Shown here piece by piece: positions 1 to 64,000 of a DNA stretch of 64,000 nucleotides; position 1 is the stretch's first letter, and every line of letters begins with the position of its first letter. Under the pieces are notes generated by a model, which saw nothing but the letters and a program-made list of their open reading frames with translations, was not told the DNA's origin and did not search any database. The position numbers and the translations under genes are program-made. The DNA comes from Ilumatobacteraceae bacterium (GTDB lineage: Bacteria > Actinomycetota > Acidimicrobiia > Acidimicrobiales > Ilumatobacteraceae). The stretch spans positions 1-64,000 of the forward strand of contig JALHOG010000009.1 in the NCBI GenBank assembly GCA_022843125.1. The letters run 5' to 3'.

Positions 1-85
1 CGGATGACGGAGCGGTGTCGCGTGACGGCACTGAGTGGGTCTGACGCCTTCCGTGCCCCGTCGCGCCAGCTGATCGCCGCGAGCG

Positions 86-1420
86 ATGAACCGCGCCGGA
101 CGATCGGAAACAGCCATGGACAGTCGCGTTGCGCCGCCAGTCGAACACGTGTACGATTCTGATATGTCTCCGGCCGCTACGATCGACGCAGCACCCCCTG
201 TGGTGCGCGACGTCGCCGCGGAGGTCGCGCACCTGGCCGGAGTGCTGAACACCGCGATGGCCCGGCTGGTGGCGGTCACCGCTGCGGCGATCGCCGCAGG
301 TGAGACCTCCGAAGCAGGGATGAAGACCCCGGCCGCGTGGCTGGCCTGGCGGTCCGGTCTGTCACCCGAGCACGCCGGCCAGATCGTCCGCTTGGCCAAG
401 GCGCGTGATCGATATCCGGTCCTGTTCGACGCGTTCGACCACGGCGTGGTGTCCGCGGATCAGATGACCGAACTCGTGAAAGCACCCGAGTGGGCGCAAC
501 AGCAGATGTTGGGCTTCGCGGAGATCGGCACCGTGTCACGGCTGCGTCGCGCGATCCGTGACGACGCGTTCGACCATGATCCCGACGAACCCGCCGAAGC
601 CAAGGCCGCACGCGCGCCGAAGGACCGGCTGTCGTTCGGCACGAAAGACGGCCGGTGGCGGGCCAACGTCGACTGCGATCTCGATCTCGGCAAGCGCATC
701 GAAGCCGCGTTCACCGAAGCGAAGGACCGACTGTTCGACGACGGCAACCCCGACGCCACCTGGATCGACGCCCTCGTCGACATCGCCGAACGATCCTTGG
801 ATGCGGTGCCGTCGCGCGACCGTCGCGACCGCTACCGCACCTGGTTCCACCACAACACCGCCACCGGGGCGACCACCACCACCGACGGCTGGCGCATCCC
901 GCAGAACCTCGCCCGTCTGTGTTCGTGCGACGGGCTCGGCGCGATCGTCTACGAGACCAACGGGGTCCCGTTCTCCGTCGGGCGCACCCAACACATCGTC
1001 CCCGACCGCACCCGCCGCATCATCGAACGCCGCGACCGCGGCTGCCGCGTCCCCGGCTGCACGGCTGACCGGTTCGTCGAGGTCCACCACATCATCCACT
1101 GGGAAGACGGCGGCCCGACGGACACCCCGAACCTGCTGAGCCTGTGCCCACGGCATCACCGCATGCACCACAAGGGCGAACTCGGCATCACCGGCAACGC
1201 CGACATGCCCGACGGCATCACATTCACCGACCACCGCGGGAAACCGATCCCCGCAAGTCACCCACCCGACCCACCACCCGACGGCACCCCGGTGTGTGAC
1301 CGCCCCTACGAACCACCACCCGCCGGCAAGATGAACTACGACTGGGTCGGCCTCGGCTGGGCCCACCCCAACGCCCTCCGCAAACGCCGCGACCAAGCCA
1401 ACCAGTGGCGCACCAGCTGA
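86..1420 (+). CDS. DUF222 / HNH endonuclease family protein (13E12-type)
   Basis: The product has an N-terminal helical DUF222 region (about residues 40-240) and a C-terminal HNH nuclease motif. The nuclease part shows RDRGCRVPGC (about residue 315-325), then VEVHHIIHWEDGG with the paired histidines, then LLSLCPRHH, so the zinc-type Cys pairs and the HNH core are present. This is the 13E12 repeat family, abundant and often multicopy in actinobacteria; its substrate is unknown, though it is assumed to cut DNA. The ATG at 86 gives 444 residues. In-frame ATGs at 116 and 164 are equally possible because conservation seems to begin only after residue 35. It stands alone, converging on the lipoprotein gene at 1566. 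Confidence 0.85.
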   Translation: MNRAGRSETAMDSRVAPPVEHVYDSDMSPAATIDAAPPVVRDVAAEVAHLAGVLNTAMARLVAVTAAAIAAGETSEAGMKTPAAWLAWRSGLSPEHAGQIVRLAKARDRYPVLFDAFDHGVVSADQMTELVKAPEWAQQQMLGFAEIGTVSRLRRAIRDDAFDHDPDEPAEAKAARAPKDRLSFGTKDGRWRANVDCDLDLGKRIEAAFTEAKDRLFDDGNPDATWIDALVDIAERSLDAVPSRDRRDRYRTWFHHNTATGATTTTDGWRIPQNLARLCSCDGLGAIVYETNGVPFSVGRTQHIVPDRTRRIIERRDRGCRVPGCTADRFVEVHHIIHWEDGGPTDTPNLLSLCPRHHRMHHKGELGITGNADMPDGITFTDHRGKPIPASHPPDPPPDGTPVCDRPYEPPPAGKMNYDWVGLGWAHPNALRKRRDQANQWRTS

Positions 1421-1565
1421 TCCTGCGCGCTCGGTCAATCGCCTCCCACCGGCCGCCGCACGTCGCCGACCCGTGACCCTCCGCCCACCGGACCTCTGCG
1501 AGCCACCCGACATTCTGCGCTTCCGGCCCAAGTTCCCGGAGTAGCGAAGATCGGCAGTTCGGGCG

Positions 1566-1967
1566 CTATTCGCAGGTGACCGGGCCGGTGAACACCAAGG
1601 TGCCGTCGTCACCAAGGTCGATCAAGACGACTTCAGCTTCAGCGACGGTCCCAGCCTTGGTCAACGTCGCGGTCGCCTCATAGTCGCCGTCTGCGAGCGA
1701 GACCGGGTCGTCACTCGTCCAATACATGCCCCCGACATCGAGTTGGCCCCACGCGCCGTCGACGAGGTGGCCCAACGCGCCGTCGACGACACGGAGCGTC
1801 ACATCGGTCGTCTGTCCCGCGCTCATTGAATCGCTCGACGGCGCGGTGTCCCAGCAACTCGACGTGCAGCCCATGGTCGCAACACTCATGGCTAAAGCGG
1901 TCACCACTGCGCCCAAGCGTCCCGCAACCATCCGCAAAGAGTGCACCGCGTTCAAGGCGTTGTCCAC
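1566..1967 (-). CDS. Small putative lipoprotein, function unknown
   Basis: A 133-residue protein with a hydrophobic stretch ending in SVATMGC (about residues 27-33), which reads as a signal peptide II with a lipobox, so the mature protein would be lipid-anchored outside the membrane. The rest is a short beta-rich domain with a second Cys near the C-terminus. I recognise no family. An in-frame ATG at 1931 would leave a shorter n-region and is a plausible alternative start. The 145 bases between this gene and the HNH gene hold nothing recognisable. Confidence 0.55.
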   Translation of the reverse strand: MDNALNAVHSLRMVAGRLGAVVTALAMSVATMGCTSSCWDTAPSSDSMSAGQTTDVTLRVVDGALGHLVDGAWGQLDVGGMYWTSDDPVSLADGDYEATATLTKAGTVAEAEVVLIDLGDDGTLVFTGPVTCE

Positions 1968-2095
1968 CGCCCCGAGCGCAGCACCCCCACGAACTCAATC
2001 AGGCCGCTATGGCGCGGGTCTGACGACGAAGGGGGCCTACGCGCTTGCTGGCGCGAGCGCATCGGTCCGGACTGCCGGCACCGAACCGAGAACGA

Positions 2096-2938
2096 TCAGA
2101 TCGTCGGATCGACCCAAGGCGTTGGGATCACCAGAGCAAGCTCGGCTCCCGCTTCGTCGTGCAGGACGTACCGACCCGCCGGCGCGTCATCGCTCACGAT
2201 GAGCATGTTCGTCTCGTACCTGCCGAGATCTTGCCGGGCCGCGGCTGCCACCGCGAAGCGGTCGGGAATCAGTGCCACGCGCAACAGCGGTTGACCGTAG
2301 ATCGGAATGCTGGCTGCAACGGCCTGTATCGCCGCGAAACGCGGCTCGGTGCACGACTTGTCCATCGCAGTAGATGTCCCGTAGACGACACAGATGTGTT
2401 CGCCGAACTGGCCGAGAAACAGCTCGACCTCGCGCGTCGGTGAGGCCACCGGAATCAAGGACTCGAAGTCAGGTGGCGCGGTGCCCGTCGCCGCCTCGGG
2501 AGGCAGCTCGGTCTCGTCCACGCTGAGTGTCGGATCGTCCAAGATCGCGAAGAGTTCGCCGGGCGGCGGGACGTCGAACGCTTCGTAGACCAGACGGACG
2601 TTTCCGCTTTCGAACACGAGTCGACCGTCCCGTTGTACGGGCTTCGTTTCGAATGCCTGCCGCATGTACGACTCGCCTGCCGTGGCGACCTCGTCGCCGC
2701 ACAACATGAGGGTGGTCATGATGTCTCCACCGAAGTCGCCAGACTGCGAGTTGCATGTCGTCGCTGCGCTGAACCCGTCGCTGGTGATGTCCATGAACAA
2801 CGGCCGGTCGATCGCGAACGGCACGCCGTCAACGTCGAGCGACAGCAACAGCCACGTGCCATCGTGGTCTGCACCCCCGACTCCGCATCCGGAAGCCAAC
2901 CCAGCCGCAGCGAGTGCGAGGAACCAGCGGGCTTTCAT
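2096..2938 (-). CDS. META-domain-like lipoprotein
   Basis: Starting at the ATG at 2938 gives 280 residues beginning MKARWFLALAAAGLASGCG, a clear lipoprotein signal peptide (Cys about residue 18). The open frame continues upstream for 88 codons, but that part is Arg-rich with no recognisable domain, so I reject it. Residues about 25-130 resemble a META/HslJ-type domain: a DGTWLLLSL strand, a TTCNSQSG loop (the family has CN near this place) and a later VRLVYEAF strand. The second half has no family I know. META proteins are small secreted beta proteins of unclear role. A second META-like protein is at 55510-57315. Confidence 0.7.
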   Translation of the reverse strand: MKARWFLALAAAGLASGCGVGGADHDGTWLLLSLDVDGVPFAIDRPLFMDITSDGFSAATTCNSQSGDFGGDIMTTLMLCGDEVATAGESYMRQAFETKPVQRDGRLVFESGNVRLVYEAFDVPPPGELFAILDDPTLSVDETELPPEAATGTAPPDFESLIPVASPTREVELFLGQFGEHICVVYGTSTAMDKSCTEPRFAAIQAVAASIPIYGQPLLRVALIPDRFAVAAAARQDLGRYETNMLIVSDDAPAGRYVLHDEAGAELALVIPTPWVDPTI

Positions 2939-3366
2939 CGTTGCCAGACGTATCACACCGAGGAGCTGGTACCGACGCGCCCAGATCGACATCCGGTTCG
3001 GCCCATCAGGCAGGGTTCGATCCGAACGACGACCACGCCGTGCGCTCGGCGCGTCGCGGCCATTCGCCCGCCGGGCGCTTGCAGCCGCGAGCGCTCGTAT
3101 TGCCCGGTCCGGATGCCTGATGCAAGGTCGGGCGGCGCACAGATCCACTCCTCTGCGTACGTCACGAACCGCCCCGGGCTGCTCAATGAGTCGTGCCGTC
3201 ATCCTTGGCGGCGCGAAGCGCGAACTGGCGTCCAGGGGGACCGGTCCTGAGCGCTCGGCGGCCGGCGTCTGCGTGCGTCGGCCACTGCACGACGGCTGGG
3301 GCCGGACGCGACGAGGCCCCGGTCCTTGCGGGACCGGGGCCTCGTTCGTTCGTCCGTGGACGGGGG
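2939..3366. other. 428-base stretch without a convincing gene
   Basis: The region lies upstream of the META lipoprotein and downstream of rplI. Open frames here have arginine-rich shadow composition. The only structure I see is the hairpin at 3311-3345. The promoter of the lipoprotein gene must be here, but no clear -35/-10 pair stands out. Confidence 0.5.
3311..3345 (-). terminator. Intrinsic-type hairpin after rplI
   Basis: A perfect 15-bp stem, ACGAGGCCCCGGTCC paired with its complement across the 5-base loop TTGCG, lies 22 bases past the rplI stop. The T-rich tail is weak, as is usual in high-G+C actinobacteria. It closes the rpsF-ssb-rpsR-rplI operon. Confidence 0.75.
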
Positions 3367-3816
3367 TCAGCCGGCGGCCGACACCTCGAAGCGGAGCGGG
3401 AAGCTCACGGCGTGGTGCAGGGACACCGTGGCCGAGTGCTCGCCGACCGTCTTGACGTGCTCGTCGAGATGGACCGACTTCTTGTCGAGCTTGATGCCGG
3501 TCTGGACCTCGACGGCCTCGACGATGTCGGCCGTGGTGACGGAGCCGAAGAGCTTGCCTTCGGCTCCGGCCTTGGCCGTGATCGCGATGATCTTCGGGAC
3601 CAGCGTGCTGGCGATCGTGGTCGCGGCCTCACGGTCGCTCGCATCGCGCTGGTCGCGCGACCGACGCATCTTCGCCGCCTGGTCGACCGCACCCGCTGTC
3701 GCCTTCAGGGCGAGGCCCTTCGGGAACAGATAGTTGCGGGCGTGACCATCGGCGACGTCGACGATGTCGCCGCGCTTGCCGAGGCCCTCGAGATCGGAGC
3801 GGAGAATCACCTGCAT
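3367..3816 (-). CDS. rplI: 50S ribosomal protein bL9
   Basis: 149 residues, normal for bL9. The N-terminal rRNA-binding domain shows MQVILRSDLEGLGKRGDIV followed by GHARNYLFPKGLA, which is diagnostic. A long connecting helix and a C-terminal domain (AEGKLFGSVTTADI) follow. It is the last gene of the minus-strand rpsF-ssb-rpsR-rplI operon and starts 3 bases after the rpsR stop codon. A strong hairpin lies downstream. In several actinobacteria dnaB follows rplI; here it does not. Confidence 0.97.
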   Translation of the reverse strand: MQVILRSDLEGLGKRGDIVDVADGHARNYLFPKGLALKATAGAVDQAAKMRRSRDQRDASDREAATTIASTLVPKIIAITAKAGAEGKLFGSVTTADIVEAVEVQTGIKLDKKSVHLDEHVKTVGEHSATVSLHHAVSFPLRFEVSAAG

Positions 3817-3818
3817 GG

Positions 3819-4232
3819 TCAGTCCTCGCCTTCCGTGGTCTCGACGTCGTCGATCGCGACGTCAGCGGTCTCGACCTGCAACTCGGCCTCGGCCTCGTCG
3901 CGACGCGGGCGGCGATCGCCACCGTCACGCGACGGACGCTGGCGACTCGCCGACGCGACGCGCTTGGCGTACGGCAACAGCGCCATCTCGCGAGCGATCT
4001 TGATCGCGTTGGCGATCTCGAGCTGCTGCTGACGGTCGTTGCCGGCGACCCGCGCGTTGCGGATCTTGGCGCGATCGCTCATGAACCGGCTGAGCAGGTC
4101 GACGTCTTTGTAGTCGACGTACTCGACCTTGTCGATGATGAGCGGGCTGGTCTTCTTCTTGAACTTGCGGGGATTGGCATCCTTGCCGCGCGGTGCACGC
4201 GTCGGCGTCTTGCTGCCTTTGGCCTTGGCCAT
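3819..4232 (-). CDS. rpsR: 30S ribosomal protein bS18 with C-terminal extension
   Basis: Residues about 20-88 are bS18: [19 protein letters not shown], then a [21 protein letters not shown] ending. The N-terminus lacks the CxxC zinc residues, so this is the cysteine-free (C-minus) form. At 137 residues it is much longer than the usual 75-90. About 48 extra residues follow ALLPY: first basic ([14 protein letters not shown]), then acidic. It sits between ssb and rplI in the standard operon. The extension is read straight from the frame and ends only 3 bases before rplI, so it is not an annotation artefact. Confidence 0.95.
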
Positions 4233-4283
4233 CGTGGGTCCTTCTTCTTCCTGGACGAGATCAGATCGAGTTCATGGAACGGG

Positions 4284-4754
4284 TCAGAACGGCTCTTCGT
4301 CGCCGTAGATCGGGTCGGGTGCACGGCTGCTGCCGCCCCCGCCCCCACCGCCGGAACCGCCGCTGGAGCCACCACCGGAGAATCCACCGTCACCGCCGGA
4401 GCGCTCGGTGCGCTCCACCTGGGCGGTCGCCCAGCGCAGGCTCGGGCCGATCTCGTCGGCGATGACCTCGACGACGGAACGCTTCTCACCGTCGCTGGTC
4501 TCCCAGCTGCGCTGCTCGAGGCGGCCGGTCACGATCGCTCGCGACCCCTTGGTCAGGGTGGCGGCGGCGTTCTCGCCGAGCTCGCCCCAGCACACGACGT
4601 TGAAGAAGGAGGTCTGCTCCTGCCATTCGCCGTTCTGCTGGTAGCGCCGGTTGACGGCGAGACCGAACGACGCGACGCCCCGGCCACCGGTGGTGTACCG
4701 GAGCTCGGGGTCGCGGGTGAGGTTGCCGATCAGGGTGACGGAATTGCTGGACAT
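4284..4754 (-). CDS. ssb: Single-stranded DNA-binding protein
   Basis: The ATG at 4754 gives 156 residues starting MSSNSVTLIGNLTRDPELRY, the standard SSB OB-fold opening. FFNVVCWGELGENAA follows, then a Gly/Ser-rich linker and the acidic tip GDEEPF, which in this family recruits partner replication and repair proteins. The frame extends upstream over rpsF, but that is a shadow. It lies between rpsF and rpsR in the ribosomal operon. It coats single-stranded DNA at replication forks. Confidence 0.97.
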   Translation of the reverse strand: MSSNSVTLIGNLTRDPELRYTTGGRGVASFGLAVNRRYQQNGEWQEQTSFFNVVCWGELGENAAATLTKGSRAIVTGRLEQRSWETSDGEKRSVVEVIADEIGPSLRWATAQVERTERSGGDGGFSGGGSSGGSGGGGGGGSSRAPDPIYGDEEPF

Positions 4755-4785
4755 GGGTGGGCTCCCTTCGTGGGGTGCCGCCGGA

Positions 4786-5118
4786 TCAGGCGGCAGTGAC
4801 CGCCATACCGCGGCGCTTGGCCTCGGCATCGGGCAGTCGGATGAGCTTGTGACGGACGATGTCGTCCGCGAGGCGGAGCTGCCGCTCGAGCTCGTCGAGG
4901 GCGCCGCCGTCGGCGAGGCACTCGACCACCATGTAGTAGCCGGCTTCCTTCTTGTTGATCGGGTACGCGAACGCGCGCTTCCCCCACCAATTGGGCCTGC
5001 CGTGCAACGACCCACCGGCCTTCGCAATTTCGTCGGAGACGAACTTGACCCAGGACTGGGCCTTGGGATCCTCGACGTCTCCGTCGACGATCACCATCAA
5101 CTCATAGGCACGCATCAT
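4786..5118 (-). CDS. rpsF: 30S ribosomal protein bS6
   Basis: About 110 residues: MRAYELMVIVDGD opening, WGKRAFAYPINKKEAGYY core and LIRLPDAEAKRRG tail, all typical of bS6. Two adjacent ATGs (5118 and 5115) are possible. A GGGAG box 10 bases before 5118 favours that one, while family homology would accept either. Upstream codons to 5184 read as non-conserved and are excluded. It is the first gene of the rpsF-ssb-rpsR-rplI operon; the promoter should lie in the 235-base gap before the divergent secreted protein gene at 5354. Confidence 0.96.
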   Translation of the reverse strand: MMRAYELMVIVDGDVEDPKAQSWVKFVSDEIAKAGGSLHGRPNWWGKRAFAYPINKKEAGYYMVVECLADGGALDELERQLRLADDIVRHKLIRLPDAEAKRRGMAVTAA

Positions 5119-5353
5119 GCGTGTGGAACTCCCTTCGGACTCCGGACCGGCGTTGCTCGCAACCCGGCCACTCGGCCCCATCACGATGATGGAGCAGGGT
5201 GAATATGTGCGTCACGAATGACCGGCACACGCTACCGCCCCGCCGAACCACATGCTCCCGCCGCAAACGCTCCATGCCGAGCAGGATGACAGCAGGGTGT
5301 GACAGCCGGGGTGTGTTATCGAGCTGTTGCAGAACGTTCGTACCGTTCCGCCC

Positions 5354-7708
5354 ATGGACGAGGGGCAGCGAACAGCAGGTCGTGCGAACACCGGGCGAGC
5401 GCAGCGGATGACCGCCATCGCGGCAACGGTGGCGGTGCTGGCATCGGCGGCATTCGCGGCCGGCGCCGGTCCGGTGGCCGCCACGCCGGACGTGACCGAG
5501 GCGGTGCCCGGCGGCGCCCGTTGCGCAGCGGTGCGCCTGCCGGCTGCCACCACGAGCCTGCCGGAGACCCACTCGATCGGTGTCTACGACGCCGGCGGCA
5601 CGATGGTCGGCAACTACCCGGGCGCCTACGCAGTGTCGCCGGACGGGACCAAGGTGGCTCGGGTCGCGGCGTTCGGCGGCACGCTCCGCATCGAGCTCGC
5701 CGATGCCGACGGCGGCAACGTCCGGACCGTCTACACGTTCCCGAACACCTCGTCGTCCTCCGAGCGACGCCGGATGGTCTTCTCGTCCACCGGGCAGCAC
5801 CTCGCGTTCCTGAACCCCAACCGACTCGGCGGCTCGCAGGACTCGCTGGTGGTGCTCGAGCTCGGCGCAACGCCCGTGGTCCGCCTCGAGACCACCTTCG
5901 AGGTGCTCGACGACGGGTTCGACTTCTCGCCCGACGGCTCGAAGATCGCCTACATCGAGGCGGGCGGCGTCTATCGGGGCTACGACATCTGGATCGCCAA
6001 CGCCGACGGCAGCGGCTCGCCGAACCGGATCATGGACGTCACGGCGCTCGACTCCTCCCTGCCGCCGTTCAACCCGCCGAAGGCGGCACAGGGCATCACG
6101 TGGTCACCCGACGGCACGCAACTCGCGTTCGCGGCCCGACGTGGCGACCCGACCGCCGGCGAGCTCTACGTGGTGAACGCCAACGGGTCCAACCGCCGCG
6201 AGGTCGCCGGGTCGGCCGTTCCGAACTCGTCCCAGCGGGTCCCGTCGTGGTCACCCGACGGCACCCGGATCGCGTACGCGTTCAGCAGCTCGCCGGGCGT
6301 CCGACGGATCGACGTCGTCGACGTCGCCACCGACGCCGTCACCCCCGTGCCGGGCGCCACCTGGCAGGACTCCGACCCACCGATCGTGTGGCTCGGATCC
6401 TCCACGATCGTCTACGACGACCGCAAGCTCGACAGTCAGGGACAGCCCTACTTCTTCGCCGTCACCGGCGTCGACGGCAGCGGGCGGCGCGAGCTCCAGT
6501 TCCCCAGCAAGCCGATCAACTCGATGACGGTGATCGGCACGGTCCCGTGTGACGCCGCGCCGTCGGCCGCCCTCACGTCGATCCAGCCGGGGCGCGTCCT
6601 CGACACCCGCGTCCCGAGCGAGACGATCGACGGCCAGTTCCAGGGGATCGGCGTCCGCCGCGCCGGCAGCACCACCGCGATGCGGATCGCCGGTCGCGCC
6701 GGCATCCCGGCCGGCGCCGAGTCGGTGATGTTCAACGTCACGGCGATCGGCCCTGAGGGCCCCGGCTTCATCACGGTCTGGCCGTGCGGTACGGCCCGTC
6801 CGCTCGCATCGAACCTCAACTACTCAGCGGGTGCCGTCGTCGCCAACGCCGTGATCAGCAAGGTCAGTGAGACCGGCGACGTGTGCATCGTGACGAGCAG
6901 CGCGACCGAGCTCGCTATCGACGTGAGCGGCTATGTCGTTCGCGGCGGCTCCCCGACCACGGTGGTCCCGGCACGCCTACTCGAGACCCGTCCCGGCCAG
7001 ACCAGCGTCGACGGCCAGTTCCAGGGCATCGGCCGCCAGCCAGCGGGTGCCACGGTCGAGCTCACGGTCGCCGGGCGCGGCGGCGTCCCGGCCGACGCCA
7101 CCGCCGTGATGCTCAACGTCACCGCCGTCCTCCCCGACGGGCCCGGCTTCCTCACCGTGTGGTCGTGCGGCGACATCCGCCCCGTCGCGTCCAGCGTCAA
7201 TTACGGGCCCGGCAGCGTCGTTCCGAACGCCGTGCTCGCCAAAGTCGGCACCGGCGGCAAGGTCTGCATCTACACGTCGTCCGCCGCCGACATCCTCGCC
7301 GACGTCAACGGCTACGTGGTCGGCGCCGGCTCACCGGCCCCGGTGGTCCCGGCACGCCTGCTCGAGACCCGCCCCGGCCAGACCACCGTCGACGGCCAGT
7401 TCCAGGGCATCGGCCGCCAACCAGCGAATGCCACGGTCGAGCTCACGGTCGCCGGGCGCGGTGGCGTCCCGGGCGATGCCACCGCGGTGATGCTCAACGT
7501 CACCGCCGTCTTCCCCGGGGGCCCCGGCTTCCTCACCGTGTGGCCATGCGGCCAGCCCCGCCCGCTCGCCTCGAGCGTCAACTACGGACCCGGCAGCGTC
7601 GTCCCCAACGCCGTGCTCGCCAAGGTCGGGACCGGCGGGAGGGTCTGCATCTACACGCTGGCGCCCGCCGACATCCTCGCCGACGTCAACGGCTACGTCG
7701 TCGACTGA
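5354..7708 (+). CDS. Secreted beta-propeller protein with three C-terminal repeats
   Basis: The ATG at 5354 gives 784 residues. A TTG at 5327 is in frame, but the ATG gives a more usual signal peptide: a basic n-region, then TAIAATVAVLASAAFAAG. Residues about 45-400 hold TolB/PD40-type propeller blades with repeated SPDGTKVA, FSPDGSKIAY, WSPDGTQLAF and WSPDGTRIAY motifs. From about residue 405 three modules of 127 residues follow, each with R-hh-(D/E)TR, GQFQGIG, VMhNVTA, GF(I/L)TVW.CG, a (S/N)hNY segment and an h-DV.GYV end. There is no membrane anchor at the C-terminus, so it is probably released or bound non-covalently. The function is unknown. The gene at 19329 ends in one more copy of the module. 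Confidence 0.8.
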   Translation: MDEGQRTAGRANTGRAQRMTAIAATVAVLASAAFAAGAGPVAATPDVTEAVPGGARCAAVRLPAATTSLPETHSIGVYDAGGTMVGNYPGAYAVSPDGTKVARVAAFGGTLRIELADADGGNVRTVYTFPNTSSSSERRRMVFSSTGQHLAFLNPNRLGGSQDSLVVLELGATPVVRLETTFEVLDDGFDFSPDGSKIAYIEAGGVYRGYDIWIANADGSGSPNRIMDVTALDSSLPPFNPPKAAQGITWSPDGTQLAFAARRGDPTAGELYVVNANGSNRREVAGSAVPNSSQRVPSWSPDGTRIAYAFSSSPGVRRIDVVDVATDAVTPVPGATWQDSDPPIVWLGSSTIVYDDRKLDSQGQPYFFAVTGVDGSGRRELQFPSKPINSMTVIGTVPCDAAPSAALTSIQPGRVLDTRVPSETIDGQFQGIGVRRAGSTTAMRIAGRAGIPAGAESVMFNVTAIGPEGPGFITVWPCGTARPLASNLNYSAGAVVANAVISKVSETGDVCIVTSSATELAIDVSGYVVRGGSPTTVVPARLLETRPGQTSVDGQFQGIGRQPAGATVELTVAGRGGVPADATAVMLNVTAVLPDGPGFLTVWSCGDIRPVASSVNYGPGSVVPNAVLAKVGTGGKVCIYTSSAADILADVNGYVVGAGSPAPVVPARLLETRPGQTTVDGQFQGIGRQPANATVELTVAGRGGVPGDATAVMLNVTAVFPGGPGFLTVWPCGQPRPLASSVNYGPGSVVPNAVLAKVGTGGRVCIYTLAPADILADVNGYVVD
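6580..7705 (+). repeat. Three tandem 381-bp coding repeats
   Basis: The segment GACGGCCAGTTCCAGGG recurs at 6629, 7010 and 7391, exactly 381 bp (127 codons) apart. Copies two (6961-7341) and three (7342-7705) are nearly identical by eye; copy one is more diverged. All lie in frame inside the secreted propeller gene, so copy-number change would keep the frame. Confidence 0.9.
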
Positions 7709-7795
7709 TCAGACGCCGCCCGGACGGGTGAACATCCGACACTCCGGCTGAATCGTCCCGTTCGACGGCGAGCAGTCGCTGGTAGAAACGGGCCG

Positions 7796-9592
7796 GTGAC
7801 CGAAGAGGGGGAAACGAGCGCGCCGCGGCGCTTCGCACGAGCGCGCGAGCACATCGCGTTCGTGCGCGCCCTCGTGCAGCGTCAGCCGAAGACGTTCGCG
7901 ATCGCCGTCGGCGGCGCGTTCGTCTACGCCCTGTGCACGGTCGCGTCGGCCATCGTCATCCGGTGGGTCATCGACAACGTGATCGTGCCGCGCTTCCGGG
8001 ACGGTGACGTCGCCACCTCGACGCTCGTCGCCGGTTGCACGCTGATCATCGGCGTCGGCGTCCTTCGTGCAGCATCGGTCGTGGTGCGGCGCTCTTTCGC
8101 CGGCATCACCCAGTGGCGCATCGCCGAGTCCCTCACCAACGACGTGATCGACCGCCTGGTCACCCAACCGGCGACCTGGCATCAGCGTCAGAGCGACGGC
8201 CGACTCGTCGCACGCGGCGGTGTCGATGTCGATACCACGGTCGGCGTGATGGCCCCGATCCCGTTCGCCACCGGGACAGTGCTGCTCATCGTCGTTGCGG
8301 GCGTCTGGCTGGTGCTCACCGACCTGGTGCTCGGCCTCGTCGCCGTCGCCGTGTTCCCGGTCCTGATGGTCCTCAACGTCGTCTACCAGAAGATGGTCGA
8401 CCGCCACTTCGACGCCGCCCAACAGGCGCTCGGTGACTTCTCGGGTGCGGTGCACGAGAGCTTCGAGGGGGTGCAGCTCGTCAAGGCGTACGGCGCCGAG
8501 GAGCGCGAGACGAAGCGACTCACCGAGATCGCGAGTCGCATCCGCGACGCTCGTGTGCGGGCCGTGTACGTGCGAGGCACCTTCGAGGCACTGCTCGAGG
8601 TGATCCCTTCCGCCACCAACATCGGGATCGTCGTGCTCGGTGCCCACCGCATCGACGGCGGCCACCTGACGATCGGGGAACTGTCGAGCTTCATCTTCAT
8701 GTTCACGGTGCTGGTGTTCCCGCTGCGACTCATCGGGTACGCGCTCTCGGAGCTGCCGCATTCGGGCGCCGGCTACCGCCGTGTGCAGGGCACCATCGAC
8801 GACCCGCTCGAGCCCGATCCCGCCGCCGCCGTCGTCGTGGCGCCCAGCGGGGCCGCTGTGGTGCTCGAGCAGGTGACGTACCGATTCGCCGACGCGACGG
8901 GGCCGACCATCGAGGACGCATCGGCCACGATCCCCGAAGGCACCGTGACCGCGTTCGTCGGTGCCACCGGGGCCGGCAAGACGACGCTCGTCGAGCTGAT
9001 GAGCGGTCTCGTGGGCCCGACCACCGGTCGGATCGCGCTCGCCGATGGCGAGCGCGCGATCGTGTTCCAGGAGGCGTTCCTGTTCGGTGGCACCGTCCGC
9101 GACAACGTGCAGGTCGGCCTGCCGATGAACGACGACGAAGTGTGGGAAGCACTCCGACTCGCCGCTGCCGACCAGTTCGTCCGCGAACTCCCCGACCGCC
9201 TCGACACCGTCGTCGGTGAACGCGGCGTCACCCTCTCGGGCGGGCAACGCCAACGTGTCGCGCTCGCACGTGCGCTGGCCCGCCACCCGCGGCTGCTGTT
9301 CCTCGACGACACCACGTCGGCCCTCGACCCGGCCACCGAGCTGCAGGTGCTCGACAACCTGCGCACGGCGCTCGGCGAGTCCACCGTCGTCATGGTCGCC
9401 TCGCGTCCGTCGACCATCGCGCTCGCCGACGACGTGCTGTTCGTCCAGCAGGGACGCATCACGGCCCACGGCGCGCACGACGACCTCCTTCGCGACGTGC
9501 CCGCCTACCGCGAGATCGTCGAAGCGTTCGAGACCGATCGCTCGGCACCGTTCGACGCGAGCGGCGCCCACGCCGCCGGAGGCGGGACATGA
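7796..9592 (+). CDS. ABC exporter half, degenerate-site subunit
   Basis: 598 residues with an N-terminal six-helix exporter membrane domain (about 30-320) and a C-terminal ATPase domain. Walker A GATGAGKTT is at 389-397 and the signature LSGGQ at 480-484. After Walker B the usual LDE is LDD (Asp505), and the switch histidine is replaced (ASRPST, Ser536). These changes mark the inactive ATP site of heterodimeric exporters. It starts at a GTG and overlaps the next half-transporter by 4 bases (ATGA), so the two are probably translated together and form one dimer. The substrate cannot be read from the sequence. Confidence 0.9.
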   Translation: MTEEGETSAPRRFARAREHIAFVRALVQRQPKTFAIAVGGAFVYALCTVASAIVIRWVIDNVIVPRFRDGDVATSTLVAGCTLIIGVGVLRAASVVVRRSFAGITQWRIAESLTNDVIDRLVTQPATWHQRQSDGRLVARGGVDVDTTVGVMAPIPFATGTVLLIVVAGVWLVLTDLVLGLVAVAVFPVLMVLNVVYQKMVDRHFDAAQQALGDFSGAVHESFEGVQLVKAYGAEERETKRLTEIASRIRDARVRAVYVRGTFEALLEVIPSATNIGIVVLGAHRIDGGHLTIGELSSFIFMFTVLVFPLRLIGYALSELPHSGAGYRRVQGTIDDPLEPDPAAAVVVAPSGAAVVLEQVTYRFADATGPTIEDASATIPEGTVTAFVGATGAGKTTLVELMSGLVGPTTGRIALADGERAIVFQEAFLFGGTVRDNVQVGLPMNDDEVWEALRLAAADQFVRELPDRLDTVVGERGVTLSGGQRQRVALARALARHPRLLFLDDTTSALDPATELQVLDNLRTALGESTVVMVASRPSTIALADDVLFVQQGRITAHGAHDDLLRDVPAYREIVEAFETDRSAPFDASGAHAAGGGT

Positions 9593-11424
9593 CCGACACC
9601 GTCGTCGGCGAACCGAGCGGCCCGTACTCGGCCACCACGGCCATCGGGCGCGGGCTCGAGGAGGCCCCCGTGCTCCGTCAGGGGCTCGGCGTCACCTGGT
9701 TGCTGGCGGCTGTCGGGGCCGGCGGTCGCGTCGTCGTGCCGGTCCTCATCCAGCAGGCGATCGATAACGGCATGGACATCGACGCCACCGGCAGCGAACG
9801 AGTGCGAATGGGCTTCATCGTCGGCTGCGCGCTCGTGGCCATGGGCGCGCTCGCGATCGCCGCGGTGTGCCAGCGCACCGCAGTCGTCCGCCTCGGGACC
9901 CGCAGCGAGCAGGCACTGAGCGACCTCCGGACCCGGCTCATCGAGCACATCCACCGGATCAGCCTCGCCGACCACAACGACGAGCGACGCGGCGCCCTCG
10001 TAGCGCGCGTCACGAGCGACATCGAGACGCTGTCCAACTTCTTCCGGTGGGGAGGTCTCGCCTGGCTGATCGACGGCACCCTGATGGTGATCGTCGCCTC
10101 GGTGATGCTCGCCTACAACTGGTTCCTGGCGCTCATCGCGATCGGCATCTCGATCCCGCTGTTCTTCGTCCTCCGTCTCGTCCAGCGCCACCTGGTCACG
10201 GCGTACGACCGGGCCCGCCGGCGCAACGGCGACATGCTCGCGTCGATCAGCGAGCTGGTCACCGGTGCCGAGACGATCCGCGCCTACGGGGCGGGCGGCA
10301 TGTTCGCCGCCCGTGCGAAGGGGGCGGTGCGGCAACGGGCCGACGCCCAGATCCGCGGCAACATGATCGGCGCCTTCCTGTTCCCCCTCGGCGAGGTGTT
10401 CTCCGTGATCACCATCGCTGCGATCGTCACGGCCGGTGTCCTGATCGGGCCGGCGGGCGGGCTCACGAGCGGTGCGCTGGTGGGCTTCATCTTCCTGACC
10501 TACCGCTACCTCGAGCCGATCGCCGAGTTCACCGAGGTGCTCGACCAGACCCAGACGGCGGTGTCGGGTCTGCGACGTGTCCTCGGTGTGCTCGACATGC
10601 CCGTCGGGCCACCGGCGCCGCAGCAGCCGCAGCACCTGCCCCCCGGTCGGGTCTCGATCGACATCGACGACGTCACCTTCTCGTACCGCAGCCGCGCCGA
10701 CCGGGCGCTCGCCGACGACGCACTGTTCGAGAGCGCGGTGCTGGAGCGCGTGTCGGCGTTCATCCCGGCGGGCCAGCAGGTCGCAGTGGTGGGTGCCACC
10801 GGGTCCGGCAAGACGACGCTCGGCCGGCTGATCGCCCGCTTCGCCGATCCGATCACCGGCCAGATCCGAGTGGGTGGCGTGCCGCTGTCCCAGATCGACA
10901 ACACCGAGCTGCGGCGGCGCCTCGTCGTCGTCGCCCAGGAGCCGTTCCTCTTCGACGACACGGTTGCGGAGAACATCCGGTTCGCCCGGCCCGAAGCCAC
11001 CCGCGCCGAGATCGAACGGATCGTCGACCTGCTCGACGTCCGCGACTGGCTCGACGGCCTCACCGACGGGCTCGACACGAGCGTCGGAGAACGCGGCGAG
11101 TCGCTGTCGGCCGGCGAACGCCAGCTCGTGGCGCTCCTGCGCGCCGGGGTCGCCGACCCCGACGTACTCGTGCTCGACGAGGCGACCTCGTCGGTCGACG
11201 CGCTCACCGAGGTCCGGATCTCACGAGCGCTGACGCACCTCGCCGAGGGTCGCACCAGCATCGCGATCGCCCACCGGCTCTCCACGGCCGCCCGCGCCGA
11301 CCGGGTACTCGTGCTCCATGAGGGCCGACTCGTGGAAGACGGTCACCACGACGAGCTGATCGGCGCCGGCGGCACGTACGCCCGTCTGTACGACGCCTGG
11401 CTCAGCGCCACGTCGGCATCGTGA
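9589..11424 (+). CDS. ABC exporter half, catalytic-site subunit
   Basis: 611 residues: membrane domain (about 25-330) plus ATPase domain with Walker A GATGSGKTT (402-410), Walker B VLVLDEATSS (catalytic Glu531) and switch His562 (IAHRLST). Its signature is LSAGE rather than LSGGQ (506-510). That weak signature would face the degenerate Walker B of the partner at 7796, while this subunit's intact Walker B faces the partner's intact signature. So one dimer should have one active and one inactive ATP site. It begins within the 4-base overlap with its partner and is the last gene of this pair. Confidence 0.9.
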   Translation: MTDTVVGEPSGPYSATTAIGRGLEEAPVLRQGLGVTWLLAAVGAGGRVVVPVLIQQAIDNGMDIDATGSERVRMGFIVGCALVAMGALAIAAVCQRTAVVRLGTRSEQALSDLRTRLIEHIHRISLADHNDERRGALVARVTSDIETLSNFFRWGGLAWLIDGTLMVIVASVMLAYNWFLALIAIGISIPLFFVLRLVQRHLVTAYDRARRRNGDMLASISELVTGAETIRAYGAGGMFAARAKGAVRQRADAQIRGNMIGAFLFPLGEVFSVITIAAIVTAGVLIGPAGGLTSGALVGFIFLTYRYLEPIAEFTEVLDQTQTAVSGLRRVLGVLDMPVGPPAPQQPQHLPPGRVSIDIDDVTFSYRSRADRALADDALFESAVLERVSAFIPAGQQVAVVGATGSGKTTLGRLIARFADPITGQIRVGGVPLSQIDNTELRRRLVVVAQEPFLFDDTVAENIRFARPEATRAEIERIVDLLDVRDWLDGLTDGLDTSVGERGESLSAGERQLVALLRAGVADPDVLVLDEATSSVDALTEVRISRALTHLAEGRTSIAIAHRLSTAARADRVLVLHEGRLVEDGHHDELIGAGGTYARLYDAWLSATSAS

Positions 11425-11436
11425 CCGCCGCGTCCG

Positions 11437-12015
11437 TCACGCACACGGCATGTCGCTGAGGGCGAGCGTGCTGCCGGGGCCGATGCCGAGGTCGGGCAGG
11501 CCGCCCTCGACCGCCTCGATCGCGATGAGGAACTCGTTCGGGGTCGGGTAGGTCGGGCACGGATCGGCGGTGCACGGCTCCATGTCGAACGAGTCGAGAT
11601 ACGCGCCCGCAGGGTCGAAGAACGCGATCGAGAGCGGCAGCAGCGTGTTCTTCATCCAGAAGTTGCCGGAGCGTGGCGAGTCGTAGCGGAACGCCATCCC
11701 GTCGGCGTCGCCGAGGTCGGTGACGAACATCAACCCGCGCGCCCGACGGTCGTTGTCGTCGGCCAACCAGAGGCAGAGCTCGCAGATGGTTCCATCAGCG
11801 GCGGTCACGGTGGCGGCGACCCGCTCGAACCCCTCCGGCACGACGACGGGTTCGGCAGCAGCGGTCGTCGCTGCGACCGGGGCCTCAGCGGTCGACTCCG
11901 GCGTCGTCGGGCTGGGGCTCACGACCGGCGCAGCAGGCGAGGGCTCCGAGGCACAGCCCACCCCGGCCACCGCGAGCAGCACCAGTGCCACCGGCACCAA
12001 CGGAGTTCGACGCAT
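11437..12015 (-). CDS. DUF192 lipoprotein
   Basis: The ATG at 12015 gives 192 residues with a lipoprotein signal (MRRTPLVPVALVLLAVAGVGC). An Ala/Thr/Pro-rich linker and a DUF192 domain (about 65-190) follow. DUF192 hallmarks are ARGLMFVTDLGDADGMAFRY, then NFWMKNTLLPLSIAFFD and a late ALSDMPC. The family is small, secreted and of unknown role. It is the last gene of a minus-strand run with the response regulator and sensor kinase, 29 bases after the regulator stop. Confidence 0.85.
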   Translation of the reverse strand: MRRTPLVPVALVLLAVAGVGCASEPSPAAPVVSPSPTTPESTAEAPVAATTAAAEPVVVPEGFERVAATVTAADGTICELCLWLADDNDRRARGLMFVTDLGDADGMAFRYDSPRSGNFWMKNTLLPLSIAFFDPAGAYLDSFDMEPCTADPCPTYPTPNEFLIAIEAVEGGLPDLGIGPGSTLALSDMPCA

Positions 12016-12044
12016 CCTGCATGCTCGCAGACGCGGGCTGGAGA

Positions 12045-12680
12045 TCACTGCGGGAGGTGCTGCTGCGCCCACAGCGCAGCCTGGACGCGATCGCTCACGC
12101 CGAGCCGCTGGAACACCCTGGTGAGGTGCGCCTTCACGGTGCGCTCGGAGATGCCGAGCTTGCGGGCGATCTGCTTGTTCGCATGGCCGTACCCGACCAG
12201 GCGGAGCACCTCCGTCTCGCGGTCGGTCAGCTCGTTCGGGCGTGCGCCTGCACCAGTGCGCCCGCCGCGCCGGGCTTCGAGGAGCACCCGGCCGGCGCGC
12301 GGGTCGAGCGGCGAGTCACCCGCCTGCGCAGCGCGCACCGCATGGATCAGGTCGTCCGGGTCGACATGCTTGAGCAGGTAGCCGTGCGCGCCGGCGTTCA
12401 GGGCATCGAGGATGCGGGTCTCGTCACCGAACGACGTGAGCACCACGACACGGGTCGCTCCCCCGGCACCGACGATCTGGCGAGTCGCCTCGACGCCATC
12501 GAGTTCCGGCATCGACAGGTCCATGAGGACGACGTCGGGTTGGTGTTCGTTGACGAGCGCGACGGCCTCGGCGCCGTTGGCGGCCATCGCGACGACCTCG
12601 ATGTCGTCGACGGTCTCGAACAGACGCTCGAGCCCCTGACGGACAATGGCGTGATCATCGACGAGTACGACGCGGATCAT
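12045..12680 (-). CDS. NarL/LuxR-family response regulator
   Basis: The ATG at 12680 gives 211 residues. The receiver domain opens MIRVVLVDDHAIVRQGL, with the phospho-acceptor Asp in VVLMDLSMPELDG and a conserved Thr/Ser and Lys (VLTSF, YLLKH). The C-terminal helix-turn-helix reads LTDRETEVLRLVGYGHANK then ISERTVKAHL. It should bind DNA when phosphorylated by the kinase encoded just upstream, with which it overlaps by 4 bases. The long open frame extending upstream is the kinase's shadow. Confidence 0.95.
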   Translation of the reverse strand: MIRVVLVDDHAIVRQGLERLFETVDDIEVVAMAANGAEAVALVNEHQPDVVLMDLSMPELDGVEATRQIVGAGGATRVVVLTSFGDETRILDALNAGAHGYLLKHVDPDDLIHAVRAAQAGDSPLDPRAGRVLLEARRGGRTGAGARPNELTDRETEVLRLVGYGHANKQIARKLGISERTVKAHLTRVFQRLGVSDRVQAALWAQQHLPQ

Positions 12681-14002
12681 GGCGTTGGCACCTCCAGGCG
12701 CAGCTCCGTGCCGGTGCCCGGAGCGGATTCGACCGAGATCGCAGCACCCCGCGACGCTGCGAGGCCGGCCAGCGCTCGAAGGCCGAAATGGCCGTCCTTG
12801 TGCGGCAGGCTCACCGGGTCGAGGCCGCATCCGTCGTCGACGATTCGCAGCACCACCGCCCCGGGACGTTGCGACACCTCGACGTCGACGCGTGACGCAT
12901 CGGCGTGCGCGACGACGTTGCGCAGGCCCTCCTGCGCGGCGCGATAGATGAGCTGGATCGTGTCGAGCGACAGATCCGGTGGAGCGTCGACGGTGAGCGT
13001 TCCGCTCACGCCGCGAGGGTCGAGTCGGGCCATCAGGTCGGACAGCGCCGCTTCCAGACCTTCGTCGTACAGGTTCGGCGGATAGATCTCGACCAGCAGC
13101 GAACGCAGCGAACGCACCGCGTCGCGAACCTGGTCGCCGGCGCGACCGACATCCACCGCGAGATCTCCGTCGACGGTGCGAGCGGTCGCAGCCAGCGCGA
13201 ACGTGACACCGGCGAGATCCTGGACGACACCGTCGTGGAGATCGCTCGCGATGCGGCGCCGCTCGGCGTCGGTCGCGTCGATCGCCTGCTGCAGCAGATG
13301 TTCGCGCTGCTCCTGAGTGCGCACGAGCCGTCGGGCGAGCGACAGCACCAGCGGCACCTGCAGCACGGCGAGGAAGACGAGCGAGCCGAGCACGACGGGT
13401 GCGAAGCGCAGCCATGCGCGCCGACCCGCCTCGGCCACGCCGTCGTACACGAAGTAGGCCTCGTACAGCAGTGGCTCACCCGACGGCGTCGCGATCGGCA
13501 GATAGACCTCGAGCAGCGTGGTCGCCGGCTCCTCGTACCGGTTCTCCGGTTCGTCGAGATCGCTGATCTCGGACTTCGACCCGGCCGGGCCGCCATCGAG
13601 CATCGCGACCGCATCGGCGTCGAGATCGAAGCGTTCGCCGATCAGCCGACCCTCGTCGGAGTACACGATCACGCCGTCGCGCGACCAGATCTTCACGCGT
13701 ACGAGGGAGCCTCTGATCACCTGACTCCGCACGACCGCGTCGAGCCTGGCGATCGATGCCGGGTCGAGTTGCAGGATGGCATCGTCGATGATCGGCTCGA
13801 CGGCGGCGCTGGCCGTGATGGTGGCCACCCGGTTCGCATCGTCGATCGCCTCCTCCGTGCCGAGATGGCGGCTGACGAGCGCCGTGATCACCGAGACGAC
13901 GATCAGTGTCACGAGTGCGGTCACCACGTACCGGAGGAGCAATCGCGGCATCTCCAACCGGTCGTCGAACACTGCAGGTCGCAGGCCGGACGATCGCACC
14001 AT
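12677..14002 (-). CDS. Sensor histidine kinase (HisKA_3 type)
   Basis: The ATG at 14002 gives 441 residues, with a TAGG box 10 bases upstream; an ATG at 13951 is an alternative. Order: transmembrane helix (YVVTALVTLIVVSVITALV), an extracellular sensor domain of roughly 180 residues, a second helix (LGSLVFLAVLQVPLVLSLA), then the dimerisation domain with the phospho-acceptor His in RIASDLHDGVVQD. The ATPase domain has an N box (GLRNVVAHADA) and G boxes (DDGCGLDP, GTGTELRL). It pairs with the response regulator through a 4-base overlap. The signal is unknown. Confidence 0.93.
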   Translation of the reverse strand: MVRSSGLRPAVFDDRLEMPRLLLRYVVTALVTLIVVSVITALVSRHLGTEEAIDDANRVATITASAAVEPIIDDAILQLDPASIARLDAVVRSQVIRGSLVRVKIWSRDGVIVYSDEGRLIGERFDLDADAVAMLDGGPAGSKSEISDLDEPENRYEEPATTLLEVYLPIATPSGEPLLYEAYFVYDGVAEAGRRAWLRFAPVVLGSLVFLAVLQVPLVLSLARRLVRTQEQREHLLQQAIDATDAERRRIASDLHDGVVQDLAGVTFALAATARTVDGDLAVDVGRAGDQVRDAVRSLRSLLVEIYPPNLYDEGLEAALSDLMARLDPRGVSGTLTVDAPPDLSLDTIQLIYRAAQEGLRNVVAHADASRVDVEVSQRPGAVVLRIVDDGCGLDPVSLPHKDGHFGLRALAGLAASRGAAISVESAPGTGTELRLEVPTP

Positions 14003-14013
14003 CGGCGTGCAAC

Positions 14014-14325
14014 CTAATCCTCGGGTCCGCGTTCGGCGGTGCCCGTCAACTGTGTGATGGCAGCAGGCTGCCCGAGCCACACATCGTCGCTCGTGCGGCC
14101 GCCGAACAGGAGATGCCACAGCAGCAATCCGCCGCCGACGACGATCAGCGCGGCAAGGACCCACCCGACCATCGCGAGCACATCGTTCATCACACTGTCG
14201 ATCCGGTCGCGCCTCGCCGATACCTCGCTGGTGTGATGGGTCTGTTGTGCGTCGCCGATGCCCGGAGTCGGGGCGTTCGGCGACCACGTCGTCGTGGTGT
14301 GCCGACGGCCTTCGGGTTGGGTCAC
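14014..14325 (-). CDS. Small single-pass membrane protein, unknown
   Basis: 103 residues: a polar His/Thr-rich N-terminal half, one transmembrane segment (VLAMVGWVLAALIVVGGGLLL, about 50-70) and a short polar tail. No family recognised. The stop codon lies 11 bases before the kinase start, and the kinase ribosome-binding box overlaps that stop, so this gene probably leads the kinase-regulator operon and might act as an accessory to the sensor; that is inference from position. An internal ATG at residue 46 is an alternative start. Confidence 0.5.
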   Translation of the reverse strand: MTQPEGRRHTTTTWSPNAPTPGIGDAQQTHHTSEVSARRDRIDSVMNDVLAMVGWVLAALIVVGGGLLLWHLLFGGRTSDDVWLGQPAAITQLTGTAERGPED

Positions 14326-14386
14326 TGGACGATCCGTTCGATGGTGGCAGTGTCACACCAGACCGGTCGTAGCGACACCCGTCAAT

Positions 14387-14400
14387 TGGTCGTACGACCA
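14387..14400. promoter_or_regulatory. 14-bp perfect palindrome, possible operator
   Basis: TGGTCGTACGACCA lies in the 99-base gap upstream of the small membrane protein/kinase operon and just past the phosphatase stop. A dimeric regulator could bind there and control the operon. The case rests on symmetry and position only. Confidence 0.3.
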
Positions 14401-14424
14401 CCCGTCGTCAGGCGGTGCGTCGGC

Positions 14425-15183
14425 TCAGTCGAGCAGGCGCTCGCGCAGTCGCGCGAGATGGCCGGCGTCGAAACCGGCGTGCGTGGCGAGGTAGCGGTCG
14501 ACCCCGCCATAGACCTCATCGAGCTCGTCGATCGCAGCAGCCATGCTGGCCCGGGCGGCGGCGAACATGCCGGCGGCCGCTTCGGGGCTCATGCCGTGGT
14601 CGATCATCCGCTCGTACATCGCCGCGTGCGTCTCACGGGTGACGTACCTGTTCGTCAGCTCGAAGTCGTCGAGAACGGCCTCGCGATCGACACCGACGGC
14701 GAGCAGGATCAGGGCAGCCACGATGCCGGTGCGATCTTTGCCGGCGGTGCAGTGGAACACGGCGGGGAGCGACTGCCCGTCAGCGAGATCGCGCATCAGC
14801 TGACCGATGCCGGGGCCGGCGTGCGCGAGCAGCCCGCTGTAGAGCTGGCGCATGAACTGGGTGCCGTCGGCGTGATCGACCAGTTCGGCACGATCGGGCA
14901 TCGGCACGTTCGCGAGCACATGGCTCATCAGGCAGACGTGCACGTTCGGCACCGGATCGGGAGCCATCTCACGCTCGTCGTCGCGGCGCAGGTCGTACAC
15001 CGTGCGGACGGCGAGCGATTCGTATTCTGCGAGATCGGTGGCGGTCATCTCGCTCAGGCCGTCCGCCCGGTACAGCACTCCCCAACGGGTGGCTCCGCCG
15101 AACCGCGACGGGTACCCACCGAGGTCACGGAAGTTGTGCGCGCCCTCGAAGGGCACCAATCGGTCGCGCACGAGTTCTGTCAT
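14425..15183 (-). CDS. Tyrosine-protein phosphatase (PtpB-like family)
   Basis: The ATG at 15183 gives 252 residues; the 45 codons upstream in frame look like shadow. The active-site loop HCTAGKDRTG (C-x5-R) is intact, preceded by NFRDLGGYPS near the N-terminus and FRADGL-type residues (LYRADGLSEM). This is the Tyr_phosphatase3 family that includes mycobacterial PtpB. It should act on phosphotyrosine or phosphoinositide-like substrates. There is no signal peptide. It is a single gene followed by a short gap to the small membrane protein. Confidence 0.88.
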   Translation of the reverse strand: MTELVRDRLVPFEGAHNFRDLGGYPSRFGGATRWGVLYRADGLSEMTATDLAEYESLAVRTVYDLRRDDEREMAPDPVPNVHVCLMSHVLANVPMPDRAELVDHADGTQFMRQLYSGLLAHAGPGIGQLMRDLADGQSLPAVFHCTAGKDRTGIVAALILLAVGVDREAVLDDFELTNRYVTRETHAAMYERMIDHGMSPEAAAGMFAAARASMAAAIDELDEVYGGVDRYLATHAGFDAGHLARLRERLLD

Positions 15184-15250
15184 GACGGCCAGTCTCCCCT
15201 GGCCGGGTGGCGAGCCCAACCCCCCGCGGGTGAACGGTGGGTGAACGGCG

Positions 15251-16243
15251 TCACGTGCGCGGATCGACGACCGAGCGGCCGCGCGCCTCACCGCGCAGGA
15301 TGCCGGCAAGCACTGCATCGAGTTCGTCGAGGCCGATGTCGTGGCCGATCCGGTCGAGCGCGTTGGGTCGGAGGTCGGTCGCGATCCGGCCCCACACGGC
15401 CCGCCGCCGTTCGATCGGCACCATCACCGAGTCGATGCCGAGCAGGTTGACGCCACGCAGGATGAACGGCATCACCGTGGTCGGGAGCGCGCCGCCGCCC
15501 GTGAGACCGCTCGCCGCGACCGACCCGCCGTAGTGGATCTTCTTCAGCACGTTGGCGAGGGCGACACCGCCGACGCAGTCGATCGCACCGGCCCACACGG
15601 TCGACTCGAGCGGACGCTTCGACTCCTCGGCCAGCTCGGCGCGGTCGATGATCGACGTCGCGCCGAGCGCCGTCAGGAACTCGTTCATCTCCGGCTTCCC
15701 GGTGCTGGCCACCACGTCGTACCCGAGGCCGGCGAGCATCCCGACCGCGGTCGAACCCACGCCACCGGTGGCCCCGGTGACGAGCACGGGCCCTCGGTCG
15801 GGTGTGACGCCGTGCTCCTGGAGAGCGATGACCGACATCGCGGCGGTGAACCCCGCTGTGCCCACCACCATCGCGTCGTGCGCGCTGAGCCCATCGGGTA
15901 GCGGCACCAACTGGTCGGCCGGCACGCGGGCGTACTCAGCGAAGCCGCCGTGGCGCGACACCCCGATGTCGTAGCCGTGCGCCAGCACGGCCGTGCCGGC
16001 CGGCAGGTCACCGGCATCCTCGACGAGCACACCCGCCAGGTCGATACCCGGCACGATCGGGGAGATGCGTGCGACCTTGCCGGCCGGCGTCGATGCGAGA
16101 CCGTCCTTGTAGTTGACGCTCGACCACTCGACTGCGATCAGTGCGCCGTCGGGCAACTCGTCGGCGGACATGACGACGACGCCACGGTCGGTCGATTCAC
16201 CGTCGGTGACGGCGCGGAACGCTCGGAACGATTCGGCTGACAT
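15251..16243 (-). CDS. AcuI/YhdH-family NADPH:quinone or acrylyl-CoA reductase
   Basis: 330 residues of the zinc-free medium-chain dehydrogenase family. SSVNYKDGLA near the N-terminus, PGIDLAGVLVEDAG, the Rossmann loop GATGGVGSTAVGML and a C-terminal YGGSVAASGLTGG are the YhdH/AcuI pattern. Members reduce acrylyl-CoA or quinones with NADPH. I start at the ATG at 16243 (MSAESFRAF); another ATG 12 bases upstream is possible. It follows the phosphatase on the same strand (68-base gap) and precedes nothing functionally related. Confidence 0.85.
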   Translation of the reverse strand: MSAESFRAFRAVTDGESTDRGVVVMSADELPDGALIAVEWSSVNYKDGLASTPAGKVARISPIVPGIDLAGVLVEDAGDLPAGTAVLAHGYDIGVSRHGGFAEYARVPADQLVPLPDGLSAHDAMVVGTAGFTAAMSVIALQEHGVTPDRGPVLVTGATGGVGSTAVGMLAGLGYDVVASTGKPEMNEFLTALGATSIIDRAELAEESKRPLESTVWAGAIDCVGGVALANVLKKIHYGGSVAASGLTGGGALPTTVMPFILRGVNLLGIDSVMVPIERRRAVWGRIATDLRPNALDRIGHDIGLDELDAVLAGILRGEARGRSVVDPRT

Positions 16244-16268
16244 GGCGCCGACCATACGACACGAACGG

Positions 16269-17435
16269 TCAGCGCGGCGGCGCGAAGTCGGCCGGGATCA
16301 CGAGATCGTCGGGCGACAGCTCGGTGATCGACGACTTGCCGAGACCGAGCAACGTCGAGTCGATCCCCATCCGGAGCACGTCGAGCACGTTCTCCACGCC
16401 GGCCTGACCGTTCGCAGCGAGCCCCCAGAGGTACGCGCGCCCGATCATCACGGCCTTCGCGCCGAGTGCGAGCGCCTTGACCACGTCGCTCCCGCGGCGG
16501 ATCCCGCCGTCGAGCAACACCTCGACGTCGTTGCCGACCGCCGCCGCGATCTCGGGCAGGACGCGAATCGGGGCGGGTGTACCGTCGAGGTTGTTGCCGC
16601 CGTGGTTCGACACCGAGATCGCGGAGACGCCGGCGTCGACGGCGCGGCGGGCCTCGTCGGCGCGGCCGATCCCCTTCACCATGAACGGTCCATCCCACTG
16701 GGCTCGCAACCACGCGATGTCGTCCCATGTGGGCGGTGGTGTGCCCATCCACGTGCCGTACGCCTCGAAGAAGCCGGGGACCGGTTGACCGGCGAGAGCG
16801 AAGTTGGGCACACCGAAGCCGGGCAGCGCACCCGAGCGCACCCACTCGAGCAACCAACCGGGCTTCACCGCCACCTCGAGTGCGTGCTGTTTCGCCGTGG
16901 CGAAGTCGATCTTCGACGGCACCTTGGGGCTGCCCCAGTCACGGCTGTGCACGAACGACCAGTCGAGCGTCACGATGATCCCGACGGCGCCGGCCGCCCG
17001 CGCCCGCTCCATCCGAGCGACGATCGAGTCGCGGTCGCCGGCCCAGTAGATCTGGAAGAAGGTCTGCGGGTTGGCCGCGACCACCTCTTCGATCGGCTTG
17101 CTGGCGAACGAGCTGAGCCCCATCGCGACACCGCGTGCCGCGGCGGCTCGCGCCACGGCGACCTCACCCTCGGGATTGACCGCCTGGACGCCGGTGGGCG
17201 AGATGAGCACAGGCATCGACACACCCTGACCCATGATCTCGAGCCCCATGTCGCGGGTGGGCGATTGACCGGCGGTCACGGGCCGGAAGCCGAGTTCGTC
17301 GAAGGCCGCGGTGTTGTCGCCCATGGTGATGCCGCGGTCGGCGCCTGCGATCAGCGCGCCGTACACCGACTTCGGCAGCCGCCGCTTCGCGCGCTGCTGT
17401 GCGACCGCCACCGACTCGAACCATGCATCTGCCAC
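16269..17435 (-). CDS. MftD-like FMN-dependent alpha-hydroxy-acid oxidase family protein
   Basis: The GTG at 17435 gives 388 residues. The opening ADAWFESVAVAQQRAKRRLP, the ISPTGVQAVNPEGEVAVA strand, the catalytic-His loop SNHGGNNLDG and the FMN-phosphate region DGGIRRGSDVVKALALGAK with MIGRAYLWGLAANGQAG are, as I recall it, the pattern of mycobacterial MftD (annotated LldD1). MftD makes pre-mycofactocin by oxidative deamination of the peptide intermediate. The wider family contains lactate and glycolate oxidases, so a plain hydroxy-acid dehydrogenase is the alternative. No mftA, B, C, E or F gene is in the window. The long upstream open frame is shadow. Confidence 0.85.
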   Translation of the reverse strand: MADAWFESVAVAQQRAKRRLPKSVYGALIAGADRGITMGDNTAAFDELGFRPVTAGQSPTRDMGLEIMGQGVSMPVLISPTGVQAVNPEGEVAVARAAAARGVAMGLSSFASKPIEEVVAANPQTFFQIYWAGDRDSIVARMERARAAGAVGIIVTLDWSFVHSRDWGSPKVPSKIDFATAKQHALEVAVKPGWLLEWVRSGALPGFGVPNFALAGQPVPGFFEAYGTWMGTPPPTWDDIAWLRAQWDGPFMVKGIGRADEARRAVDAGVSAISVSNHGGNNLDGTPAPIRVLPEIAAAVGNDVEVLLDGGIRRGSDVVKALALGAKAVMIGRAYLWGLAANGQAGVENVLDVLRMGIDSTLLGLGKSSITELSPDDLVIPADFAPPR

Positions 17436-17505
17436 GTCCGACAGGGTAGGGCCGCCCGGTCGGCCCCACCCAGCCCACTCACTGCCGGGGCTACGGTTCT
17501 GTCGC

Positions 17506-17976
17506 ATGAGCGACCTGCCGCCTCCACCGCCGCCCGGCACACCACCGTTGCCGCCGGCCGCCGGGCACGGTGTGCCGATGTACGGCGCACCGGTCGCCGG
17601 TATGGCCCCGGTGCTGGGCAAGCGACGGAGCGCCGGCCTCACCATCCTCGTCACGATCGTCACATGCGGTGTGTGGTCGTTCGTCTGGGCGTTCCAGAAC
17701 GGCGAGGAGATGAAGCGGTGGTCGGGCGAGGGGCTCGGCGGCGCGTTCCATCTCGTCATCACCTTCCTGATCTCTCCGGTGACGATGTTCATGCTGGCCG
17801 GCGAGGTCGAGCAGCTGTACCGGCGCGAGGGGAAGGAGCCGCCGATCACGACCATCTGGGGGCTGTGGTTCCTGCTGCCGTTGATCGGCAACATCATCTG
17901 GTACGTCCGGATCCAGGAGGCGCTCAACCAGTACTGGACCGCACACGGGCAGACCAACGCGCCCGGCCTGCTGTGA
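17506..17976 (+). CDS. DUF4234 membrane protein
   Basis: 156 residues: a Pro-rich cytoplasmic N-terminus (PPPPPPGTPPLPP), then hydrophobic segments around TILVTIVTCGVWSFVWAFQN, LVITFLISPVTMFMLAG and IWGLWFLLPLIGNIIWYV. The last ends in RIQEALNQYW, the DUF4234 signature. Function unknown. It is divergent from the MftD-like gene, with 70 bases between them that must hold both promoters. Its TGA stop is nested in a 4-base GTGA overlap with the next gene. Confidence 0.85.
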   Translation: MSDLPPPPPPGTPPLPPAAGHGVPMYGAPVAGMAPVLGKRRSAGLTILVTIVTCGVWSFVWAFQNGEEMKRWSGEGLGGAFHLVITFLISPVTMFMLAGEVEQLYRREGKEPPITTIWGLWFLLPLIGNIIWYVRIQEALNQYWTAHGQTNAPGLL

Positions 17977-19103
17977 ACGCCGGCGACGCGCCGAGCTCGT
18001 TCGTCGTCTACGCCGACGGACCTGCGGCGCCCCGCATCGCTCCTGCCGATGCGCTCGTGGCCGCCGGCCTCGACGGGCAGCGCCCCGAGGTGCTGCTCGG
18101 TCTCACGGTCGAGCGTCACCCGTGGCTCGATGATCCCGACCTTCGCGGTGTCACCGTGCTCGCCGGCTACGCGCTCACCCGCGCCGTGGCGGCCGGCCGG
18201 CTCACCCCGCTCGGTGTCCGCCTCAGCGCTGTTGCCTCGCTCCTCGCCGAGCGGCGGCCCGACGTGGGCGTGATCGCCGCTGTGCGGCGCGGCGACGGGT
18301 TCGCGTACGCCGGGTCGGTCGGGTGGGGGGATGTGCTGGCGCGCGCCGCCGCCCGGATCGTGATCGAGGTCGATGAGCACGGCGTCGATCTCGGTGGCCC
18401 CCCGGTCGAGGGCAACATCGTCGCCGTCGTGTCGCGGCCGGGTGACGAGCCCACAGCAACGCCGCAGCGACCGGCCGACGAGATCGATCTGCGGATCGGC
18501 TCGTTCGTCGCGTCGCTCGTGCCCGACGATGCAACGCTGCAGTTCGGCCCTGGTGGTATCGGTGAGGGCATTGCCCGCGCCCTCGACAAGCCGGTTCGGA
18601 TCCGCTCGGGGTTGTTCACCGACGCGATGGCGTCACTCCACGACCGTGGGTTGCTCGCCGCGCCCGCGGTCGCCGCGTACACGTGGGGCGGTGCCCCGAT
18701 CGTTCGACTGGCGGCCGCCGGGATGCTGGAGTTGGTGTCGGTCACGGAGACCAACGATTCGACACGCGTCGCCGCGACGCCCCGGTTCGTCGCGTGCAAC
18801 ACCGCGCTCCAGGTGGGCCTCGACGGCGCGGTCAACATCGAGCGCATCGGCACTCGGGTGATCACCGGAATCGGAGGCCATGCCGACTTCTGCGCCGGCG
18901 CGTCCCGCTCGCCGGGTGGCATCGCCGTGATCGCCGTGCGCTCCAGCGCCGCCGACGGGTCGCCGACGATCGTCGAGCAGCCCGACGTGGTCTCGACGCC
19001 GCGCTGTGACATCGACGTCGTCGTCACCGAGCACGGCATCGCCGACCTCCGGGGCCGCACCGACGCCGAGCGTGCGCAGCTCCTCCGGGCGATCGCCGGC
19101 TGA
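17973..19103 (+). CDS. Acetyl-CoA hydrolase/CoA-transferase family protein, apparently lacking the catalytic Glu
   Basis: The GTG at 17973 (overlapping the DUF4234 stop by 4 bases) gives 376 residues, shorter than the usual 420-500. Family features: DATLQFGPGGIGEGIARAL (thiol-CoA site loop), the C-terminal GGHADFCAGASRSPGG and VTEHGIADLRGRT strings typical of the acetyl-CoA hydrolase C domain. In active members a Glu follows Ser in a (H/S)-S/T-E-h-h-D stretch and forms the acyl-glutamate. Here the stretch reads RSGLFTD with Gly213 at that place. So either the chemistry differs or the protein is not a transferase. Upstream codons in frame are shadow. Confidence 0.75.
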   Translation: MNAGDAPSSFVVYADGPAAPRIAPADALVAAGLDGQRPEVLLGLTVERHPWLDDPDLRGVTVLAGYALTRAVAAGRLTPLGVRLSAVASLLAERRPDVGVIAAVRRGDGFAYAGSVGWGDVLARAAARIVIEVDEHGVDLGGPPVEGNIVAVVSRPGDEPTATPQRPADEIDLRIGSFVASLVPDDATLQFGPGGIGEGIARALDKPVRIRSGLFTDAMASLHDRGLLAAPAVAAYTWGGAPIVRLAAAGMLELVSVTETNDSTRVAATPRFVACNTALQVGLDGAVNIERIGTRVITGIGGHADFCAGASRSPGGIAVIAVRSSAADGSPTIVEQPDVVSTPRCDIDVVVTEHGIADLRGRTDAERAQLLRAIAG

Positions 19104-19328
19104 CGTTTCAGGCGTCCCCGACCGAGCAGCGAGGGATGGACCAGCCCCGATCGGGGTAGTGCCCCCCGTCGTGGCTCCCCGGTGCTCGCCCGGCTGGGCG
19201 CGGTCACAAACGGGCTCCGACATGTTACGAAAGGGTGACGGCTCTGGGCCTCGCCCGTTGCCGCAACGGTTCAACACACCGTCAGACACCACTGATCACG
19301 ACACGACGTCACCCGACAGGAGACCAAC
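19104..19328. other. Intergenic leader before the Tat-exported protein gene
   Basis: 225 bases upstream of the gene at 19329. An AGGAG-like box (GACAGGAG, 19315-19322) sits 6 bases before its ATG. I could not assign a -35/-10 pair with confidence. Confidence 0.4.
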
Positions 19329-20408
19329 ATGACCGCTGAGACCCACTCGTCCGAGCAACTCGAGGCCACCGAGACGACCGAGAACGGCCGCCGCGCCCTG
19401 CTCCGCAAGGTCGCCATCGGCGGCGCCGGCGCCGCCGTCGCCGCCGTCGCATTCGACCGCACTGCATCCGCCGCCGACGGTGATCCAGTCAACATCGGAG
19501 CAGACAACGAAGGCACGCTGCCCACCACCCTCGTCGTCGCCCCCGTCGCGGAGATCGGCGCTACGGCACCGAGCGCGCTCAGCGTCGGCGCCGCGACCGC
19601 CGATCTCGCCACCGCGCCGTTCCCCGCCCAGATCGGTGGCTACGGTGGCGCTGACTACGCCAATGGCCTGCACGGCTCCACCAGCAACGGCGCCGGGTTC
19701 GGTGTCGTCGCGGCCAGCTTGGCCGCAGCTGCGCCCAACGCCACGACGGCGGCTCCGGCCGGTCTCGCCGTTGCTTCGGCCAACGGGCCGCAGCTCAGGT
19801 TCGTCGGGCTCCCCGGTGCGGTCGTCGGCCCGACGCCGGGTGCCCACGCGGCGGGCGAGCTCTACGTCGACGCCGCCGGCACGTTGTGGTTCACGGTCCC
19901 GGTCCCCGCTGCGACCCCGGCCCCGGCCCCGGCAGGTGCGACCGAGGCTGCTCCCGCGCCGCCCGCAGTCCGGTTCGTGAAGCTCGCCGGCTCCACGACG
20001 GCCGGAGCGTTCCACTCGCTCCCCGTTGCGAAGCGCATCTACAACAGCCGAACCGGCACGTCGCCGGCCAAGATCAACGAGGGCCAGACGGTCGCCATCG
20101 ATCTCACCAAGGACTTCGAGGGCAACGACTCGGGCTTCCCCGCAGGCTCCCGCACGGCGCTCGTGAACATCACGATCGCCGACACCGAAGCAGTCGGCTT
20201 CGTGTCGCTGTTCGCGACCGGCACGCCGGTCGCCGACGTGAAGACGTCCAACATCAACTGGTCGACGCCGAACACGTTCATCGCCAACTCCACCTCGGTC
20301 GCCGTCAACGCAGCCGGCTCGATCACAGCACGGGTGGGCAGCGACACGGGGGACGCCGTGACGGCGCGCACCCACATCATCATCGACCTCGTGGGCTACT
20401 ACCTCTGA
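19329..20408 (+). CDS. Tat-exported protein with C-terminal RIYNSR-type module
   Basis: 359 residues. The N-terminus is polar, then NGRRALLRKVAIGGAGAAVA, a twin-arginine signal, so it should leave the cell folded. The middle (about 45-230) is Ala/Pro-rich with Gly loops. The last 125 residues (from KRIYNSRTG) match the repeat module of the protein at 5354: an R..(D/N)(S/T)R start, VNITI, GFVSLFATG, SNINW, IANS and IIIDLVGYYL at the very end. Function unknown; a surface or secreted adhesion-like role is only a guess. It has a good ribosome-binding box and hairpins downstream. Confidence 0.75.
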   Translation: MTAETHSSEQLEATETTENGRRALLRKVAIGGAGAAVAAVAFDRTASAADGDPVNIGADNEGTLPTTLVVAPVAEIGATAPSALSVGAATADLATAPFPAQIGGYGGADYANGLHGSTSNGAGFGVVAASLAAAAPNATTAAPAGLAVASANGPQLRFVGLPGAVVGPTPGAHAAGELYVDAAGTLWFTVPVPAATPAPAPAGATEAAPAPPAVRFVKLAGSTTAGAFHSLPVAKRIYNSRTGTSPAKINEGQTVAIDLTKDFEGNDSGFPAGSRTALVNITIADTEAVGFVSLFATGTPVADVKTSNINWSTPNTFIANSTSVAVNAAGSITARVGSDTGDAVTARTHIIIDLVGYYL

Positions 20409-20428
20409 GCACACCGCCCTGAACGACA

Positions 20429-20532
20429 CGACCTGCTCGCCTGCGAGCGGGTCGACGATCCCGACCCGCTCCCCCCGGCGGGTCGACTGCAGCGCCGGAG
20501 GCGACCGACCACGATCGGACGCCTCCGGCGCT
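20429..20532 (+). terminator. Cluster of three hairpins after the Tat-exported protein gene
   Basis: First hairpin: CGACCTGCTCG pairing with CGAGCGGGTCG around CCTG (20429-20454, one G-T pair). Second: GACCCGC pairing with GCGGGTC nearby (about 20463-20484). Third: a perfect 13-bp stem AGCGCCGGAGGCG with its complement across a 16-base loop (20491-20532). The third is the best terminator candidate. Confidence 0.65.
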
Positions 20533-20579
20533 GTCGCGCCCGGCCGAACGCGCAACCGAGAGCGTCTACGCTGCTCGTC

Positions 20580-21734
20580 GTGCGGCGGCGGGGCTGGATC
20601 GCAGGGTTGACCCTGGGCGTTGCGTTCGCCGGGATCGCTCATGCCGGCGTGCCCGCCGCGATCGGTCCGCCCGGCGCCTCGGGAGGTGCCTCGGCCGATC
20701 GGCTCGCCCCGCCCGCGCGCACCGTCTCGGTGATCGCGGTCGGCGACTGGTTGCCCGAGTCGCGAGTGAACGCCGCCGCCGCTGCGGCCGCCCCGCCCGG
20801 CGTGCGGTTCGACCACGTGCCGCTGCTGGCGCCGATCGCGCCGATGATCGCATCGGCCGACCTCGCGATCTGTCACATGGAGACACCGATCGGTTGGCCA
20901 GGCGCGACGGTCGGGCTGGTCGGGCGCGCAGCGATCGGCGGGTACTCGCTCATCGCCGCGCCATTCGAGGTGGCGGGCGATCTGCGCCGGGTCGGCTTCG
21001 ACCGGTGCAGCACGGCATCGAACCACTCCTGGGACCTCGGAGCCGGCGGCGTCGAGTCGACCCTCGTCGCGCTCGAGCTCGCCGGGCTCGGACACGTCGG
21101 CACGGCACGCTCCCCCGCCGAGTCAGCCGAACGGACCGTTGCGTTCGACGTGCGCGGCGTTCGGGTCGCGCACCTCTCCTACGCGCGCAACTCCAACGTC
21201 GGCTTCCCGCGCGACCCGTGGCGTCTCGACCGCGCCGTCGACGCCGGCCCTGTCATCGCCGACGTCGCCGAGGCCCGCGCCCGGGGCGCCGAGCTCGTGA
21301 TCGTGAGCCTGCACGTTTTCGTCGAGATGACATCGGCACCGGTGCGCGATGACCGGGCGCTGGTCACCGACGTCATCGCCGGGGCGGACGTCGACCTCGT
21401 CATCGTCCACGGTCCACATTCGATCCACCCGCTCGAGACGGTCAACGGCACGCCGGTGTTCTGGAGCCTCGGCAACATCGTGTCGGGGATGGGCGTGCCC
21501 GGACGCGGCCGGTACAGCGACCCGCGCACGCTCGACGGGCTGCTCGCCGCCGTGCGTTTCACCGAGCTCCCGGGTGGCGGTTTCAGTGCCGAGGCGGCGC
21601 CGGTGCTGCTGTGTCAGATGACGGGGAGCAGGGTCGTCCACGCCGGCCTCGCGGCGGCGGTGGCACCCGACGAGGTCGACGACATCGAGGCGTGCGTCGC
21701 CCGCTCCGCCCCGGTGGTGGCCGACCTCCGCTGA
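20580..21734 (+). CDS. CapA-family (poly-gamma-glutamate synthesis type) exported protein
   Basis: The GTG at 20580 gives 384 residues with an N-terminal signal segment (RRRGWIAGLTLGVAFAGIAHA). The domain follows the PGA_cap metallophosphatase-like pattern: VSVIAVGDWLP, ADLAICHMETPIG, the STASNHSWDLGAGG loop, AELVIVSLHVFVEM where many members have HWG, VIVHGPHSIHPLE and VFWSLGNIVSGMG near the end. Family members are linked to capsular poly-gamma-glutamate or act as exported phosphoesterases. No capB/capC neighbours exist here. It ends at a hairpin shared with the convergent DinB-like gene. Confidence 0.82.
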   Translation: MRRRGWIAGLTLGVAFAGIAHAGVPAAIGPPGASGGASADRLAPPARTVSVIAVGDWLPESRVNAAAAAAAPPGVRFDHVPLLAPIAPMIASADLAICHMETPIGWPGATVGLVGRAAIGGYSLIAAPFEVAGDLRRVGFDRCSTASNHSWDLGAGGVESTLVALELAGLGHVGTARSPAESAERTVAFDVRGVRVAHLSYARNSNVGFPRDPWRLDRAVDAGPVIADVAEARARGAELVIVSLHVFVEMTSAPVRDDRALVTDVIAGADVDLVIVHGPHSIHPLETVNGTPVFWSLGNIVSGMGVPGRGRYSDPRTLDGLLAAVRFTELPGGGFSAEAAPVLLCQMTGSRVVHAGLAAAVAPDEVDDIEACVARSAPVVADLR

Positions 21735-21751
21735 GCGCAGCCTGCGCTCAG
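21731..21751. terminator. Bidirectional hairpin between convergent genes
   Basis: CTGAGCGCA pairs with TGCGCTCAG across a 3-base loop. The stem contains both stop codons: TGA of the CapA-like gene and TCA (TGA on the minus strand) of the DinB-like gene. Confidence 0.6.
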
Positions 21752-22299
21752 TCGAGCTCGCCGTCCGCGAGCACCTGGTTGCCCCGCTCGACGTCGTCGA
21801 CGTGGTGCACCGGGTCGTGCAGCAGGTACCGGGCGAACGTCTCGACCGTGAACGCCGCACCGTCGCTGCGATACCCGGTGCGCTGCCACTGCTCGGCCCT
21901 CACCGTCTCCCACCGGCGCGCGTGCGCGTCAGCCGCGTCAATCAGCTCGGCCGCGACGGTGGCCGGGTCCTGGAGGTCGTACCGCTGCTCGATCGCGGTG
22001 ACGTCCTGGTCCCAGTTGGCGAACTGCGGCCCGTCCTCGGTGAGCATCAGCGCGAGGCGCTCGTCGAAGAGGCGGAAGACGTCGCGGACGTGGCATCCGT
22101 ACTCGAGCGCCGACCACTGGTCGTCGGTCGGGCGGAGGCGCGCGTGCGGGTGTGCGAGCAGCGCCGGCCAACGGGCGGCGTTGTCACGCACGTGGTCGGC
22201 CATCCGGCTGACGTCGACGGTCGACCCGTCGTACCCGCAGTCGGTGCACAACTGCTCGATGACCCAGGTCCAGTTCTTGTCGTCCGGCACGATCGGCAT
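21748..22299 (-). CDS. DinB-like domain protein
   Basis: 183 residues, mostly helical. It has the spacing of metal-binding histidines typical of DinB/YfiT-type four-helix proteins: WSALEYGCHVRDVFRLF in the second helix and FARYLLHDPVHHVDDVERG in the last. DinB-like proteins include thiol-dependent S-transferases (mycothiol-linked in actinobacteria), so a small-molecule thiol transfer role is possible. There is no signal peptide. It starts with ATG at 22299 and lies 56 bases downstream of the DUF5318 gene on the same strand. Confidence 0.7.
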   Translation of the reverse strand: MPIVPDDKNWTWVIEQLCTDCGYDGSTVDVSRMADHVRDNAARWPALLAHPHARLRPTDDQWSALEYGCHVRDVFRLFDERLALMLTEDGPQFANWDQDVTAIEQRYDLQDPATVAAELIDAADAHARRWETVRAEQWQRTGYRSDGAAFTVETFARYLLHDPVHHVDDVERGNQVLADGELD

Positions 22300-22355
22300 C
22301 CGCCGACCGTAGCAACGCCGACCTCGACGAGCGCCGGTGGTTCAGAGATGCCGGT

Positions 22356-22739
22356 TCAGAGCGGCCAGACGCGGAGGAGATGGTGCCAGCGGCAGGTGGG
22401 GCAGGCTTCGACCACGTAGGCCGTGGCGTCGCCCGGCTGGGTGCCCAGCTTGCGGAGCTCGGCGGCGGTCGACACGCAGCGGCCGCTCGCCGGCAGGCGA
22501 TGGCCGAACACGTACGTCACGATCCGCAACTTGTCGGCTTCGCAGATCGGGCAGTCGGCCTCGGTGAGCCCGCCGACGTTCTTCGCGGCCCGGATCAGCT
22601 CGGGATGCGCGTCGCACACCTCTTCACGGCCGATGCGGCCGAGGCGCACCTGATTGATCAGCATCCGGCGGGCGAGACGGTGGTCGACGATGCCGCGGCG
22701 TTCCGTGCCGCCTCGCAGCACGTTGACCGAGAATCCCAT
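22356..22739 (-). CDS. DUF5318 protein
   Basis: 127 residues. The body reads VDHRLARRMLINQVRLGRIG, then CPICEADKLRIVTYVFG and a C-terminal EACPTCRWHHLL. The two CPxC pairs look like a zinc ribbon. It matches the actinobacterial DUF5318 family, whose role is unknown. It is divergent from the methyltransferase-like gene with 34 bases between the starts, so the promoters overlap. Confidence 0.8.
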   Translation of the reverse strand: MGFSVNVLRGGTERRGIVDHRLARRMLINQVRLGRIGREEVCDAHPELIRAAKNVGGLTEADCPICEADKLRIVTYVFGHRLPASGRCVSTAAELRKLGTQPGDATAYVVEACPTCRWHHLLRVWPL

Positions 22740-22773
22740 CCCGGCAGGCTAGCGATGCGCCACACTGGTCGTC

Positions 22774-23367
22774 GTGACGACCACCGCCATCAGGTTCGGA
22801 CGCGACATCCCCGACGAACGCGAGCTCCGCCTGTGCGGCGACATCAGCGGCGGCAAACGCACGATCGAGCTCGGCATCAGCCGCGAGCTCAACTCGATCG
22901 CGATGGCGCATGCGGGCGCGAAGGCGATCGCGATCGACCCGAACCCAGAGGCGATCGGATACGTCCGAGCCGCGGCGACCAAGGACGACGTCAGCGTCGA
23001 ATGCCACACCGGTGATCTCGCCGACCTCGGGTTCGCCACGAGTGCGTCGGTGTCGCTCGTCGTCGCCAACCACACGCTCGTCGACGTCGACGACCTGAGC
23101 CGCCTGCTGCGCCAGGTGCACCGGGTGCTCAAGGCGAGCCATCCGTTCGTGATCTCGGCGCCGCACCCGTTCGCCGGCGTCCACACCACCGACCAGTTCG
23201 GCTCGAAGGTGCACCCGTACGGCACGGTCGGCCGCACCATCGGCGACTGGTTCGTCCACCTCGGCCGCGCCAACTTCCGTGTCGACCAGATCCTCGAGCT
23301 CGGCGTGACCGACATCTCGCCCGTCCCCACCACCCTCGTGCTGCGCGCCCGTAAAGAGGGCGACTGA
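22774..23367 (+). CDS. Class I SAM-dependent methyltransferase-like protein
   Basis: The GTG at 22774 gives 197 residues. A Rossmann-type methyltransferase fold is suggested by TIELGISRELNSIAMAHAGA (motif I region, glycines partly replaced), AIAIDPNPEAIGY (acidic residue for the ribose), CHTGDLADLGF, SLVVANHTLVDVDDLSRLL and RQVHRVLKASHPFVIS (Methyltransf_11 pattern). The weak motif I makes SAM binding less sure. The substrate is unknown. Confidence 0.7.
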   Translation: MTTTAIRFGRDIPDERELRLCGDISGGKRTIELGISRELNSIAMAHAGAKAIAIDPNPEAIGYVRAAATKDDVSVECHTGDLADLGFATSASVSLVVANHTLVDVDDLSRLLRQVHRVLKASHPFVISAPHPFAGVHTTDQFGSKVHPYGTVGRTIGDWFVHLGRANFRVDQILELGVTDISPVPTTLVLRARKEGD

Positions 23368-23404
23368 CGGGAACCGGCCCGCCCGAGGTCGACGTCCAAC
23401 GGGC

Positions 23405-24718
23405 ATGCAGCACCTTCGCGTTCCAACCGCCGCGCTGGTCGCCGGCGCACTCGCACTCGTCGCCGCCTGCGGCGCCGAGCCCGAGTCGACGGCCACATCG
23501 ACGAGCGGACCCGCGCCAGCGGGTCTCGTGGCCGTTCCCGAGCGGGTGCCGTCGGGCGCAGATCCGACGCTCGCCGGCGAGGCGGTCACCACGTTCGGGT
23601 TCGAGCTGCTGACGGCGGCGGGGTCCACGACCTCGCCTGGCGACAACCTCATCGTCTCGCCGCTCAGCATCGCGATCGCGCTCGGCATGGTCGAGCCGGG
23701 AACGAGCGGCGACGGCACCACCGAGCTCCACACCCTGCTGGGCATCGACGACCCGGCCGCATGGCACGCGTCGATGAGCGCGCTCGAGCAGTCACTCGAA
23801 GCTCGGCAAGCGGAGCCGGTCGACCCCGCGTACGGCGAGGGCCAGGAGCCGGGCGAGCTGCTCGTGCGGATCGCCAACGCCGCCTTCCTCCAGCCCGGCT
23901 ACCCGTTCCGAGCCGATTACCTCGATGCTGTCGGCACCAACTACGGGGCCGTGCTCGAGGAGCTCGACTTCGCCGCCGACCAATCGGCCGCCGCCGAGCG
24001 GATCAACGACTTCATCGCCGACGCCACCGACGACCGCATCACCGATCTCGTTCCACCGGACGCGATCCGGGCCGACACCGTCGCCGCGCTCGTGAACGCA
24101 TTGCTGCTGCAGGCATCGTGGCAGTCCGAGTTCGACGCCACCCGGACCGTCGACGACGCGACGTTCACCCTCGTCGACGGCACGCCCGTGACCGTCCCGA
24201 TGATGCAGGGCGGGAGCAGCCGGTCGGGCAGCGGTGACGGCTGGGTCGGTGCTTCCAAGCAGCTGATCGGTGGGCTGCGCTTCGAGGTCGTACTGCCGGA
24301 CGAGGGCCGCTTCGACGAGATCGCCGGCCGCTATGCCGACGTGGTCGCCGACCTCGCCGCCAGCCAGAACCCCGGCGGTGAGCTGGTGGTGCCGCGCTTC
24401 GAGACGCGGGTCAACACACCCCTCACCGACGTCCTCCAGGTGATGGGCCTCGCCGCGCCGTTCTCCGAGGGTTCGCTGCTCGGTGTCGCCGACGACCCGC
24501 TGACGAAGATCGACCAGGTGCTGCACGAGGCGTGGCTCTCGGTCGACGAGACGGGCATCGAGGCCGCCGCCGCGACGGTCGTGCTGATGGTCGCCGTGAG
24601 CGCCCCGGTCGACGAGCCGATTCCCGTCGTGCTCGACCGGCCGTTCCTGTTCCGGATCGTCGACGACGCATCGGGCGCGACCCTGTTCGGCGGACGCATC
24701 ATGGACCCGACCGCTTGA
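23405..24718 (+). CDS. Serpin-family lipoprotein (putative protease inhibitor)
   Basis: 437 residues. The N-terminus VAGALALVAACG is a lipobox, so the inhibitor would be anchored outside the membrane. Serpin features: NLIVSPLSIAIALGMVEPGT, IANAAFLQPGYPF, the shutter region, WLSVDETGIEAAAAT (hinge of the reactive loop) and DRPFLFRIVDDASGATLFGG at the end. The alanine-rich hinge is the kind seen in inhibitory serpins. Counting 17 residues from Glu382 puts the scissile bond at Val398-Ser399, suggesting elastase-like targets; loop length is assumed. It is a single gene 37 bases after the methyltransferase gene, possibly co-transcribed. Confidence 0.88.
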   Translation: MQHLRVPTAALVAGALALVAACGAEPESTATSTSGPAPAGLVAVPERVPSGADPTLAGEAVTTFGFELLTAAGSTTSPGDNLIVSPLSIAIALGMVEPGTSGDGTTELHTLLGIDDPAAWHASMSALEQSLEARQAEPVDPAYGEGQEPGELLVRIANAAFLQPGYPFRADYLDAVGTNYGAVLEELDFAADQSAAAERINDFIADATDDRITDLVPPDAIRADTVAALVNALLLQASWQSEFDATRTVDDATFTLVDGTPVTVPMMQGGSSRSGSGDGWVGASKQLIGGLRFEVVLPDEGRFDEIAGRYADVVADLAASQNPGGELVVPRFETRVNTPLTDVLQVMGLAAPFSEGSLLGVADDPLTKIDQVLHEAWLSVDETGIEAAAATVVLMVAVSAPVDEPIPVVLDRPFLFRIVDDASGATLFGGRIMDPTA

Positions 24719-24796
24719 ACGCCGCTCACCGGGTGGCGCCGGAAACATGTGACGCTAGTTTCATGTATTGCAGTTCTTGATCTCGAGGGAGCACCC

Positions 24797-26263
24797 ATGA
24801 CCACATCGGCGAACGACAGCCGCACCATCATCCCGATCACGGTCGCACGCGGTGACGGGATCGGGCCCGAGATCATGGACGCCACCCTCCGCATCCTCGA
24901 CGCCGCCGGCGCCCCGCTGCGGTACGACGTGATCGAGGTCGGCGAGCAGGTGTACCTGCAGGGTCACACGTCAGGCATCGCGCCGAGCGCGTGGGACACG
25001 ATCCGTCGCAACAAGGTGCTGCTCAAGGCGCCGATCACCACCCCGCAGGGCGGCGGCTACAAGAGCCTGAACGTCACCATCCGCAAGTCGCTCAACCTGT
25101 TCGCCAACGTGCGGCCGTCGAAGTCGTACTCGCCGTTCATCGCGTCGTCGCACCCCGGCATCAACCTCGTGATCATCCGCGAGAACGAGGAAGACCTGTA
25201 CGCCGGCATCGAGCACCAGCAGACCGACGAGGTCACCCAGGTGCTCAAGCTGATCACGCGTCCCGGCTCCGAGCGGATCATCCGGTACGCGTTCGAATAC
25301 GCCAGGGCCTACGGCCGCCGCACGGTCACCTGCATGACCAAGGACAACATCATGAAGCTCACCGATGGGCTGTTCCATCGGGTCTTCGACGAGGTCGCCG
25401 CCGAGTACCCCGACATCCACAGCGAGCACCAGATCATCGACATCGGTGCCGCGCGCCTCGCGGCGATGCCCGAGCAGTTCGACGTGATCGTGACGCTCAA
25501 CCTCTACGGCGACATCCTGTCCGACATCGCCTCCCAGGTCGCCGGGTCGGTCGGCCTCGCCGGGTCGGCGAACATCGGAGGCGAGGTCGCGATGTTCGAA
25601 GCGGTGCACGGATCGGCCCCCGACATCGCCGGCAAGGACGTCGCCAACCCCTCCGGCATCCTGCTCGCCGCCACACAGCTGTTGGTGCACGTCGGGCAGG
25701 CGGCCGTCGCCGAGACGATCAAGAACGCCTGGCTGACCACGATCGAGGACGGCATCCACACCAACGACATCTTCCGCGAGGGCCTGAGCGCGCAGCGCGT
25801 CGGTACCGCAGGCTTCACCGATGCCGTCATCGAACGGCTCGGCCAGCAGCCGCGGCAACTCACACCCGTGCACTACCAACCGGGCGGCATCCGGGTCGCT
25901 GTCGCCGAGCGACCGCGTCGTCACAAGCAACTCGTCGGTGTCGATGCGTTCCTCGACTGGGCCGAACCCGGTCGCGATCCCGACGTGCTCGGCGCCCGCG
26001 TCTCGGGTGCGTTGCCCGACGGTTGGCAGCTCCTGATGATCACCAACCGTGGCATCAAGGTGTTCCCCGACGGGATGCCCGAGACGTTCTGCGCCGATCA
26101 TTGGCGCTGCCGGATCGTGCCCGCCGACGACCGTACGATCACGACCGCCGACGTGCTCGAGGTGCTGCACGCACTCGACGGAACCGGCCTCGACCTGATC
26201 AAGACCGAGCACCTGTTCACCTTCGACGGCGAACCCGGCTACTCCCTCGGCCAAGGTCAGTGA
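24797..26263 (+). CDS. icd: Isocitrate dehydrogenase with C-terminal extra domain
   Basis: The ATG at 24797, with GAGGGA about 10 bases upstream, gives 488 residues. The beta-decarboxylating dehydrogenase core is clear: RGDGIGPEIMDATLRIL, SLNVTIRKSLNLFANVRP, IIRENEEDLYAGIEH, NLYGDILSDIASQVAGSVGL and AVHGSAPDIAGK. After about residue 345 a further domain of roughly 140 residues follows, as in the Thermus-type NADP enzyme, ending in a helix with VLHALDGTGLDLIKTEHL. It oxidises isocitrate to 2-oxoglutarate in the TCA cycle. NADP or NAD preference cannot be settled by eye. It converges on the GGDEF-EAL gene. Confidence 0.9.
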   Translation: MTTSANDSRTIIPITVARGDGIGPEIMDATLRILDAAGAPLRYDVIEVGEQVYLQGHTSGIAPSAWDTIRRNKVLLKAPITTPQGGGYKSLNVTIRKSLNLFANVRPSKSYSPFIASSHPGINLVIIRENEEDLYAGIEHQQTDEVTQVLKLITRPGSERIIRYAFEYARAYGRRTVTCMTKDNIMKLTDGLFHRVFDEVAAEYPDIHSEHQIIDIGAARLAAMPEQFDVIVTLNLYGDILSDIASQVAGSVGLAGSANIGGEVAMFEAVHGSAPDIAGKDVANPSGILLAATQLLVHVGQAAVAETIKNAWLTTIEDGIHTNDIFREGLSAQRVGTAGFTDAVIERLGQQPRQLTPVHYQPGGIRVAVAERPRRHKQLVGVDAFLDWAEPGRDPDVLGARVSGALPDGWQLLMITNRGIKVFPDGMPETFCADHWRCRIVPADDRTITTADVLEVLHALDGTGLDLIKTEHLFTFDGEPGYSLGQGQ

Positions 26264-26291
26264 CCGAAGGGAGCGGAAGCCGGCGGGTCGG

Positions 26292-28445
26292 TCAGACGCC
26301 GGCGCGTTCGCGTTCGATGAGGCTGGCGGGGCGCGGGCGGCCGAACAGGTAGCCCTGGCCACGATCACATCCGAGGTCGCGCAGGCGCGAGAGCTGCAAC
26401 GGCGACTCGAGACCCTCGGCCACCACGCTCAGCCCCAGCGACTGGCCGAGACGCACCACCGCTTCGACGATCGTCGTGTCGTCGCTCTCGATCCCGAGTC
26501 CGGCCACGAACGACTTGTCGATCTTGATCGCCTCGATCGGGAACCGCTTGAGGTACGTCAGCGACGAGTACCCGGTCCCGAAATCGTCGACCGACAGGTG
26601 CAGTCCGAGGCTGCGCAGCTCGCGCAACGCAACGGTGGCCGACTTCACGTCCGACAGCAGCGCGGTCTCGGTGATCTCGAGCCACAACGAGTCGGCGTCG
26701 ATCCCGCTCTCGGCCAGCGCGTCGACGACGATTTCGGCGAACGCCGGATCGACGAGCTGACGAGTACCGACGTTGACCGATAGGAAGCAGTTCGCGAACG
26801 GGTGGCCGACCGCCCGCCACTGGGCGAGCTGCGCGAGTGAATCGCGGAGCATGCGGGTGCCGAGCTCGATCAGCACGCCGGTCTCCTCGGCGAGCGGCAG
26901 GTAGTCGTTGGGCGGCAGCAAGCCGCGATCGGGGTGCAGCCAGCGCGACAGGACCTCGTAGCCGAGCACCCGACCCGACGCCAGGTCGACGATGGGCTGG
27001 TAGTACGGCACCACCTCGCCGCGCTCGATGCCGCGCCGCAACTCGCCCGAGGTGCGCAACGCCTGGACGCCGCTCTCGAACCCGCCCGCCTCGTACGCCT
27101 CGTGGCAGTCGCGCCCGCGCGCCTTCGCGCGGTACATCGCCGCGTCGGCGTCGCGCATCAGGTCGTTCGGTGACATCCCCGGCTCGTGGTTGGTGGAGTA
27201 GCCGATCGACGCGGTGATGAACAGCTCGTGATCGCCGATGATCACGGGCGGGTGGATCGCCTTGCGCAACCGCTCGGCGACGTCGATCGGCTCACCCTTC
27301 ATCACGACGATGAACTCGTCGCCGCCGAAGCGGGCGAGGAGGTCGTGATCGCGCAGCGCCGAGCGCAGCCGGTCGGCGACGGTCTGCAGGAGCTGGTCCC
27401 CCACCTCGTGACCGAGGCTGTCGTTGATCGTCTTGAAGTGGTCGAGGTCGACGAACAGGACCGCCACCTCACCGAGCTCGGCCGTGGCGAGCCGGTCGTG
27501 GAGGATGTGCATGAGGTACGCACGATTCGGCAGGCCCGTGAGCTCGTCGTGGCGGGCGGCGTAGCGCAACTGCTCAGCCGCACGCCGCTGCTCGGTGACG
27601 TCCTCGATGTGGGTGATCGCGAGCATCACGCCGTCGTCCTCGGCGGCCGACACGCGAGTCCGGGCCCACACGTACTCACCGTCGCGACGTCGGTACCGCT
27701 GGTCGATGCGGAACGAGTCGACGATGCCCAGTTCGAGGCGCGCCCGATGCGGCTGCGCGGCGCGCACATCGTCGGGGTGCGTGAACTCGCGCAGGGTGCA
27801 ACCGACCAGATCGTGCACCTGGCGCCGGAGCATCTCGGCGAGCGACTGGTTGGCGTCGACGATGCGCCCGTCGTCGACCCGCACCAGCGCCATGCCGGTG
27901 GGTGCCGACTGGAACGCCTGCTGGAACCGGCGGCGCGCCTGGTCGAGCGCCCGCACCTGCTGCTCGCGCTCGGACACGTCGCGCAGCCGGACGACGAGTC
28001 GTCGATCGTCACCCGCGACCGTGTGGCGCGGCAGGTGGAACGACGCCTCGACCAGGACACGTCGACGGTTGGCAGCGTGCATCTCGATCTGGATCGGGTC
28101 GACGTCGTCGCCCTCGTACGCACGCTGCAGACCGGCGGCCAGACTCACCTGATCCTCACCGCTCGCGAGGTCGACGAGATGCGTGTCGACCAGCTCGCGG
28201 CGACCGAGGTCGAACATCGCCAGCGCCGCCGCGTTCGTCGACAGTACGAGGCCGTCGAGGTCGAGCAGCAGCACCGCCTCGGGCAGCTCGTCGAGCAATC
28301 GGCGGACCTCCGCCTCGGCGGCCTCGACCGCATCGAGCTGTTCGCGCATCGCGAGTTCCTGGCGACGCATGCTCCAGAGCGCGAACGCGACGACCGCGAC
28401 CGTCACCGCCACGAAGGCTGCGATGACGTCGATGCCGAGTTCCAC
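26292..28445 (-). CDS. PAS-PAS-GGDEF-EAL cyclic-di-GMP protein
   Basis: 717 residues: an N-terminal transmembrane helix ([20 protein letters not shown], about 6-25), two PAS domains (about 45-160 and 170-285; [17 protein letters not shown] and [16 protein letters not shown]), a GGDEF domain with intact FGGDEFIVV, and an EAL domain written EVL ([11 protein letters not shown]) with [13 protein letters not shown] and KIDKSFV. Both synthesis and breakdown of c-di-GMP are possible; EVL variants are common in active enzymes. There is a single membrane anchor and cytoplasmic sensory domains. It stands 28 bases from icd (convergent) and 74 bases downstream of the CCA-adding enzyme gene. Confidence 0.93.
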
Positions 28446-28519
28446 GATGGGAGGTTAGGCGCGCTCCCCACGTCGATCAGCGATCCCGAACTCCGCTGTC
28501 CCGAACTCCGCTGTCATCG

Positions 28520-29941
28520 TCAGGCCGAACGCGCGGCCCACCACGCGAGGAGGCGCTCACGCGCCTCGTCGTCACCGATCGGACCCTCGTCGAGGCGGAT
28601 GTCGAGCAGGAACTGCAGGGCCTCCCCCACCACACGACCGGGCGGGACGTCGAGCAGCTCCATGACCGCGCGCCCGTCGAGCTCGGGCCGGATCGAGGCC
28701 AGCTCCTCCGCCTCGGCGAGCGCGGCGATGCGCTCCTCCAGATCGTCCATCCGCTTCGACAGCTGGACCGCCTTGCGCTCGTTGCGCGTGGTGCAGTCGC
28801 AACGGGTCAACACGTTCAACTCGTTGAGCAACGGGCCGGCGTCGCGGACGTACCGCCTCACCGCCGAGTCGCTCCAACCGAGCCGGTACGTGTGAAACCG
28901 CAGGTGCAACGCAACCAGCTCGGTGACTGCCGCGGTGTCGTCGTTCGAGTAGCGCAACGCCTCCATCCGCTTGCGGGTCATGCGTGCGCCGACGGCGTCA
29001 TGGTGGTGGAACGTCGTGCCCTTGCCCGGCTGATGACCGCGTGTGCGGGGCTTGCCGATGTCGTGGAACAGTGCGGCGAGGCGCACGCGGCGGAAGTCGA
29101 ACGGCGCCCGGCCAGGAGGTTGCTCGTGCGGCGGGCGCACGTTCTCGACCACGGCGATCGTGTGCGTGAGCACGTCCTTGTGGCGATGGATCGGGTCGTG
29201 CTCGAGGCGCATCGCCGGGAGCTCTGGGAGGAAGTGGTCGGCCAACCCGGTGTCGTGCAGGAAGAACAGGCCGGCCGCCGGGTGGTCGAGTGTCATGAGC
29301 TTGTCGAGCTCGTCTCGGATGCGCTCGGCAGACACGATCGCCAGCCTCGGCGCCATCGCCTCGACCGCAGCGACGATCTCATCGGTCGGCTGCAGGTCGT
29401 AGCCGGCGATGAAGCGTGCCGCACGCAGCATGCGCAACGGGTCGTCGCTGAAGCTGACGTCGGGCCCGAGCGGCGTGCGCAGCACCCGGCTCATCAGATC
29501 GGCGGCGCCCCCGAAGGGATCGACGAGCGTGGGGGTGTCGGCCGTGACCTCGAGCGCCATCGCGTTGACGGTGAAGTCGCGGCGGCCGAGATCGGTCTCG
29601 ACGTCGTCCGCGTACGTGACGTGCGGCTTGCGCGAATCGTCGGTGTACGACTCGGCGCGAAAGGTCGTGATCTCGTAGGTGCGATCGCCGGACTTGGCGC
29701 CGATCGTGCCGAACTTCTCACCCTGGTTCCACACGGCGTCGGCCCAGTCGCCGATGCACCCCTTGATCTCGTCCGGGCGGGCATCGGTGGTGAAGTCGAG
29801 ATCGAAGTCGTCACGGCGATGATCGATCAGGAGATCGCGGACGCTGCCCCCGACCAGGTAGAGCCGGTGCCCAGCCGCGCGGAACCGGGCGGCGAGCGGC
29901 GCCAACTCGGCGAGCACGGGTGCGAATCGATCCGGGATCAT
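28520..29941 (-). CDS. cca: CCA-adding tRNA nucleotidyltransferase
   Basis: 473 residues. The class II nucleotidyltransferase core shows LVGGSVRDLLIDHRRDDFDL with the DxD metal motif, then RRDFTVNAMAL, LRAARFIAGYDL and the HD phosphohydrolase part ALFHDIGKP. This actinobacterial PcnA/CCA type finishes or repairs the tRNA 3' CCA end. In mycobacteria the orthologue (PcnA) sits at the same place, divergent from the envelope cluster, which supports the synteny seen here. Confidence 0.93.
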   Translation of the reverse strand: MIPDRFAPVLAELAPLAARFRAAGHRLYLVGGSVRDLLIDHRRDDFDLDFTTDARPDEIKGCIGDWADAVWNQGEKFGTIGAKSGDRTYEITTFRAESYTDDSRKPHVTYADDVETDLGRRDFTVNAMALEVTADTPTLVDPFGGAADLMSRVLRTPLGPDVSFSDDPLRMLRAARFIAGYDLQPTDEIVAAVEAMAPRLAIVSAERIRDELDKLMTLDHPAAGLFFLHDTGLADHFLPELPAMRLEHDPIHRHKDVLTHTIAVVENVRPPHEQPPGRAPFDFRRVRLAALFHDIGKPRTRGHQPGKGTTFHHHDAVGARMTRKRMEALRYSNDDTAAVTELVALHLRFHTYRLGWSDSAVRRYVRDAGPLLNELNVLTRCDCTTRNERKAVQLSKRMDDLEERIAALAEAEELASIRPELDGRAVMELLDVPPGRVVGEALQFLLDIRLDEGPIGDDEARERLLAWWAARSA

Positions 29942-30034
29942 GGCCCGGTCAGGCTAACGCTGCGCCCCCCGACGCCGAGCCCAGTCCGACGAGAGCCGGG
30001 TCCGGTCACCCCCGCCGTTCGCCCGGCGCCAGGT

Positions 30035-30817
30035 GTGACGGTCGAGGCGCGGCTACCGTCACGCACGGTGAACGGGTCGGTGTTGGGGTCAGGAAGGGAT
30101 GCGTCGCGCGCCCCGCGCCCATGGCACCTGAAGCCATGGCCCAACGACCCGGCGACCCGGCTCCTCGTGTTCGTCGACCACCTCACCGTCCCGACACCCG
30201 CCGACCTCGCCGCAGCCGACGCCGCTGCCCGCGCCGAGGGCGCCCGCACGATCCGGACGTCGGCGCTGTTCCCCCGTGCCGGCGAGATCGCCGCTGAAGC
30301 CGGCTACGAGGTGATCGACACGCTCGCACTGCTCCGCCTCGTCCTCGACGACGACTTCGATCGCGTCGTCGAGTCGCGCATCGGGCCGATCGCACCCAAG
30401 ACCGCCCCGGTCCGAACGTGGCACCACCGCCACGCGGCCGCCGTCGACCAGGACGCCTTCGGGGTGCTCTGGGGGAACGACGCCGCCAGCCTGCGCGCGA
30501 TCCGGTACGCCACACCGGTGCACCGGGCCCGCCGAGTCGGCCGCGGTCGAGGGATGGCCGGATTCGCGATCTCCGGCGCCGCCGGTGAGAGCGGCTACGT
30601 CCAGCGTCTCGCCGTGGCGTCGGCACACCGGCGGCGCGGCGTCGGCCGCGACCTGGTGCTCGACGCACTGCTGTGGATGCGCCGTCGCGGCTTGACGACC
30701 GCCTACGTCAACACCGGCGTCACCAACGCACCTGCACTTGCGCTCTACGCCGACCTCGGCTTCAGCCGCATGGGTGACGACCTGGTGATCGCCGAGCGAC
30801 GTCTGGACGCCGGATGA
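30035..30817 (+). CDS. GNAT-family N-acetyltransferase
   Basis: The GTG at 30035 gives 260 residues; the open frame further upstream overlaps cca on the other strand and is shadow. The C-terminal half is a GNAT fold: YVQRLAVASAHRRRGVGRDL holds the R-x-x-G-x-G acetyl-CoA loop, then LTTAYVNTGVTNAPALALY and LGFSRMGDDLVI. The N-terminal 110 residues may be a degenerate GNAT half. It overlaps the next gene by 4 bases (ATGA). In mycobacteria a NUDIX protein (MutT4) occupies this slot. The substrate is unknown. Confidence 0.78.
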   Translation: MTVEARLPSRTVNGSVLGSGRDASRAPRPWHLKPWPNDPATRLLVFVDHLTVPTPADLAAADAAARAEGARTIRTSALFPRAGEIAAEAGYEVIDTLALLRLVLDDDFDRVVESRIGPIAPKTAPVRTWHHRHAAAVDQDAFGVLWGNDAASLRAIRYATPVHRARRVGRGRGMAGFAISGAAGESGYVQRLAVASAHRRRGVGRDLVLDALLWMRRRGLTTAYVNTGVTNAPALALYADLGFSRMGDDLVIAERRLDAG

Positions 30818-33057
30818 GCACCGCCCTCCCGCGGCACCGCCGACCGGTCATCGCCGTGGCGGGCGTGGCGACGCTGCTCGCACTCGTGATGGCGGCGGTG
30901 CCCGCGGCACCGGCCTCATCGCAGGAGCCGACCGCAGCCGACCTCGAGTTGCTCGATCAGACCTTCGTGGTCACATCCGACGGCACGGCACGGTTCTCGT
31001 TCGAACTGACCGAAGGCGTCCGCGCCGACATCAGCACGACCACCACGACCACCACGACAACAACAACAACCACCACGACGACCACGACCACGCTCGCACC
31101 CGGGTTGCTGCCGCCGGAACCGGTGATCCCGCCGACGTCGCTGGTGACACCGACGCCGGTGACTCCTGCGACCATCCCTGCGCCGACGACCACCGTCGCA
31201 CCAGTCGTCGAGCCACCGGCGCTGGTCCTGCAGGTGCGCGCCCACCGACCTGCTGCTCGCCGCAGCGACGTCGCCGCCGCCGCGACCGGCCAACTCGGGC
31301 CCGCGGTCGACCTGTACGAACTCGACCTCTACGACGTGCTCAGCATCGACCCGGAAACCGGCCGGCGGCGGATTGACTTCGAGGTACCGATCAGCGAGCA
31401 GCCGAACGACCGCTCACTCCAACTGTCGGAGCCCGGCGTGTATCCGATCAGCATCCAGATCCGGCGCGACGGCCGATTGGTGGTCGACGCCGCGACATTC
31501 CTCGAACGCACCCGACCCGTGAGCTTCGGGCCGTTCAGCATCGCGGTCGTGGCCGGCGTCGACGACGTGTCGAGCATCCCGACCGGGGCCGAACTCGCGA
31601 CCGCCCGCGACCAACTCGAGCGCCTGGCAGAGCTGGGCGAGCGCACCCAGATCCCGCTGACGGTGGCGATCCCGCCCGTGCTCACCACCACGATCTTGGC
31701 GGACGAGCCCGAGCTCGCCGCACGCCTCGGCACAGCGCTGGCTGCTGACAACATCGTGTCAGCGACCGATCTGCCGCTCGATCCGAGCTCCGCGGTCGCT
31801 GCCGGGCTCGACAACGACTTCACGCGACGGCTGGGCGATGGTGAGGCGGCGATCACGTCGACGCTCGACGGCCCGACCCCGCGGCGCGACGCCTGGTTGA
31901 TCCGCGACGGGCTGACAACCGACGGCGCGGCTGCGGTACGCGACGCCGGGGCCCAGTTGCTCATCGTCCCCTACGACCGCTACCTCGAGTTCGGGGGCAG
32001 CCTCCCCGGCTTCACCGATTCGACGCTGATGATGGCCGCCGCTCTGCCCGGCGACGAGGAGCTGCCGATGATGGTGCTCGACGAGATGGCGAACCTCGTC
32101 GACCCCGACCGCACCACCGGCAACAGCGCGATCGAGGATGCGGTCCGGTTGATGGCGGAGATCGCGGCCATCCGGACGCAGCTGGAACCTCAGCGGCGAT
32201 CACTCGTGCTGGCGACACCGGACTTCGGACTCCTCGACCCGGCTGTCGTCGCCCAGCTCGAACGGTTCGCCCTGGAGCATCCCGACGTCGACTTCCAACC
32301 GCTCGCCGCGCTCCCCGGGCTCACCAACACGTTCTTCATCGACGGCGACGTGCTCACCGTCGACCTCGACGCTGCACCACCGGTCGACCTCCGGCCGCGA
32401 GTCGATGCCGCTGCGATCGAGGAGTTGCGTCGAGCCGACGTGGCCTCGATGCTGCCCGACGACGACACCCGCCCTGCGGCGTGGCACGTACAGCTGCGGA
32501 CCGCCGTCACGACGGGCGTCGACGACGACGACGCCGCCGGGCTGATCCAACAGGTGCAGGACGAACTGCTCGCTGTCAGGGGTGCGGTCGCGCCGCCCGA
32601 ACCGTTCCCGTTCACCGTCAGCGGCCGCGAGACTCGGCTCCCGATCGCCATCACCAACACCGGGCCGACAGCGCTCGACGTCGTGGTCAGACTGGAGTCG
32701 GCACGGCTGTCGTTCCCGCTCAACGACATCGCGGTCACGCTCCCGCCGAACGCGACCACCGAGATCCGAGTCGACGTGGTCGCTCGCTCCAACGGCGAGT
32801 TCCCCCTTCGCGTCCTGCTGCGCACCCCCGCCGGCAACCAGCTGACCGAACCCGTCGTGCTGACGGCTCGCGTCAACAACCTCACAGGCCTCGGCCGCGT
32901 CGCGACAGTCGGCCTCCTGCTCGTTCTCGCCACGTGGTGGTTCACCTATCTGAGCCGCCGCCGGCGCGCCAAGCGATCCGTCGAGCTCGGCGCCAGCGCC
33001 GAGCGGCATCCGGCCCGACCGCGACCAGAGGAACCGGCGACAGACCCGGCCCAGTAG
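30814..33057 (+). CDS. DUF6049-like secreted single-anchor envelope protein
   Basis: 747 residues: a signal peptide (PVIAVAGVATLLALVMAAVPAAPASS), a run of about 19 threonines (around residues 74-92), a large extracellular region and a C-terminal helix (VATVGLLLVLATWWFTYL) followed by RRRRAKR. So the bulk lies outside with a short basic tail inside. The layout and place next to cca match mycobacterial Rv3909, the DUF6049 family; detailed homology cannot be checked here. The extracellular part has DVDFQPLAALPGL and an immunoglobulin-like region near residue 600-690. It starts in a 4-base overlap with the GNAT gene; 11 bases separate it from the DegV gene. Confidence 0.75.
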   Translation: MSTALPRHRRPVIAVAGVATLLALVMAAVPAAPASSQEPTAADLELLDQTFVVTSDGTARFSFELTEGVRADISTTTTTTTTTTTTTTTTTTTLAPGLLPPEPVIPPTSLVTPTPVTPATIPAPTTTVAPVVEPPALVLQVRAHRPAARRSDVAAAATGQLGPAVDLYELDLYDVLSIDPETGRRRIDFEVPISEQPNDRSLQLSEPGVYPISIQIRRDGRLVVDAATFLERTRPVSFGPFSIAVVAGVDDVSSIPTGAELATARDQLERLAELGERTQIPLTVAIPPVLTTTILADEPELAARLGTALAADNIVSATDLPLDPSSAVAAGLDNDFTRRLGDGEAAITSTLDGPTPRRDAWLIRDGLTTDGAAAVRDAGAQLLIVPYDRYLEFGGSLPGFTDSTLMMAAALPGDEELPMMVLDEMANLVDPDRTTGNSAIEDAVRLMAEIAAIRTQLEPQRRSLVLATPDFGLLDPAVVAQLERFALEHPDVDFQPLAALPGLTNTFFIDGDVLTVDLDAAPPVDLRPRVDAAAIEELRRADVASMLPDDDTRPAAWHVQLRTAVTTGVDDDDAAGLIQQVQDELLAVRGAVAPPEPFPFTVSGRETRLPIAITNTGPTALDVVVRLESARLSFPLNDIAVTLPPNATTEIRVDVVARSNGEFPLRVLLRTPAGNQLTEPVVLTARVNNLTGLGRVATVGLLLVLATWWFTYLSRRRRAKRSVELGASAERHPARPRPEEPATDPAQ
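31036..31092 (+). repeat. Threonine-codon tract (ACN)n
   Basis: About 19 consecutive Thr codons mixing ACC, ACG and ACA. The mixture of codons shows the tract is kept at the protein level rather than being a fresh slippage product. It probably forms a glycosylatable stalk. Confidence 0.85.
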
Positions 33058-33068
33058 CCTCGCGGCCC

Positions 33069-33908
33069 GTGAGCATCCGCATCGTCACCGACTCGTCCTG
33101 CGATCTCCCCGCCGAGGTGGTCGACGCGCACGGCATCCGCGTGGTGCCGCTCTCGATCCGCTTCGGTGACGAGGAGTTCATCGACCGCGAGCAGCTCACC
33201 ACCGCCGAGTTCTGGGCCCGCTGCGCCACCAGCTCCACCCTCCCTGAGACCGCCGCTCCGGCCCCCGGCCAGTTCGAGCAGGCCTATCGTTCGCTGCTGG
33301 CCGATGGCGCCACCGGCATCGTCGTCGTCGCGCTCTCCGGTGAGCTGTCGGCCACGATGCAGAGCGCCGAGCTCGCCGCTCGGTCCCTCGCCGACGAGAT
33401 CCCGATCCGGGTCATCGACAGCCGGACCGTCACGCTCGGGGTGGGCACCATCGCGCTCGCCTGCGCACGCCGTGCCGCTGAGGGTGGCACGCTCGACGAG
33501 GTCGCCGGCCTGGCCGGCGACCTCGCCGCACGCACGCGCGTGTTCGGAGCGCTCGACACCCTCGAGAACCTGCGCAAAGGCGGCCGTATCGGCGGTGCTC
33601 GGGCGATGCTCGGCACGGCGCTGGCCATCAAGCCGATCATCGAGGTGCGCGACGGCAAGGTCGAAGAGGGTGGCAAGCAGCGCACCCGGACCAAAGCGCT
33701 CAAGTTCCTCGTCGACAAGGTGTCGGAGTACAGCAACCGGATCGAGTCGCTCGCCGTCCTCCACGCCGACTGCTCCGACGTCGACGCGTTCGTCGAGATG
33801 CTCCGCCCGCACTTCTCGGGCGAGATCGTCGTCGGCGAGATCGGCCCGGTCATCGGCACGCACGCCGGCCGCGGCACCATCGGCATCGCGTTCAGCCTCC
33901 GCGCCTGA
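33069..33908 (+). CDS. DegV-family fatty-acid-binding protein
   Basis: The GTG at 33069 gives 279 residues. DegV features: SIRIVTDSSCDLPAEVV at the start, STLPETAAPAPGQFEQAY with the conserved T/S-S-x-P loop, VVALSGELSATMQSA, VIDSRTVTLGVG and LDTLENLRKGGRIGGA. DegV/FakB proteins bind a fatty acid for phosphorylation or transfer. No FakA-like kinase is nearby. It lies 11 bases past the DUF6049-like gene and 61 bases before the protein kinase, probably in one transcript. The upstream open frame is shadow. Confidence 0.92.
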   Translation: MSIRIVTDSSCDLPAEVVDAHGIRVVPLSIRFGDEEFIDREQLTTAEFWARCATSSTLPETAAPAPGQFEQAYRSLLADGATGIVVVALSGELSATMQSAELAARSLADEIPIRVIDSRTVTLGVGTIALACARRAAEGGTLDEVAGLAGDLAARTRVFGALDTLENLRKGGRIGGARAMLGTALAIKPIIEVRDGKVEEGGKQRTRTKALKFLVDKVSEYSNRIESLAVLHADCSDVDAFVEMLRPHFSGEIVVGEIGPVIGTHAGRGTIGIAFSLRA

Positions 33909-33969
33909 CGACGTCGCGACGCGATTGCCCGGATCGGCCGTGCCCACAGCACTAGCGTGAGGCCCGGTC

Positions 33970-35742
33970 ATGTCCATGAGCGCACCGCCCCCGTCTCACG
34001 CGCCCAGCGGGCAGGTCCTCGCGGGCCGCTATCAGCTCGATCGACGCATCGGTCAGGGCGGCATGGCCGAGGTGTGGGTGGCGACCGACGTCGACCTCGA
34101 CCGCAAGGTCGCGGTGAAGTGGTTGCGCACCAACCTGGCGAGTGATCCGGTGGTGACCGAGCGCTTCCGGCGTGAAGCGATCGCCGTCGCCCGCCTGAGC
34201 CACCCCAACATCGTCGCCGTCCACGATGTGTTCGTCCACGACGGCCGTCAGGCGGTCGTGATGCAACTCGTCGACGGCAAGAGCCTGCGCCAGTTGCTCG
34301 ACACCCAGAAGCGCCTCGGCCCCGAGCTCACCATCCACATCGGCGCTGCGATCGCCGGCGCGCTCGACGAAGCGCATCGCGCCGGGTTCGTCCATCGCGA
34401 CGTCAAGCCAGGCAACATCCTCGTCACGTCCGACGGCCGCGTCCTGCTCACCGATTTCGGCATCGCCAAGGGGCTGACCCCCGGCGACGACGACCTCACG
34501 AGCGACAACGTGATGATGGGCACCGCGAAGTACCTCGCCCCGGAACAGGTGCGCGGGCGGCGACTCGACGGGCGCGCCGACCTGTACTCGTTGTCACTCG
34601 TGCTCTACGAATGCCTCGCCGGGCGCGTGCCGTTCCTCGGTGAGACCGACGCCGACACCGCACTCGCCCGCCTCCAGCGCGACCCGACCGACCTCGGTCA
34701 CCTGCGGCCCACATTGCCGATCGGCCTCGTCAACCTGATCCATCGCACCCTCGCACGCAACCCGGCACACCGGCCGCAGACCGGCGCCGACCTGAAGGCG
34801 GCGCTGCTCGCGGTCGATACGTCGCCGCCTGCGATCGACGGCACCCCTGCCGATCTCCCCGAGCGGCTCGCGAGCCCTCCCCGGCGCGCCCTCGGCGCGG
34901 GCCCCGGCAACCCCGGCAAGCCCGGCGGCCCCAACACGGCGATCCTCGTCAGCGGTGTCGCCCCGGCAATCCCGGGCGAGCCGCGCATCACCGGTCAGAT
35001 CCCGGTGACGCGCACCGGTGACGACACCCCGACGATCCGCCCGGATGACACACCCCCGGCGTCCGAACCGATGCACGGCCGGCCTGCTCGATCCGACCAG
35101 CAGCGCTTCGGTCCTTCGCTCGTCGTCGTGTCGATGTTGCTCGTCGTCGCCCTGATCGTCGCCGGGATCCTCTTCATCGCCATGAACCGTGGCGACTCCG
35201 ACGGCGGGTTCACCACGCCGACGGTCGTTCCCGCCGAAGCGAGCGCCGCACCGGATGCGTCGACGGCTCAACCGCCCGCAGCAGGTCCGGTCAGTATCTC
35301 GAGTATCCAGGCGTGGGATCCCGACGGTGACAACGGCACCGAGAACGACGCCCAGGCCGGCAACGCGATCGCCGATGGCAGCGACAGCACCTCGTGGCCC
35401 ACCGAGTGCTATTCGAACGAGTACCTCAGCGGGAAGCGCGGGGTCGGCCTCATCCTCGGTCTGTCCGGCGCCGCCGCAGGAACCCTGTCGGTCGAGTCCC
35501 TCAACGGGCCCTACCAGATCGACGTCTACGCCAGCACGGCTGCCGCCGCGCCGACCACCCTCGAGGCCTGGACGAAGGTCGGCGAGACCGCCTTCGCCGA
35601 TCAGCCAGGGACCCTCACCCGACAGGTCGCCGTCCCGGCCACGTTCGTGCTCGTGTGGTTGAAGCAGCTCGGACGCGACGAAGCGTGTACCGAGAACAAC
35701 CCGTTCCGCGGTCGCCTCGGCGAGATCACCTACGGGTCGTGA
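33970..35742 (+). CDS. Transmembrane Ser/Thr protein kinase with extracellular domain at the mviN locus
   Basis: 590 residues. Kinase domain about 18-275: glycine loop RIGQGGMAEVW, VAVK (Lys50), HRDVKPGNIL (Asp144), TDFGIAKG (Asp162), YLAPEQVRG. Every catalytic residue is present. A Pro-rich juxtamembrane segment follows, then one transmembrane helix (VVVSMLLVVALIVAGILFIA, about 385-404) and an extracellular domain (about 435-590) with two cysteines (WPTECYSN and EACTENNPF), probably disulfide-bonded and of galactose-binding/discoidin-like type. Mycobacterial MviN (Rv3910) at this place is a MurJ flippase fused to a pseudokinase, a helix and such a domain. Here the MurJ part is missing. It overlaps the sigma factor gene by 4 bases (GTGA). 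Confidence 0.9.
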   Translation: MSMSAPPPSHAPSGQVLAGRYQLDRRIGQGGMAEVWVATDVDLDRKVAVKWLRTNLASDPVVTERFRREAIAVARLSHPNIVAVHDVFVHDGRQAVVMQLVDGKSLRQLLDTQKRLGPELTIHIGAAIAGALDEAHRAGFVHRDVKPGNILVTSDGRVLLTDFGIAKGLTPGDDDLTSDNVMMGTAKYLAPEQVRGRRLDGRADLYSLSLVLYECLAGRVPFLGETDADTALARLQRDPTDLGHLRPTLPIGLVNLIHRTLARNPAHRPQTGADLKAALLAVDTSPPAIDGTPADLPERLASPPRRALGAGPGNPGKPGGPNTAILVSGVAPAIPGEPRITGQIPVTRTGDDTPTIRPDDTPPASEPMHGRPARSDQQRFGPSLVVVSMLLVVALIVAGILFIAMNRGDSDGGFTTPTVVPAEASAAPDASTAQPPAAGPVSISSIQAWDPDGDNGTENDAQAGNAIADGSDSTSWPTECYSNEYLSGKRGVGLILGLSGAAAGTLSVESLNGPYQIDVYASTAAAAPTTLEAWTKVGETAFADQPGTLTRQVAVPATFVLVWLKQLGRDEACTENNPFRGRLGEITYGS

Positions 35743-36371
35743 ACGCGTCGCAACGCAGCGATGTCGATCTCGTCACTGCGGCCCGCAGCGGCGATCGCAC
35801 CGCGCTCGATGAGCTGCTCCGCCGGCACTACGACCGGGTCCACGCGGTGTGCCGCCGCATCGCCGGCTCGACGCGTGATGCCGATGATGCCGCCCAGGAG
35901 GCGATGATCCGGATCGTTCGATCGCTCGACCGGTTCGACGGACGCGCGGCATTCGGCACGTGGGCCTACCGGATCGCGACCAACGCTGCACTCGACGAAC
36001 TGCGCCGCCGCAAGCGCCGACCGGCGCTCCACGTCGTGGCCGACGGCGACGACGAGCGCTCCTGGGAGCCGGCCGACGACCGTGCGCATCGCGACGTCGA
36101 AGCCGTGGTCGACCGCACCGCGATCGACGAGGCGTTGGCCGAGTTGCCGGTCGAGTTCCGCCTCCCGGTCGTCATGCGTGACGTGGGCGACCTCGACTAC
36201 GCCGAGATCGCCGACGAGCTCGGCGTGCCGATCGGCACCGTCAAATCGCGTATCGCCCGCGGCCGCCGCATGCTCGTCGAGCGGCTCGGGAACCACGAGG
36301 CGCCCGGCGAACGTCCAACCAGAGCCACCCCTCATCCGGCATCCCCGGATCGACCCTCCGACGACCTGTGA
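35739..36371 (+). CDS. sigM: ECF sigma factor (SigM position)
   Basis: The GTG at 35739 gives 210 residues. Region 2 reads LDELLRRHYDRVHAVCRRI, DADDAAQEAMIRIVRSL and FGTWAYRIATNAALDELRRR. Region 4 reads ALAELPVEFRLPVVMRDV, then LGVPIGTVKSRIARGRRML. The place between the kinase and an anti-sigma gene, and before trxB/trxA, matches mycobacterial sigM. It starts in a 4-base overlap with the kinase stop and itself overlaps the anti-sigma gene by 4. It should direct a stress or envelope regulon; the target promoters are unknown. A Pro-rich C-terminal tail of about 25 residues is unusual. Confidence 0.9.
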   Translation: MNASQRSDVDLVTAARSGDRTALDELLRRHYDRVHAVCRRIAGSTRDADDAAQEAMIRIVRSLDRFDGRAAFGTWAYRIATNAALDELRRRKRRPALHVVADGDDERSWEPADDRAHRDVEAVVDRTAIDEALAELPVEFRLPVVMRDVGDLDYAEIADELGVPIGTVKSRIARGRRMLVERLGNHEAPGERPTRATPHPASPDRPSDDL

Positions 36372-37309
36372 ACGACGACGACCTCACCGAACTGATCCTG
36401 CGTGCCAGCGCCTACCTCGACGGCGAACTCGACGCCGAGGAGCAGGCGCTCGCCGAAGCCGACCCGGCCGTGATGGCCGAGGTCGAGGTGCTGCGTTCGC
36501 TGCAGGCCGAGCTGCGCGACGTCGCATCGCCCGCTGCTGGGGCGCGTGAGTCGGCGATCGCTGCCGCCCTGGCCCAGTTCGATGCAGCCCAGTTCGATGC
36601 AGCCCAGTCGACAACGACCGCCGCAGCTCCCGAGCACACCGATCGAGTGGTGCCCTTCCGCCCCCGACCGGCGTACTCGCGCTGGTTGACGGCGGCGGCC
36701 GCGGTCGTCGCGATCGGGCTCGTGGGCGTCGTGATCGCCCAGAGCACCAGGGGCGGCGACGACGAGCAGAGCGCCATCGAGCCATCGGCCGCAGAAGCGT
36801 CGACCGCGGAGCAGGTCGAGATTGCCGCAGCCGACGCCGAACTGCGCTCGTCCGTCACCGATGCCCTCCCTCCCGCCGCTGCCGAGGCCGGCGAGATGGC
36901 ATCGGCCGAAGCCGACGACGACACGTCGATGGCGGCTGGCACAGAGTCCGCCGATCAGCCCGCCGAAGACAGCGGCGCGCCTCCTTCGTCGGAACTCACG
37001 CTCCTCTCGACCGTCGCCCCGAGCGAGGTCCCGCAGACCACTGCGCCGCGCACGCTCGACGAACCGGTCACCGAGGACACGCTGTTCGCCGTCGGACGCG
37101 ACCTGCTGGCCCAGTCTGAAGCCGGCACGCTCGGCATCACCCCGGAGACCGCCTGCGAGTTCGGGAGCTACGTGATCCTCGCTCGTGTCGGCTTCGTCGT
37201 CGGTGACGACGTGCGAGAGGCGATCATCGCCGCGGACCCCGATTTCCCGGAAGTGGGCGCCTTCGACGCGAGCTCGTGCCTCGAGTTGTCCATCGTCACC
37301 GGCGAGTGA
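36368..37309 (+). CDS. Transmembrane anti-sigma factor, partner of the SigM-like sigma
   Basis: The GTG at 36368 gives 313 residues. The N-terminal cytoplasmic part (LRASAYLDGELDAEEQALAE) has the usual opening of anti-sigma proteins but no HxxxCxxC zinc motif. One helix follows (WLTAAAAVVAIGLVGVVIAQ, about 101-120), then an Ala/Glu-rich linker and a small extracellular domain with two cysteines (TACEFGSYV and SSCLEL). A 5-residue duplication (QFDAA twice) precedes the helix. It overlaps its sigma by 4 bases, the standard pairing. Release of sigma by proteolysis of the membrane part is the likely control. Confidence 0.82.
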   Translation: MNDDDLTELILRASAYLDGELDAEEQALAEADPAVMAEVEVLRSLQAELRDVASPAAGARESAIAAALAQFDAAQFDAAQSTTTAAAPEHTDRVVPFRPRPAYSRWLTAAAAVVAIGLVGVVIAQSTRGGDDEQSAIEPSAAEASTAEQVEIAAADAELRSSVTDALPPAAAEAGEMASAEADDDTSMAAGTESADQPAEDSGAPPSSELTLLSTVAPSEVPQTTAPRTLDEPVTEDTLFAVGRDLLAQSEAGTLGITPETACEFGSYVILARVGFVVGDDVREAIIAADPDFPEVGAFDASSCLELSIVTGE

Positions 37310-37369
37310 CGCCTCACCGCTGCGTGGTGCCCTCGCTCGTCCCCGCCATGTCCCGCTAGTGTCCGGTCC

Positions 37370-37687
37370 ATGCCGGGGAACCCCTTGACCGATCCCAACT
37401 GGGCGCCCGATCTCGCCGACCAGATCACCGAGTTCATCGGCAACGTCCGCGACAAGACCACCAACAACGCGATCAAGGTGGCGCGAGCGATCGTCTTCGG
37501 TCTGCTCGGAGCGATCCTCGGCGTCGTCACGTTGGTGCTGGCGTTGATCTTCGCCACCCGCGGCATCCAGGCGATCGTCGACCTGTTCACCACGTGGGGT
37601 CGCGCCGTCTACATCAGCTACTTCGTCGTCGGAGGAATCTTCACCCTCACCGGGCTGTTCCTCATGACGAAGCGGGCCACCCGCTGA
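37370..37687 (+). CDS. Small two-helix membrane protein (actinobacterial holin-X-like)
   Basis: 105 residues with an amphipathic N-terminus and two hydrophobic segments (IVFGLLGAILGVVTLVLALIF and ISYFVVGGIFTLTGLFLM). The arrangement recalls the DUF1469 / actinobacterial holin-X group, but the match is by layout only. It lies between the anti-sigma gene and trxB on the same strand (60 and 23 bases away), so it is probably in the same transcript. Confidence 0.6.
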   Translation: MPGNPLTDPNWAPDLADQITEFIGNVRDKTTNNAIKVARAIVFGLLGAILGVVTLVLALIFATRGIQAIVDLFTTWGRAVYISYFVVGGIFTLTGLFLMTKRATR

Positions 37688-37710
37688 TCCCCCACCGCAC
37701 TGGAGCGCCC

Positions 37711-38667
37711 ATGTCCTCCGATTCCGTCCGCAACGTCATCATCGTCGGCTCCGGCCCGGCCGGTCTGACGGCGGCGATCTACACCGCTCGCGCCAACCTC
37801 GCCCCGCTCGTGATCGAGGGGGAGCCATCGTCCACCTCGGACCAGCCGGGCGGCCAGCTGATGCTCACCACCGAGGTCGAGAACTTCCCCGGCTTCCCCG
37901 AGGGCGTCATGGGTCCCGATCTGATGATGAACTTCCGGTCACAGGCGCAGCGGTTCGGCGCCGAGTTCCTGACCGAGAAGGTCACCCGTGTCGACTTCGA
38001 CTCACGTCCGTTCCGCGTGTACGTCCGCGACACCGAGTACCAGGCCCACTCGATCATCGTGTCGACCGGCGCTCGATCACTGATGCTCGGCCTCGAGTCC
38101 GAGCAGCGTCTCATCGGTCATGGGCTCTCCACGTGCGCCACGTGTGACGGGTTCTTCTTCCGCGGTCACGAGATCGCGGTTGTCGGTGGCGGTGACTCCG
38201 CCATCGAGGAGGCGACGTTCCTCACCAAGTTCGCCGACAAGGTCACGATCATCCACCGTCGCGACGAGCTGCGCGCCAGCAAGATCATGCAGGACCGCGC
38301 GTTCGCCAACCCCAAGATCGAGTTCCTCTGGAACCACACCGTCACCGAACTCCTCGGCGACACGAAGGTCGAGGGCATCCAGGTGACGAGCACGATCGAC
38401 GGTACGGTCTCCACGCTCCCGGTCACCGGCGTCTTCGTGGCGATCGGGCACCAGCCCAACACCGACCTGTTCAAGGGCGTATTGGACATGGAAGACAGCG
38501 GTTACCTGATCACGCAGCCGGGTTCGACCTACACGAACGTCGACGGCGTGTTCGCCTGCGGCGACGTCCAGGACCACACCTACCGTCAGGCGATCACCGC
38601 CGCCGGCAGTGGTTGCATGGCCGCGATCGACGCCGAACGCTGGCTCGAAGCCAACGTCCACAGCTGA
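37711..38667 (+). CDS. trxB: Thioredoxin reductase
   Basis: The ATG at 37711 gives 318 residues: FAD loop VIIVGSGPAGLTAAIY, PGGQLMLTTEVENFPGFPEG, redox pair CATCDGFFF, NADPH loop VVGGGDSAIEEA and FACGDVQDHTYRQA at the end. It reduces thioredoxin with NADPH. It lies in the order sigma / anti-sigma / trxB / SDR / trxA; mycobacteria have trxB directly before trxA, so the SDR gene is an insertion. Confidence 0.96.
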   Translation: MSSDSVRNVIIVGSGPAGLTAAIYTARANLAPLVIEGEPSSTSDQPGGQLMLTTEVENFPGFPEGVMGPDLMMNFRSQAQRFGAEFLTEKVTRVDFDSRPFRVYVRDTEYQAHSIIVSTGARSLMLGLESEQRLIGHGLSTCATCDGFFFRGHEIAVVGGGDSAIEEATFLTKFADKVTIIHRRDELRASKIMQDRAFANPKIEFLWNHTVTELLGDTKVEGIQVTSTIDGTVSTLPVTGVFVAIGHQPNTDLFKGVLDMEDSGYLITQPGSTYTNVDGVFACGDVQDHTYRQAITAAGSGCMAAIDAERWLEANVHS

Positions 38668-38726
38668 CGCACCGTCGACGAACCGTCGATTCGGCCGGAC
38701 GCGGCCTCACCGCGCACAATGGCCCG

Positions 38727-39476
38727 ATGCGCTTCGAGAACCAGGTCCTGTTCGTCACCGGAGGTGCGTCCGGCATCGGCCGTGCCACCGCCGAGCGGGT
38801 CGTCGCCGAGGGCGGTCGCGCCGCGATCGTGGATCTCGACCTCACACGTGCCGAGGCGGCGGCAGCGGCGTTGCCGGGCTGCATCGGCCTCGCTGCGAAC
38901 GTATCCGATGACGCCCAGGTCGCGGCCGCCGTCGATGCGACCATCGAGCGGCTCGGTGGTATCGACCTGGTGCTCGCCGCTGCCGGCCACGCCGAGTTCG
39001 GCCCTGTCGCCGAGTGGGACAGCTCCCGCTTCAACCGAATGCTGGAGGTGCACGTGGGCGGGACGTTCCACACCTGCAAGCACACGTTGCCCGTGATGAA
39101 GGCGCGAGGTCGCGGGTCGATCGTGACGATCGCGTCGACGGCGGCGTTCACGGCCAACGGCAACAATGTGCCGTACGGTGCGGCGAAGGCGGGGATCGCC
39201 GGCCTCACCCGCCAGCTGTCGTTGGAGGCGCTCCCCGAGGTGCGGATCAACTGCGTCGCCCCCGGGCGGACGATCACCGGCATGACCACGCCGATCATGC
39301 TCGAGCGCGGCGGCGATCTGGAGCAGGGCGAACGCATTTTCGGCCAGAAGATCCCGATGCAGCGCATGGGCACGGCCGCCGAGCTCGCAGCAGCGATCTG
39401 CTTCTTGCTGAGCGCTGACGCCAGCTTCATCACCGGACAGACCCTCGTCGTCGACGGCGGAGAGACCATCGTCTGA
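38727..39476 (+). CDS. Short-chain dehydrogenase/reductase
   Basis: The ATG at 38727 gives 249 residues. The NAD(P) loop is VTGGASGIGRATAERV, AAAGHAEFGPV stands where NNAG is usual, and the catalytic Ser and YxxxK are in TIASTAAFTANGNNVPYGAAK. VAPGRTITGMT and FITGQTLVVDGG complete the classical SDR pattern. An Asp after the second strand (IVDLDLTR) suggests NAD rather than NADP. The substrate is unknown. It lies between trxB (59 bases) and trxA (84 bases). Confidence 0.9.
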   Translation: MRFENQVLFVTGGASGIGRATAERVVAEGGRAAIVDLDLTRAEAAAAALPGCIGLAANVSDDAQVAAAVDATIERLGGIDLVLAAAGHAEFGPVAEWDSSRFNRMLEVHVGGTFHTCKHTLPVMKARGRGSIVTIASTAAFTANGNNVPYGAAKAGIAGLTRQLSLEALPEVRINCVAPGRTITGMTTPIMLERGGDLEQGERIFGQKIPMQRMGTAAELAAAICFLLSADASFITGQTLVVDGGETIV

Positions 39477-39560
39477 GCGGCCGTCGCACCGGAATAGGCG
39501 AATGGGCGGGACGGTTTCGCTCGGTACACTCGACATGCCCGTTCTGAGAGGACCCTTCGC

Positions 39561-39899
39561 ATGGCCAACGGCATCACCACCCTCACCAGCGCCACGTTCG
39601 ACGAGACCGTCAGCGGTTCGTCGGCGCCGGTCATCGTCGACTTCTGGGCCGAGTGGTGCGGTCCCTGCAAGCAGATCGCACCGGTGCTCGAGGAGATGGC
39701 GGCCGAGCTCGGCGATCAGGTGAAGATCACCAAGCTCAACGTCGACGAGCACCCCGACATCGCGATGCGTTACAGCGTCATGAGTATCCCCACGTTGCTG
39801 ATCTTCGACGGCGGCGACGTGAAGAAGAAGATCGTCGGCGCCAAGGGCAAGGGCGCCCTGATGCAGGAGCTCGACGAATTTCTGGGCACTTCCCGCTGA
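39561..39899 (+). CDS. trxA: Thioredoxin
   Basis: 112 residues with VIVDFWAEWCGPCKQIAPVL holding the WCGPC redox site, then the cis-proline loop SVMSIPTLLIFDGG. The ATG at 39561 is preceded by GAGAGGA. It is reduced by TrxB encoded 0.9 kb upstream. Its stop codon TGA is nested in CTGA, which I read as the start of the CwlM-like gene. Confidence 0.97.
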   Translation: MANGITTLTSATFDETVSGSSAPVIVDFWAEWCGPCKQIAPVLEEMAAELGDQVKITKLNVDEHPDIAMRYSVMSIPTLLIFDGGDVKKKIVGAKGKGALMQELDEFLGTSR

Positions 39900-40870
39900 C
39901 CCCCGGTCAGCGCGGGGAGGCCATTCGCGATCTGCAACGCCGCCTCGGGGCTGCCGGGTTCCCCCCGGCCAGTGCCGAGATCGGCTTCTTCTGTGGATCG
40001 ACGGAAGCGGCCCTGCGCTCGTTCCAGGTGCAGCGCGGCCTGCGTGCCACGGGCACCTGCGACGAAGACACGTGGCGGGCGATCGTCGAGGCCTCGTGGA
40101 AGCTCGGTGACCGGCTGCTCGTCCTCGTTGCCCCCAACCTGCGCGGCGATGACGTCTCGGAGCTACAGGCCTCGCTCGCCCGGCTCGGGTTCGACTGCGG
40201 ACGCGTCGACGGCATCTTCGGCCCGGGCACATTGCGTGCCCTCGAAGACTTCCAACGCAACTGCGGGCTGTACGACGACGGTGTCTGCGGGCCCGACACC
40301 GTCAAAGCCCTGCAGGTCCTCGCTCGCCAGACCGGGAGTGGGCCGGGGGTGTCTGCGGTTCGCGAGTTGGAGCAGCTCACCGCCGGTGCCCGCGAGCTCG
40401 CCGACCTGCGCGTCCTCGTCGGACAATTCGGCGGTCTGAGTGCGCTGACACGTCAGCTCGTCCAGGCGCTGCGTCATCGCAGCGCGACGGTGAACGCCAC
40501 CGACGAGCCCGACGCCTCGGCGCAGGCTTCCGCTGCCAACCGGTTCGCCGCCAACGTCTACATCGGCTTCGAGGCCGGGACCGACGCAACGACGACCGTG
40601 CACTACTACCAGGTCCCCCAGTTCGAGTCGGCCGGTGGCCGTCGGCTCGCAGAGTCGATCCATGCTCGATGCGCCGAACGCACGCCTGACCTGGTCCCGG
40701 AGATCGCCGGCATGAGGTTGCCCGTGCTCCGGGAGACGCGGATGCCGGCGGTGTTGATCACGATCGGGCAGGTTCAAGTGGCGCTCGACCGTTCCGGCGA
40801 TCTGGTGGCGGCGATCGTCGCTGCGATTGCGACCTGGGCCAGTGGTCATACGACTACCCCCAGCCCTTGA
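39896..40870 (+). CDS. CwlM-like protein: two peptidoglycan-binding domains plus degenerate amidase
   Basis: No ATG, GTG or TTG lies in frame near the domain start. The only start that fits is the CTG at 39896, inside a 4-base CTGA overlap with trxA, giving 324 residues. Two PG_binding_1 repeats: GEAIRDLQRRLGAAGFPP with LRSFQVQRGL, then DDVSELQASLARLGF with ALEDFQRNCGL. The rest resembles the amidase_3 fold (SAANRFAANVYIGFEA, RETRMPAVLITIG). It lacks the N-terminal strand with the zinc His, and no Glu stands in the last motif, so it cannot be an active amidase. Mycobacterial CwlM at this locus is cytoplasmic and activates MurA when phosphorylated. No signal peptide here either. Confidence 0.8.
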   Translation: MTPGQRGEAIRDLQRRLGAAGFPPASAEIGFFCGSTEAALRSFQVQRGLRATGTCDEDTWRAIVEASWKLGDRLLVLVAPNLRGDDVSELQASLARLGFDCGRVDGIFGPGTLRALEDFQRNCGLYDDGVCGPDTVKALQVLARQTGSGPGVSAVRELEQLTAGARELADLRVLVGQFGGLSALTRQLVQALRHRSATVNATDEPDASAQASAANRFAANVYIGFEAGTDATTTVHYYQVPQFESAGGRRLAESIHARCAERTPDLVPEIAGMRLPVLRETRMPAVLITIGQVQVALDRSGDLVAAIVAAIATWASGHTTTPSP

Positions 40871-40901
40871 ATCGCCGCTGAGCAGGCGTTTCGCGCGCTG
40901 C

Positions 40902-40920
40902 GCTGTGGGTTCACCACAGC
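40902..40920 (+). terminator. Short hairpin after the cwlM-like gene
   Basis: GCTGTGG pairs with CCACAGC across a 5-base loop, 31 bases after the stop codon. It is short and has no T tract, so it is only a candidate. Confidence 0.35.
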
Positions 40921-40921
40921 C

Positions 40922-40972
40922 TTATCCACCGCCTGAGGATGATCTCACGCGCGAGTCGAGTGTTTATCCACA
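40922..40972. promoter_or_regulatory. Two DnaA boxes between convergent cwlM-like and parB genes
   Basis: TTATCCACC at 40922-40930 and TTATCCACA at 40964-40972 (the canonical box). They are in the same orientation, in a 195-base gap with no gene. Possibly a DnaA titration or regulatory site; not near a promoter because both flanking genes end here. Confidence 0.6.
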
Positions 40973-41059
40973 GATCTTTCCCCACCCTGTGACTCACGTT
41001 CACGCGCGACGTGAAGGTCGAGTGTCGGTGGAGGCAGCATCAGTCGTATCGAGTATTGT

Positions 41060-41076
41060 CCGGACTTATTGTCCGG
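41060..41076 (-). terminator. Small hairpin at the parB stop
   Basis: CCGGAC pairs with GTCCGG around TTATT, the loop containing the parB stop codon (41066-41068). Weak as a terminator because the stem is six pairs. Confidence 0.3.
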
Positions 41077-42016
41077 TCATGCGACGATAGATACGCTCGA
41101 GGTCCTCGAGATCGGCGAAATCGATCGTGACCCGACCGCGCTTGGCGTTCATCTGGACGGACACACGTGTCTCCAGATGATCAGCCAGGAGCTCCTCGAG
41201 TTCGAGCAGTCCAGGCGGGCGTAGGCGAGTCGACGGAACGATGCCGGCTCCATCGTGCTCCGGCGTTGTGCCCGTCGCTGTACCGGTTGCCGTACCAGCG
41301 TTGGAATCGCCAAGCCCGGCCTGAACCGCCGGCGCTCCCCCACGCTTGACGGCATCCTCCATCATCCGGACCGTCCAGCCCTCGGCCACACAGTCGCGAG
41401 CGAGTTGTTCCTGCAACGTGCGGTCTGGTGACGCCAGCAGTGCCCGAGCGTGCCCGGCCGAGAGCTTGCCGTCGGCGAGGAGGTGCTGGATGGCAGGCGG
41501 CAATCCGAGCAGGCGCAACGTATTGGTGACGGCCGAACGCGATTTGCCGACGCGCTCGGCGACCTGCTCGTGCGTGAGCTCGAAGTCCTCGATCAGCTGC
41601 TGATACGCGGCAGCCTCTTCGAGCGGTGTGAGGTCCTGCCGATGCAGGTTCTCGATGAGCGCCTGCTCGACAGATGCCAGGTCATCGGTGGTTCGGACCA
41701 CCGCCGGAATCGTGGCGAGGCCCGCACGACTGGCTGCTCGCCAGCGCCGTTCACCCGCAATCAACTCGTAGCCCGATCCTGACTCGGCCGGGCGCACGAG
41801 GATCGGCTGGAGCACGCCGATCTGCTGGATCGATGCGGTCAGCTCGGTGAGCGACTCCTCGTCGAACAGCATGCGGGGCTGATGCGGGTTGGGGGTGATG
41901 TCGGCGATCGGGATCTCGAGCAGCACCGCGCCCTCGCCGCCCTCGCCGCCTGTTCCTGCTTCACCAGGTGGAATCAGGGAGCTGAGACCCTTTCCGAGAC
42001 CGCTACGCCGGACCAT
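41066..42016 (-). CDS. parB: Chromosome-partitioning CTPase ParB
   Basis: The ATG at 42016 gives 316 residues: RRSGLGKGLSSLIP opening, an ITPNPHQPR strand, the CTP-binding GERRWRAA motif, ENLHRQDLTPLEEA, and the helix-turn-helix with VAERVGKSRSAVTNTLRLL. A C-terminal dimerisation domain (LEELLADHLETRV) follows. It loads at parS sites, two of which lie in the parA 5' region. It overlaps parA by 14 bases, so the two are translated together. The DNA upstream in frame is parA shadow. Confidence 0.96.
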   Translation of the reverse strand: MVRRSGLGKGLSSLIPPGEAGTGGEGGEGAVLLEIPIADITPNPHQPRMLFDEESLTELTASIQQIGVLQPILVRPAESGSGYELIAGERRWRAASRAGLATIPAVVRTTDDLASVEQALIENLHRQDLTPLEEAAAYQQLIEDFELTHEQVAERVGKSRSAVTNTLRLLGLPPAIQHLLADGKLSAGHARALLASPDRTLQEQLARDCVAEGWTVRMMEDAVKRGGAPAVQAGLGDSNAGTATGTATGTTPEHDGAGIVPSTRLRPPGLLELEELLADHLETRVSVQMNAKRGRVTIDFADLEDLERIYRRMTGQ

Positions 42017-42989
42017 AGTGCAACTCCTTCGCGACGTCGCGATAGGCAACCGCTCCTCGTGAACGGGGATCGAACGTGATGATCGGTTGACCGAAGGATG
42101 GGGCCTCCGACAGCCGAACCGAGCGGGGGACCACCGCCTTCACGACCTTGTCCTGGAAGTGCGCACGTACCTCCTGAACCACCTGATCGGACAGCTTGGT
42201 GCGGGCGTCGTACATCACACAGACGATGGTCGACACCTCGAGCGTCGGGTTCAGGTTCTTCTTGACCAGGTCGACGTTCCGGAGCAGCTGCCCGAGACCC
42301 TCCAGGGCGTAGTACTCGGTTTGGATCGGAACCATCACTTCGTTGGCCGCAGCGAGCCCATTGACCGTCAGCAAGCCGAGCGTCGGGGGGCAATCGATCA
42401 ACACATAGTCGTAGTCGCCGAGGACGGCTTCGATCGCACGTTTCAGCCGAGTCTCACGGCTGAACGCCGGAACGAGCTCGATCTCAGCCCCGGCCAGGTC
42501 GAGGCTCGCCGGCGCCACGAACAGGTTGCGTACATCGGTGGGCTCGACGCAGTTCTCGAGCGGCACCTCGTGCATCAGTACGTGGTACATCGACGTCTCG
42601 AGGCCACGATTCTCGATGCCTAAGCCCGTCGATGCGTTGCCCTGCGGGTCGAGATCGATGATGAGCGTCCGGAGACCCATCTCGGCCAGGCAGGCGCCGA
42701 CGTTGATCGTGGTCGTGGTCTTGCCGACGCCGCCCTTCTGGTTGGCGACGGCGATCACCCTAGGGAGGGCGCGCACCGGTGGGCGCGAATCGAGCGCTTC
42801 GTCCATCAGCAGTAGTGTGCCGGTTTCACCGTCCGAACGCGCGGATCCTCCGTGTCGTTGCTCCGTGTCGATGCTCACCGTCGAGTCGAGATCGCGTGTT
42901 TCACGGGAAACAATTGATGCGCGACCACGGGTGTTGGTGTGCCGCCTGATCAGTCCTGCGGATGTTTCACGGGAAACATTCGGGGCCAT
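42003..42989 (-). CDS. parA: Chromosome-partitioning ATPase ParA
   Basis: The deviant Walker A is KGGVGKTTTTINVGACLAEM, followed by IDLDPQGNASTGLG, DYVLIDCPPTLGLLTVNGL and SVRLSEAPSFG. The start is uncertain. The ATG at 42989 (or the GTG at 42992) gives 328 residues and keeps the NVSRET peptide that I recall near the N-terminus of mycobacterial ParA; both VSRET peptides here are simply the translation of parS. The ATG at 42806 would give 267 residues and leave parS non-coding. I prefer the long form because the gap after rsmG would be only 9 bases. ParA moves the ParB-parS complex. Confidence 0.94.
   Translation of the reverse strand: MAPNVSRETSAGLIRRHTNTRGRASIVSRETRDLDSTVSIDTEQRHGGSARSDGETGTLLLMDEALDSRPPVRALPRVIAVANQKGGVGKTTTTINVGACLAEMGLRTLIIDLDPQGNASTGLGIENRGLETSMYHVLMHEVPLENCVEPTDVRNLFVAPASLDLAGAEIELVPAFSRETRLKRAIEAVLGDYDYVLIDCPPTLGLLTVNGLAAANEVMVPIQTEYYALEGLGQLLRNVDLVKKNLNPTLEVSTIVCVMYDARTKLSDQVVQEVRAHFQDKVVKAVVPRSVRLSEAPSFGQPIITFDPRSRGAVAYRDVAKELHYGPA
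42897..42912. promoter_or_regulatory. parS site 1
   Basis: TGTTTCACGGGAAACA, one base from the consensus palindrome TGTTTCACGTGAAACA. It lies in the 5' part of parA and on that strand encodes VSRET. Confidence 0.85.
42963..42978. promoter_or_regulatory. parS site 2
   Basis: The same 16-base sequence as site 1, 66 bases away (22 codons), again encoding VSRET in the parA frame. The two copies share the same off-consensus base. Confidence 0.85.
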
Positions 42990-42998
42990 CACCCCAGC

Positions 42999-43553
42999 TC
43001 AGAGCGCTGGGAGTGCAACGAATCGCCGGACTGCCCCGACACGTTCGCTCGACAGACCGAGGCGATCCAGCAGCTCTCCAGACCACCGGTTGCCGGCAGG
43101 GGGTTCGCTGATCACGATTCGACCACCGGGCGCGACGAGACGGCGAGCATACGACAGGGTGATGTCCGGCGGGCCGAAGCCTCGTGCGGTCACCGCGTCG
43201 AAGGTCCCCAGATCACCGTTCGCGACCCGTCGCGACCACCGATCGACGTCGGTCGTCAACACGTCGACATGGTCGTACGCCAGACGTCGGACCGCCCGCT
43301 GGAGAAAATCTGTCCGCTTCTCGCGCCGATCGACCAGGACGATCGTGACGTGGGGGAGTGCCGCCGCCAACACCAGACCCGGGAGGCCACCTCCGGATCC
43401 GATGTCGACCACCCGCGAACCCGGTGCCAGCGGGCCGATCGCCGTCACGAACTCCTCGGCGTGCGAAACCGCCGTCTCCATCAGCGCGCCACCGAAAAAG
43501 CCGAGACGCTGCGCATCGCGCAGCGTCTCGATCAAGAGGTCTCGATTGTCCAC
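42999..43553 (-). CDS. rsmG: 16S rRNA (guanine-N7) methyltransferase RsmG
   Basis: 184 residues, a little short for GidB/RsmG (about 205-240). Motifs: SHAEEFVTAIGPL, VVDIGSGGGLPGLVLA (SAM loop), IVLVDRREKRTDFLQRAV and DAVTARGFGPPDITL. It methylates G527 of 16S rRNA; loss gives low-level streptomycin resistance in other bacteria. It sits in the conserved jag-rsmG-parA-parB order, with parA starting 9 bases after its stop. The ATG at 43553 is the only good start. Confidence 0.92.
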   Translation of the reverse strand: MDNRDLLIETLRDAQRLGFFGGALMETAVSHAEEFVTAIGPLAPGSRVVDIGSGGGLPGLVLAAALPHVTIVLVDRREKRTDFLQRAVRRLAYDHVDVLTTDVDRWSRRVANGDLGTFDAVTARGFGPPDITLSYARRLVAPGGRIVISEPPAGNRWSGELLDRLGLSSERVGAVRRFVALPAL

Positions 43554-43585
43554 CGTGGCCTCGACGTCGATCGAGGAGGTGCGGA

Positions 43586-44482
43586 TCAGGCCGGGGTGAT
43601 CACGACGCGACGTCGTGGCTCTTCACCGTCGGAGTGACTCTCGACGCCGTCGATCCCCTGCACGGTGTCGTGCACCACTTTCCGATCGGCCGAGAGCATC
43701 GGCTCGAGCGCCTTACTGCGACCACTCTCGATGACGTCGGTCGCCACGGCGGTCGCGAACTTCTCGAGTGCCTCACGGCGACGCTCGCGATAGCCGGCGA
43801 CATCGATCCGCAACCGCGTGTCGTGATCACCCAGCCGGCGCTGCGATGCAACCCGGGCGAGGTCCTGGACTGCCAGCAGCGTGCGGCCGCCAGGGCCGAT
43901 CAACAGGCCCAGATCGTCACCGTCAACACGAACGTCGATCTCGTTGCCCTCAACAACGACGGTGGCCGATGCGGTGGCTCCGAACGCGCCGACCAGACCG
44001 GTCATGAACTCGCTGGCCGCGTCCCCCACGACCTCGGGTGCGACGTCGGACGCCACCTCGTCGTGTGCACCGGAATCGCCTTGTGCATCCATGGACTGTT
44101 CCTTTCGTTGCGGCTTGGCCCGACGAGCCCGCTGATCGCGGCCCTCACGGGGCTCCCGGGCAGGCCGGGAGGAAGTGTCGTCGCTCGTTTCGCCAGCGGA
44201 CGCAGTGACGCCGTGCTCGGTCGCATCGGCAGTCGAGACCGCCGCACCATCATCGGCACGTCCCTTCGCCTTGCCGCGAGAGCGTCGCTCCTGCTTCGGG
44301 CGCACTGCTGTCGGCCGAATCCGCGCCCGCACACGGGCCTCGCCACGAACGCGCCCGAACAGCCCGCTCTTGGGCTCCTCGATGACTTCGTACTCAGCAT
44401 CATCTTCGGCGACGCCGAGCCGGTCGAGCGCAAGCTCCAGCGCCTCCGCGACGGACTTTCCGGTGGTCTCCACCCATTCCAT
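43586..44482 (-). CDS. jag: Jag/KhpB RNA-binding protein
   Basis: 298 residues: an N-terminal Jag domain (TTGKSVAEALELALDRLGV, SGLFGRVRGEARVRARI), a long charged linker (about 60-150) longer than usual, a KH domain (DDLGLLIGPGGRTLLAVQDL with the GxxG loop) and a C-terminal R3H domain (YRERRREALEKFA, RKVVHDTV). It binds RNA and, with KhpA, affects envelope growth in other species. It follows yidC by 75 bases on the same strand. Confidence 0.93.
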   Translation of the reverse strand: MEWVETTGKSVAEALELALDRLGVAEDDAEYEVIEEPKSGLFGRVRGEARVRARIRPTAVRPKQERRSRGKAKGRADDGAAVSTADATEHGVTASAGETSDDTSSRPAREPREGRDQRARRAKPQRKEQSMDAQGDSGAHDEVASDVAPEVVGDAASEFMTGLVGAFGATASATVVVEGNEIDVRVDGDDLGLLIGPGGRTLLAVQDLARVASQRRLGDHDTRLRIDVAGYRERRREALEKFATAVATDVIESGRSKALEPMLSADRKVVHDTVQGIDGVESHSDGEEPRRRVVITPA

Positions 44483-44557
44483 GTCAGTTGTGCTCCTTGT
44501 TCTGCACTCCGCACAGCCACGAACCGACGGACGTCGGTCGGATGCGAAGGGACGCCG

Positions 44558-45673
44558 TCAGCCTCGACGGCGCTTGTTGTTGGACGTCGGACGGGACCCG
44601 CCGGGCCGGCCGGACGCCGGACGGCCCGATGCCGTCGGACGATTCTTGGGTTCGGTGGTGCGCTTGCTCGATCTGCTCGCACCGTTGGTTCTCGATGACG
44701 ACGCCGGCTTCGACTTGGACGGATCCGGCTTCGAGCCCTTGCCGCCGCCGCCCTTTCCGCCGCGCTGTTCGGTCAGATCCTGTTTGGCCTGCTTGAAGGG
44801 GTTGTTGCTGCCGCCGTCCTCTTTGGCCAGTTCGCGGGCGCGCTCGCTCGCGGCCTGCGCCTGGCGCCCGAGTGACTGGTCGCCCGAGTAGAACCGCTTG
44901 GTGATGTAGTACTGCTGAGCGATCCGAAGGATCGTCTGGACGATGTAGTAGACGACGAGACCGAGCAGGAAGAACACCTGGAACACGGCGAACGCCACCG
45001 GCAGGTACTGCATCAGCTTCTGCTGTGCGGGCGACATGCTCGGACTCACCGCTGCGCGAGCGGCGACCATGCGCTGCTGCACCCAGTACAACGCGCCCAA
45101 CACGACGACCAGGAGCGCGTACACCAGGCCCTTTGCGAAGTTGTCGCCGAGCATGTTGGCCGGCGACACCGAGAGATCGAGGCCGAGCGACGTCATCTGC
45201 TCGGACCGCACCAACGATTCGTACAGATTCGACGTGTGCGACAGGAAGCGGGGCATGAACCCGATCGGATCGGTGTCGCCACCAGCGTTGAGCACCGCCT
45301 GGGCAACGAGCTCGTTGCCACCCGTCGGCCGGTACGTCATGCCGGTGAGGATCTGGAACATGATGAAGAACACCGGCATCTGCGCGATCAACGGGAGACA
45401 CGAGGCCATCGGGTTGACCTTGTGCTCCTGGTAGAGCTTCATCATCTCTTCGTTGAGCTTCTGCCGATCGCTGCGGTACTCGGTCTGCAGCTTGCGCATC
45501 TCGGGCGCCAGGCGTTGCATCTCGAGCATGCCCTTGGTGCTCTTCAAGTTGAGCGGCGTCACGAGCAGCATGACGAGCACGGCGATCAGCGAGATCGCTG
45601 CCGCGAAGTCACCGGTGACGGCATACAGCCATGCGAGCACTGCAGCGGGGACTTCGAAGACGCCGGCGATCAT
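44558..45673 (-). CDS. yidC: Membrane protein insertase YidC
   Basis: 371 residues. The conserved Oxa1/YidC core begins almost at once: AWLYAVTGDFAAAISLIAVL, MLLVTPLNLKSTKG, KLNEEMMKLYQEHKVNPMA, CLPLIAQMPVFFIMFQIL, a periplasmic loop and VFQVFFLLGLVVYYIVQTIL. A basic Gly/Lys/Ser-rich tail of about 90 residues ends in KRRRG, as in actinobacterial YidC. It inserts membrane proteins alone or with SecYEG. It starts 3 bases after yidD. Confidence 0.96.
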   Translation of the reverse strand: MIAGVFEVPAAVLAWLYAVTGDFAAAISLIAVLVMLLVTPLNLKSTKGMLEMQRLAPEMRKLQTEYRSDRQKLNEEMMKLYQEHKVNPMASCLPLIAQMPVFFIMFQILTGMTYRPTGGNELVAQAVLNAGGDTDPIGFMPRFLSHTSNLYESLVRSEQMTSLGLDLSVSPANMLGDNFAKGLVYALLVVVLGALYWVQQRMVAARAAVSPSMSPAQQKLMQYLPVAFAVFQVFFLLGLVVYYIVQTILRIAQQYYITKRFYSGDQSLGRQAQAASERARELAKEDGGSNNPFKQAKQDLTEQRGGKGGGGKGSKPDPSKSKPASSSRTNGASRSSKRTTEPKNRPTASGRPASGRPGGSRPTSNNKRRRG

Positions 45674-45676
45674 GGG

Positions 45677-45934
45677 TCAGTGCTCCTGCGAGGGAAGGGA
45701 CGCTGCGTGGTGGGGTTCGTGCTCGTGGGTGCACGCAGCGAGTGGAACGGGGTCGAACCCCGATGGCCCGAACGGGCGGCAGCGGGACAGGCGCCGCACG
45801 GTCAACCAGAGGCCCCGACCGGCTCCGTGCACGTCGATCGCCTCACGGCTGTACTCCGAGCAGGTCGGGTAGAACCGGCATGGGGACGGGCGACCGTCGA
45901 AGGCCCGCTGATACGTGCCGATCGCCCGCAACAT
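45677..45934 (-). CDS. yidD: Membrane protein insertion efficiency factor YidD
   Basis: The ATG at 45934 gives 85 residues: LRAIGTYQRAF, CRFYPTCSEYSREAIDVHG, TVRRLSRCRPFGPSGFDPVP. The CxFxPTCSxY motif is diagnostic. The upstream open frame is the rnpA shadow. The start ATG shares its A with the rnpA stop (TGATG), so translation is coupled. It aids YidC insertion. Confidence 0.95.
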   Translation of the reverse strand: MLRAIGTYQRAFDGRPSPCRFYPTCSEYSREAIDVHGAGRGLWLTVRRLSRCRPFGPSGFDPVPLAACTHEHEPHHAASLPSQEH

Positions 45935-46302
45935 CAGGGCTTGGACCGGACGGTGAGCTGCGCCACCATCTCCCGGAATTCGATTTCCAGTTGCTCGAAC
46001 GTCAGTTCGGTCACCGCCGGACGAGCCCCGATCAACAGCAGGCCCGGCGGCAGCTCGGACGTTCGATCGAGCTCCCGACAGAGCTCCCGCAGGCGACGCC
46101 GGAGCTGATTGCGTGTCACTGCCGGTCCGAGGGCGCGACCCAACGAGAACGCCACCGCCGTCACCGTGGACGTGGGCGTGTGACTCGAGTTGGTCGAGGT
46201 TGGGTCGGGGCACCAGCTGCACCAGAGAGCAGACCGTCGGATCCGCCGGCCGTCACGAGCGAGTTGCTCGAACGCAGCGCGGCCGCGGACCCGATGAATC
46301 AA
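45934..46302 (-). CDS. rnpA: Ribonuclease P protein component
   Basis: The TTG at 46302, inside a 4-base TTGA overlap with the rpmH stop, gives 122 residues. No better start exists: the next in-frame codons upstream are inside rpmH. Motifs: [18 protein letters not shown] opening, [21 protein letters not shown] (the RNR-like RNA-binding stretch, here [10 protein letters not shown]) and [14 protein letters not shown]. The region before it carries an unusual WCSWCPDP stretch. It helps RNase P process pre-tRNA. Confidence 0.93.
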
Positions 46303-46433
46303 GCCGACAGACGAGCGCGGCCCTTGGCCCGCCGGTTCTTGAGCACGGCACGACCGGCGCGGGTGCTCATGCGGGCACGAAACCCGTGCTTCTTGGCCCG
46401 GCGATGGGAGTTGGGCTGGAATGTGCGCTTCAC
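46299..46433 (-). CDS. rpmH: 50S ribosomal protein bL34
   Basis: Read directly from the minus strand: 44 residues starting with GTG at 46433 ([20 protein letters not shown]) and ending [10 protein letters not shown]. This is a standard bL34. The frame contains no other start. It is the first gene of the rpmH-rnpA-yidD-yidC-jag run and divergent from dnaA. Confidence 0.96.
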
Positions 46434-46893
46434 GACGTCCTCCTACGACCTCCCGCCGGACACACCGGGGCGGGGGATCATGACCGATGGCCGCGGTGCT
46501 GGTGCACCGCGACTGCCGAGTGCAGGTGCAGCACGGCACGTCCACGTGCGCGACCGTGCTCACGTGTGACCTGGCAAGGCTACGGCCGCGCGCGCTCGCG
46601 CGGCAACCAGGACGGTGCGCTCATCACGGCTGCTGATCACGGGCCACTACACCGGCATCACACCAGGCAGCAGGCTGCTCACGCCCGGCCGGTCACCCGA
46701 ACCAGCGGGTTTCTGGGCGCTCGGCGGGCGTGCTACGGTGCTGCGCCTGCCCGAGCGCAGTGGGCTTGTCCACACCTGTGGACAAGCGTGTGGACGCCGT
46801 GATGCGTCGCACCTCGACCACGGTGTGACGGCGTGCGCCTCAGACAGGGGTGCGAAGAGCGAGGCGGGCGACGATCGGGTCCCGGAGGGTCGA
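46434..46893. promoter_or_regulatory. rpmH-dnaA intergenic region with dnaA promoter and DnaA boxes
   Basis: 460 bases without a gene. TGCTACGGT at 46731-46739 looks like an extended -10 for dnaA, with TTCTGG 17 bases upstream as a poor -35. TTGTCCACA (46766-46774) and TGTGGACAA (46777-46785) form an inverted pair of perfect actinobacterial DnaA boxes, with TGTGGACGC at 46789-46797 beyond. They fall just downstream of the expected start of transcription, so DnaA could repress its own gene. The rpmH promoter should lie in the first 100 bases. Confidence 0.6.
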
Positions 46894-48282
46894 GTGAGCG
46901 ATCAACAGGAGGTGTGGACGGCTGTAGCCCAGCTGCTGCGCGCCCAACTCACCGAGTCGGTCTGGTTCTCGACCTTCTCCGAAGTGATGCCGAACGTCGA
47001 CGACCGAACCCGCGACCTCGTGATCCAGGTGCCGAGCACCCTCGCTCGCGATCGCATTCTGACGAGATACCTGCCGCTCATCACCGATGCGCTGGCCGAG
47101 GTCGGCGAGGGGGACCGCCGCTTCGACGTGGTGATCAGCAACCCCGAGCCGACGTCGATCCCCGAGACCGCCCTTGCGGGCGACCGTGGGCATGCGCACG
47201 ATCGCGACGACGGGCCTGGGCGGACCAGCGGCGACACCAGGAACGATGTCGCGATCGACGTGGCCGGCCTCAACCCGCGCTACATGTTCGAGACCTTCGT
47301 GAAGGGCGCATCGAACCAGTTCGCCCTCGCCGCTGCGCTCAGGGTCGCCGAGACGCCCGCACGTTCGTACAACCCGCTGTTCATCTATGGGTCGGCCGGG
47401 CTCGGCAAGACACACCTGCTCCACGCCATCGGCCACTACGTGCACCACAACTACCAGCACCACGTGGTCCGCTACGTCTCGACCGAGACGTTCATGAACG
47501 AGTACGTCGACGCGATCCGCTCGAACTCGATGGCCGGCCTGCGCCGCAAGTACCGCGAGATCGATGTCCTCCTGATCGACGACGTCCAGTTCCTGGAAGG
47601 GAAGGAGGGCCTCCAGGAGGAGTTCTTCCACACCTTCAACTCCCTGCACGGGGCCAACAAGCAGATCGTCATCTCCTCGGACCGCATGCCCGATGCGATC
47701 CAGACCCTCGAGGAGCGGCTGCGTGGCCGCTTCAAGTGGGGCCTGATCACCGACATCCAGCCGCCCGACGTCGAGACCCGCCTCGCGATCTTGCGCAACA
47801 AGGCTGAACGCGAGCGCGTCGGCGTACCGGCCGAGGTCCTCGAGTTCATCGCCACCAAGATCTCCACCAACATCCGTGAGCTCGAAGGTGCACTCATCCG
47901 GGTCACCGCGTTCGCCAGCCTCAGCGGTGCGCCCATCACGATCGAGCTCGCCCAGCAGCAGCTGGCCGACCTGCTGACCGAGAGCGAACCCAAGCCGCGC
48001 ACCGACGCCGAGCTCCTGAACGAGATCGCCTCGATCCTCGGGTTCGACGTCGACGCACTCAAGGGCAAGAGCCGCCAACGCCCGCTCGTCACCGCCCGCC
48101 AGATCGCGATGTACGTGTTCCGTGAGCTCACCGATCTGAGCTACCCGAGCATCGCCCGGCTGTTCGGTGGCCGCGACCACACGACGGTGATCCATGCGGT
48201 CGAGAAGATCCAGCGACAGATGGGCGAGCGCAAGGCCATCTACGAGCAGGTCACCGACCTGCTGCAGAGGCTGAAGTCGTGA
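46894..48282 (+). CDS. dnaA: Chromosomal replication initiator DnaA
   Basis: The GTG at 46894, with GGAGG 5 bases upstream, gives 462 residues. Domain I (WTAVAQLLRAQLTESVWFSTF), a short charged linker, AAA+ domain with FETFVKGASNQFALAAAL, Walker A GSAGLGKTHLLHAI, Walker B VLLIDDVQFLEGKEG and sensor 2 region. The C-terminal DNA-binding domain has ARQIAMYVFRELTDLSYPSI then FGGRDHTTVIHAVEKI. It opens oriC, which lies directly after it. Confidence 0.97.
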   Translation: MSDQQEVWTAVAQLLRAQLTESVWFSTFSEVMPNVDDRTRDLVIQVPSTLARDRILTRYLPLITDALAEVGEGDRRFDVVISNPEPTSIPETALAGDRGHAHDRDDGPGRTSGDTRNDVAIDVAGLNPRYMFETFVKGASNQFALAAALRVAETPARSYNPLFIYGSAGLGKTHLLHAIGHYVHHNYQHHVVRYVSTETFMNEYVDAIRSNSMAGLRRKYREIDVLLIDDVQFLEGKEGLQEEFFHTFNSLHGANKQIVISSDRMPDAIQTLEERLRGRFKWGLITDIQPPDVETRLAILRNKAERERVGVPAEVLEFIATKISTNIRELEGALIRVTAFASLSGAPITIELAQQQLADLLTESEPKPRTDAELLNEIASILGFDVDALKGKSRQRPLVTARQIAMYVFRELTDLSYPSIARLFGGRDHTTVIHAVEKIQRQMGERKAIYEQVTDLLQRLKS

Positions 48283-48300
48283 ACACCACCCGGCGCGCGC

Positions 48301-48489
48301 GCAGCCCGTGGACGACGTGGTGGACATCTGGGGTTCACCCGGTGGACAACCGCACGTCATCCACTGAACGACACGCGTGTCATCCGCGCGGTGTGGACCA
48401 CGGTGGACAACGGCGCGCGGCCTGCCGCACCCTCTACGCTGGGGAGACATCGGGTTGTCCACAATCCACAGCCCCTACTACTGCTACTG
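48301..48489. other. oriC: oriC: DnaA-box cluster in the dnaA-dnaN gap
   Basis: Boxes and near-boxes: GGTGGACAT (48319-48327), GGTGGACAA (48341-48349), TCATCCACT (48357-48365), TGTGGACCA (48392-48400), GGTGGACAA (48402-48410) and the perfect TTGTCCACA (48455-48463), directly followed by another partial box (ATCCACA). The 244-base gap between dnaA and dnaN contains no gene. Box cluster, place and following trinucleotide tract all point to the origin of replication. Confidence 0.85.
48475..48489 (+). promoter_or_regulatory. DnaA-trio-like tract of the unwinding element
   Basis: CTACTACTGCTACTG follows the last DnaA box pair after a GCCC spacer, that is five triplets CTA/CTG. In Bacillus the DnaA-trio strand reads as CTA/TTA/CTT-type triplets just after a DnaA box. 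The neighbouring 48490-48510 is the least G+C-rich part of the gap, where melting would begin. Confidence 0.6.
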
Positions 48490-48526
48490 ACTCTGTTCAT
48501 CAACTCATGGGGAGAAGGGCGACGCT

Positions 48527-49621
48527 GTGAAGTTTCGTTGCGAACGGGAGATCCTCGCTGATGCGTTCAGCACCGCCGGCCGAGCAGCCACGAGCCGCTC
48601 GGGTACCTTGCCCGTGCTGTCGGGCCTCCGGCTCGACGTGCGCGATGGTCAACTCACGGTGACCGGTACCGATCTGGAGTTGACGATCCGTCTGTCGGTT
48701 CCGGTCCACAGCGATCAGGACGGATCGGCGGTCGTCCCGGCGCGTCTGGTGGCCGACATCGTCAAGGCGCTGCCCGCCGGGGCCGTCGAGATCACGGTGA
48801 CCGATGACGAGATGTCGATCAGTGCCGGGCGCTCGCAGTTCTCGGTGAGGCCGCTGTCGCTGAGCGACTACCCGGCGCAGGTCGAGCCCGAGGCCGAGCC
48901 GGTCACGCTCGCCAGTAGCGAGGTCGGCGACGCCCTGCGACAGGTGGTCCGCGCAGCATCCACCGATGATGCCCGAGCAGTGCTCACTGGTGTGCTGATG
49001 GCATCCGAGGACGACGGCCTGAAGATGGTCGCCACCGATTCGTACCGGCTCGCCGTGCGCGATCTGCCGCAGTCGTCGATGCTGGCGGTCGGTCAGAAGG
49101 TGCTCGTGCCCGGTCGAGCGCTCGCCGAACTGCAGCGTGTGCTGTCGTCCGACGCCGAGCTCGTGGTGCGTCTCGGGGCGCGAGAGGCCGTGTTCGAGGT
49201 CGGCGGCACCCGGCTCACCACCCGGTTGATCGAGGGCGAGTACCCCAACTACCGCAACCTGCTCCCCTCGTCGTACCCGAACCGGTTGACCGTCGGCCGC
49301 GACGCCCTGCTCGAGGCCTTGCGACGAGTGAAGATCCTGGCGCAGGACTCGACGCCCGTTCGACTCACGCTCGGCGGCGACACGCTGCAGCTCACGGCGA
49401 TCACCCAGGACGTCGGCAATGCCCACGAGGAGATCGACGCCAGTTACGAGGGCGGCGAGATGACGGTCGCGTTCAACCCCGACTACCTGGCCGCCGGAGT
49501 CGAGGCGGTCGAGGGGGACGAGGTGACCCTGTCGACGATGGACCCGATGAAGCCGGCGGTGCTGCGTGGCGTCGGCCACGACGAGTATCTCTACCTCCTC
49601 ATGCCCGTCCGAGTCCCCTGA
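48527..49621 (+). CDS. dnaN: DNA polymerase III beta sliding clamp
   Basis: The GTG at 48527, with GGGGAGAAGG upstream, gives 364 residues. The three clamp repeats are visible: MKFRCEREILADAFSTAGRA, PVLSGLRLDVRDGQLTVTGT; VLTGVLMASEDDGLKMVATDSYRLAV; EGEYPNYRNLLPS and VAFNPDYLAAGVEAV, ending LLMPVRVP. It clamps the replicase to DNA. Confidence 0.97.
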   Translation: MKFRCEREILADAFSTAGRAATSRSGTLPVLSGLRLDVRDGQLTVTGTDLELTIRLSVPVHSDQDGSAVVPARLVADIVKALPAGAVEITVTDDEMSISAGRSQFSVRPLSLSDYPAQVEPEAEPVTLASSEVGDALRQVVRAASTDDARAVLTGVLMASEDDGLKMVATDSYRLAVRDLPQSSMLAVGQKVLVPGRALAELQRVLSSDAELVVRLGAREAVFEVGGTRLTTRLIEGEYPNYRNLLPSSYPNRLTVGRDALLEALRRVKILAQDSTPVRLTLGGDTLQLTAITQDVGNAHEEIDASYEGGEMTVAFNPDYLAAGVEAVEGDEVTLSTMDPMKPAVLRGVGHDEYLYLLMPVRVP

Positions 49622-49658
49622 CAGCCGTGTGTTCCGCCATGGCTGCGTTCCGCCTCGC

Positions 49659-49684
49659 CCCTCGTTGCCGAACGGCAACGAGGG
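49659..49684 (+). terminator. Hairpin after dnaN
   Basis: CCCTCGTTGCCG pairs perfectly with CGGCAACGAGGG around AA, 38 bases after the dnaN stop. It separates dnaN from recF, so recF probably has its own promoter in 49685-49783. Confidence 0.65.
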
Positions 49685-49798
49685 CTCGCCGCGCCTTACC
49701 CTGACGAAACCTCCGGCTGTCCGTACTGGGGAAAGGGTCGGTGCGGATCGATCGCTGCGACACGTCGAGTCGGTTGCGCCGGCGAGGGGTGATTGCGT

Positions 49799-50881
49799 GT
49801 GATCGTCGAGCGGATCGAGCTGCTGGACTTCCGGAACTACGGTACGGCGACGTTCGACCTGACGGCGGGGGTCACGGCGGTGCTCGGCCGCAACGGGCAG
49901 GGTAAGACCAATCTGGCCGAGGCGATGGCGTACCTCGCGACGTTGTCGAGCTTCCGGGGTGCGCCACCCGACGCGCTGATCCGTGCCGGCGCCGATCTCG
50001 CCGTGATCCGTGCGACGATCCGCGAGGACGACGGTCGCGAAGTCTTGATCGAGGCGGAGTTGTCACGGCAGGGACGCAACCGGGTCCAGGTGAATCGGCA
50101 ACGTCTCTCTCGCAGCCGCGACCTGCTCGGCTCGATGCGCGTGAGTGTGTTCGCACCCGACGATCTCGTCCTCATCAAGGGTGGACCTTCGGAGCGACGC
50201 GGGTTCCTCGACGACACGCTCGTTGCACTTGCAACGAAGTACGACGCAACCCGGCTCGAGCTCGATCGCATTCTCAGGCAGCGCAACGTGCTGTTGAAGC
50301 AGGCGAACGGTCGGCTCACCGACGAGGTCGAAGCCACACTCGATGTGTGGGATGCGCGTTTCGCAGCGATCAGCGAACCGTTCGGGCACGCCCGCGCAAC
50401 GCTGGTGGCGCGCTGCCAACCAATGGTGATCGAGGCGTACGAGCAGCTGGCGGGAACGGCGGTCGCCGTCGACCTCGTCTACGAGCCGGCATGGCGTCGC
50501 AGTGGTCTCGCAACTGCGTTGACTGCGTCGCGCGCCGATGACGTCCGGCGCGGCGTGTCGACCGTCGGCCCTCACCGCGACGACGTCGAGATCGCGCTCG
50601 CCGGGATGCCGGCGCGCACGCACGCGTCACAGGGCGAGCAACGAACGCTGGCCCTCGCCCTTCGCCTCGCCGCGCACCGCCTGATCGCGGAGCGGACCGG
50701 TTCGTCACCGGTGCTCGTGCTCGATGACGTGCTGTCCGAACTCGATCCCGAGCGGGCGACGGCGCTCCTCGCGAACCTGCCGCCGGGGCAGGTCATCATC
50801 ACGTCGGCGTCTCCGCTGCCCGAGGCGGCTCGTCCCGAGCGCGTCCTCGAGATCCGGGCCGGTACGGTCGTGTCGTCATGA
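49799..50881 (+). CDS. recF: DNA replication and repair protein RecF
   Basis: I choose the GTG at 49799 because GAGGGG (49784-49789) is 9 bases away; the TTG at 49793 would be too close to it. 360 residues: IVERIELLDFRNYGTATFDL, Walker A LGRNGQGKTNLAEAMAYL, GSMRVSVFAPDDLVLIKGGP, signature-like THASQGEQRTLALALRLA and Walker B VLVLDDVLSELDP. It loads RecA at gaps through RecO/RecR. It overlaps the next gene by 4 bases (ATGA). Confidence 0.96.
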   Translation: MIVERIELLDFRNYGTATFDLTAGVTAVLGRNGQGKTNLAEAMAYLATLSSFRGAPPDALIRAGADLAVIRATIREDDGREVLIEAELSRQGRNRVQVNRQRLSRSRDLLGSMRVSVFAPDDLVLIKGGPSERRGFLDDTLVALATKYDATRLELDRILRQRNVLLKQANGRLTDEVEATLDVWDARFAAISEPFGHARATLVARCQPMVIEAYEQLAGTAVAVDLVYEPAWRRSGLATALTASRADDVRRGVSTVGPHRDDVEIALAGMPARTHASQGEQRTLALALRLAAHRLIAERTGSSPVLVLDDVLSELDPERATALLANLPPGQVIITSASPLPEAARPERVLEIRAGTVVSS

Positions 50882-51225
50882 AGCGTGTGCCCGGGACTCC
50901 CGACGATGGTGACGATCCGGTCGCAATCGTGGCTTCCCTCGACGGCGTGGTGCGCTCGCTGCGCGGGCCGAGCCGGCGGGAGGTCGGTGGCCTGTTCGGG
51001 CGGTGGAGCGAGGCGGTCGGCGAGCAGGTTGCCGCCCATGTGAAGCCGCTCAAGCTCGACGGCGGGGTGCTCACCGTCGAGGTCGACGATCCGGCGTGGG
51101 CCACGCAGGTGAAGTTCCTGGCCTCGACGATCATCACCCGCCTCCGGGAGGTGGCGTCGATCGAGGTGAACGAGATCAGCGTCCGGGTAGACGCTCGCGC
51201 CGTGCGCGGTTCGCGTTACCGCTGA
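50878..51225 (+). CDS. dciA: DciA-type DUF721 protein
   Basis: 115 residues of the DUF721 family: LFGRWSEAVGEQVAAHVKPL then GGVLTVEVDDPAWATQVKFL and a final RVDARAV strand. In bacteria without DnaC/DnaI, DciA brings the replicative helicase DnaB to the origin, which fits its place after recF. It starts in a 4-base overlap with recF. A classical gyrB neighbour is separated from it here by about 8 kb of other genes. Confidence 0.9.
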   Translation: MKRVPGTPDDGDDPVAIVASLDGVVRSLRGPSRREVGGLFGRWSEAVGEQVAAHVKPLKLDGGVLTVEVDDPAWATQVKFLASTIITRLREVASIEVNEISVRVDARAVRGSRYR

Positions 51226-52002
51226 TCAGGGCGCAACGGTCGTCGCGCCGGTGTCGGCGATGTCGGTCACGTCGGCGTTGGTCGCATCGACGGCGTCCTG
51301 CGCATCACCCGGGAGACCGGCCAGGCCGCCGAGGCCTCCAGTGGCGCCCTCAGCGGGTACCGATGCCGGTGTGCTGCCTGCGGGGAGGCTCGACGGGGCG
51401 TCCGTAGCGGGCGTTGACGTGACGGGCACCGTTGTCGCGGTCGGTTCCTCGTCGGTCTTCGTGCTGCCCGCCTCGTTGACGGCGTCGGCGAGCCACCTGA
51501 AGGCCGGCGGGCCGACGACGGCTGCGATGGCGAGCATGACGACGATGACGATGATCTTGGTGCGGCGAGCCTTCGCCTTCTTCGCGGCGCGGAGCTGGGC
51601 GGCGCGGATGGATGCCTCGGTGGGCTTCGACTTCTCGGGCATGAGATGTGCCAGCGGGTGGCGCGGCTCGGATGTGCCGTCGCCGTCGCCGTCGTCGGAG
51701 GCGCCCGACGATGAGCCGGCTCCGCTCAGCACCGGAGCGGCGAGCATCGGCATCGGAAGCGACGGGCTGTCGGCGATCAGCAACGGTGCGCTGCCGGGCG
51801 GGGGTGGAGCGAGCAGCGCGTCGGGTGTCACGAGCAGCGGTGAGGCGGTTGATACCGGTGTGGGCTTGGGGAGAACGGGGGCCGCGAGTCGCGGCACATC
51901 GCCGTCGATCAGGAACGCGTCGACCGGGGTTTCATTGGTCGTGCTGTCACGCATGGTCCCTGCATCGGTACGTATCGGGTTCTTCTTGAATTCGTCAGGC
52001 AT
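51226..52002 (-). CDS. Single-pass membrane protein with Pro/Ser-rich ends, unknown
   Basis: 258 residues from the ATG at 52002 (262 if the ATG at 52014 is used). About 140 residues of Pro/Ala/Ser-rich, poorly structured cytoplasmic sequence are followed by a basic patch (RAAKKAKARRTK). Then comes a transmembrane helix (IIVIVVMLAIAAVVGPPAF) and a Thr/Pro/Ser-rich outside part ending in Asp/Ala repeats. No family recognised. Its start region overlaps that of the divergent YqeY gene. Confidence 0.55.
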   Translation of the reverse strand: MPDEFKKNPIRTDAGTMRDSTTNETPVDAFLIDGDVPRLAAPVLPKPTPVSTASPLLVTPDALLAPPPPGSAPLLIADSPSLPMPMLAAPVLSGAGSSSGASDDGDGDGTSEPRHPLAHLMPEKSKPTEASIRAAQLRAAKKAKARRTKIIVIVVMLAIAAVVGPPAFRWLADAVNEAGSTKTDEEPTATTVPVTSTPATDAPSSLPAGSTPASVPAEGATGGLGGLAGLPGDAQDAVDATNADVTDIADTGATTVAP

Positions 52003-52012
52003 GATGGTGGAC

Positions 52013-52486
52013 ATGCCGAACGCTCACGACTCTGTCAAAGCGCGCCTGCAAGCCGATCTGACCGTGGCCATGAAGGCGCGCGACGACATCGCGACCTCGA
52101 CGATCCGGATGGTTCGGTCGGCCATCACGAACGCCGAAGTCGCCGGTGACACAGCGGTCGAACTCACCGATGAGCAGGTGATCGCCGTGCTGCGGTCGGA
52201 GGGCAAGAAGCGACTCGAGGCCGCCGACGTGTACGAACAGGCCGGCCGAGCCGAGTCGGCTGCGAAAGAGCGGTCCGAGTTCGCCGTGATCGAGCGCTAT
52301 CTGCCGGCCGCGATGAGCGACGACGATCTCGCCGTGCTCGTCGACGCTGCTGTCGCCGAAGCGGTCGCGGGTGGTGCAGAAGGCCCGAGAGCCATGGGTC
52401 AGGTCATCAAGGTGGTGCGCGAGCGTGCCGGTGACGGTGCTGACGGTGGGCGCATCGCTGCGGCGGTCAAGGCCCGCCTCGGCTGA
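52013..52486 (+). CDS. yqeY: GatB/YqeY-domain protein
   Basis: 157 residues: SVKARLQADLTVAMKARDD, TSTIRMVRSAITNAEV, VLRSEGKKRLEAADVYEQAGR, IERYLPAAMSDDDLAVLV and GQVIKVVRERAG, the YqeY pattern. The domain resembles the tail of the GatB amidotransferase; the free protein's role is unclear. In-frame ATGs at 52001 and 52004 are possible starts. The start region overlaps the divergent membrane protein gene. Confidence 0.9.
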   Translation: MPNAHDSVKARLQADLTVAMKARDDIATSTIRMVRSAITNAEVAGDTAVELTDEQVIAVLRSEGKKRLEAADVYEQAGRAESAAKERSEFAVIERYLPAAMSDDDLAVLVDAAVAEAVAGGAEGPRAMGQVIKVVRERAGDGADGGRIAAAVKARLG

Positions 52487-52574
52487 GGCTGTTCACCGTC
52501 CGTTCGCGCGTCGTTCCGCGCGACGCCACGTTGGCAGCGTCGAGTGTTCAGCTCGGTCGCGTACGGTCCGCGCT

Positions 52575-52763
52575 GTGACCGACCGCAGACGCGACGACCC
52601 GCTCCCGAGCGTGCCGTTGCATCCTGCGGTCTGGGCGTTCCTCGGTGAGCACCCCGCCGCCGGGATCGCGCTGGGGCCGGTCCTCGAAGCGTGGGGATGG
52701 GATACCGATCGCTCCGGGTCGGCCCCGGCTCACACGCGAACAGGCGACGAAGCCAACCGCTGA
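52575..52763 (+). CDS. Small hypothetical protein
   Basis: 62 residues from the GTG at 52575: charged start, LHPAVWAFLGEHPAAGIALG in the middle. No family, no signal. Its last four codons lie in the stem of the hairpin at 52741, which makes it doubtful. It may be a real small protein or only open DNA after yqeY. Confidence 0.3.
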   Translation: MTDRRRDDPLPSVPLHPAVWAFLGEHPAAGIALGPVLEAWGWDTDRSGSAPAHTRTGDEANR

Positions 52764-52783
52764 GCGGTGCGCTTCGTCGCCTG
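52741..52783. terminator. Long bidirectional hairpin between yqeY side and the LPxTG gene
   Basis: CAGGCGACGAAGC pairs perfectly with GCTTCGTCGCCTG (13 bp) and the loop contains a second stem ACCGC/GCGGT. It serves both the plus-strand genes and the minus-strand LPxTG gene (stop at 52813). Confidence 0.7.
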
Positions 52784-52812
52784 TGACGCAGATGTCTGAT
52801 CTGAGGTGACGG

Positions 52813-53571
52813 TCAGCTGACCGTGCGACGGCGCGTGGTGGCCATCAGGAGTCCGCCGAGCGCCGTCGTGATGATGGCGATGGGGAGGATCGTGCCCGTC
52901 GACGTGCCGGTCACGGGCAGCGTCGTGGCCGGCCCGGCCGTGCTGCTGGGCGCCGCGTTGCCCGCGATGGTGGTCGTCGTCGGCCCACCCGCACCGACGA
53001 GCGTCGTGGTGGTGGTGGTCGAGGTGGTGGTGTCGGACAACGTGGTCGTGGTCGCCGGCAGCGTGGTGGTGGTCGTCGACGACGCCGGAACGGTCGTCGT
53101 TGTCGTTGTCGTCGTGGTGGTGGTCGCAGGGACCGTGGTGGTGGTGGTCGCAGGGACCGTGGTGGTGGTCGTGGTGGTCGTGGTCGGGATCACCGTGAAC
53201 GGAGCGTTGGCCGATCCCTCACACCCGACGCTCGACTGGGCGTTGCCGTACTCGGCGATGACGTCGTAGTCACCGGCTTCGTTGGGCGCTGCGGTCATCA
53301 CGCTGAACCCGCCATCGACGATGTCGTCGAACGCCACCGACGTGACGAGCTGCAATCCGCCGTTGTCGATGAAGATGTCGACGTCGGCAGCGCAGAGCCA
53401 GCCGGATCCGACGATGGTGATCTGGACGCCGCCCCCGACCACGCCCGGCGAGACGGCGATCGACTCGGCCGGACCGGGAACGGCCTGTGCCTGGGTCCCC
53501 ATTGCGAGGGCGGCTGCCGCCCCGAAGCACACTGCCGCGACCCGCGCCCGCAATCGTGTTCCACCGTTCAT
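52813..53571 (-). CDS. LPxTG-anchored surface protein with Thr-rich stalk
   Basis: 252 residues: signal peptide (RVAAVCFGAAAALAMGTQAQA), a small beta domain (about 35-130) with an IPT-like opening (SPGVVGGGVQITIVGSGWLC) and two cysteines. A stalk of threonines broken by VPA and LPA (about 132-215) follows, then the sorting signal LPVTG, a helix (TILPIAIITTALGGLLMA) and RRR. A sortase should fix it to the cell wall; no sortase gene is in this window. The Thr stalk is likely O-glycosylated. Function unknown. Confidence 0.85.
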   Translation of the reverse strand: MNGGTRLRARVAAVCFGAAAALAMGTQAQAVPGPAESIAVSPGVVGGGVQITIVGSGWLCAADVDIFIDNGGLQLVTSVAFDDIVDGGFSVMTAAPNEAGDYDVIAEYGNAQSSVGCEGSANAPFTVIPTTTTTTTTTVPATTTTTVPATTTTTTTTTTTVPASSTTTTTLPATTTTLSDTTTSTTTTTTLVGAGGPTTTTIAGNAAPSSTAGPATTLPVTGTSTGTILPIAIITTALGGLLMATTRRRTVS

Positions 53572-53792
53572 GATCTCTCCGCTCGCTCGTGTGTTCTAGG
53601 AGTGCGGCCATACCCGCATCCCGGTCGAATCACTCCGAGCGGAACCGACCTGGCGGGGAACGGACGCTGTCTCAAGATTTCATGAGAAGCTTATCACGGA
53701 CCGCTGACCGGACACCGGGGATGAACACGCAGCGTCAACCTGACACCCGTTCACTTCTAGAACGACCATTCCTTGGACCGACGTGTGCCGGG
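53572..53792. other. Gap upstream of the LPxTG gene
   Basis: 221 bases, with the lowest G+C stretch of this neighbourhood around 53672-53692. It should hold the promoter of the LPxTG gene and the 3' end of the GGDEF gene transcript. No clear -35/-10 pair or hairpin. Confidence 0.4.
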
Positions 53793-55439
53793 CTACGACT
53801 GCTCGGGCGACGCGCCCAGAACGACGAGGTTGCGGCCGGCACGCTTGGCGCAGTAGAGGCTCCGGTCGGCGGCGCGCAGGAGGTGATCCCCGTCGTAGGG
53901 CGGCGCCGCGGCCACCCCGATGCTCACGGTCAGCCGTCGATCGGGCGGCAGGCTGGCCCAGGCCCGGTCGGCGAGATCGGCCCGGAGCTGCTCGCACTGC
54001 GCGAACGCCTCCTGGGCGGAGGTCCTGGGGAAGACGATCACGATCTCCTCGCCGCCGAAGCGGACGATGGTGTCGCCGTCGACCGCGCCGTCGAGGACGC
54101 GCGCCAGCTCCACCAGCACTGCATCGCCGGTGGTGTGGCCGAAGTCGTCGTTGATCGACTTGAACTTGTCCAGGTCGAGCACGGCAAGCGCGAATGCGTC
54201 CTGCGCTGCGGCGGCGGCCGGGACCAGCTCGCGCAGGAGGGTGGTCAGGCGCCTGCGGTTGCCGAGGCCGGTCAGGGGGTCCCGTTCCGCCGTCGCGCGA
54301 TGGTGCTCGACCTCCGCGTCGGCTTCGATCCGGCTGACGAACATCACCGATTGGCCTCGCAGCTGGTTCGTCGTGCGGAGCCGTTCGAGTTGCTCGTAGG
54401 TCTCGTGGTGTGCGATCGCCCGATCGTGTTGACCGAGGGCACGGGCAGCGAGGTACGCGGCGTGGTGGGCGCGGACGCGGGTGCTGTGCGGACCGTCGTC
54501 GCCGATGTCGGCGATGAGCTGGTCGAGTGACCGCAGTGCCTCGTCGTGACGCCCGGAGCGCACCAACCAGGCGCCGATCGACGCCCGGACGCGAGCGGCG
54601 TGTGCCGGGGCACCGATCTCGATCGCCCTCGTACGCGCGCCCTCGAGCAGTGTCGATGCAGCGTCGAGCTCGCCCTGATACGTCAGTGCCTCGCCCAGGT
54701 TGCCCTCGACGGCGACCCGATAGAGCGGGTTGTCGAACTGCTCCAGCAGCTCACGGGCCCGCTCTGCCGCGGTCCGCGCCGTGACCAGGTGTGCTGCGGT
54801 CTCGTCGTCGACGTCGAGGCCGTGGAGGCGGTGGAACGCTCCGAGCGCCGTCGCGGCGACCCCGTTCAGCGTGTACAGCATCTGGAACGACGGTGCCGCG
54901 TCAGCGTGCTCCGCGAGGACGTCGTCGAGGACGCGCAGGGCCTGCCAGCTGTTCCCCATCCGCTCGAAGCAGACGGCCAGCGCGAACGCGGCGTCGAATG
55001 CAGCGACGGCGTCGGCGCGCACCGCGCGGTCACCGGCGAGCTCCTGTGCCGCATCCAGCGCGACACCGAACTCATCGGCCTCGCTGGCGGCGAGCGCGAG
55101 GGTGCGGAGCAGCTCGAGCCGGGCGGCGGCGAGCCGGCTCCCCGGTGGCGGCGATCCGAGACGCTCCCGGACCTGCAGGGCCTCGTCGAGCGATTCGCGG
55201 AGCCGGCCGCGACGGAGCAGATGGACGGCGATCCAGACGCCCGCCTCGATCGCTCGCTCGTCGTCGCCGGCGGCGACGGTGAGGTCACGCAGCTCCCGCG
55301 CTGCGCGCTCGGACGTCGCCGGATCGCAGGTCGCGCCGGGCGAGGCGAGTGCCACGAGCGCGTCGATACGGCGTTGGACGTCCTCCGACGGTGGGGCGGC
55401 CGACATCGGGAGGTGTGAGCGTGTGGACGAGCGCTGCAT
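53793..55439 (-). CDS. TPR-like/GGDEF diguanylate cyclase
   Basis: 548 residues from the ATG at 55439; the ATG at 55406 (MSAAPPSED) is an alternative. About 380 N-terminal residues are helical with TPR-like spacing (AVEGNLGEALTYQGELDAAS, VRASIGAWLVRSGRHDEAL). The C-terminal GGDEF domain has RDPLTGLGNRRRL, DLDKFKSINDDFGHTTGD, RFGGEEIVIVF (GGEEI in place of GGDEF, tolerated in active enzymes) and SIGVA. It should make c-di-GMP in the cytoplasm under control of a protein-interaction module. No membrane segment. Confidence 0.9.
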   Translation of the reverse strand: MQRSSTRSHLPMSAAPPSEDVQRRIDALVALASPGATCDPATSERAARELRDLTVAAGDDERAIEAGVWIAVHLLRRGRLRESLDEALQVRERLGSPPPGSRLAAARLELLRTLALAASEADEFGVALDAAQELAGDRAVRADAVAAFDAAFALAVCFERMGNSWQALRVLDDVLAEHADAAPSFQMLYTLNGVAATALGAFHRLHGLDVDDETAAHLVTARTAAERARELLEQFDNPLYRVAVEGNLGEALTYQGELDAASTLLEGARTRAIEIGAPAHAARVRASIGAWLVRSGRHDEALRSLDQLIADIGDDGPHSTRVRAHHAAYLAARALGQHDRAIAHHETYEQLERLRTTNQLRGQSVMFVSRIEADAEVEHHRATAERDPLTGLGNRRRLTTLLRELVPAAAAAQDAFALAVLDLDKFKSINDDFGHTTGDAVLVELARVLDGAVDGDTIVRFGGEEIVIVFPRTSAQEAFAQCEQLRADLADRAWASLPPDRRLTVSIGVAAAPPYDGDHLLRAADRSLYCAKRAGRNLVVLGASPEQS

Positions 55440-55509
55440 GGACCTACCGATCCATCGGCCGCCACTGCCCCGCACATGAGTGCGACGCGTCGCCGCGGGG
55501 ATGACAGCA

Positions 55510-57315
55510 TCACCCAGACGGGGTCGGCGGCCCAGGCGACACCGGGCTCTGGATGACCGCGATCTCGTCGCCGACGAGGTCGGCGCACCGGGTGAGCGTC
55601 TCGATCCCGTCGGCATCGACCCCGAACATCGTGAGGTCGCCGAGGGGGTGGTAGCCGCCGCCCGCCTCGATCCGTGTGCCGCGGGCCAGGAACACACCGC
55701 CCGGGAGCACGATCTGGTCGATCGAGCGGTCCCAGCTCGTGCCGGGTTGCCACACGATCGGCCACCGGAGATCACCCTCGCGCACGACGAGGCAGCCGCG
55801 CTCGAGGACGACGGTGCCGGTGATCAACGCCGCCTCGCTGGCCTCCAGCTCACCCGTGGTGACGACCGGGTCGACCCCGTACGGCAGGTCGGACGGCAGG
55901 AGTTGCAGGTAGGCGTCACCGGTGCCCAGGATCCACCCGAGCCCGTAGGGCCAGGCCTCGACGGGCTCGGCGGCGATCGCGCGCCCGACCGCGCCCGCGA
56001 GGTCCTCGCTCCCCTGGGCGGTCTGCGCAGAGTCGCCGGTGATCGAGAACTCGGCACCGGCGATGACCCAGGCACCGTCGAGCACGGGGCCGTCGACCCG
56101 CGCGAGCGAGTCGAGCGCGACGTACATCGTGGTGACTGCGCCGGCCGCGACGGTCAGGGTGCCGCCGTCGAGGGCGAGGGTCGTGCCGTCGGCGAGGCCG
56201 GCGACGGTGTGCTCGCAGGCGGCCTCGGGCAGGCCGCCCTCGGTCGCGACCATCGTGTCGACCTCGAGCCCGAACGTGACGCTGCCCGCGTTGCAGCCGT
56301 CGAACGCGCTGACCGCCCACAGGCCGGGTGCACGGTCGAGGCTGTCGAACACGAGCGTCGGCGAGGCGGTCCGCCACGGCCCGTCGACCCCGACCCAGAT
56401 CCGCCCGACGATCTGGTCGAGCGGGTTCGGCGCGGTGGTGGACGGGGCGGTGGTGGACGGTGGCGTGGTGACCCGGTCGAGCCGGAAGAAGCCGCTGGGG
56501 CCGCTGTCCGCCGGGCCACGCACGAGGAGACCACGCTCGACCATCCACACGGAGGGCTGACCGTCGAGGATCATGAAGAGTGTCCTCGGGAGCGTCTCGC
56601 CCTGGACGGGGCGGCCGTTGGCGATCGTCACGGTGTCGGCGCCGACGCGCCACGTGCCGTCGAGCGCTGCGAGCGGCGCGAGCGGGAGGGTGTCGATTGC
56701 GACGTACTCAGTCACGACGGTCCCGTTCGTGATCGACAGGACCGACCCCACGATGCGGAGCGTCGCTCCTGTGGCCGGGAGGGCGACGATGTTGTCGTAC
56801 GGGCACCCCATCGCGCTCGACATGAGGTCCGCTCGAGCCACGGTGTCACCGTCGAGCTGGAGCTCGCCGCTCATGTCGTTGCAGTCGGCGTTGCCGGACA
56901 CGATCAACACCTCCGGGCGGGTGGCGCCGATCTTGAACGCGAGGCTCGGGAGTTCGACGCCGCGGTCGACGTCGACCGCGACCCACGTCGGACCGACCAG
57001 CCGGCCGATCAGGTCCGCCTCCGCCGTCCCGTCGGCAACGGGCGGTGCATCCGGGGCGGGGCCTCGGGCGAGGAGCACGATCGCGCCGACCAGGAGCGCG
57101 AGCACTGCGGCCGCAGCAGCGGCCGGGAACCACCCCGGCGTCGAGCGGCCGGGGCGGCGCGGTTCCAGCTCGACGTCGCCGTCGATCGCGGCGGCGAGGC
57201 GGGCTCGCAGGTCGGCGCGGAAGTCGATGCCGGCGGGTGCTCCGGCGGCGCGCACGAGCGTGCGCACGTCGTCGTCGGGTGTCCCGTTGGACGTGTGGTC
57301 GGGGGTGTCGGTCAT
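55510..57315 (-). CDS. Anti-sigma-like membrane protein with META-type extracellular domains
   Basis: 601 residues. A cytoplasmic N-terminus of about 55 residues (DVRTLVRAAGAPAGIDFRADL) has no zinc motif. A transmembrane helix follows (FPAAAAAAVLALLVGAIVLL, about 66-85), then a long outside part with at least two META-like units: one around VGPTWVAVDVD with NADCNDMSG, one around VGRIWVGVDGPW with FDGCNAGSVTFG. The family hallmark is CN near a Gly. A Thr/Pro linker separates them. It overlaps the ECF sigma stop by 4 bases (ATGA), so it is read as that sigma's partner. Sensing by META domains is inference. Confidence 0.7.
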   Translation of the reverse strand: MTDTPDHTSNGTPDDDVRTLVRAAGAPAGIDFRADLRARLAAAIDGDVELEPRRPGRSTPGWFPAAAAAAVLALLVGAIVLLARGPAPDAPPVADGTAEADLIGRLVGPTWVAVDVDRGVELPSLAFKIGATRPEVLIVSGNADCNDMSGELQLDGDTVARADLMSSAMGCPYDNIVALPATGATLRIVGSVLSITNGTVVTEYVAIDTLPLAPLAALDGTWRVGADTVTIANGRPVQGETLPRTLFMILDGQPSVWMVERGLLVRGPADSGPSGFFRLDRVTTPPSTTAPSTTAPNPLDQIVGRIWVGVDGPWRTASPTLVFDSLDRAPGLWAVSAFDGCNAGSVTFGLEVDTMVATEGGLPEAACEHTVAGLADGTTLALDGGTLTVAAGAVTTMYVALDSLARVDGPVLDGAWVIAGAEFSITGDSAQTAQGSEDLAGAVGRAIAAEPVEAWPYGLGWILGTGDAYLQLLPSDLPYGVDPVVTTGELEASEAALITGTVVLERGCLVVREGDLRWPIVWQPGTSWDRSIDQIVLPGGVFLARGTRIEAGGGYHPLGDLTMFGVDADGIETLTRCADLVGDEIAVIQSPVSPGPPTPSG

Positions 57316-57818
57316 CGGGTGGTTCCTCCGAGGTGGGCGCGCAGCGCCGTGCGGGCGCGGGCCAGGAGCGATTCGGTGGCGTGGATCGAGCGGCCGAGGT
57401 GGCGGGCGACGTCGGGGACGGCGAGGTCGTCGACGTAGCGGAGCACCAGCGCGGCCCGCTGGTCGGGCGGCAGTGTGGCGAGGGCGTCGGTGGCGAGGTG
57501 GTCGACCGTGTCGGCCGGGTCGGCGCTGGTCGCCCGGGTGTCGCTCACCACGCGGAGCTCGCGGCGGTGGCGGCGCCCGGCCGCTTTGAGGTCGTCGAGG
57601 AAGCGGCTGCGGCAGGCGGCGATCAGGTAGCCGGTCGACAGTTCGAGCGGCTCTCCGGCGCGCAGGCGGCGCAGGACGCCGAGGTACGTCTCCTGCACCA
57701 ACTCCTCGGCGCGGGCGCGGTCACCGCCGGTGAGCCGCGACGCGTACCGGTGCACGTCGTCGACCGACCGGTCGTACAGCACCAGCAGAGCGTGCTCGGG
57801 GTGCTGCTCGTCGCTCAC
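57312..57818 (-). CDS. ECF sigma factor
   Basis: The GTG at 57818 gives 168 residues; another GTG 3 bases upstream is equally possible, and codons further upstream look like shadow. Region 2: LYDRSVDDVHRYASRLTG, ELVQETYLGVLRRL, STGYLIAACRSRFLDDL. Region 4: ALATLPPDQRAALVLRYVDD and VPDVARHLGRSIHATESLLARAR. Sigma-70 family, extracytoplasmic function type. Its 4-base overlap with the META-domain membrane protein marks an operon. The promoter is in the 213-base gap shared with vapB. Confidence 0.88.
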   Translation of the reverse strand: MSDEQHPEHALLVLYDRSVDDVHRYASRLTGGDRARAEELVQETYLGVLRRLRAGEPLELSTGYLIAACRSRFLDDLKAAGRRHRRELRVVSDTRATSADPADTVDHLATDALATLPPDQRAALVLRYVDDLAVPDVARHLGRSIHATESLLARARTALRAHLGGTTR

Positions 57819-58019
57819 CACCGCACAGTCCAGTACATCGGCCACACCACGAGAACGACACCGCTCGCGATCCTCCGTCGCGAAATCGGGCCGTGGCGGG
57901 CGGTGCAACAGCCTTCGTGCACTGTGGGTCGAGCATCGTTCATGCCCGATCGGGCGCCCTCGCCCCCGAACCCATCCATGACGAGAGAGCACCGTATGCA
58001 TGTTCACAGCTCAGTTGTA

Positions 58020-58025
58020 TATATT
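58020..58025 (+). promoter_or_regulatory. -10 element of vapBC, suggesting a leaderless start
   Basis: TATATT lies so that transcription starting 7 bases past it would begin at the vapB GTG (58032). No ribosome-binding box is seen. There is no good -35. Confidence 0.4.
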
Positions 58026-58031
58026 CCGGAC

Positions 58032-58253
58032 GTGAAGCACCGGACGACCATCGAAATCGACGCCGCCCTGCTCGACGAGGCGCGCGAGGTGCTCGGCACC
58101 ACCGGCATCAGGGAAACCGTCGAGGCTGCGATGCGGCGCGCGATCGATGCCGAGCTCCGCCGGCAGCTCGCCGCACAGATCAGATCAGGCGAGGGGTTCG
58201 ACACGGGACCGGACATCCTCGCCCAGGCGCGCACGAACCCGCTCGAGCGGTGA
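58032..58253 (+). CDS. vapB: VapB-family antitoxin
   Basis: The GTG at 58032 gives 73 residues: HRTTIEIDAALLDEAREVLG, then RETVEAAMRRAIDAELRRQ. This is the VapB_antitoxin ribbon-helix-helix pattern, with a C-terminal tail that would wrap the toxin. An upstream ATG at 57996 would add 12 residues. It overlaps vapC by 4 bases (GTGA). The pair sits between an ECF sigma module and the remnant gene before gyrB. Confidence 0.82.
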   Translation: MKHRTTIEIDAALLDEAREVLGTTGIRETVEAAMRRAIDAELRRQLAAQIRSGEGFDTGPDILAQARTNPLER

Positions 58254-58669
58254 GCGGTCGGTACGCGATCGACGCGAGCGCCTGGAACCGCCTCCACCTG
58301 CCGAAGGTGGTCGATCGAGTGAGCCGGCTCGTCGACGATGCGCTGTTGACGATCAGCGACCAGGCCCGTCTCGAGATCCTGTTCAGCACACGGACCGACG
58401 CGGAGTACCGGATCTTGGCGGCACGGCTGTCCGCCCTGCCGACCACGCCGGGCGGCCATCGGGTCTGGAGGCGGGCACTCCAGGTGCAGGGGCTGCTCGC
58501 CGAGCGGGGTGCGCTGCATCATCGGAGCGTGAAGATCCCCGATCTGCTGGTTGCCGCCAGCGCAGAGGCCGCGGGCGACACGGTGCTGCACTACGACGAG
58601 GACTTCGACCGGATCGCGGCGGTCACCGGCCAACCGACCGAATGGGTCGTGCCCCGCGGCACGGCCTGA
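58250..58669 (+). CDS. vapC: VapC-family PIN-domain ribonuclease toxin
   Basis: 139 residues with the PIN acidic residues: YAIDASAWNRL (first Asp), ARLEILFST (Glu), KIPDLLVAASAEAAG (Asp) and VLHYDEDFDRIA (Asp). It should cut RNA when free of VapB. It starts in a 4-base overlap with vapB. The upstream reading frame is shadow. Confidence 0.87.
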   Translation: MSGRYAIDASAWNRLHLPKVVDRVSRLVDDALLTISDQARLEILFSTRTDAEYRILAARLSALPTTPGGHRVWRRALQVQGLLAERGALHHRSVKIPDLLVAASAEAAGDTVLHYDEDFDRIAAVTGQPTEWVVPRGTA

Positions 58670-58686
58670 CACGCTTGGCGGGCCGA

Positions 58687-59188
58687 TCAGACGCAGAGGG
58701 CGGGCTGGAAGTCCTGGTGGCCCCGGTTCGGCTGGCACACGTTCGACCACCGGCCGGAGACGAACGAGAAGCGTCCGTCGCCGGCTCGTTCGAGGGTGAG
58801 CTCCCAACGGGCGGACCGTCCGGTCGGCGAACGGATCCATGCGAGCGAATCGTTCGCCGTCGCCGACGAGGACCCGCCCGCTCCGGTCGAGCGACACGGT
58901 GAACTGACCCTCCGCGAGAGCGAGCCTGATCTGTTCCACCTCGCCGTCCGGCCAGCCTCGGAGGATGATCGTGCTGAACACGCCGGTCGGCCGGGCCGCG
59001 ACGAACCCCCCGTCGAAGGTCGGGGTGACCTGTGGCATCCCCCGGTTGGCCCAGTCGGCCGGCGTCGCGATCGTCCAACTGTGACTGTCGGCGGGGACCC
59101 GGTCTGATCGGGTGACGGTGAGGTCCGGGTAGACGGACGTGCCGATGGACGGATCGGTCGATGCGACCTCTGCGCCGGATCGGTCGAC
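58687..59188 (-). pseudogene. Frameshifted remnant of a secreted-type gene
   Basis: Two minus-strand frames each read like real protein in turn. From 59188 to about 58840: SVYPDLTVTRSD, SHSWTIATPADWANRG, FDGGFVAARPTGVFSTIIL, VLVGDGERFA. From about 58860 to 58687 in another frame: WIRSPTGRSARWELTLERAG and RFSFVSGRWSNVCQPNRG, then HQDFQPALCV and a stop. A one-base difference near 58840 would join them. No start or signal peptide is found upstream (stop at 59189-59191). Either a decaying gene or a sequencing error. No family recognised. Confidence 0.55.
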
Positions 59189-59590
59189 TCACGGCACCAG
59201 CACCAGGGCGCCGGCGGCGGGGCGGAGCGGCGGCGTCGAAGTCGTGGGTCTCCACCACCGTCACAACCTCTCACACGGATCACACCGCCGATCGGTTACC
59301 GCGAGCCAGCGGAAAACAGGTTCGGAACCGGGGGAGAGCGGGGCCGTAGACGGCCTCCGGGGCGTCGTAGGGCTGCGATCGCGGACGGTAGGGCTGTCAA
59401 CAGGCGGAAATTCGTTCCTGGGCGCTCCAGCGGCCTGAGGTGTCACAGCCAGCTGGTACAATCACACGAGTGCGATTTGGGCGGGTTGCGAACACACGAT
59501 CGATCGACGTGAACGACAGCCACCACACCGTCCCGCCCGCTTCGGAGGCCCCCCGGCGCTCCCTCTCAACTCCAGCGAACGAGGTACTGC
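59189..59590 (+). promoter_or_regulatory. gyrB upstream region with putative -10
   Basis: About 400 bases without a gene. TACAAT at 59457-59462 is a good -10 about 130 bases before the gyrB start. A -35 at 17 bases spacing is not recognisable. A gyrase promoter of the supercoiling-sensitive sort would be expected here. Confidence 0.45.
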
Positions 59591-61585
59591 GTGTCCACTG
59601 ACACCACTGCTCCCGCCACCCCGTCGAGCGACCAGCCCTCCAACTCGGGCAACGCCGATTACGGCGCGAAGGACATCCAGGTTCTCGAGGGGCTCGACCC
59701 GGTCCGCAAGCGGCCGGGCATGTACATCGGCTCCACCGGGCTCGCCGGTCTCCACCACCTGATCTGGGAGGTCGTCGACAACTCGGTCGACGAGGCGATG
59801 GCCGGCTACTGCGACCGAATCGGCATCACGCTCACCGCCGACGGCGGCTGCCGGGTCGATGACAACGGCCGTGGCATCCCGGTCGATCCGTACCCGTCGG
59901 GCCCGCACAAGGGCAAGAGCGCGGCCGAGGTCGTGCTCACCGTGCTGCACGCCGGCGGCAAGTTCGGGGGCGAGGGCTACAAGGTGTCGGGTGGCCTCCA
60001 CGGCGTGGGCGTGTCGGTCGTGAACGCGCTGTCCGAGCGCCTGATCATCGAGATCGATCGCGAGGGCAAGCGCTGGTTCCAGGAGTACGCAAAGGGCGGC
60101 AAGCCGCAGGGGAACATGGCGATCGTCGGCGACACGCCGTTGGCAGCGGGTCGCACCCGGGGCACGTCGGTCACCTTCTGGCCCGACCCCACGATCTTCG
60201 CCGCCGAGGGCACCGAGTTCGTCGCCCGCACGGTGCTCGAGCGCCTGCAGACGATGGCGTTCCTCAACAAGGGCCTCGAGATCGTCTTCGCCGACGAGCG
60301 CCCCGAGAAGCAGCAGACCCAGACGTTCCAGTACAAGGGCGGGCTGGTCGACTTCGTGAAGCACCTCAACGCCTCGAAGGAGCCGCTGTTCTCGAAGGTG
60401 TGCGCCTTCGAGGACGACGACGAAGACGGCCAGATGCTCGACATCGCGATGCAGTGGAACACCGGCTACTACGAGGGCATCCACGGCTACGCGAACGGCA
60501 TCTCGACCATCGAGGGCGGCATGCACGTCGAGGGTTTCCGCGCCGCGCTCACCTCGGTCGTCAACAAGTACGCCCGCGCGAAGAACATCCTCAAGGAGAA
60601 AGACGAGAACCTGCTCGGCGAAGACATCCGCGAGGGCCTCACCGCGATCGTGTCGGTGAAGCTGCGTGAGCCGCAGTTCGAAGGCCAGACCAAGGCCAAG
60701 CTCGGCAACGTGCCGATGCGTTCGTTCGTGCAGAAGGCCACCAACGAGCGGATGGCCGAGTGGTTGGAGGAGAACCCGGCCGAGGCCAACAAGATCGTGA
60801 AGAAGGGTCTCGCCGCAGCCCAGGCGCGCGTGGCCGCGAAGAACGCTCGTAACGCGATCCGTCGCAAGACAGCGCTGTCTGGCGCCGGCATGCCCGACAA
60901 GCTGAAGGACTGCTCCTCGAAGAACGCCGACGAGTCCGAGCTGTTCATCGTCGAGGGCGACTCCGCCGGTGGCACGGCGCTCGATGCCCGTGATCCGCGG
61001 GTCCAGGCGATCCTGCCGATCCGCGGCAAGATCCTCAACGTCGAGCGGGCCCGCATCGACAAGATGATGAAGAACAACGAGATCCAGGCGCTGATCACCG
61101 CGATCGGCGCCGGGGTGGGCGACGAGTACGACGTGTCCAAGGCCCGCTACCACAAGATCATCGCTCTCTGTGATGCCGACGTCGACGGCAGCCACATCCG
61201 AACCCTGCTGCTCACGTTCTTCTTCCGGCAGATGCGCGACATGGTCGAGGCTGGCTACGTCTACATCGCCCAGCCGCCGCTGTACTCGACCGAGGTCGGC
61301 AAGGAGAAGGTGTATCTCAAGGACGACGCGGCGAAGGCCCGCTTCCTCGCCGACCGGCCGAACCACAAGAAGGAGTTCCAGCGGTTGAAGGGCCTCGGTG
61401 AGATGGACTGGGAGGAGCTCAAGTCCACCACCATGGACCCGTCCACCCGCACCCTCCTGCAGGTCACGGTCGACGAAGCGGCCGAGGCCGACATGATCAT
61501 GAGCGTGCTCATGGGCGATGACGTCGAGTCGCGCCGCGACTTCATCACGAGCAATGCGCGCGACGTGCGCAACCTCGACTTCTGA
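59591..61585 (+). CDS. gyrB: DNA gyrase subunit B
   Basis: The GTG at 59591, with GAGGTA about 10 bases upstream, gives 664 residues. ATPase domain: VRKRPGMYIGST, EVVDNSVDEAMAGY, DNGRGIPVD, GGKFGGEGYKVSGGLHGVGV. Toprim domain: FIVEGDSAGG, RGKILNVERAR, DADVDGSHIRTLLLTFFFR. A short C-terminal tail ends in NARDVRNLDF. It forms gyrase with GyrA, encoded 31 bases later, and introduces negative supercoils. Confidence 0.98.
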   Translation: MSTDTTAPATPSSDQPSNSGNADYGAKDIQVLEGLDPVRKRPGMYIGSTGLAGLHHLIWEVVDNSVDEAMAGYCDRIGITLTADGGCRVDDNGRGIPVDPYPSGPHKGKSAAEVVLTVLHAGGKFGGEGYKVSGGLHGVGVSVVNALSERLIIEIDREGKRWFQEYAKGGKPQGNMAIVGDTPLAAGRTRGTSVTFWPDPTIFAAEGTEFVARTVLERLQTMAFLNKGLEIVFADERPEKQQTQTFQYKGGLVDFVKHLNASKEPLFSKVCAFEDDDEDGQMLDIAMQWNTGYYEGIHGYANGISTIEGGMHVEGFRAALTSVVNKYARAKNILKEKDENLLGEDIREGLTAIVSVKLREPQFEGQTKAKLGNVPMRSFVQKATNERMAEWLEENPAEANKIVKKGLAAAQARVAAKNARNAIRRKTALSGAGMPDKLKDCSSKNADESELFIVEGDSAGGTALDARDPRVQAILPIRGKILNVERARIDKMMKNNEIQALITAIGAGVGDEYDVSKARYHKIIALCDADVDGSHIRTLLLTFFFRQMRDMVEAGYVYIAQPPLYSTEVGKEKVYLKDDAAKARFLADRPNHKKEFQRLKGLGEMDWEELKSTTMDPSTRTLLQVTVDEAAEADMIMSVLMGDDVESRRDFITSNARDVRNLDF

Positions 61586-61615
61586 CCCGGCAACCGTGAC
61601 TCCAAGGAACCAGCG

Positions 61616-64000
<2,385 letters not shown>

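Follow-up and report, generated by a model that had tools for sequence, protein, structure and literature searches.

A free-standing kinase with intact catalytic motifs and an MviN-type outer domain at the DUF6049–SigM locus of an Ilumatobacteraceae bacterium

The closest described system to the locus analysed here is mycobacterial MviN (Rv3910/MSMEG_6929), in which MurJ is fused to a pseudokinase of the family ActPs3 followed by an outer domain; the structure 3UQC is that of its pseudokinase domain (PMC12599244). According to the same paper, the tail of the pseudokinase is a substrate of PknB and is bound by FhaA, and other ActPs3 pseudokinases are devoid of the carbohydrate-binding domain of MviN. 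A second paper places the pseudokinase extension of MviN only in organisms with arabinogalactan (PMC10166564), and the authors of a third lean towards a view in which FhaA promotes peptidoglycan synthesis (PMC11898655). Among the titles and abstract beginnings covered by our literature search, there is no report of an intact kinase at the DUF6049–SigM locus. In this study, we describe such a protein, encoded within a stretch of 64,000 nucleotides (the window) from an Ilumatobacteraceae bacterium (GCA_022843125.1, contig JALHOG010000009.1). As in MviN, a single helix separates the kinase-like domain from a homologous outer domain, and the gene lies at the same locus, running from DUF6049 to the SigM-like and TrxB genes. 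Unlike MviN, the window kinase has an intact triad (VAVK, HRD, N, DFG), it is encoded by a separate gene with MurJ located elsewhere, and it has a DegV neighbour and a pair of cysteines in the outer domain. Our main reading, to which we assign a probability of roughly 0.7, is that this kinase is the intact, free-standing orthologue of the pseudokinase and outer-domain half of MviN, acting through the mechanism proposed below.

Table 1. Features of the kinase locus in the window, with the parts of the kinase
Feature	Coordinates	Strand	Basis
Poly(A) polymerase / CCA-adding family gene (pcnB-like), conserved divergent neighbour	28520–29941	-	PF01743 E 2.3e-33; gene order
DUF6049 protein, first gene of conserved locus	30814–33057	+	PF19516 E 1.4e-9, 37.7 bits against a cut-off of 30.1; gene order
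DegV-family gene, between DUF6049 and kinase	33069–33908	+	PF02645 E 1.1e-76; GTG start
Transmembrane Ser/Thr kinase with outer domain, 590 aa	33970–35742	+	ORF list, Pfam, motifs
Kinase domain, residues 21–270, with K50, D144, D162	34030–34779	+	Pfam PF00069 E 5.9e-45; motifs
Cytoplasmic linker, Pro/Thr-rich, Thr-Pro motifs	34780–35121	+	[DE].TP motif count
Single predicted TM helix, residues 385–403	35122–35178	+	Mean hydropathy 3.21
Outer domain, residues 440–590 (151 residues), predicted beta-sandwich like CBM32/discoidin, C480 and C573	35287–35739	+	AlphaFold2, Foldseek, homology to MviN-type outer domain
SigM-like ECF sigma factor	35739–36371	+	NF007225 SigM is best match, 146.1 bits, below cut-off of 190
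Probable anti-sigma factor	36368–37309	+	zf-HC2 E 0.0037, 17.8 bits, below cut-off of 22.2; conserved place
Thioredoxin reductase TrxB (presumed)	37594–38667	+	ORF; conserved place
Thioredoxin TrxA (presumed)	39561–39899	+	ORF; conserved place

The first-pass annotation of this DNA had remarked that MurJ is absent between the DUF6049 and SigM-like genes, and a genome-wide MurJ search agrees; a DegV gene, which that annotation had overlooked, stands there, separated from the DUF6049 stop by 11 bases. At its other end, the stop of the kinase gene overlaps the start of the SigM-like gene (GTGA, 35739–35742). The genes that we take, from their sequences, to be TrxB and TrxA lie further downstream, the true start of the former being probably near 37711. 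The DUF6049 protein contains a run of 19 threonines, and a bacterial serpin gene is found at 23405–24718 on the forward strand of the window (PF00079, E 1e-69).

The arrangement DUF6049–MurJ–(DegV)–kinase with outer domain–SigM–TrxB is common to many genomes of the phylum. Surroundings were fetched for 91 of the 148 phylum matches to the outer domain, and for 20 loci from a separate search; by a rule based on neighbouring genes, 84 of the 106 kinase rows with the domain are at the locus and 22 outside it. At the locus, MurJ is fused to the kinase in 7 rows (all dead), adjacent to it in 41 (18 intact, 23 dead) and absent in 32 (29 intact, 3 dead), and a further 4, all intact, are too short to judge; outside the locus, 21 kinases are intact and one (L150) is not. 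Dead kinases are therefore nearly always beside or fused to MurJ. A comparison by independent pairs comprised two pairs on supported branches, counted on an earlier and stricter locus table that was without rows such as L103, L126, L135 and L143 and wrongly scored L147 and L151 as lacking MurJ, so ancestry may explain this association. The same outer domain and locus are more widespread than in print, with separate genes common and the kinase often intact, the proteins having been matched by domain and locus. Two single cases were also observed: a 711-aa protein (L173, genome G185, family f51) combines an intact triad with the same outer domain off the locus, in a genome that also has the MurJ fusion L174; and at L125 (G313) the kinase and outer-domain matches are spread over several ORFs, as in a frameshifted or degenerate gene.

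These neighbourhoods bear on a different view of the locus, namely that the kinase regulates the adjoining SigM-like sigma factor, for example via the anti-sigma factor, instead of the cell wall, and that the tie to MurJ is only historical. The overlap between kinase stop and sigma start speaks for it, as do 22 loci in named records of relatives, all from MAGs and found with the outer domain: the SigM and anti-sigma models match in every one and MurJ is missing from all of them, 16 of the 22 reaching DUF6049. On the other hand, the mycobacterial relative works through MurJ and FhaA (PMC12599244, PMC11898655), and 48 of the 84 locus rows have MurJ beside the kinase or fused to it, four of the 84 being too short to tell. 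We consider regulation of SigM an unlikely account of the kinase.

The whereabouts of MurJ were followed in the source genome (183 contigs, 93% complete; the window lies on contig C9). In a genome-wide search, MurJ matches were restricted to contigs C5 and C39, with none on C9: a stand-alone MurJ (G000:C5:134171-135532) reaches 283 bits on TIGR01695, over the cut-off of 236, and a second, MurJ-like match stays below it at 93 bits. The two proteins are 523 and 452 aa long as scanned and neither matches any kinase family, so that within this 93% complete genome a MurJ–pseudokinase fusion elsewhere is rejected. The earlier suggestion that MurJ was lost from the locus holds; loss from the genome is rejected, the orthologue being present on C5. 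Across the source genome and its relatives, a MurJ match is found in 40 of 41 genomes and exceeds the cut-off in 39. One of the relatives (G040, family f17, locus L103; 95% complete) has a MurJ match below the cut-off only, and its kinase locus is also without MurJ.

At the kinase locus, MurJ is missing in all nine fetched stretches of the window's own family, f1 (L106–L113 and the window), and six further families of the same order (L095–L100) have it placed between DUF6049 and DegV. A quick tree built on 70 MurJ rows unites the off-locus proteins of f1, f3, f6 and f12 in a single clade (99), whose sister group is the locus MurJ of f5, f7, f9, f14 and f15 (SH-aLRT 99). In addition, a proB-like gene (AA_kinase and PUA domains, with Obg adjoining) is found within the same 10–14 kb in 12/12 of the other off-locus MurJ stretches compared. 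Given the clade and the shared proB-like neighbour, a single move of MurJ fits best for these four families, and on this evidence from trees and gene order MurJ was relocated, as an orthologue, to another site in f1 and three relatives. The possibility that the off-locus MurJ is an unrelated paralogue is ruled out, as it groups with MurJ proteins from the locus in sister families and the paralogues have a clade of their own. Families f11, f17, f19 and f23 are likewise without MurJ at the locus, and the single move does not account for them. Apart from these, a very divergent MurJ-like clade, on a branch of 1.7, comprises proteins of L096, L122, L133, L144, L160, L177 and the off-locus L210, the MurJ of L096 being of this divergent kind; perhaps it represents replacement by another member of the superfamily.

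The kinase ORF shows a codon-position GC consistent with a gene, and the features ascribed to it earlier (the lysine and two aspartates, one membrane helix and an outer domain with two cysteines) are borne out by Pfam, motif and hydropathy analyses. The motifs VAVK (K50), HRDVKPGN (D144) and DFG (D162) are all in place and the activation loop contains a threonine; the kinase is, judging by these motifs, catalytically intact. It shares with PknB and the PASTA kinases an intact Hanks-type domain, close sequence, one helix and an outer part, and its best matches are the PASTA-kinase model NF033483 among NCBIfam models (328 bits, short of the cut-off of 450) and PknB (6.4e-59) and PknA in the PDB, as would be expected if it were an ordinary PknB-like kinase that happens to stand at this locus, with no functional kinship to MviN. 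Unlike those kinases, it has a predicted beta-sandwich in its outer part, with no PASTA match in the Pfam scan, and the genome has a PASTA kinase at another site; moreover, both the outer domain and the gene order correspond to MviN, which makes an ordinary PknB-like identity quite improbable. The same scan found no MurJ match within the 590-aa protein. Used whole as a query, the kinase matched 1055 plasmid records and 55 phage records, none over 80% of its length, and the matches listed covered the kinase part only.

In an alignment of 98 proteins with kinase and outer domain, the lysine and both aspartates are kept in 68 and not in 30, one of the latter (L150) having a start that is apparently cut or misread. 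The triad is intact in 25/25 rows of the window's order, window included, rows that were selected for carrying both kinase and outer domain. Degenerate kinases are found in f51 (seven fused rows), f46 (genomes of 7–10 Mb), f55, f58, f75, f78, f34, f35, f38 and f41, as well as in two of three f64 rows, in one of f52 and in two families of the class outside the order (f26, f27); L131, of f64, keeps the three residues but has a degraded glycine loop. When the set is widened to 54 distinct proteins of the class, 51 have HRD and DFG; the exceptions are two pseudokinases, L118 and L119, and L028, which is truncated by the end of its contig. L012, cut as well, is missing only the part that bears the lysine.

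With regard to the outer domain, the first-pass annotation had likened it to that of MviN, and the comparison of profiles leaves the two as homologues: the outer domains of 25 Acidimicrobiia match those of seven fusions with a probability of 99.7 and E 9.1e-26, and the window domain alone matches the seven with E 7.2e-11. BLAST against a single fusion outer domain gives a modest match, with 31% over 89 residues (E 1e-6). These seven fusions, all of f51, are proteins of 1198–1523 aa (stop to stop) that start with MurJ and end with the outer domain; they carry the VALT and LSIDH motifs, as does M. tuberculosis mviN in Table 1 of PMC12599244, and one of them (L176) matches the PDB entries 3uqc_A (E 3.6e-126) and 3oun_B (9.6e-127). 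At the level of sequence, common descent of the outer domain with that of the MviN-type fusions is established. An AlphaFold2 model built from 23 sequences is mostly beta (pLDDT 93.9, pTM 0.90). The top Foldseek match of this model is an intraflagellar transport protein (E 5.3e-5), and the other leading matches, at E about 1e-4 and TM mostly 0.5–0.6, are adhesin domains of gingipains, chitosan-binding modules (4zxe_A, E 6.8e-5) and CBM32 (4a42_A, TM 0.61/0.71). The model fits a galactose-binding-like, possibly glycan-binding, fold. The predicted fold resembles CBM32 and F5/8 type C (discoidin) domains; unlike them, the window domain matches no Pfam family at E up to 1, and it had no match among PDB sequences or PHROGs. 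With the 25-row profile, the sole matches are weak ones to F5/8 type C (best E 0.0039).

Using that profile, the outer domain is found in 134 of 296 genomes of the phylum (162 are without a match), and in 5 of 12 genomes from other families of the same order (none in the other 7). Over the last 150 residues of the 54 class proteins, a plain count gives two cysteines in 35, none in 18 and one in 1; in the alignment, the pair is kept in the window's family and absent from L029–L034, which belong to other families. On another view, unrelated kinases would each have acquired the domain as a mobile carbohydrate-binding module, and its likeness to MviN would reflect domain shuffling. This view could draw on the 22 of 106 rows off the locus, some of which (f37, f52, f66) are placed by the tree amid kinases of the locus, and on weak matches of relatives to CBM_AftD (5/25) or F5_F8_type_C (3/25, best 1.3e-4), but it is very improbable in view of the gene order conserved around kinase and domain in many lineages and of the off-locus f42, f45, f53, f54, f62 and f76, which branch outside the locus kinases.

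The order of events can be approached from the trees, which are quick ones with the exception of one MurJ tree, and in which the pseudokinase branches are long and single placements unsure. Rooted on PASTA-type kinases of the order, an outgroup whose rows did not all keep to one side, the pseudokinases fall among the intact kinases of the locus, the relationship that the earlier annotation had proposed to examine by phylogeny. In AU tests on 90 rows, a single clade of pseudokinases, and with it a single origin, is rejected (p-AU 0.000274), grouping of the f35 pseudokinases with intact f69 and f77 is not rejected (p 0.779), and a clade made up of all intact locus kinases is rejected as well (p 6e-39). 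The 90-row kinase tree requires at least 4 changes of state, the state of the rows from the later locus fetch having been set by motif search and not by alignment; for MurJ the minimum is 6 with 48 rows and 5 with 42, six divergent rows being left out. Families f35 and f38 are placed differently in the kinase and MurJ trees. Catalysis is easier to lose than to regain, and this argues for repeated loss. Altogether, a separate, intact kinase looks ancestral, catalysis appears to have been lost repeatedly, and fusion is seen in one family of those fetched. Two options had been put forward at the outset, a separate ancestral kinase later fused to MurJ or the departure of MurJ from this locus; gene order and trees support both, as successive steps and not as rivals. 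We regard this evolutionary part of our main reading as highly probable, sequence comparison being its basis.

As for function, one cluster of the source genome encodes FhaA (FhaA_N and FHA), a second FHA protein, a PP2C phosphatase, RodA, a PbpA-like transpeptidase and the PASTA kinase (PknB), and FhaA_N is present in 36 of the 41 genomes. A gene with an AbiEi-type antitoxin domain adjoins the FhaA–PknB cluster (L260:1111-1917; PF09407, E 1e-28). From gene order, homology and the presence of the FhaA and PknB genes, we infer that the window kinase controls cell-wall synthesis. The motif [DE].TP occurs in 39 of 54 linkers, with 15 lacking it, against a mean of 7.1 and a maximum of 16 in 1000 shuffles, a comparison that overstates the evidence since related linkers are not independent. 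Among the 54 linkers, 26 have at least one of these sites beginning no further than 34 residues from the helix (28 sites in all, 24 of them at a distance of 20–26); in the window kinase, the juxtamembrane RPDDTPPA begins about 26 residues ahead of the helix. By eye, a further juxtamembrane motif, similar to F-[VL]-R-[ST]-E-G-R-W, recurs in distant lineages, in dead and intact kinases.

The mechanism that we propose is tentative. The outer beta-sandwich would bind a glycan or glycolipid of the cell wall, and binding of this ligand would lead to dimerisation and to autophosphorylation of the activation loop and the linker. An FHA protein, for instance FhaA, could then recognise a phosphorylated threonine of the linker, the best candidate mark being the [DE]-x-Thr-Pro site just inside the membrane, and this would adjust MurJ or its partners in trans. 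The mycobacterial counterpart is a dead kinase, fused to MurJ and phosphorylated in its tail by PknB, whereas the window kinase could write its own mark.

Taken more broadly, the pseudokinase of MviN could be what is left, after loss of activity, of a cell-wall sensor kinase that is widespread in actinobacteria and that would ancestrally have been separate, active and located beside MurJ. Catalysis would have been lost several times independently, the outer domain and the place being kept, and the fusion to MurJ would have arisen in one lineage, while lineages of the window type would retain the original circuit, in which the kinase writes its own FHA-docking mark; we put this forward as a possibility, somewhat short of an even chance. 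The locus offers a case of repeated catalytic loss at one syntenic place, and the window kinase, expected to be still enzymatic, allows asking what the pseudokinase did before it died, that is, which ligand its outer domain may bind and which residue it may mark.
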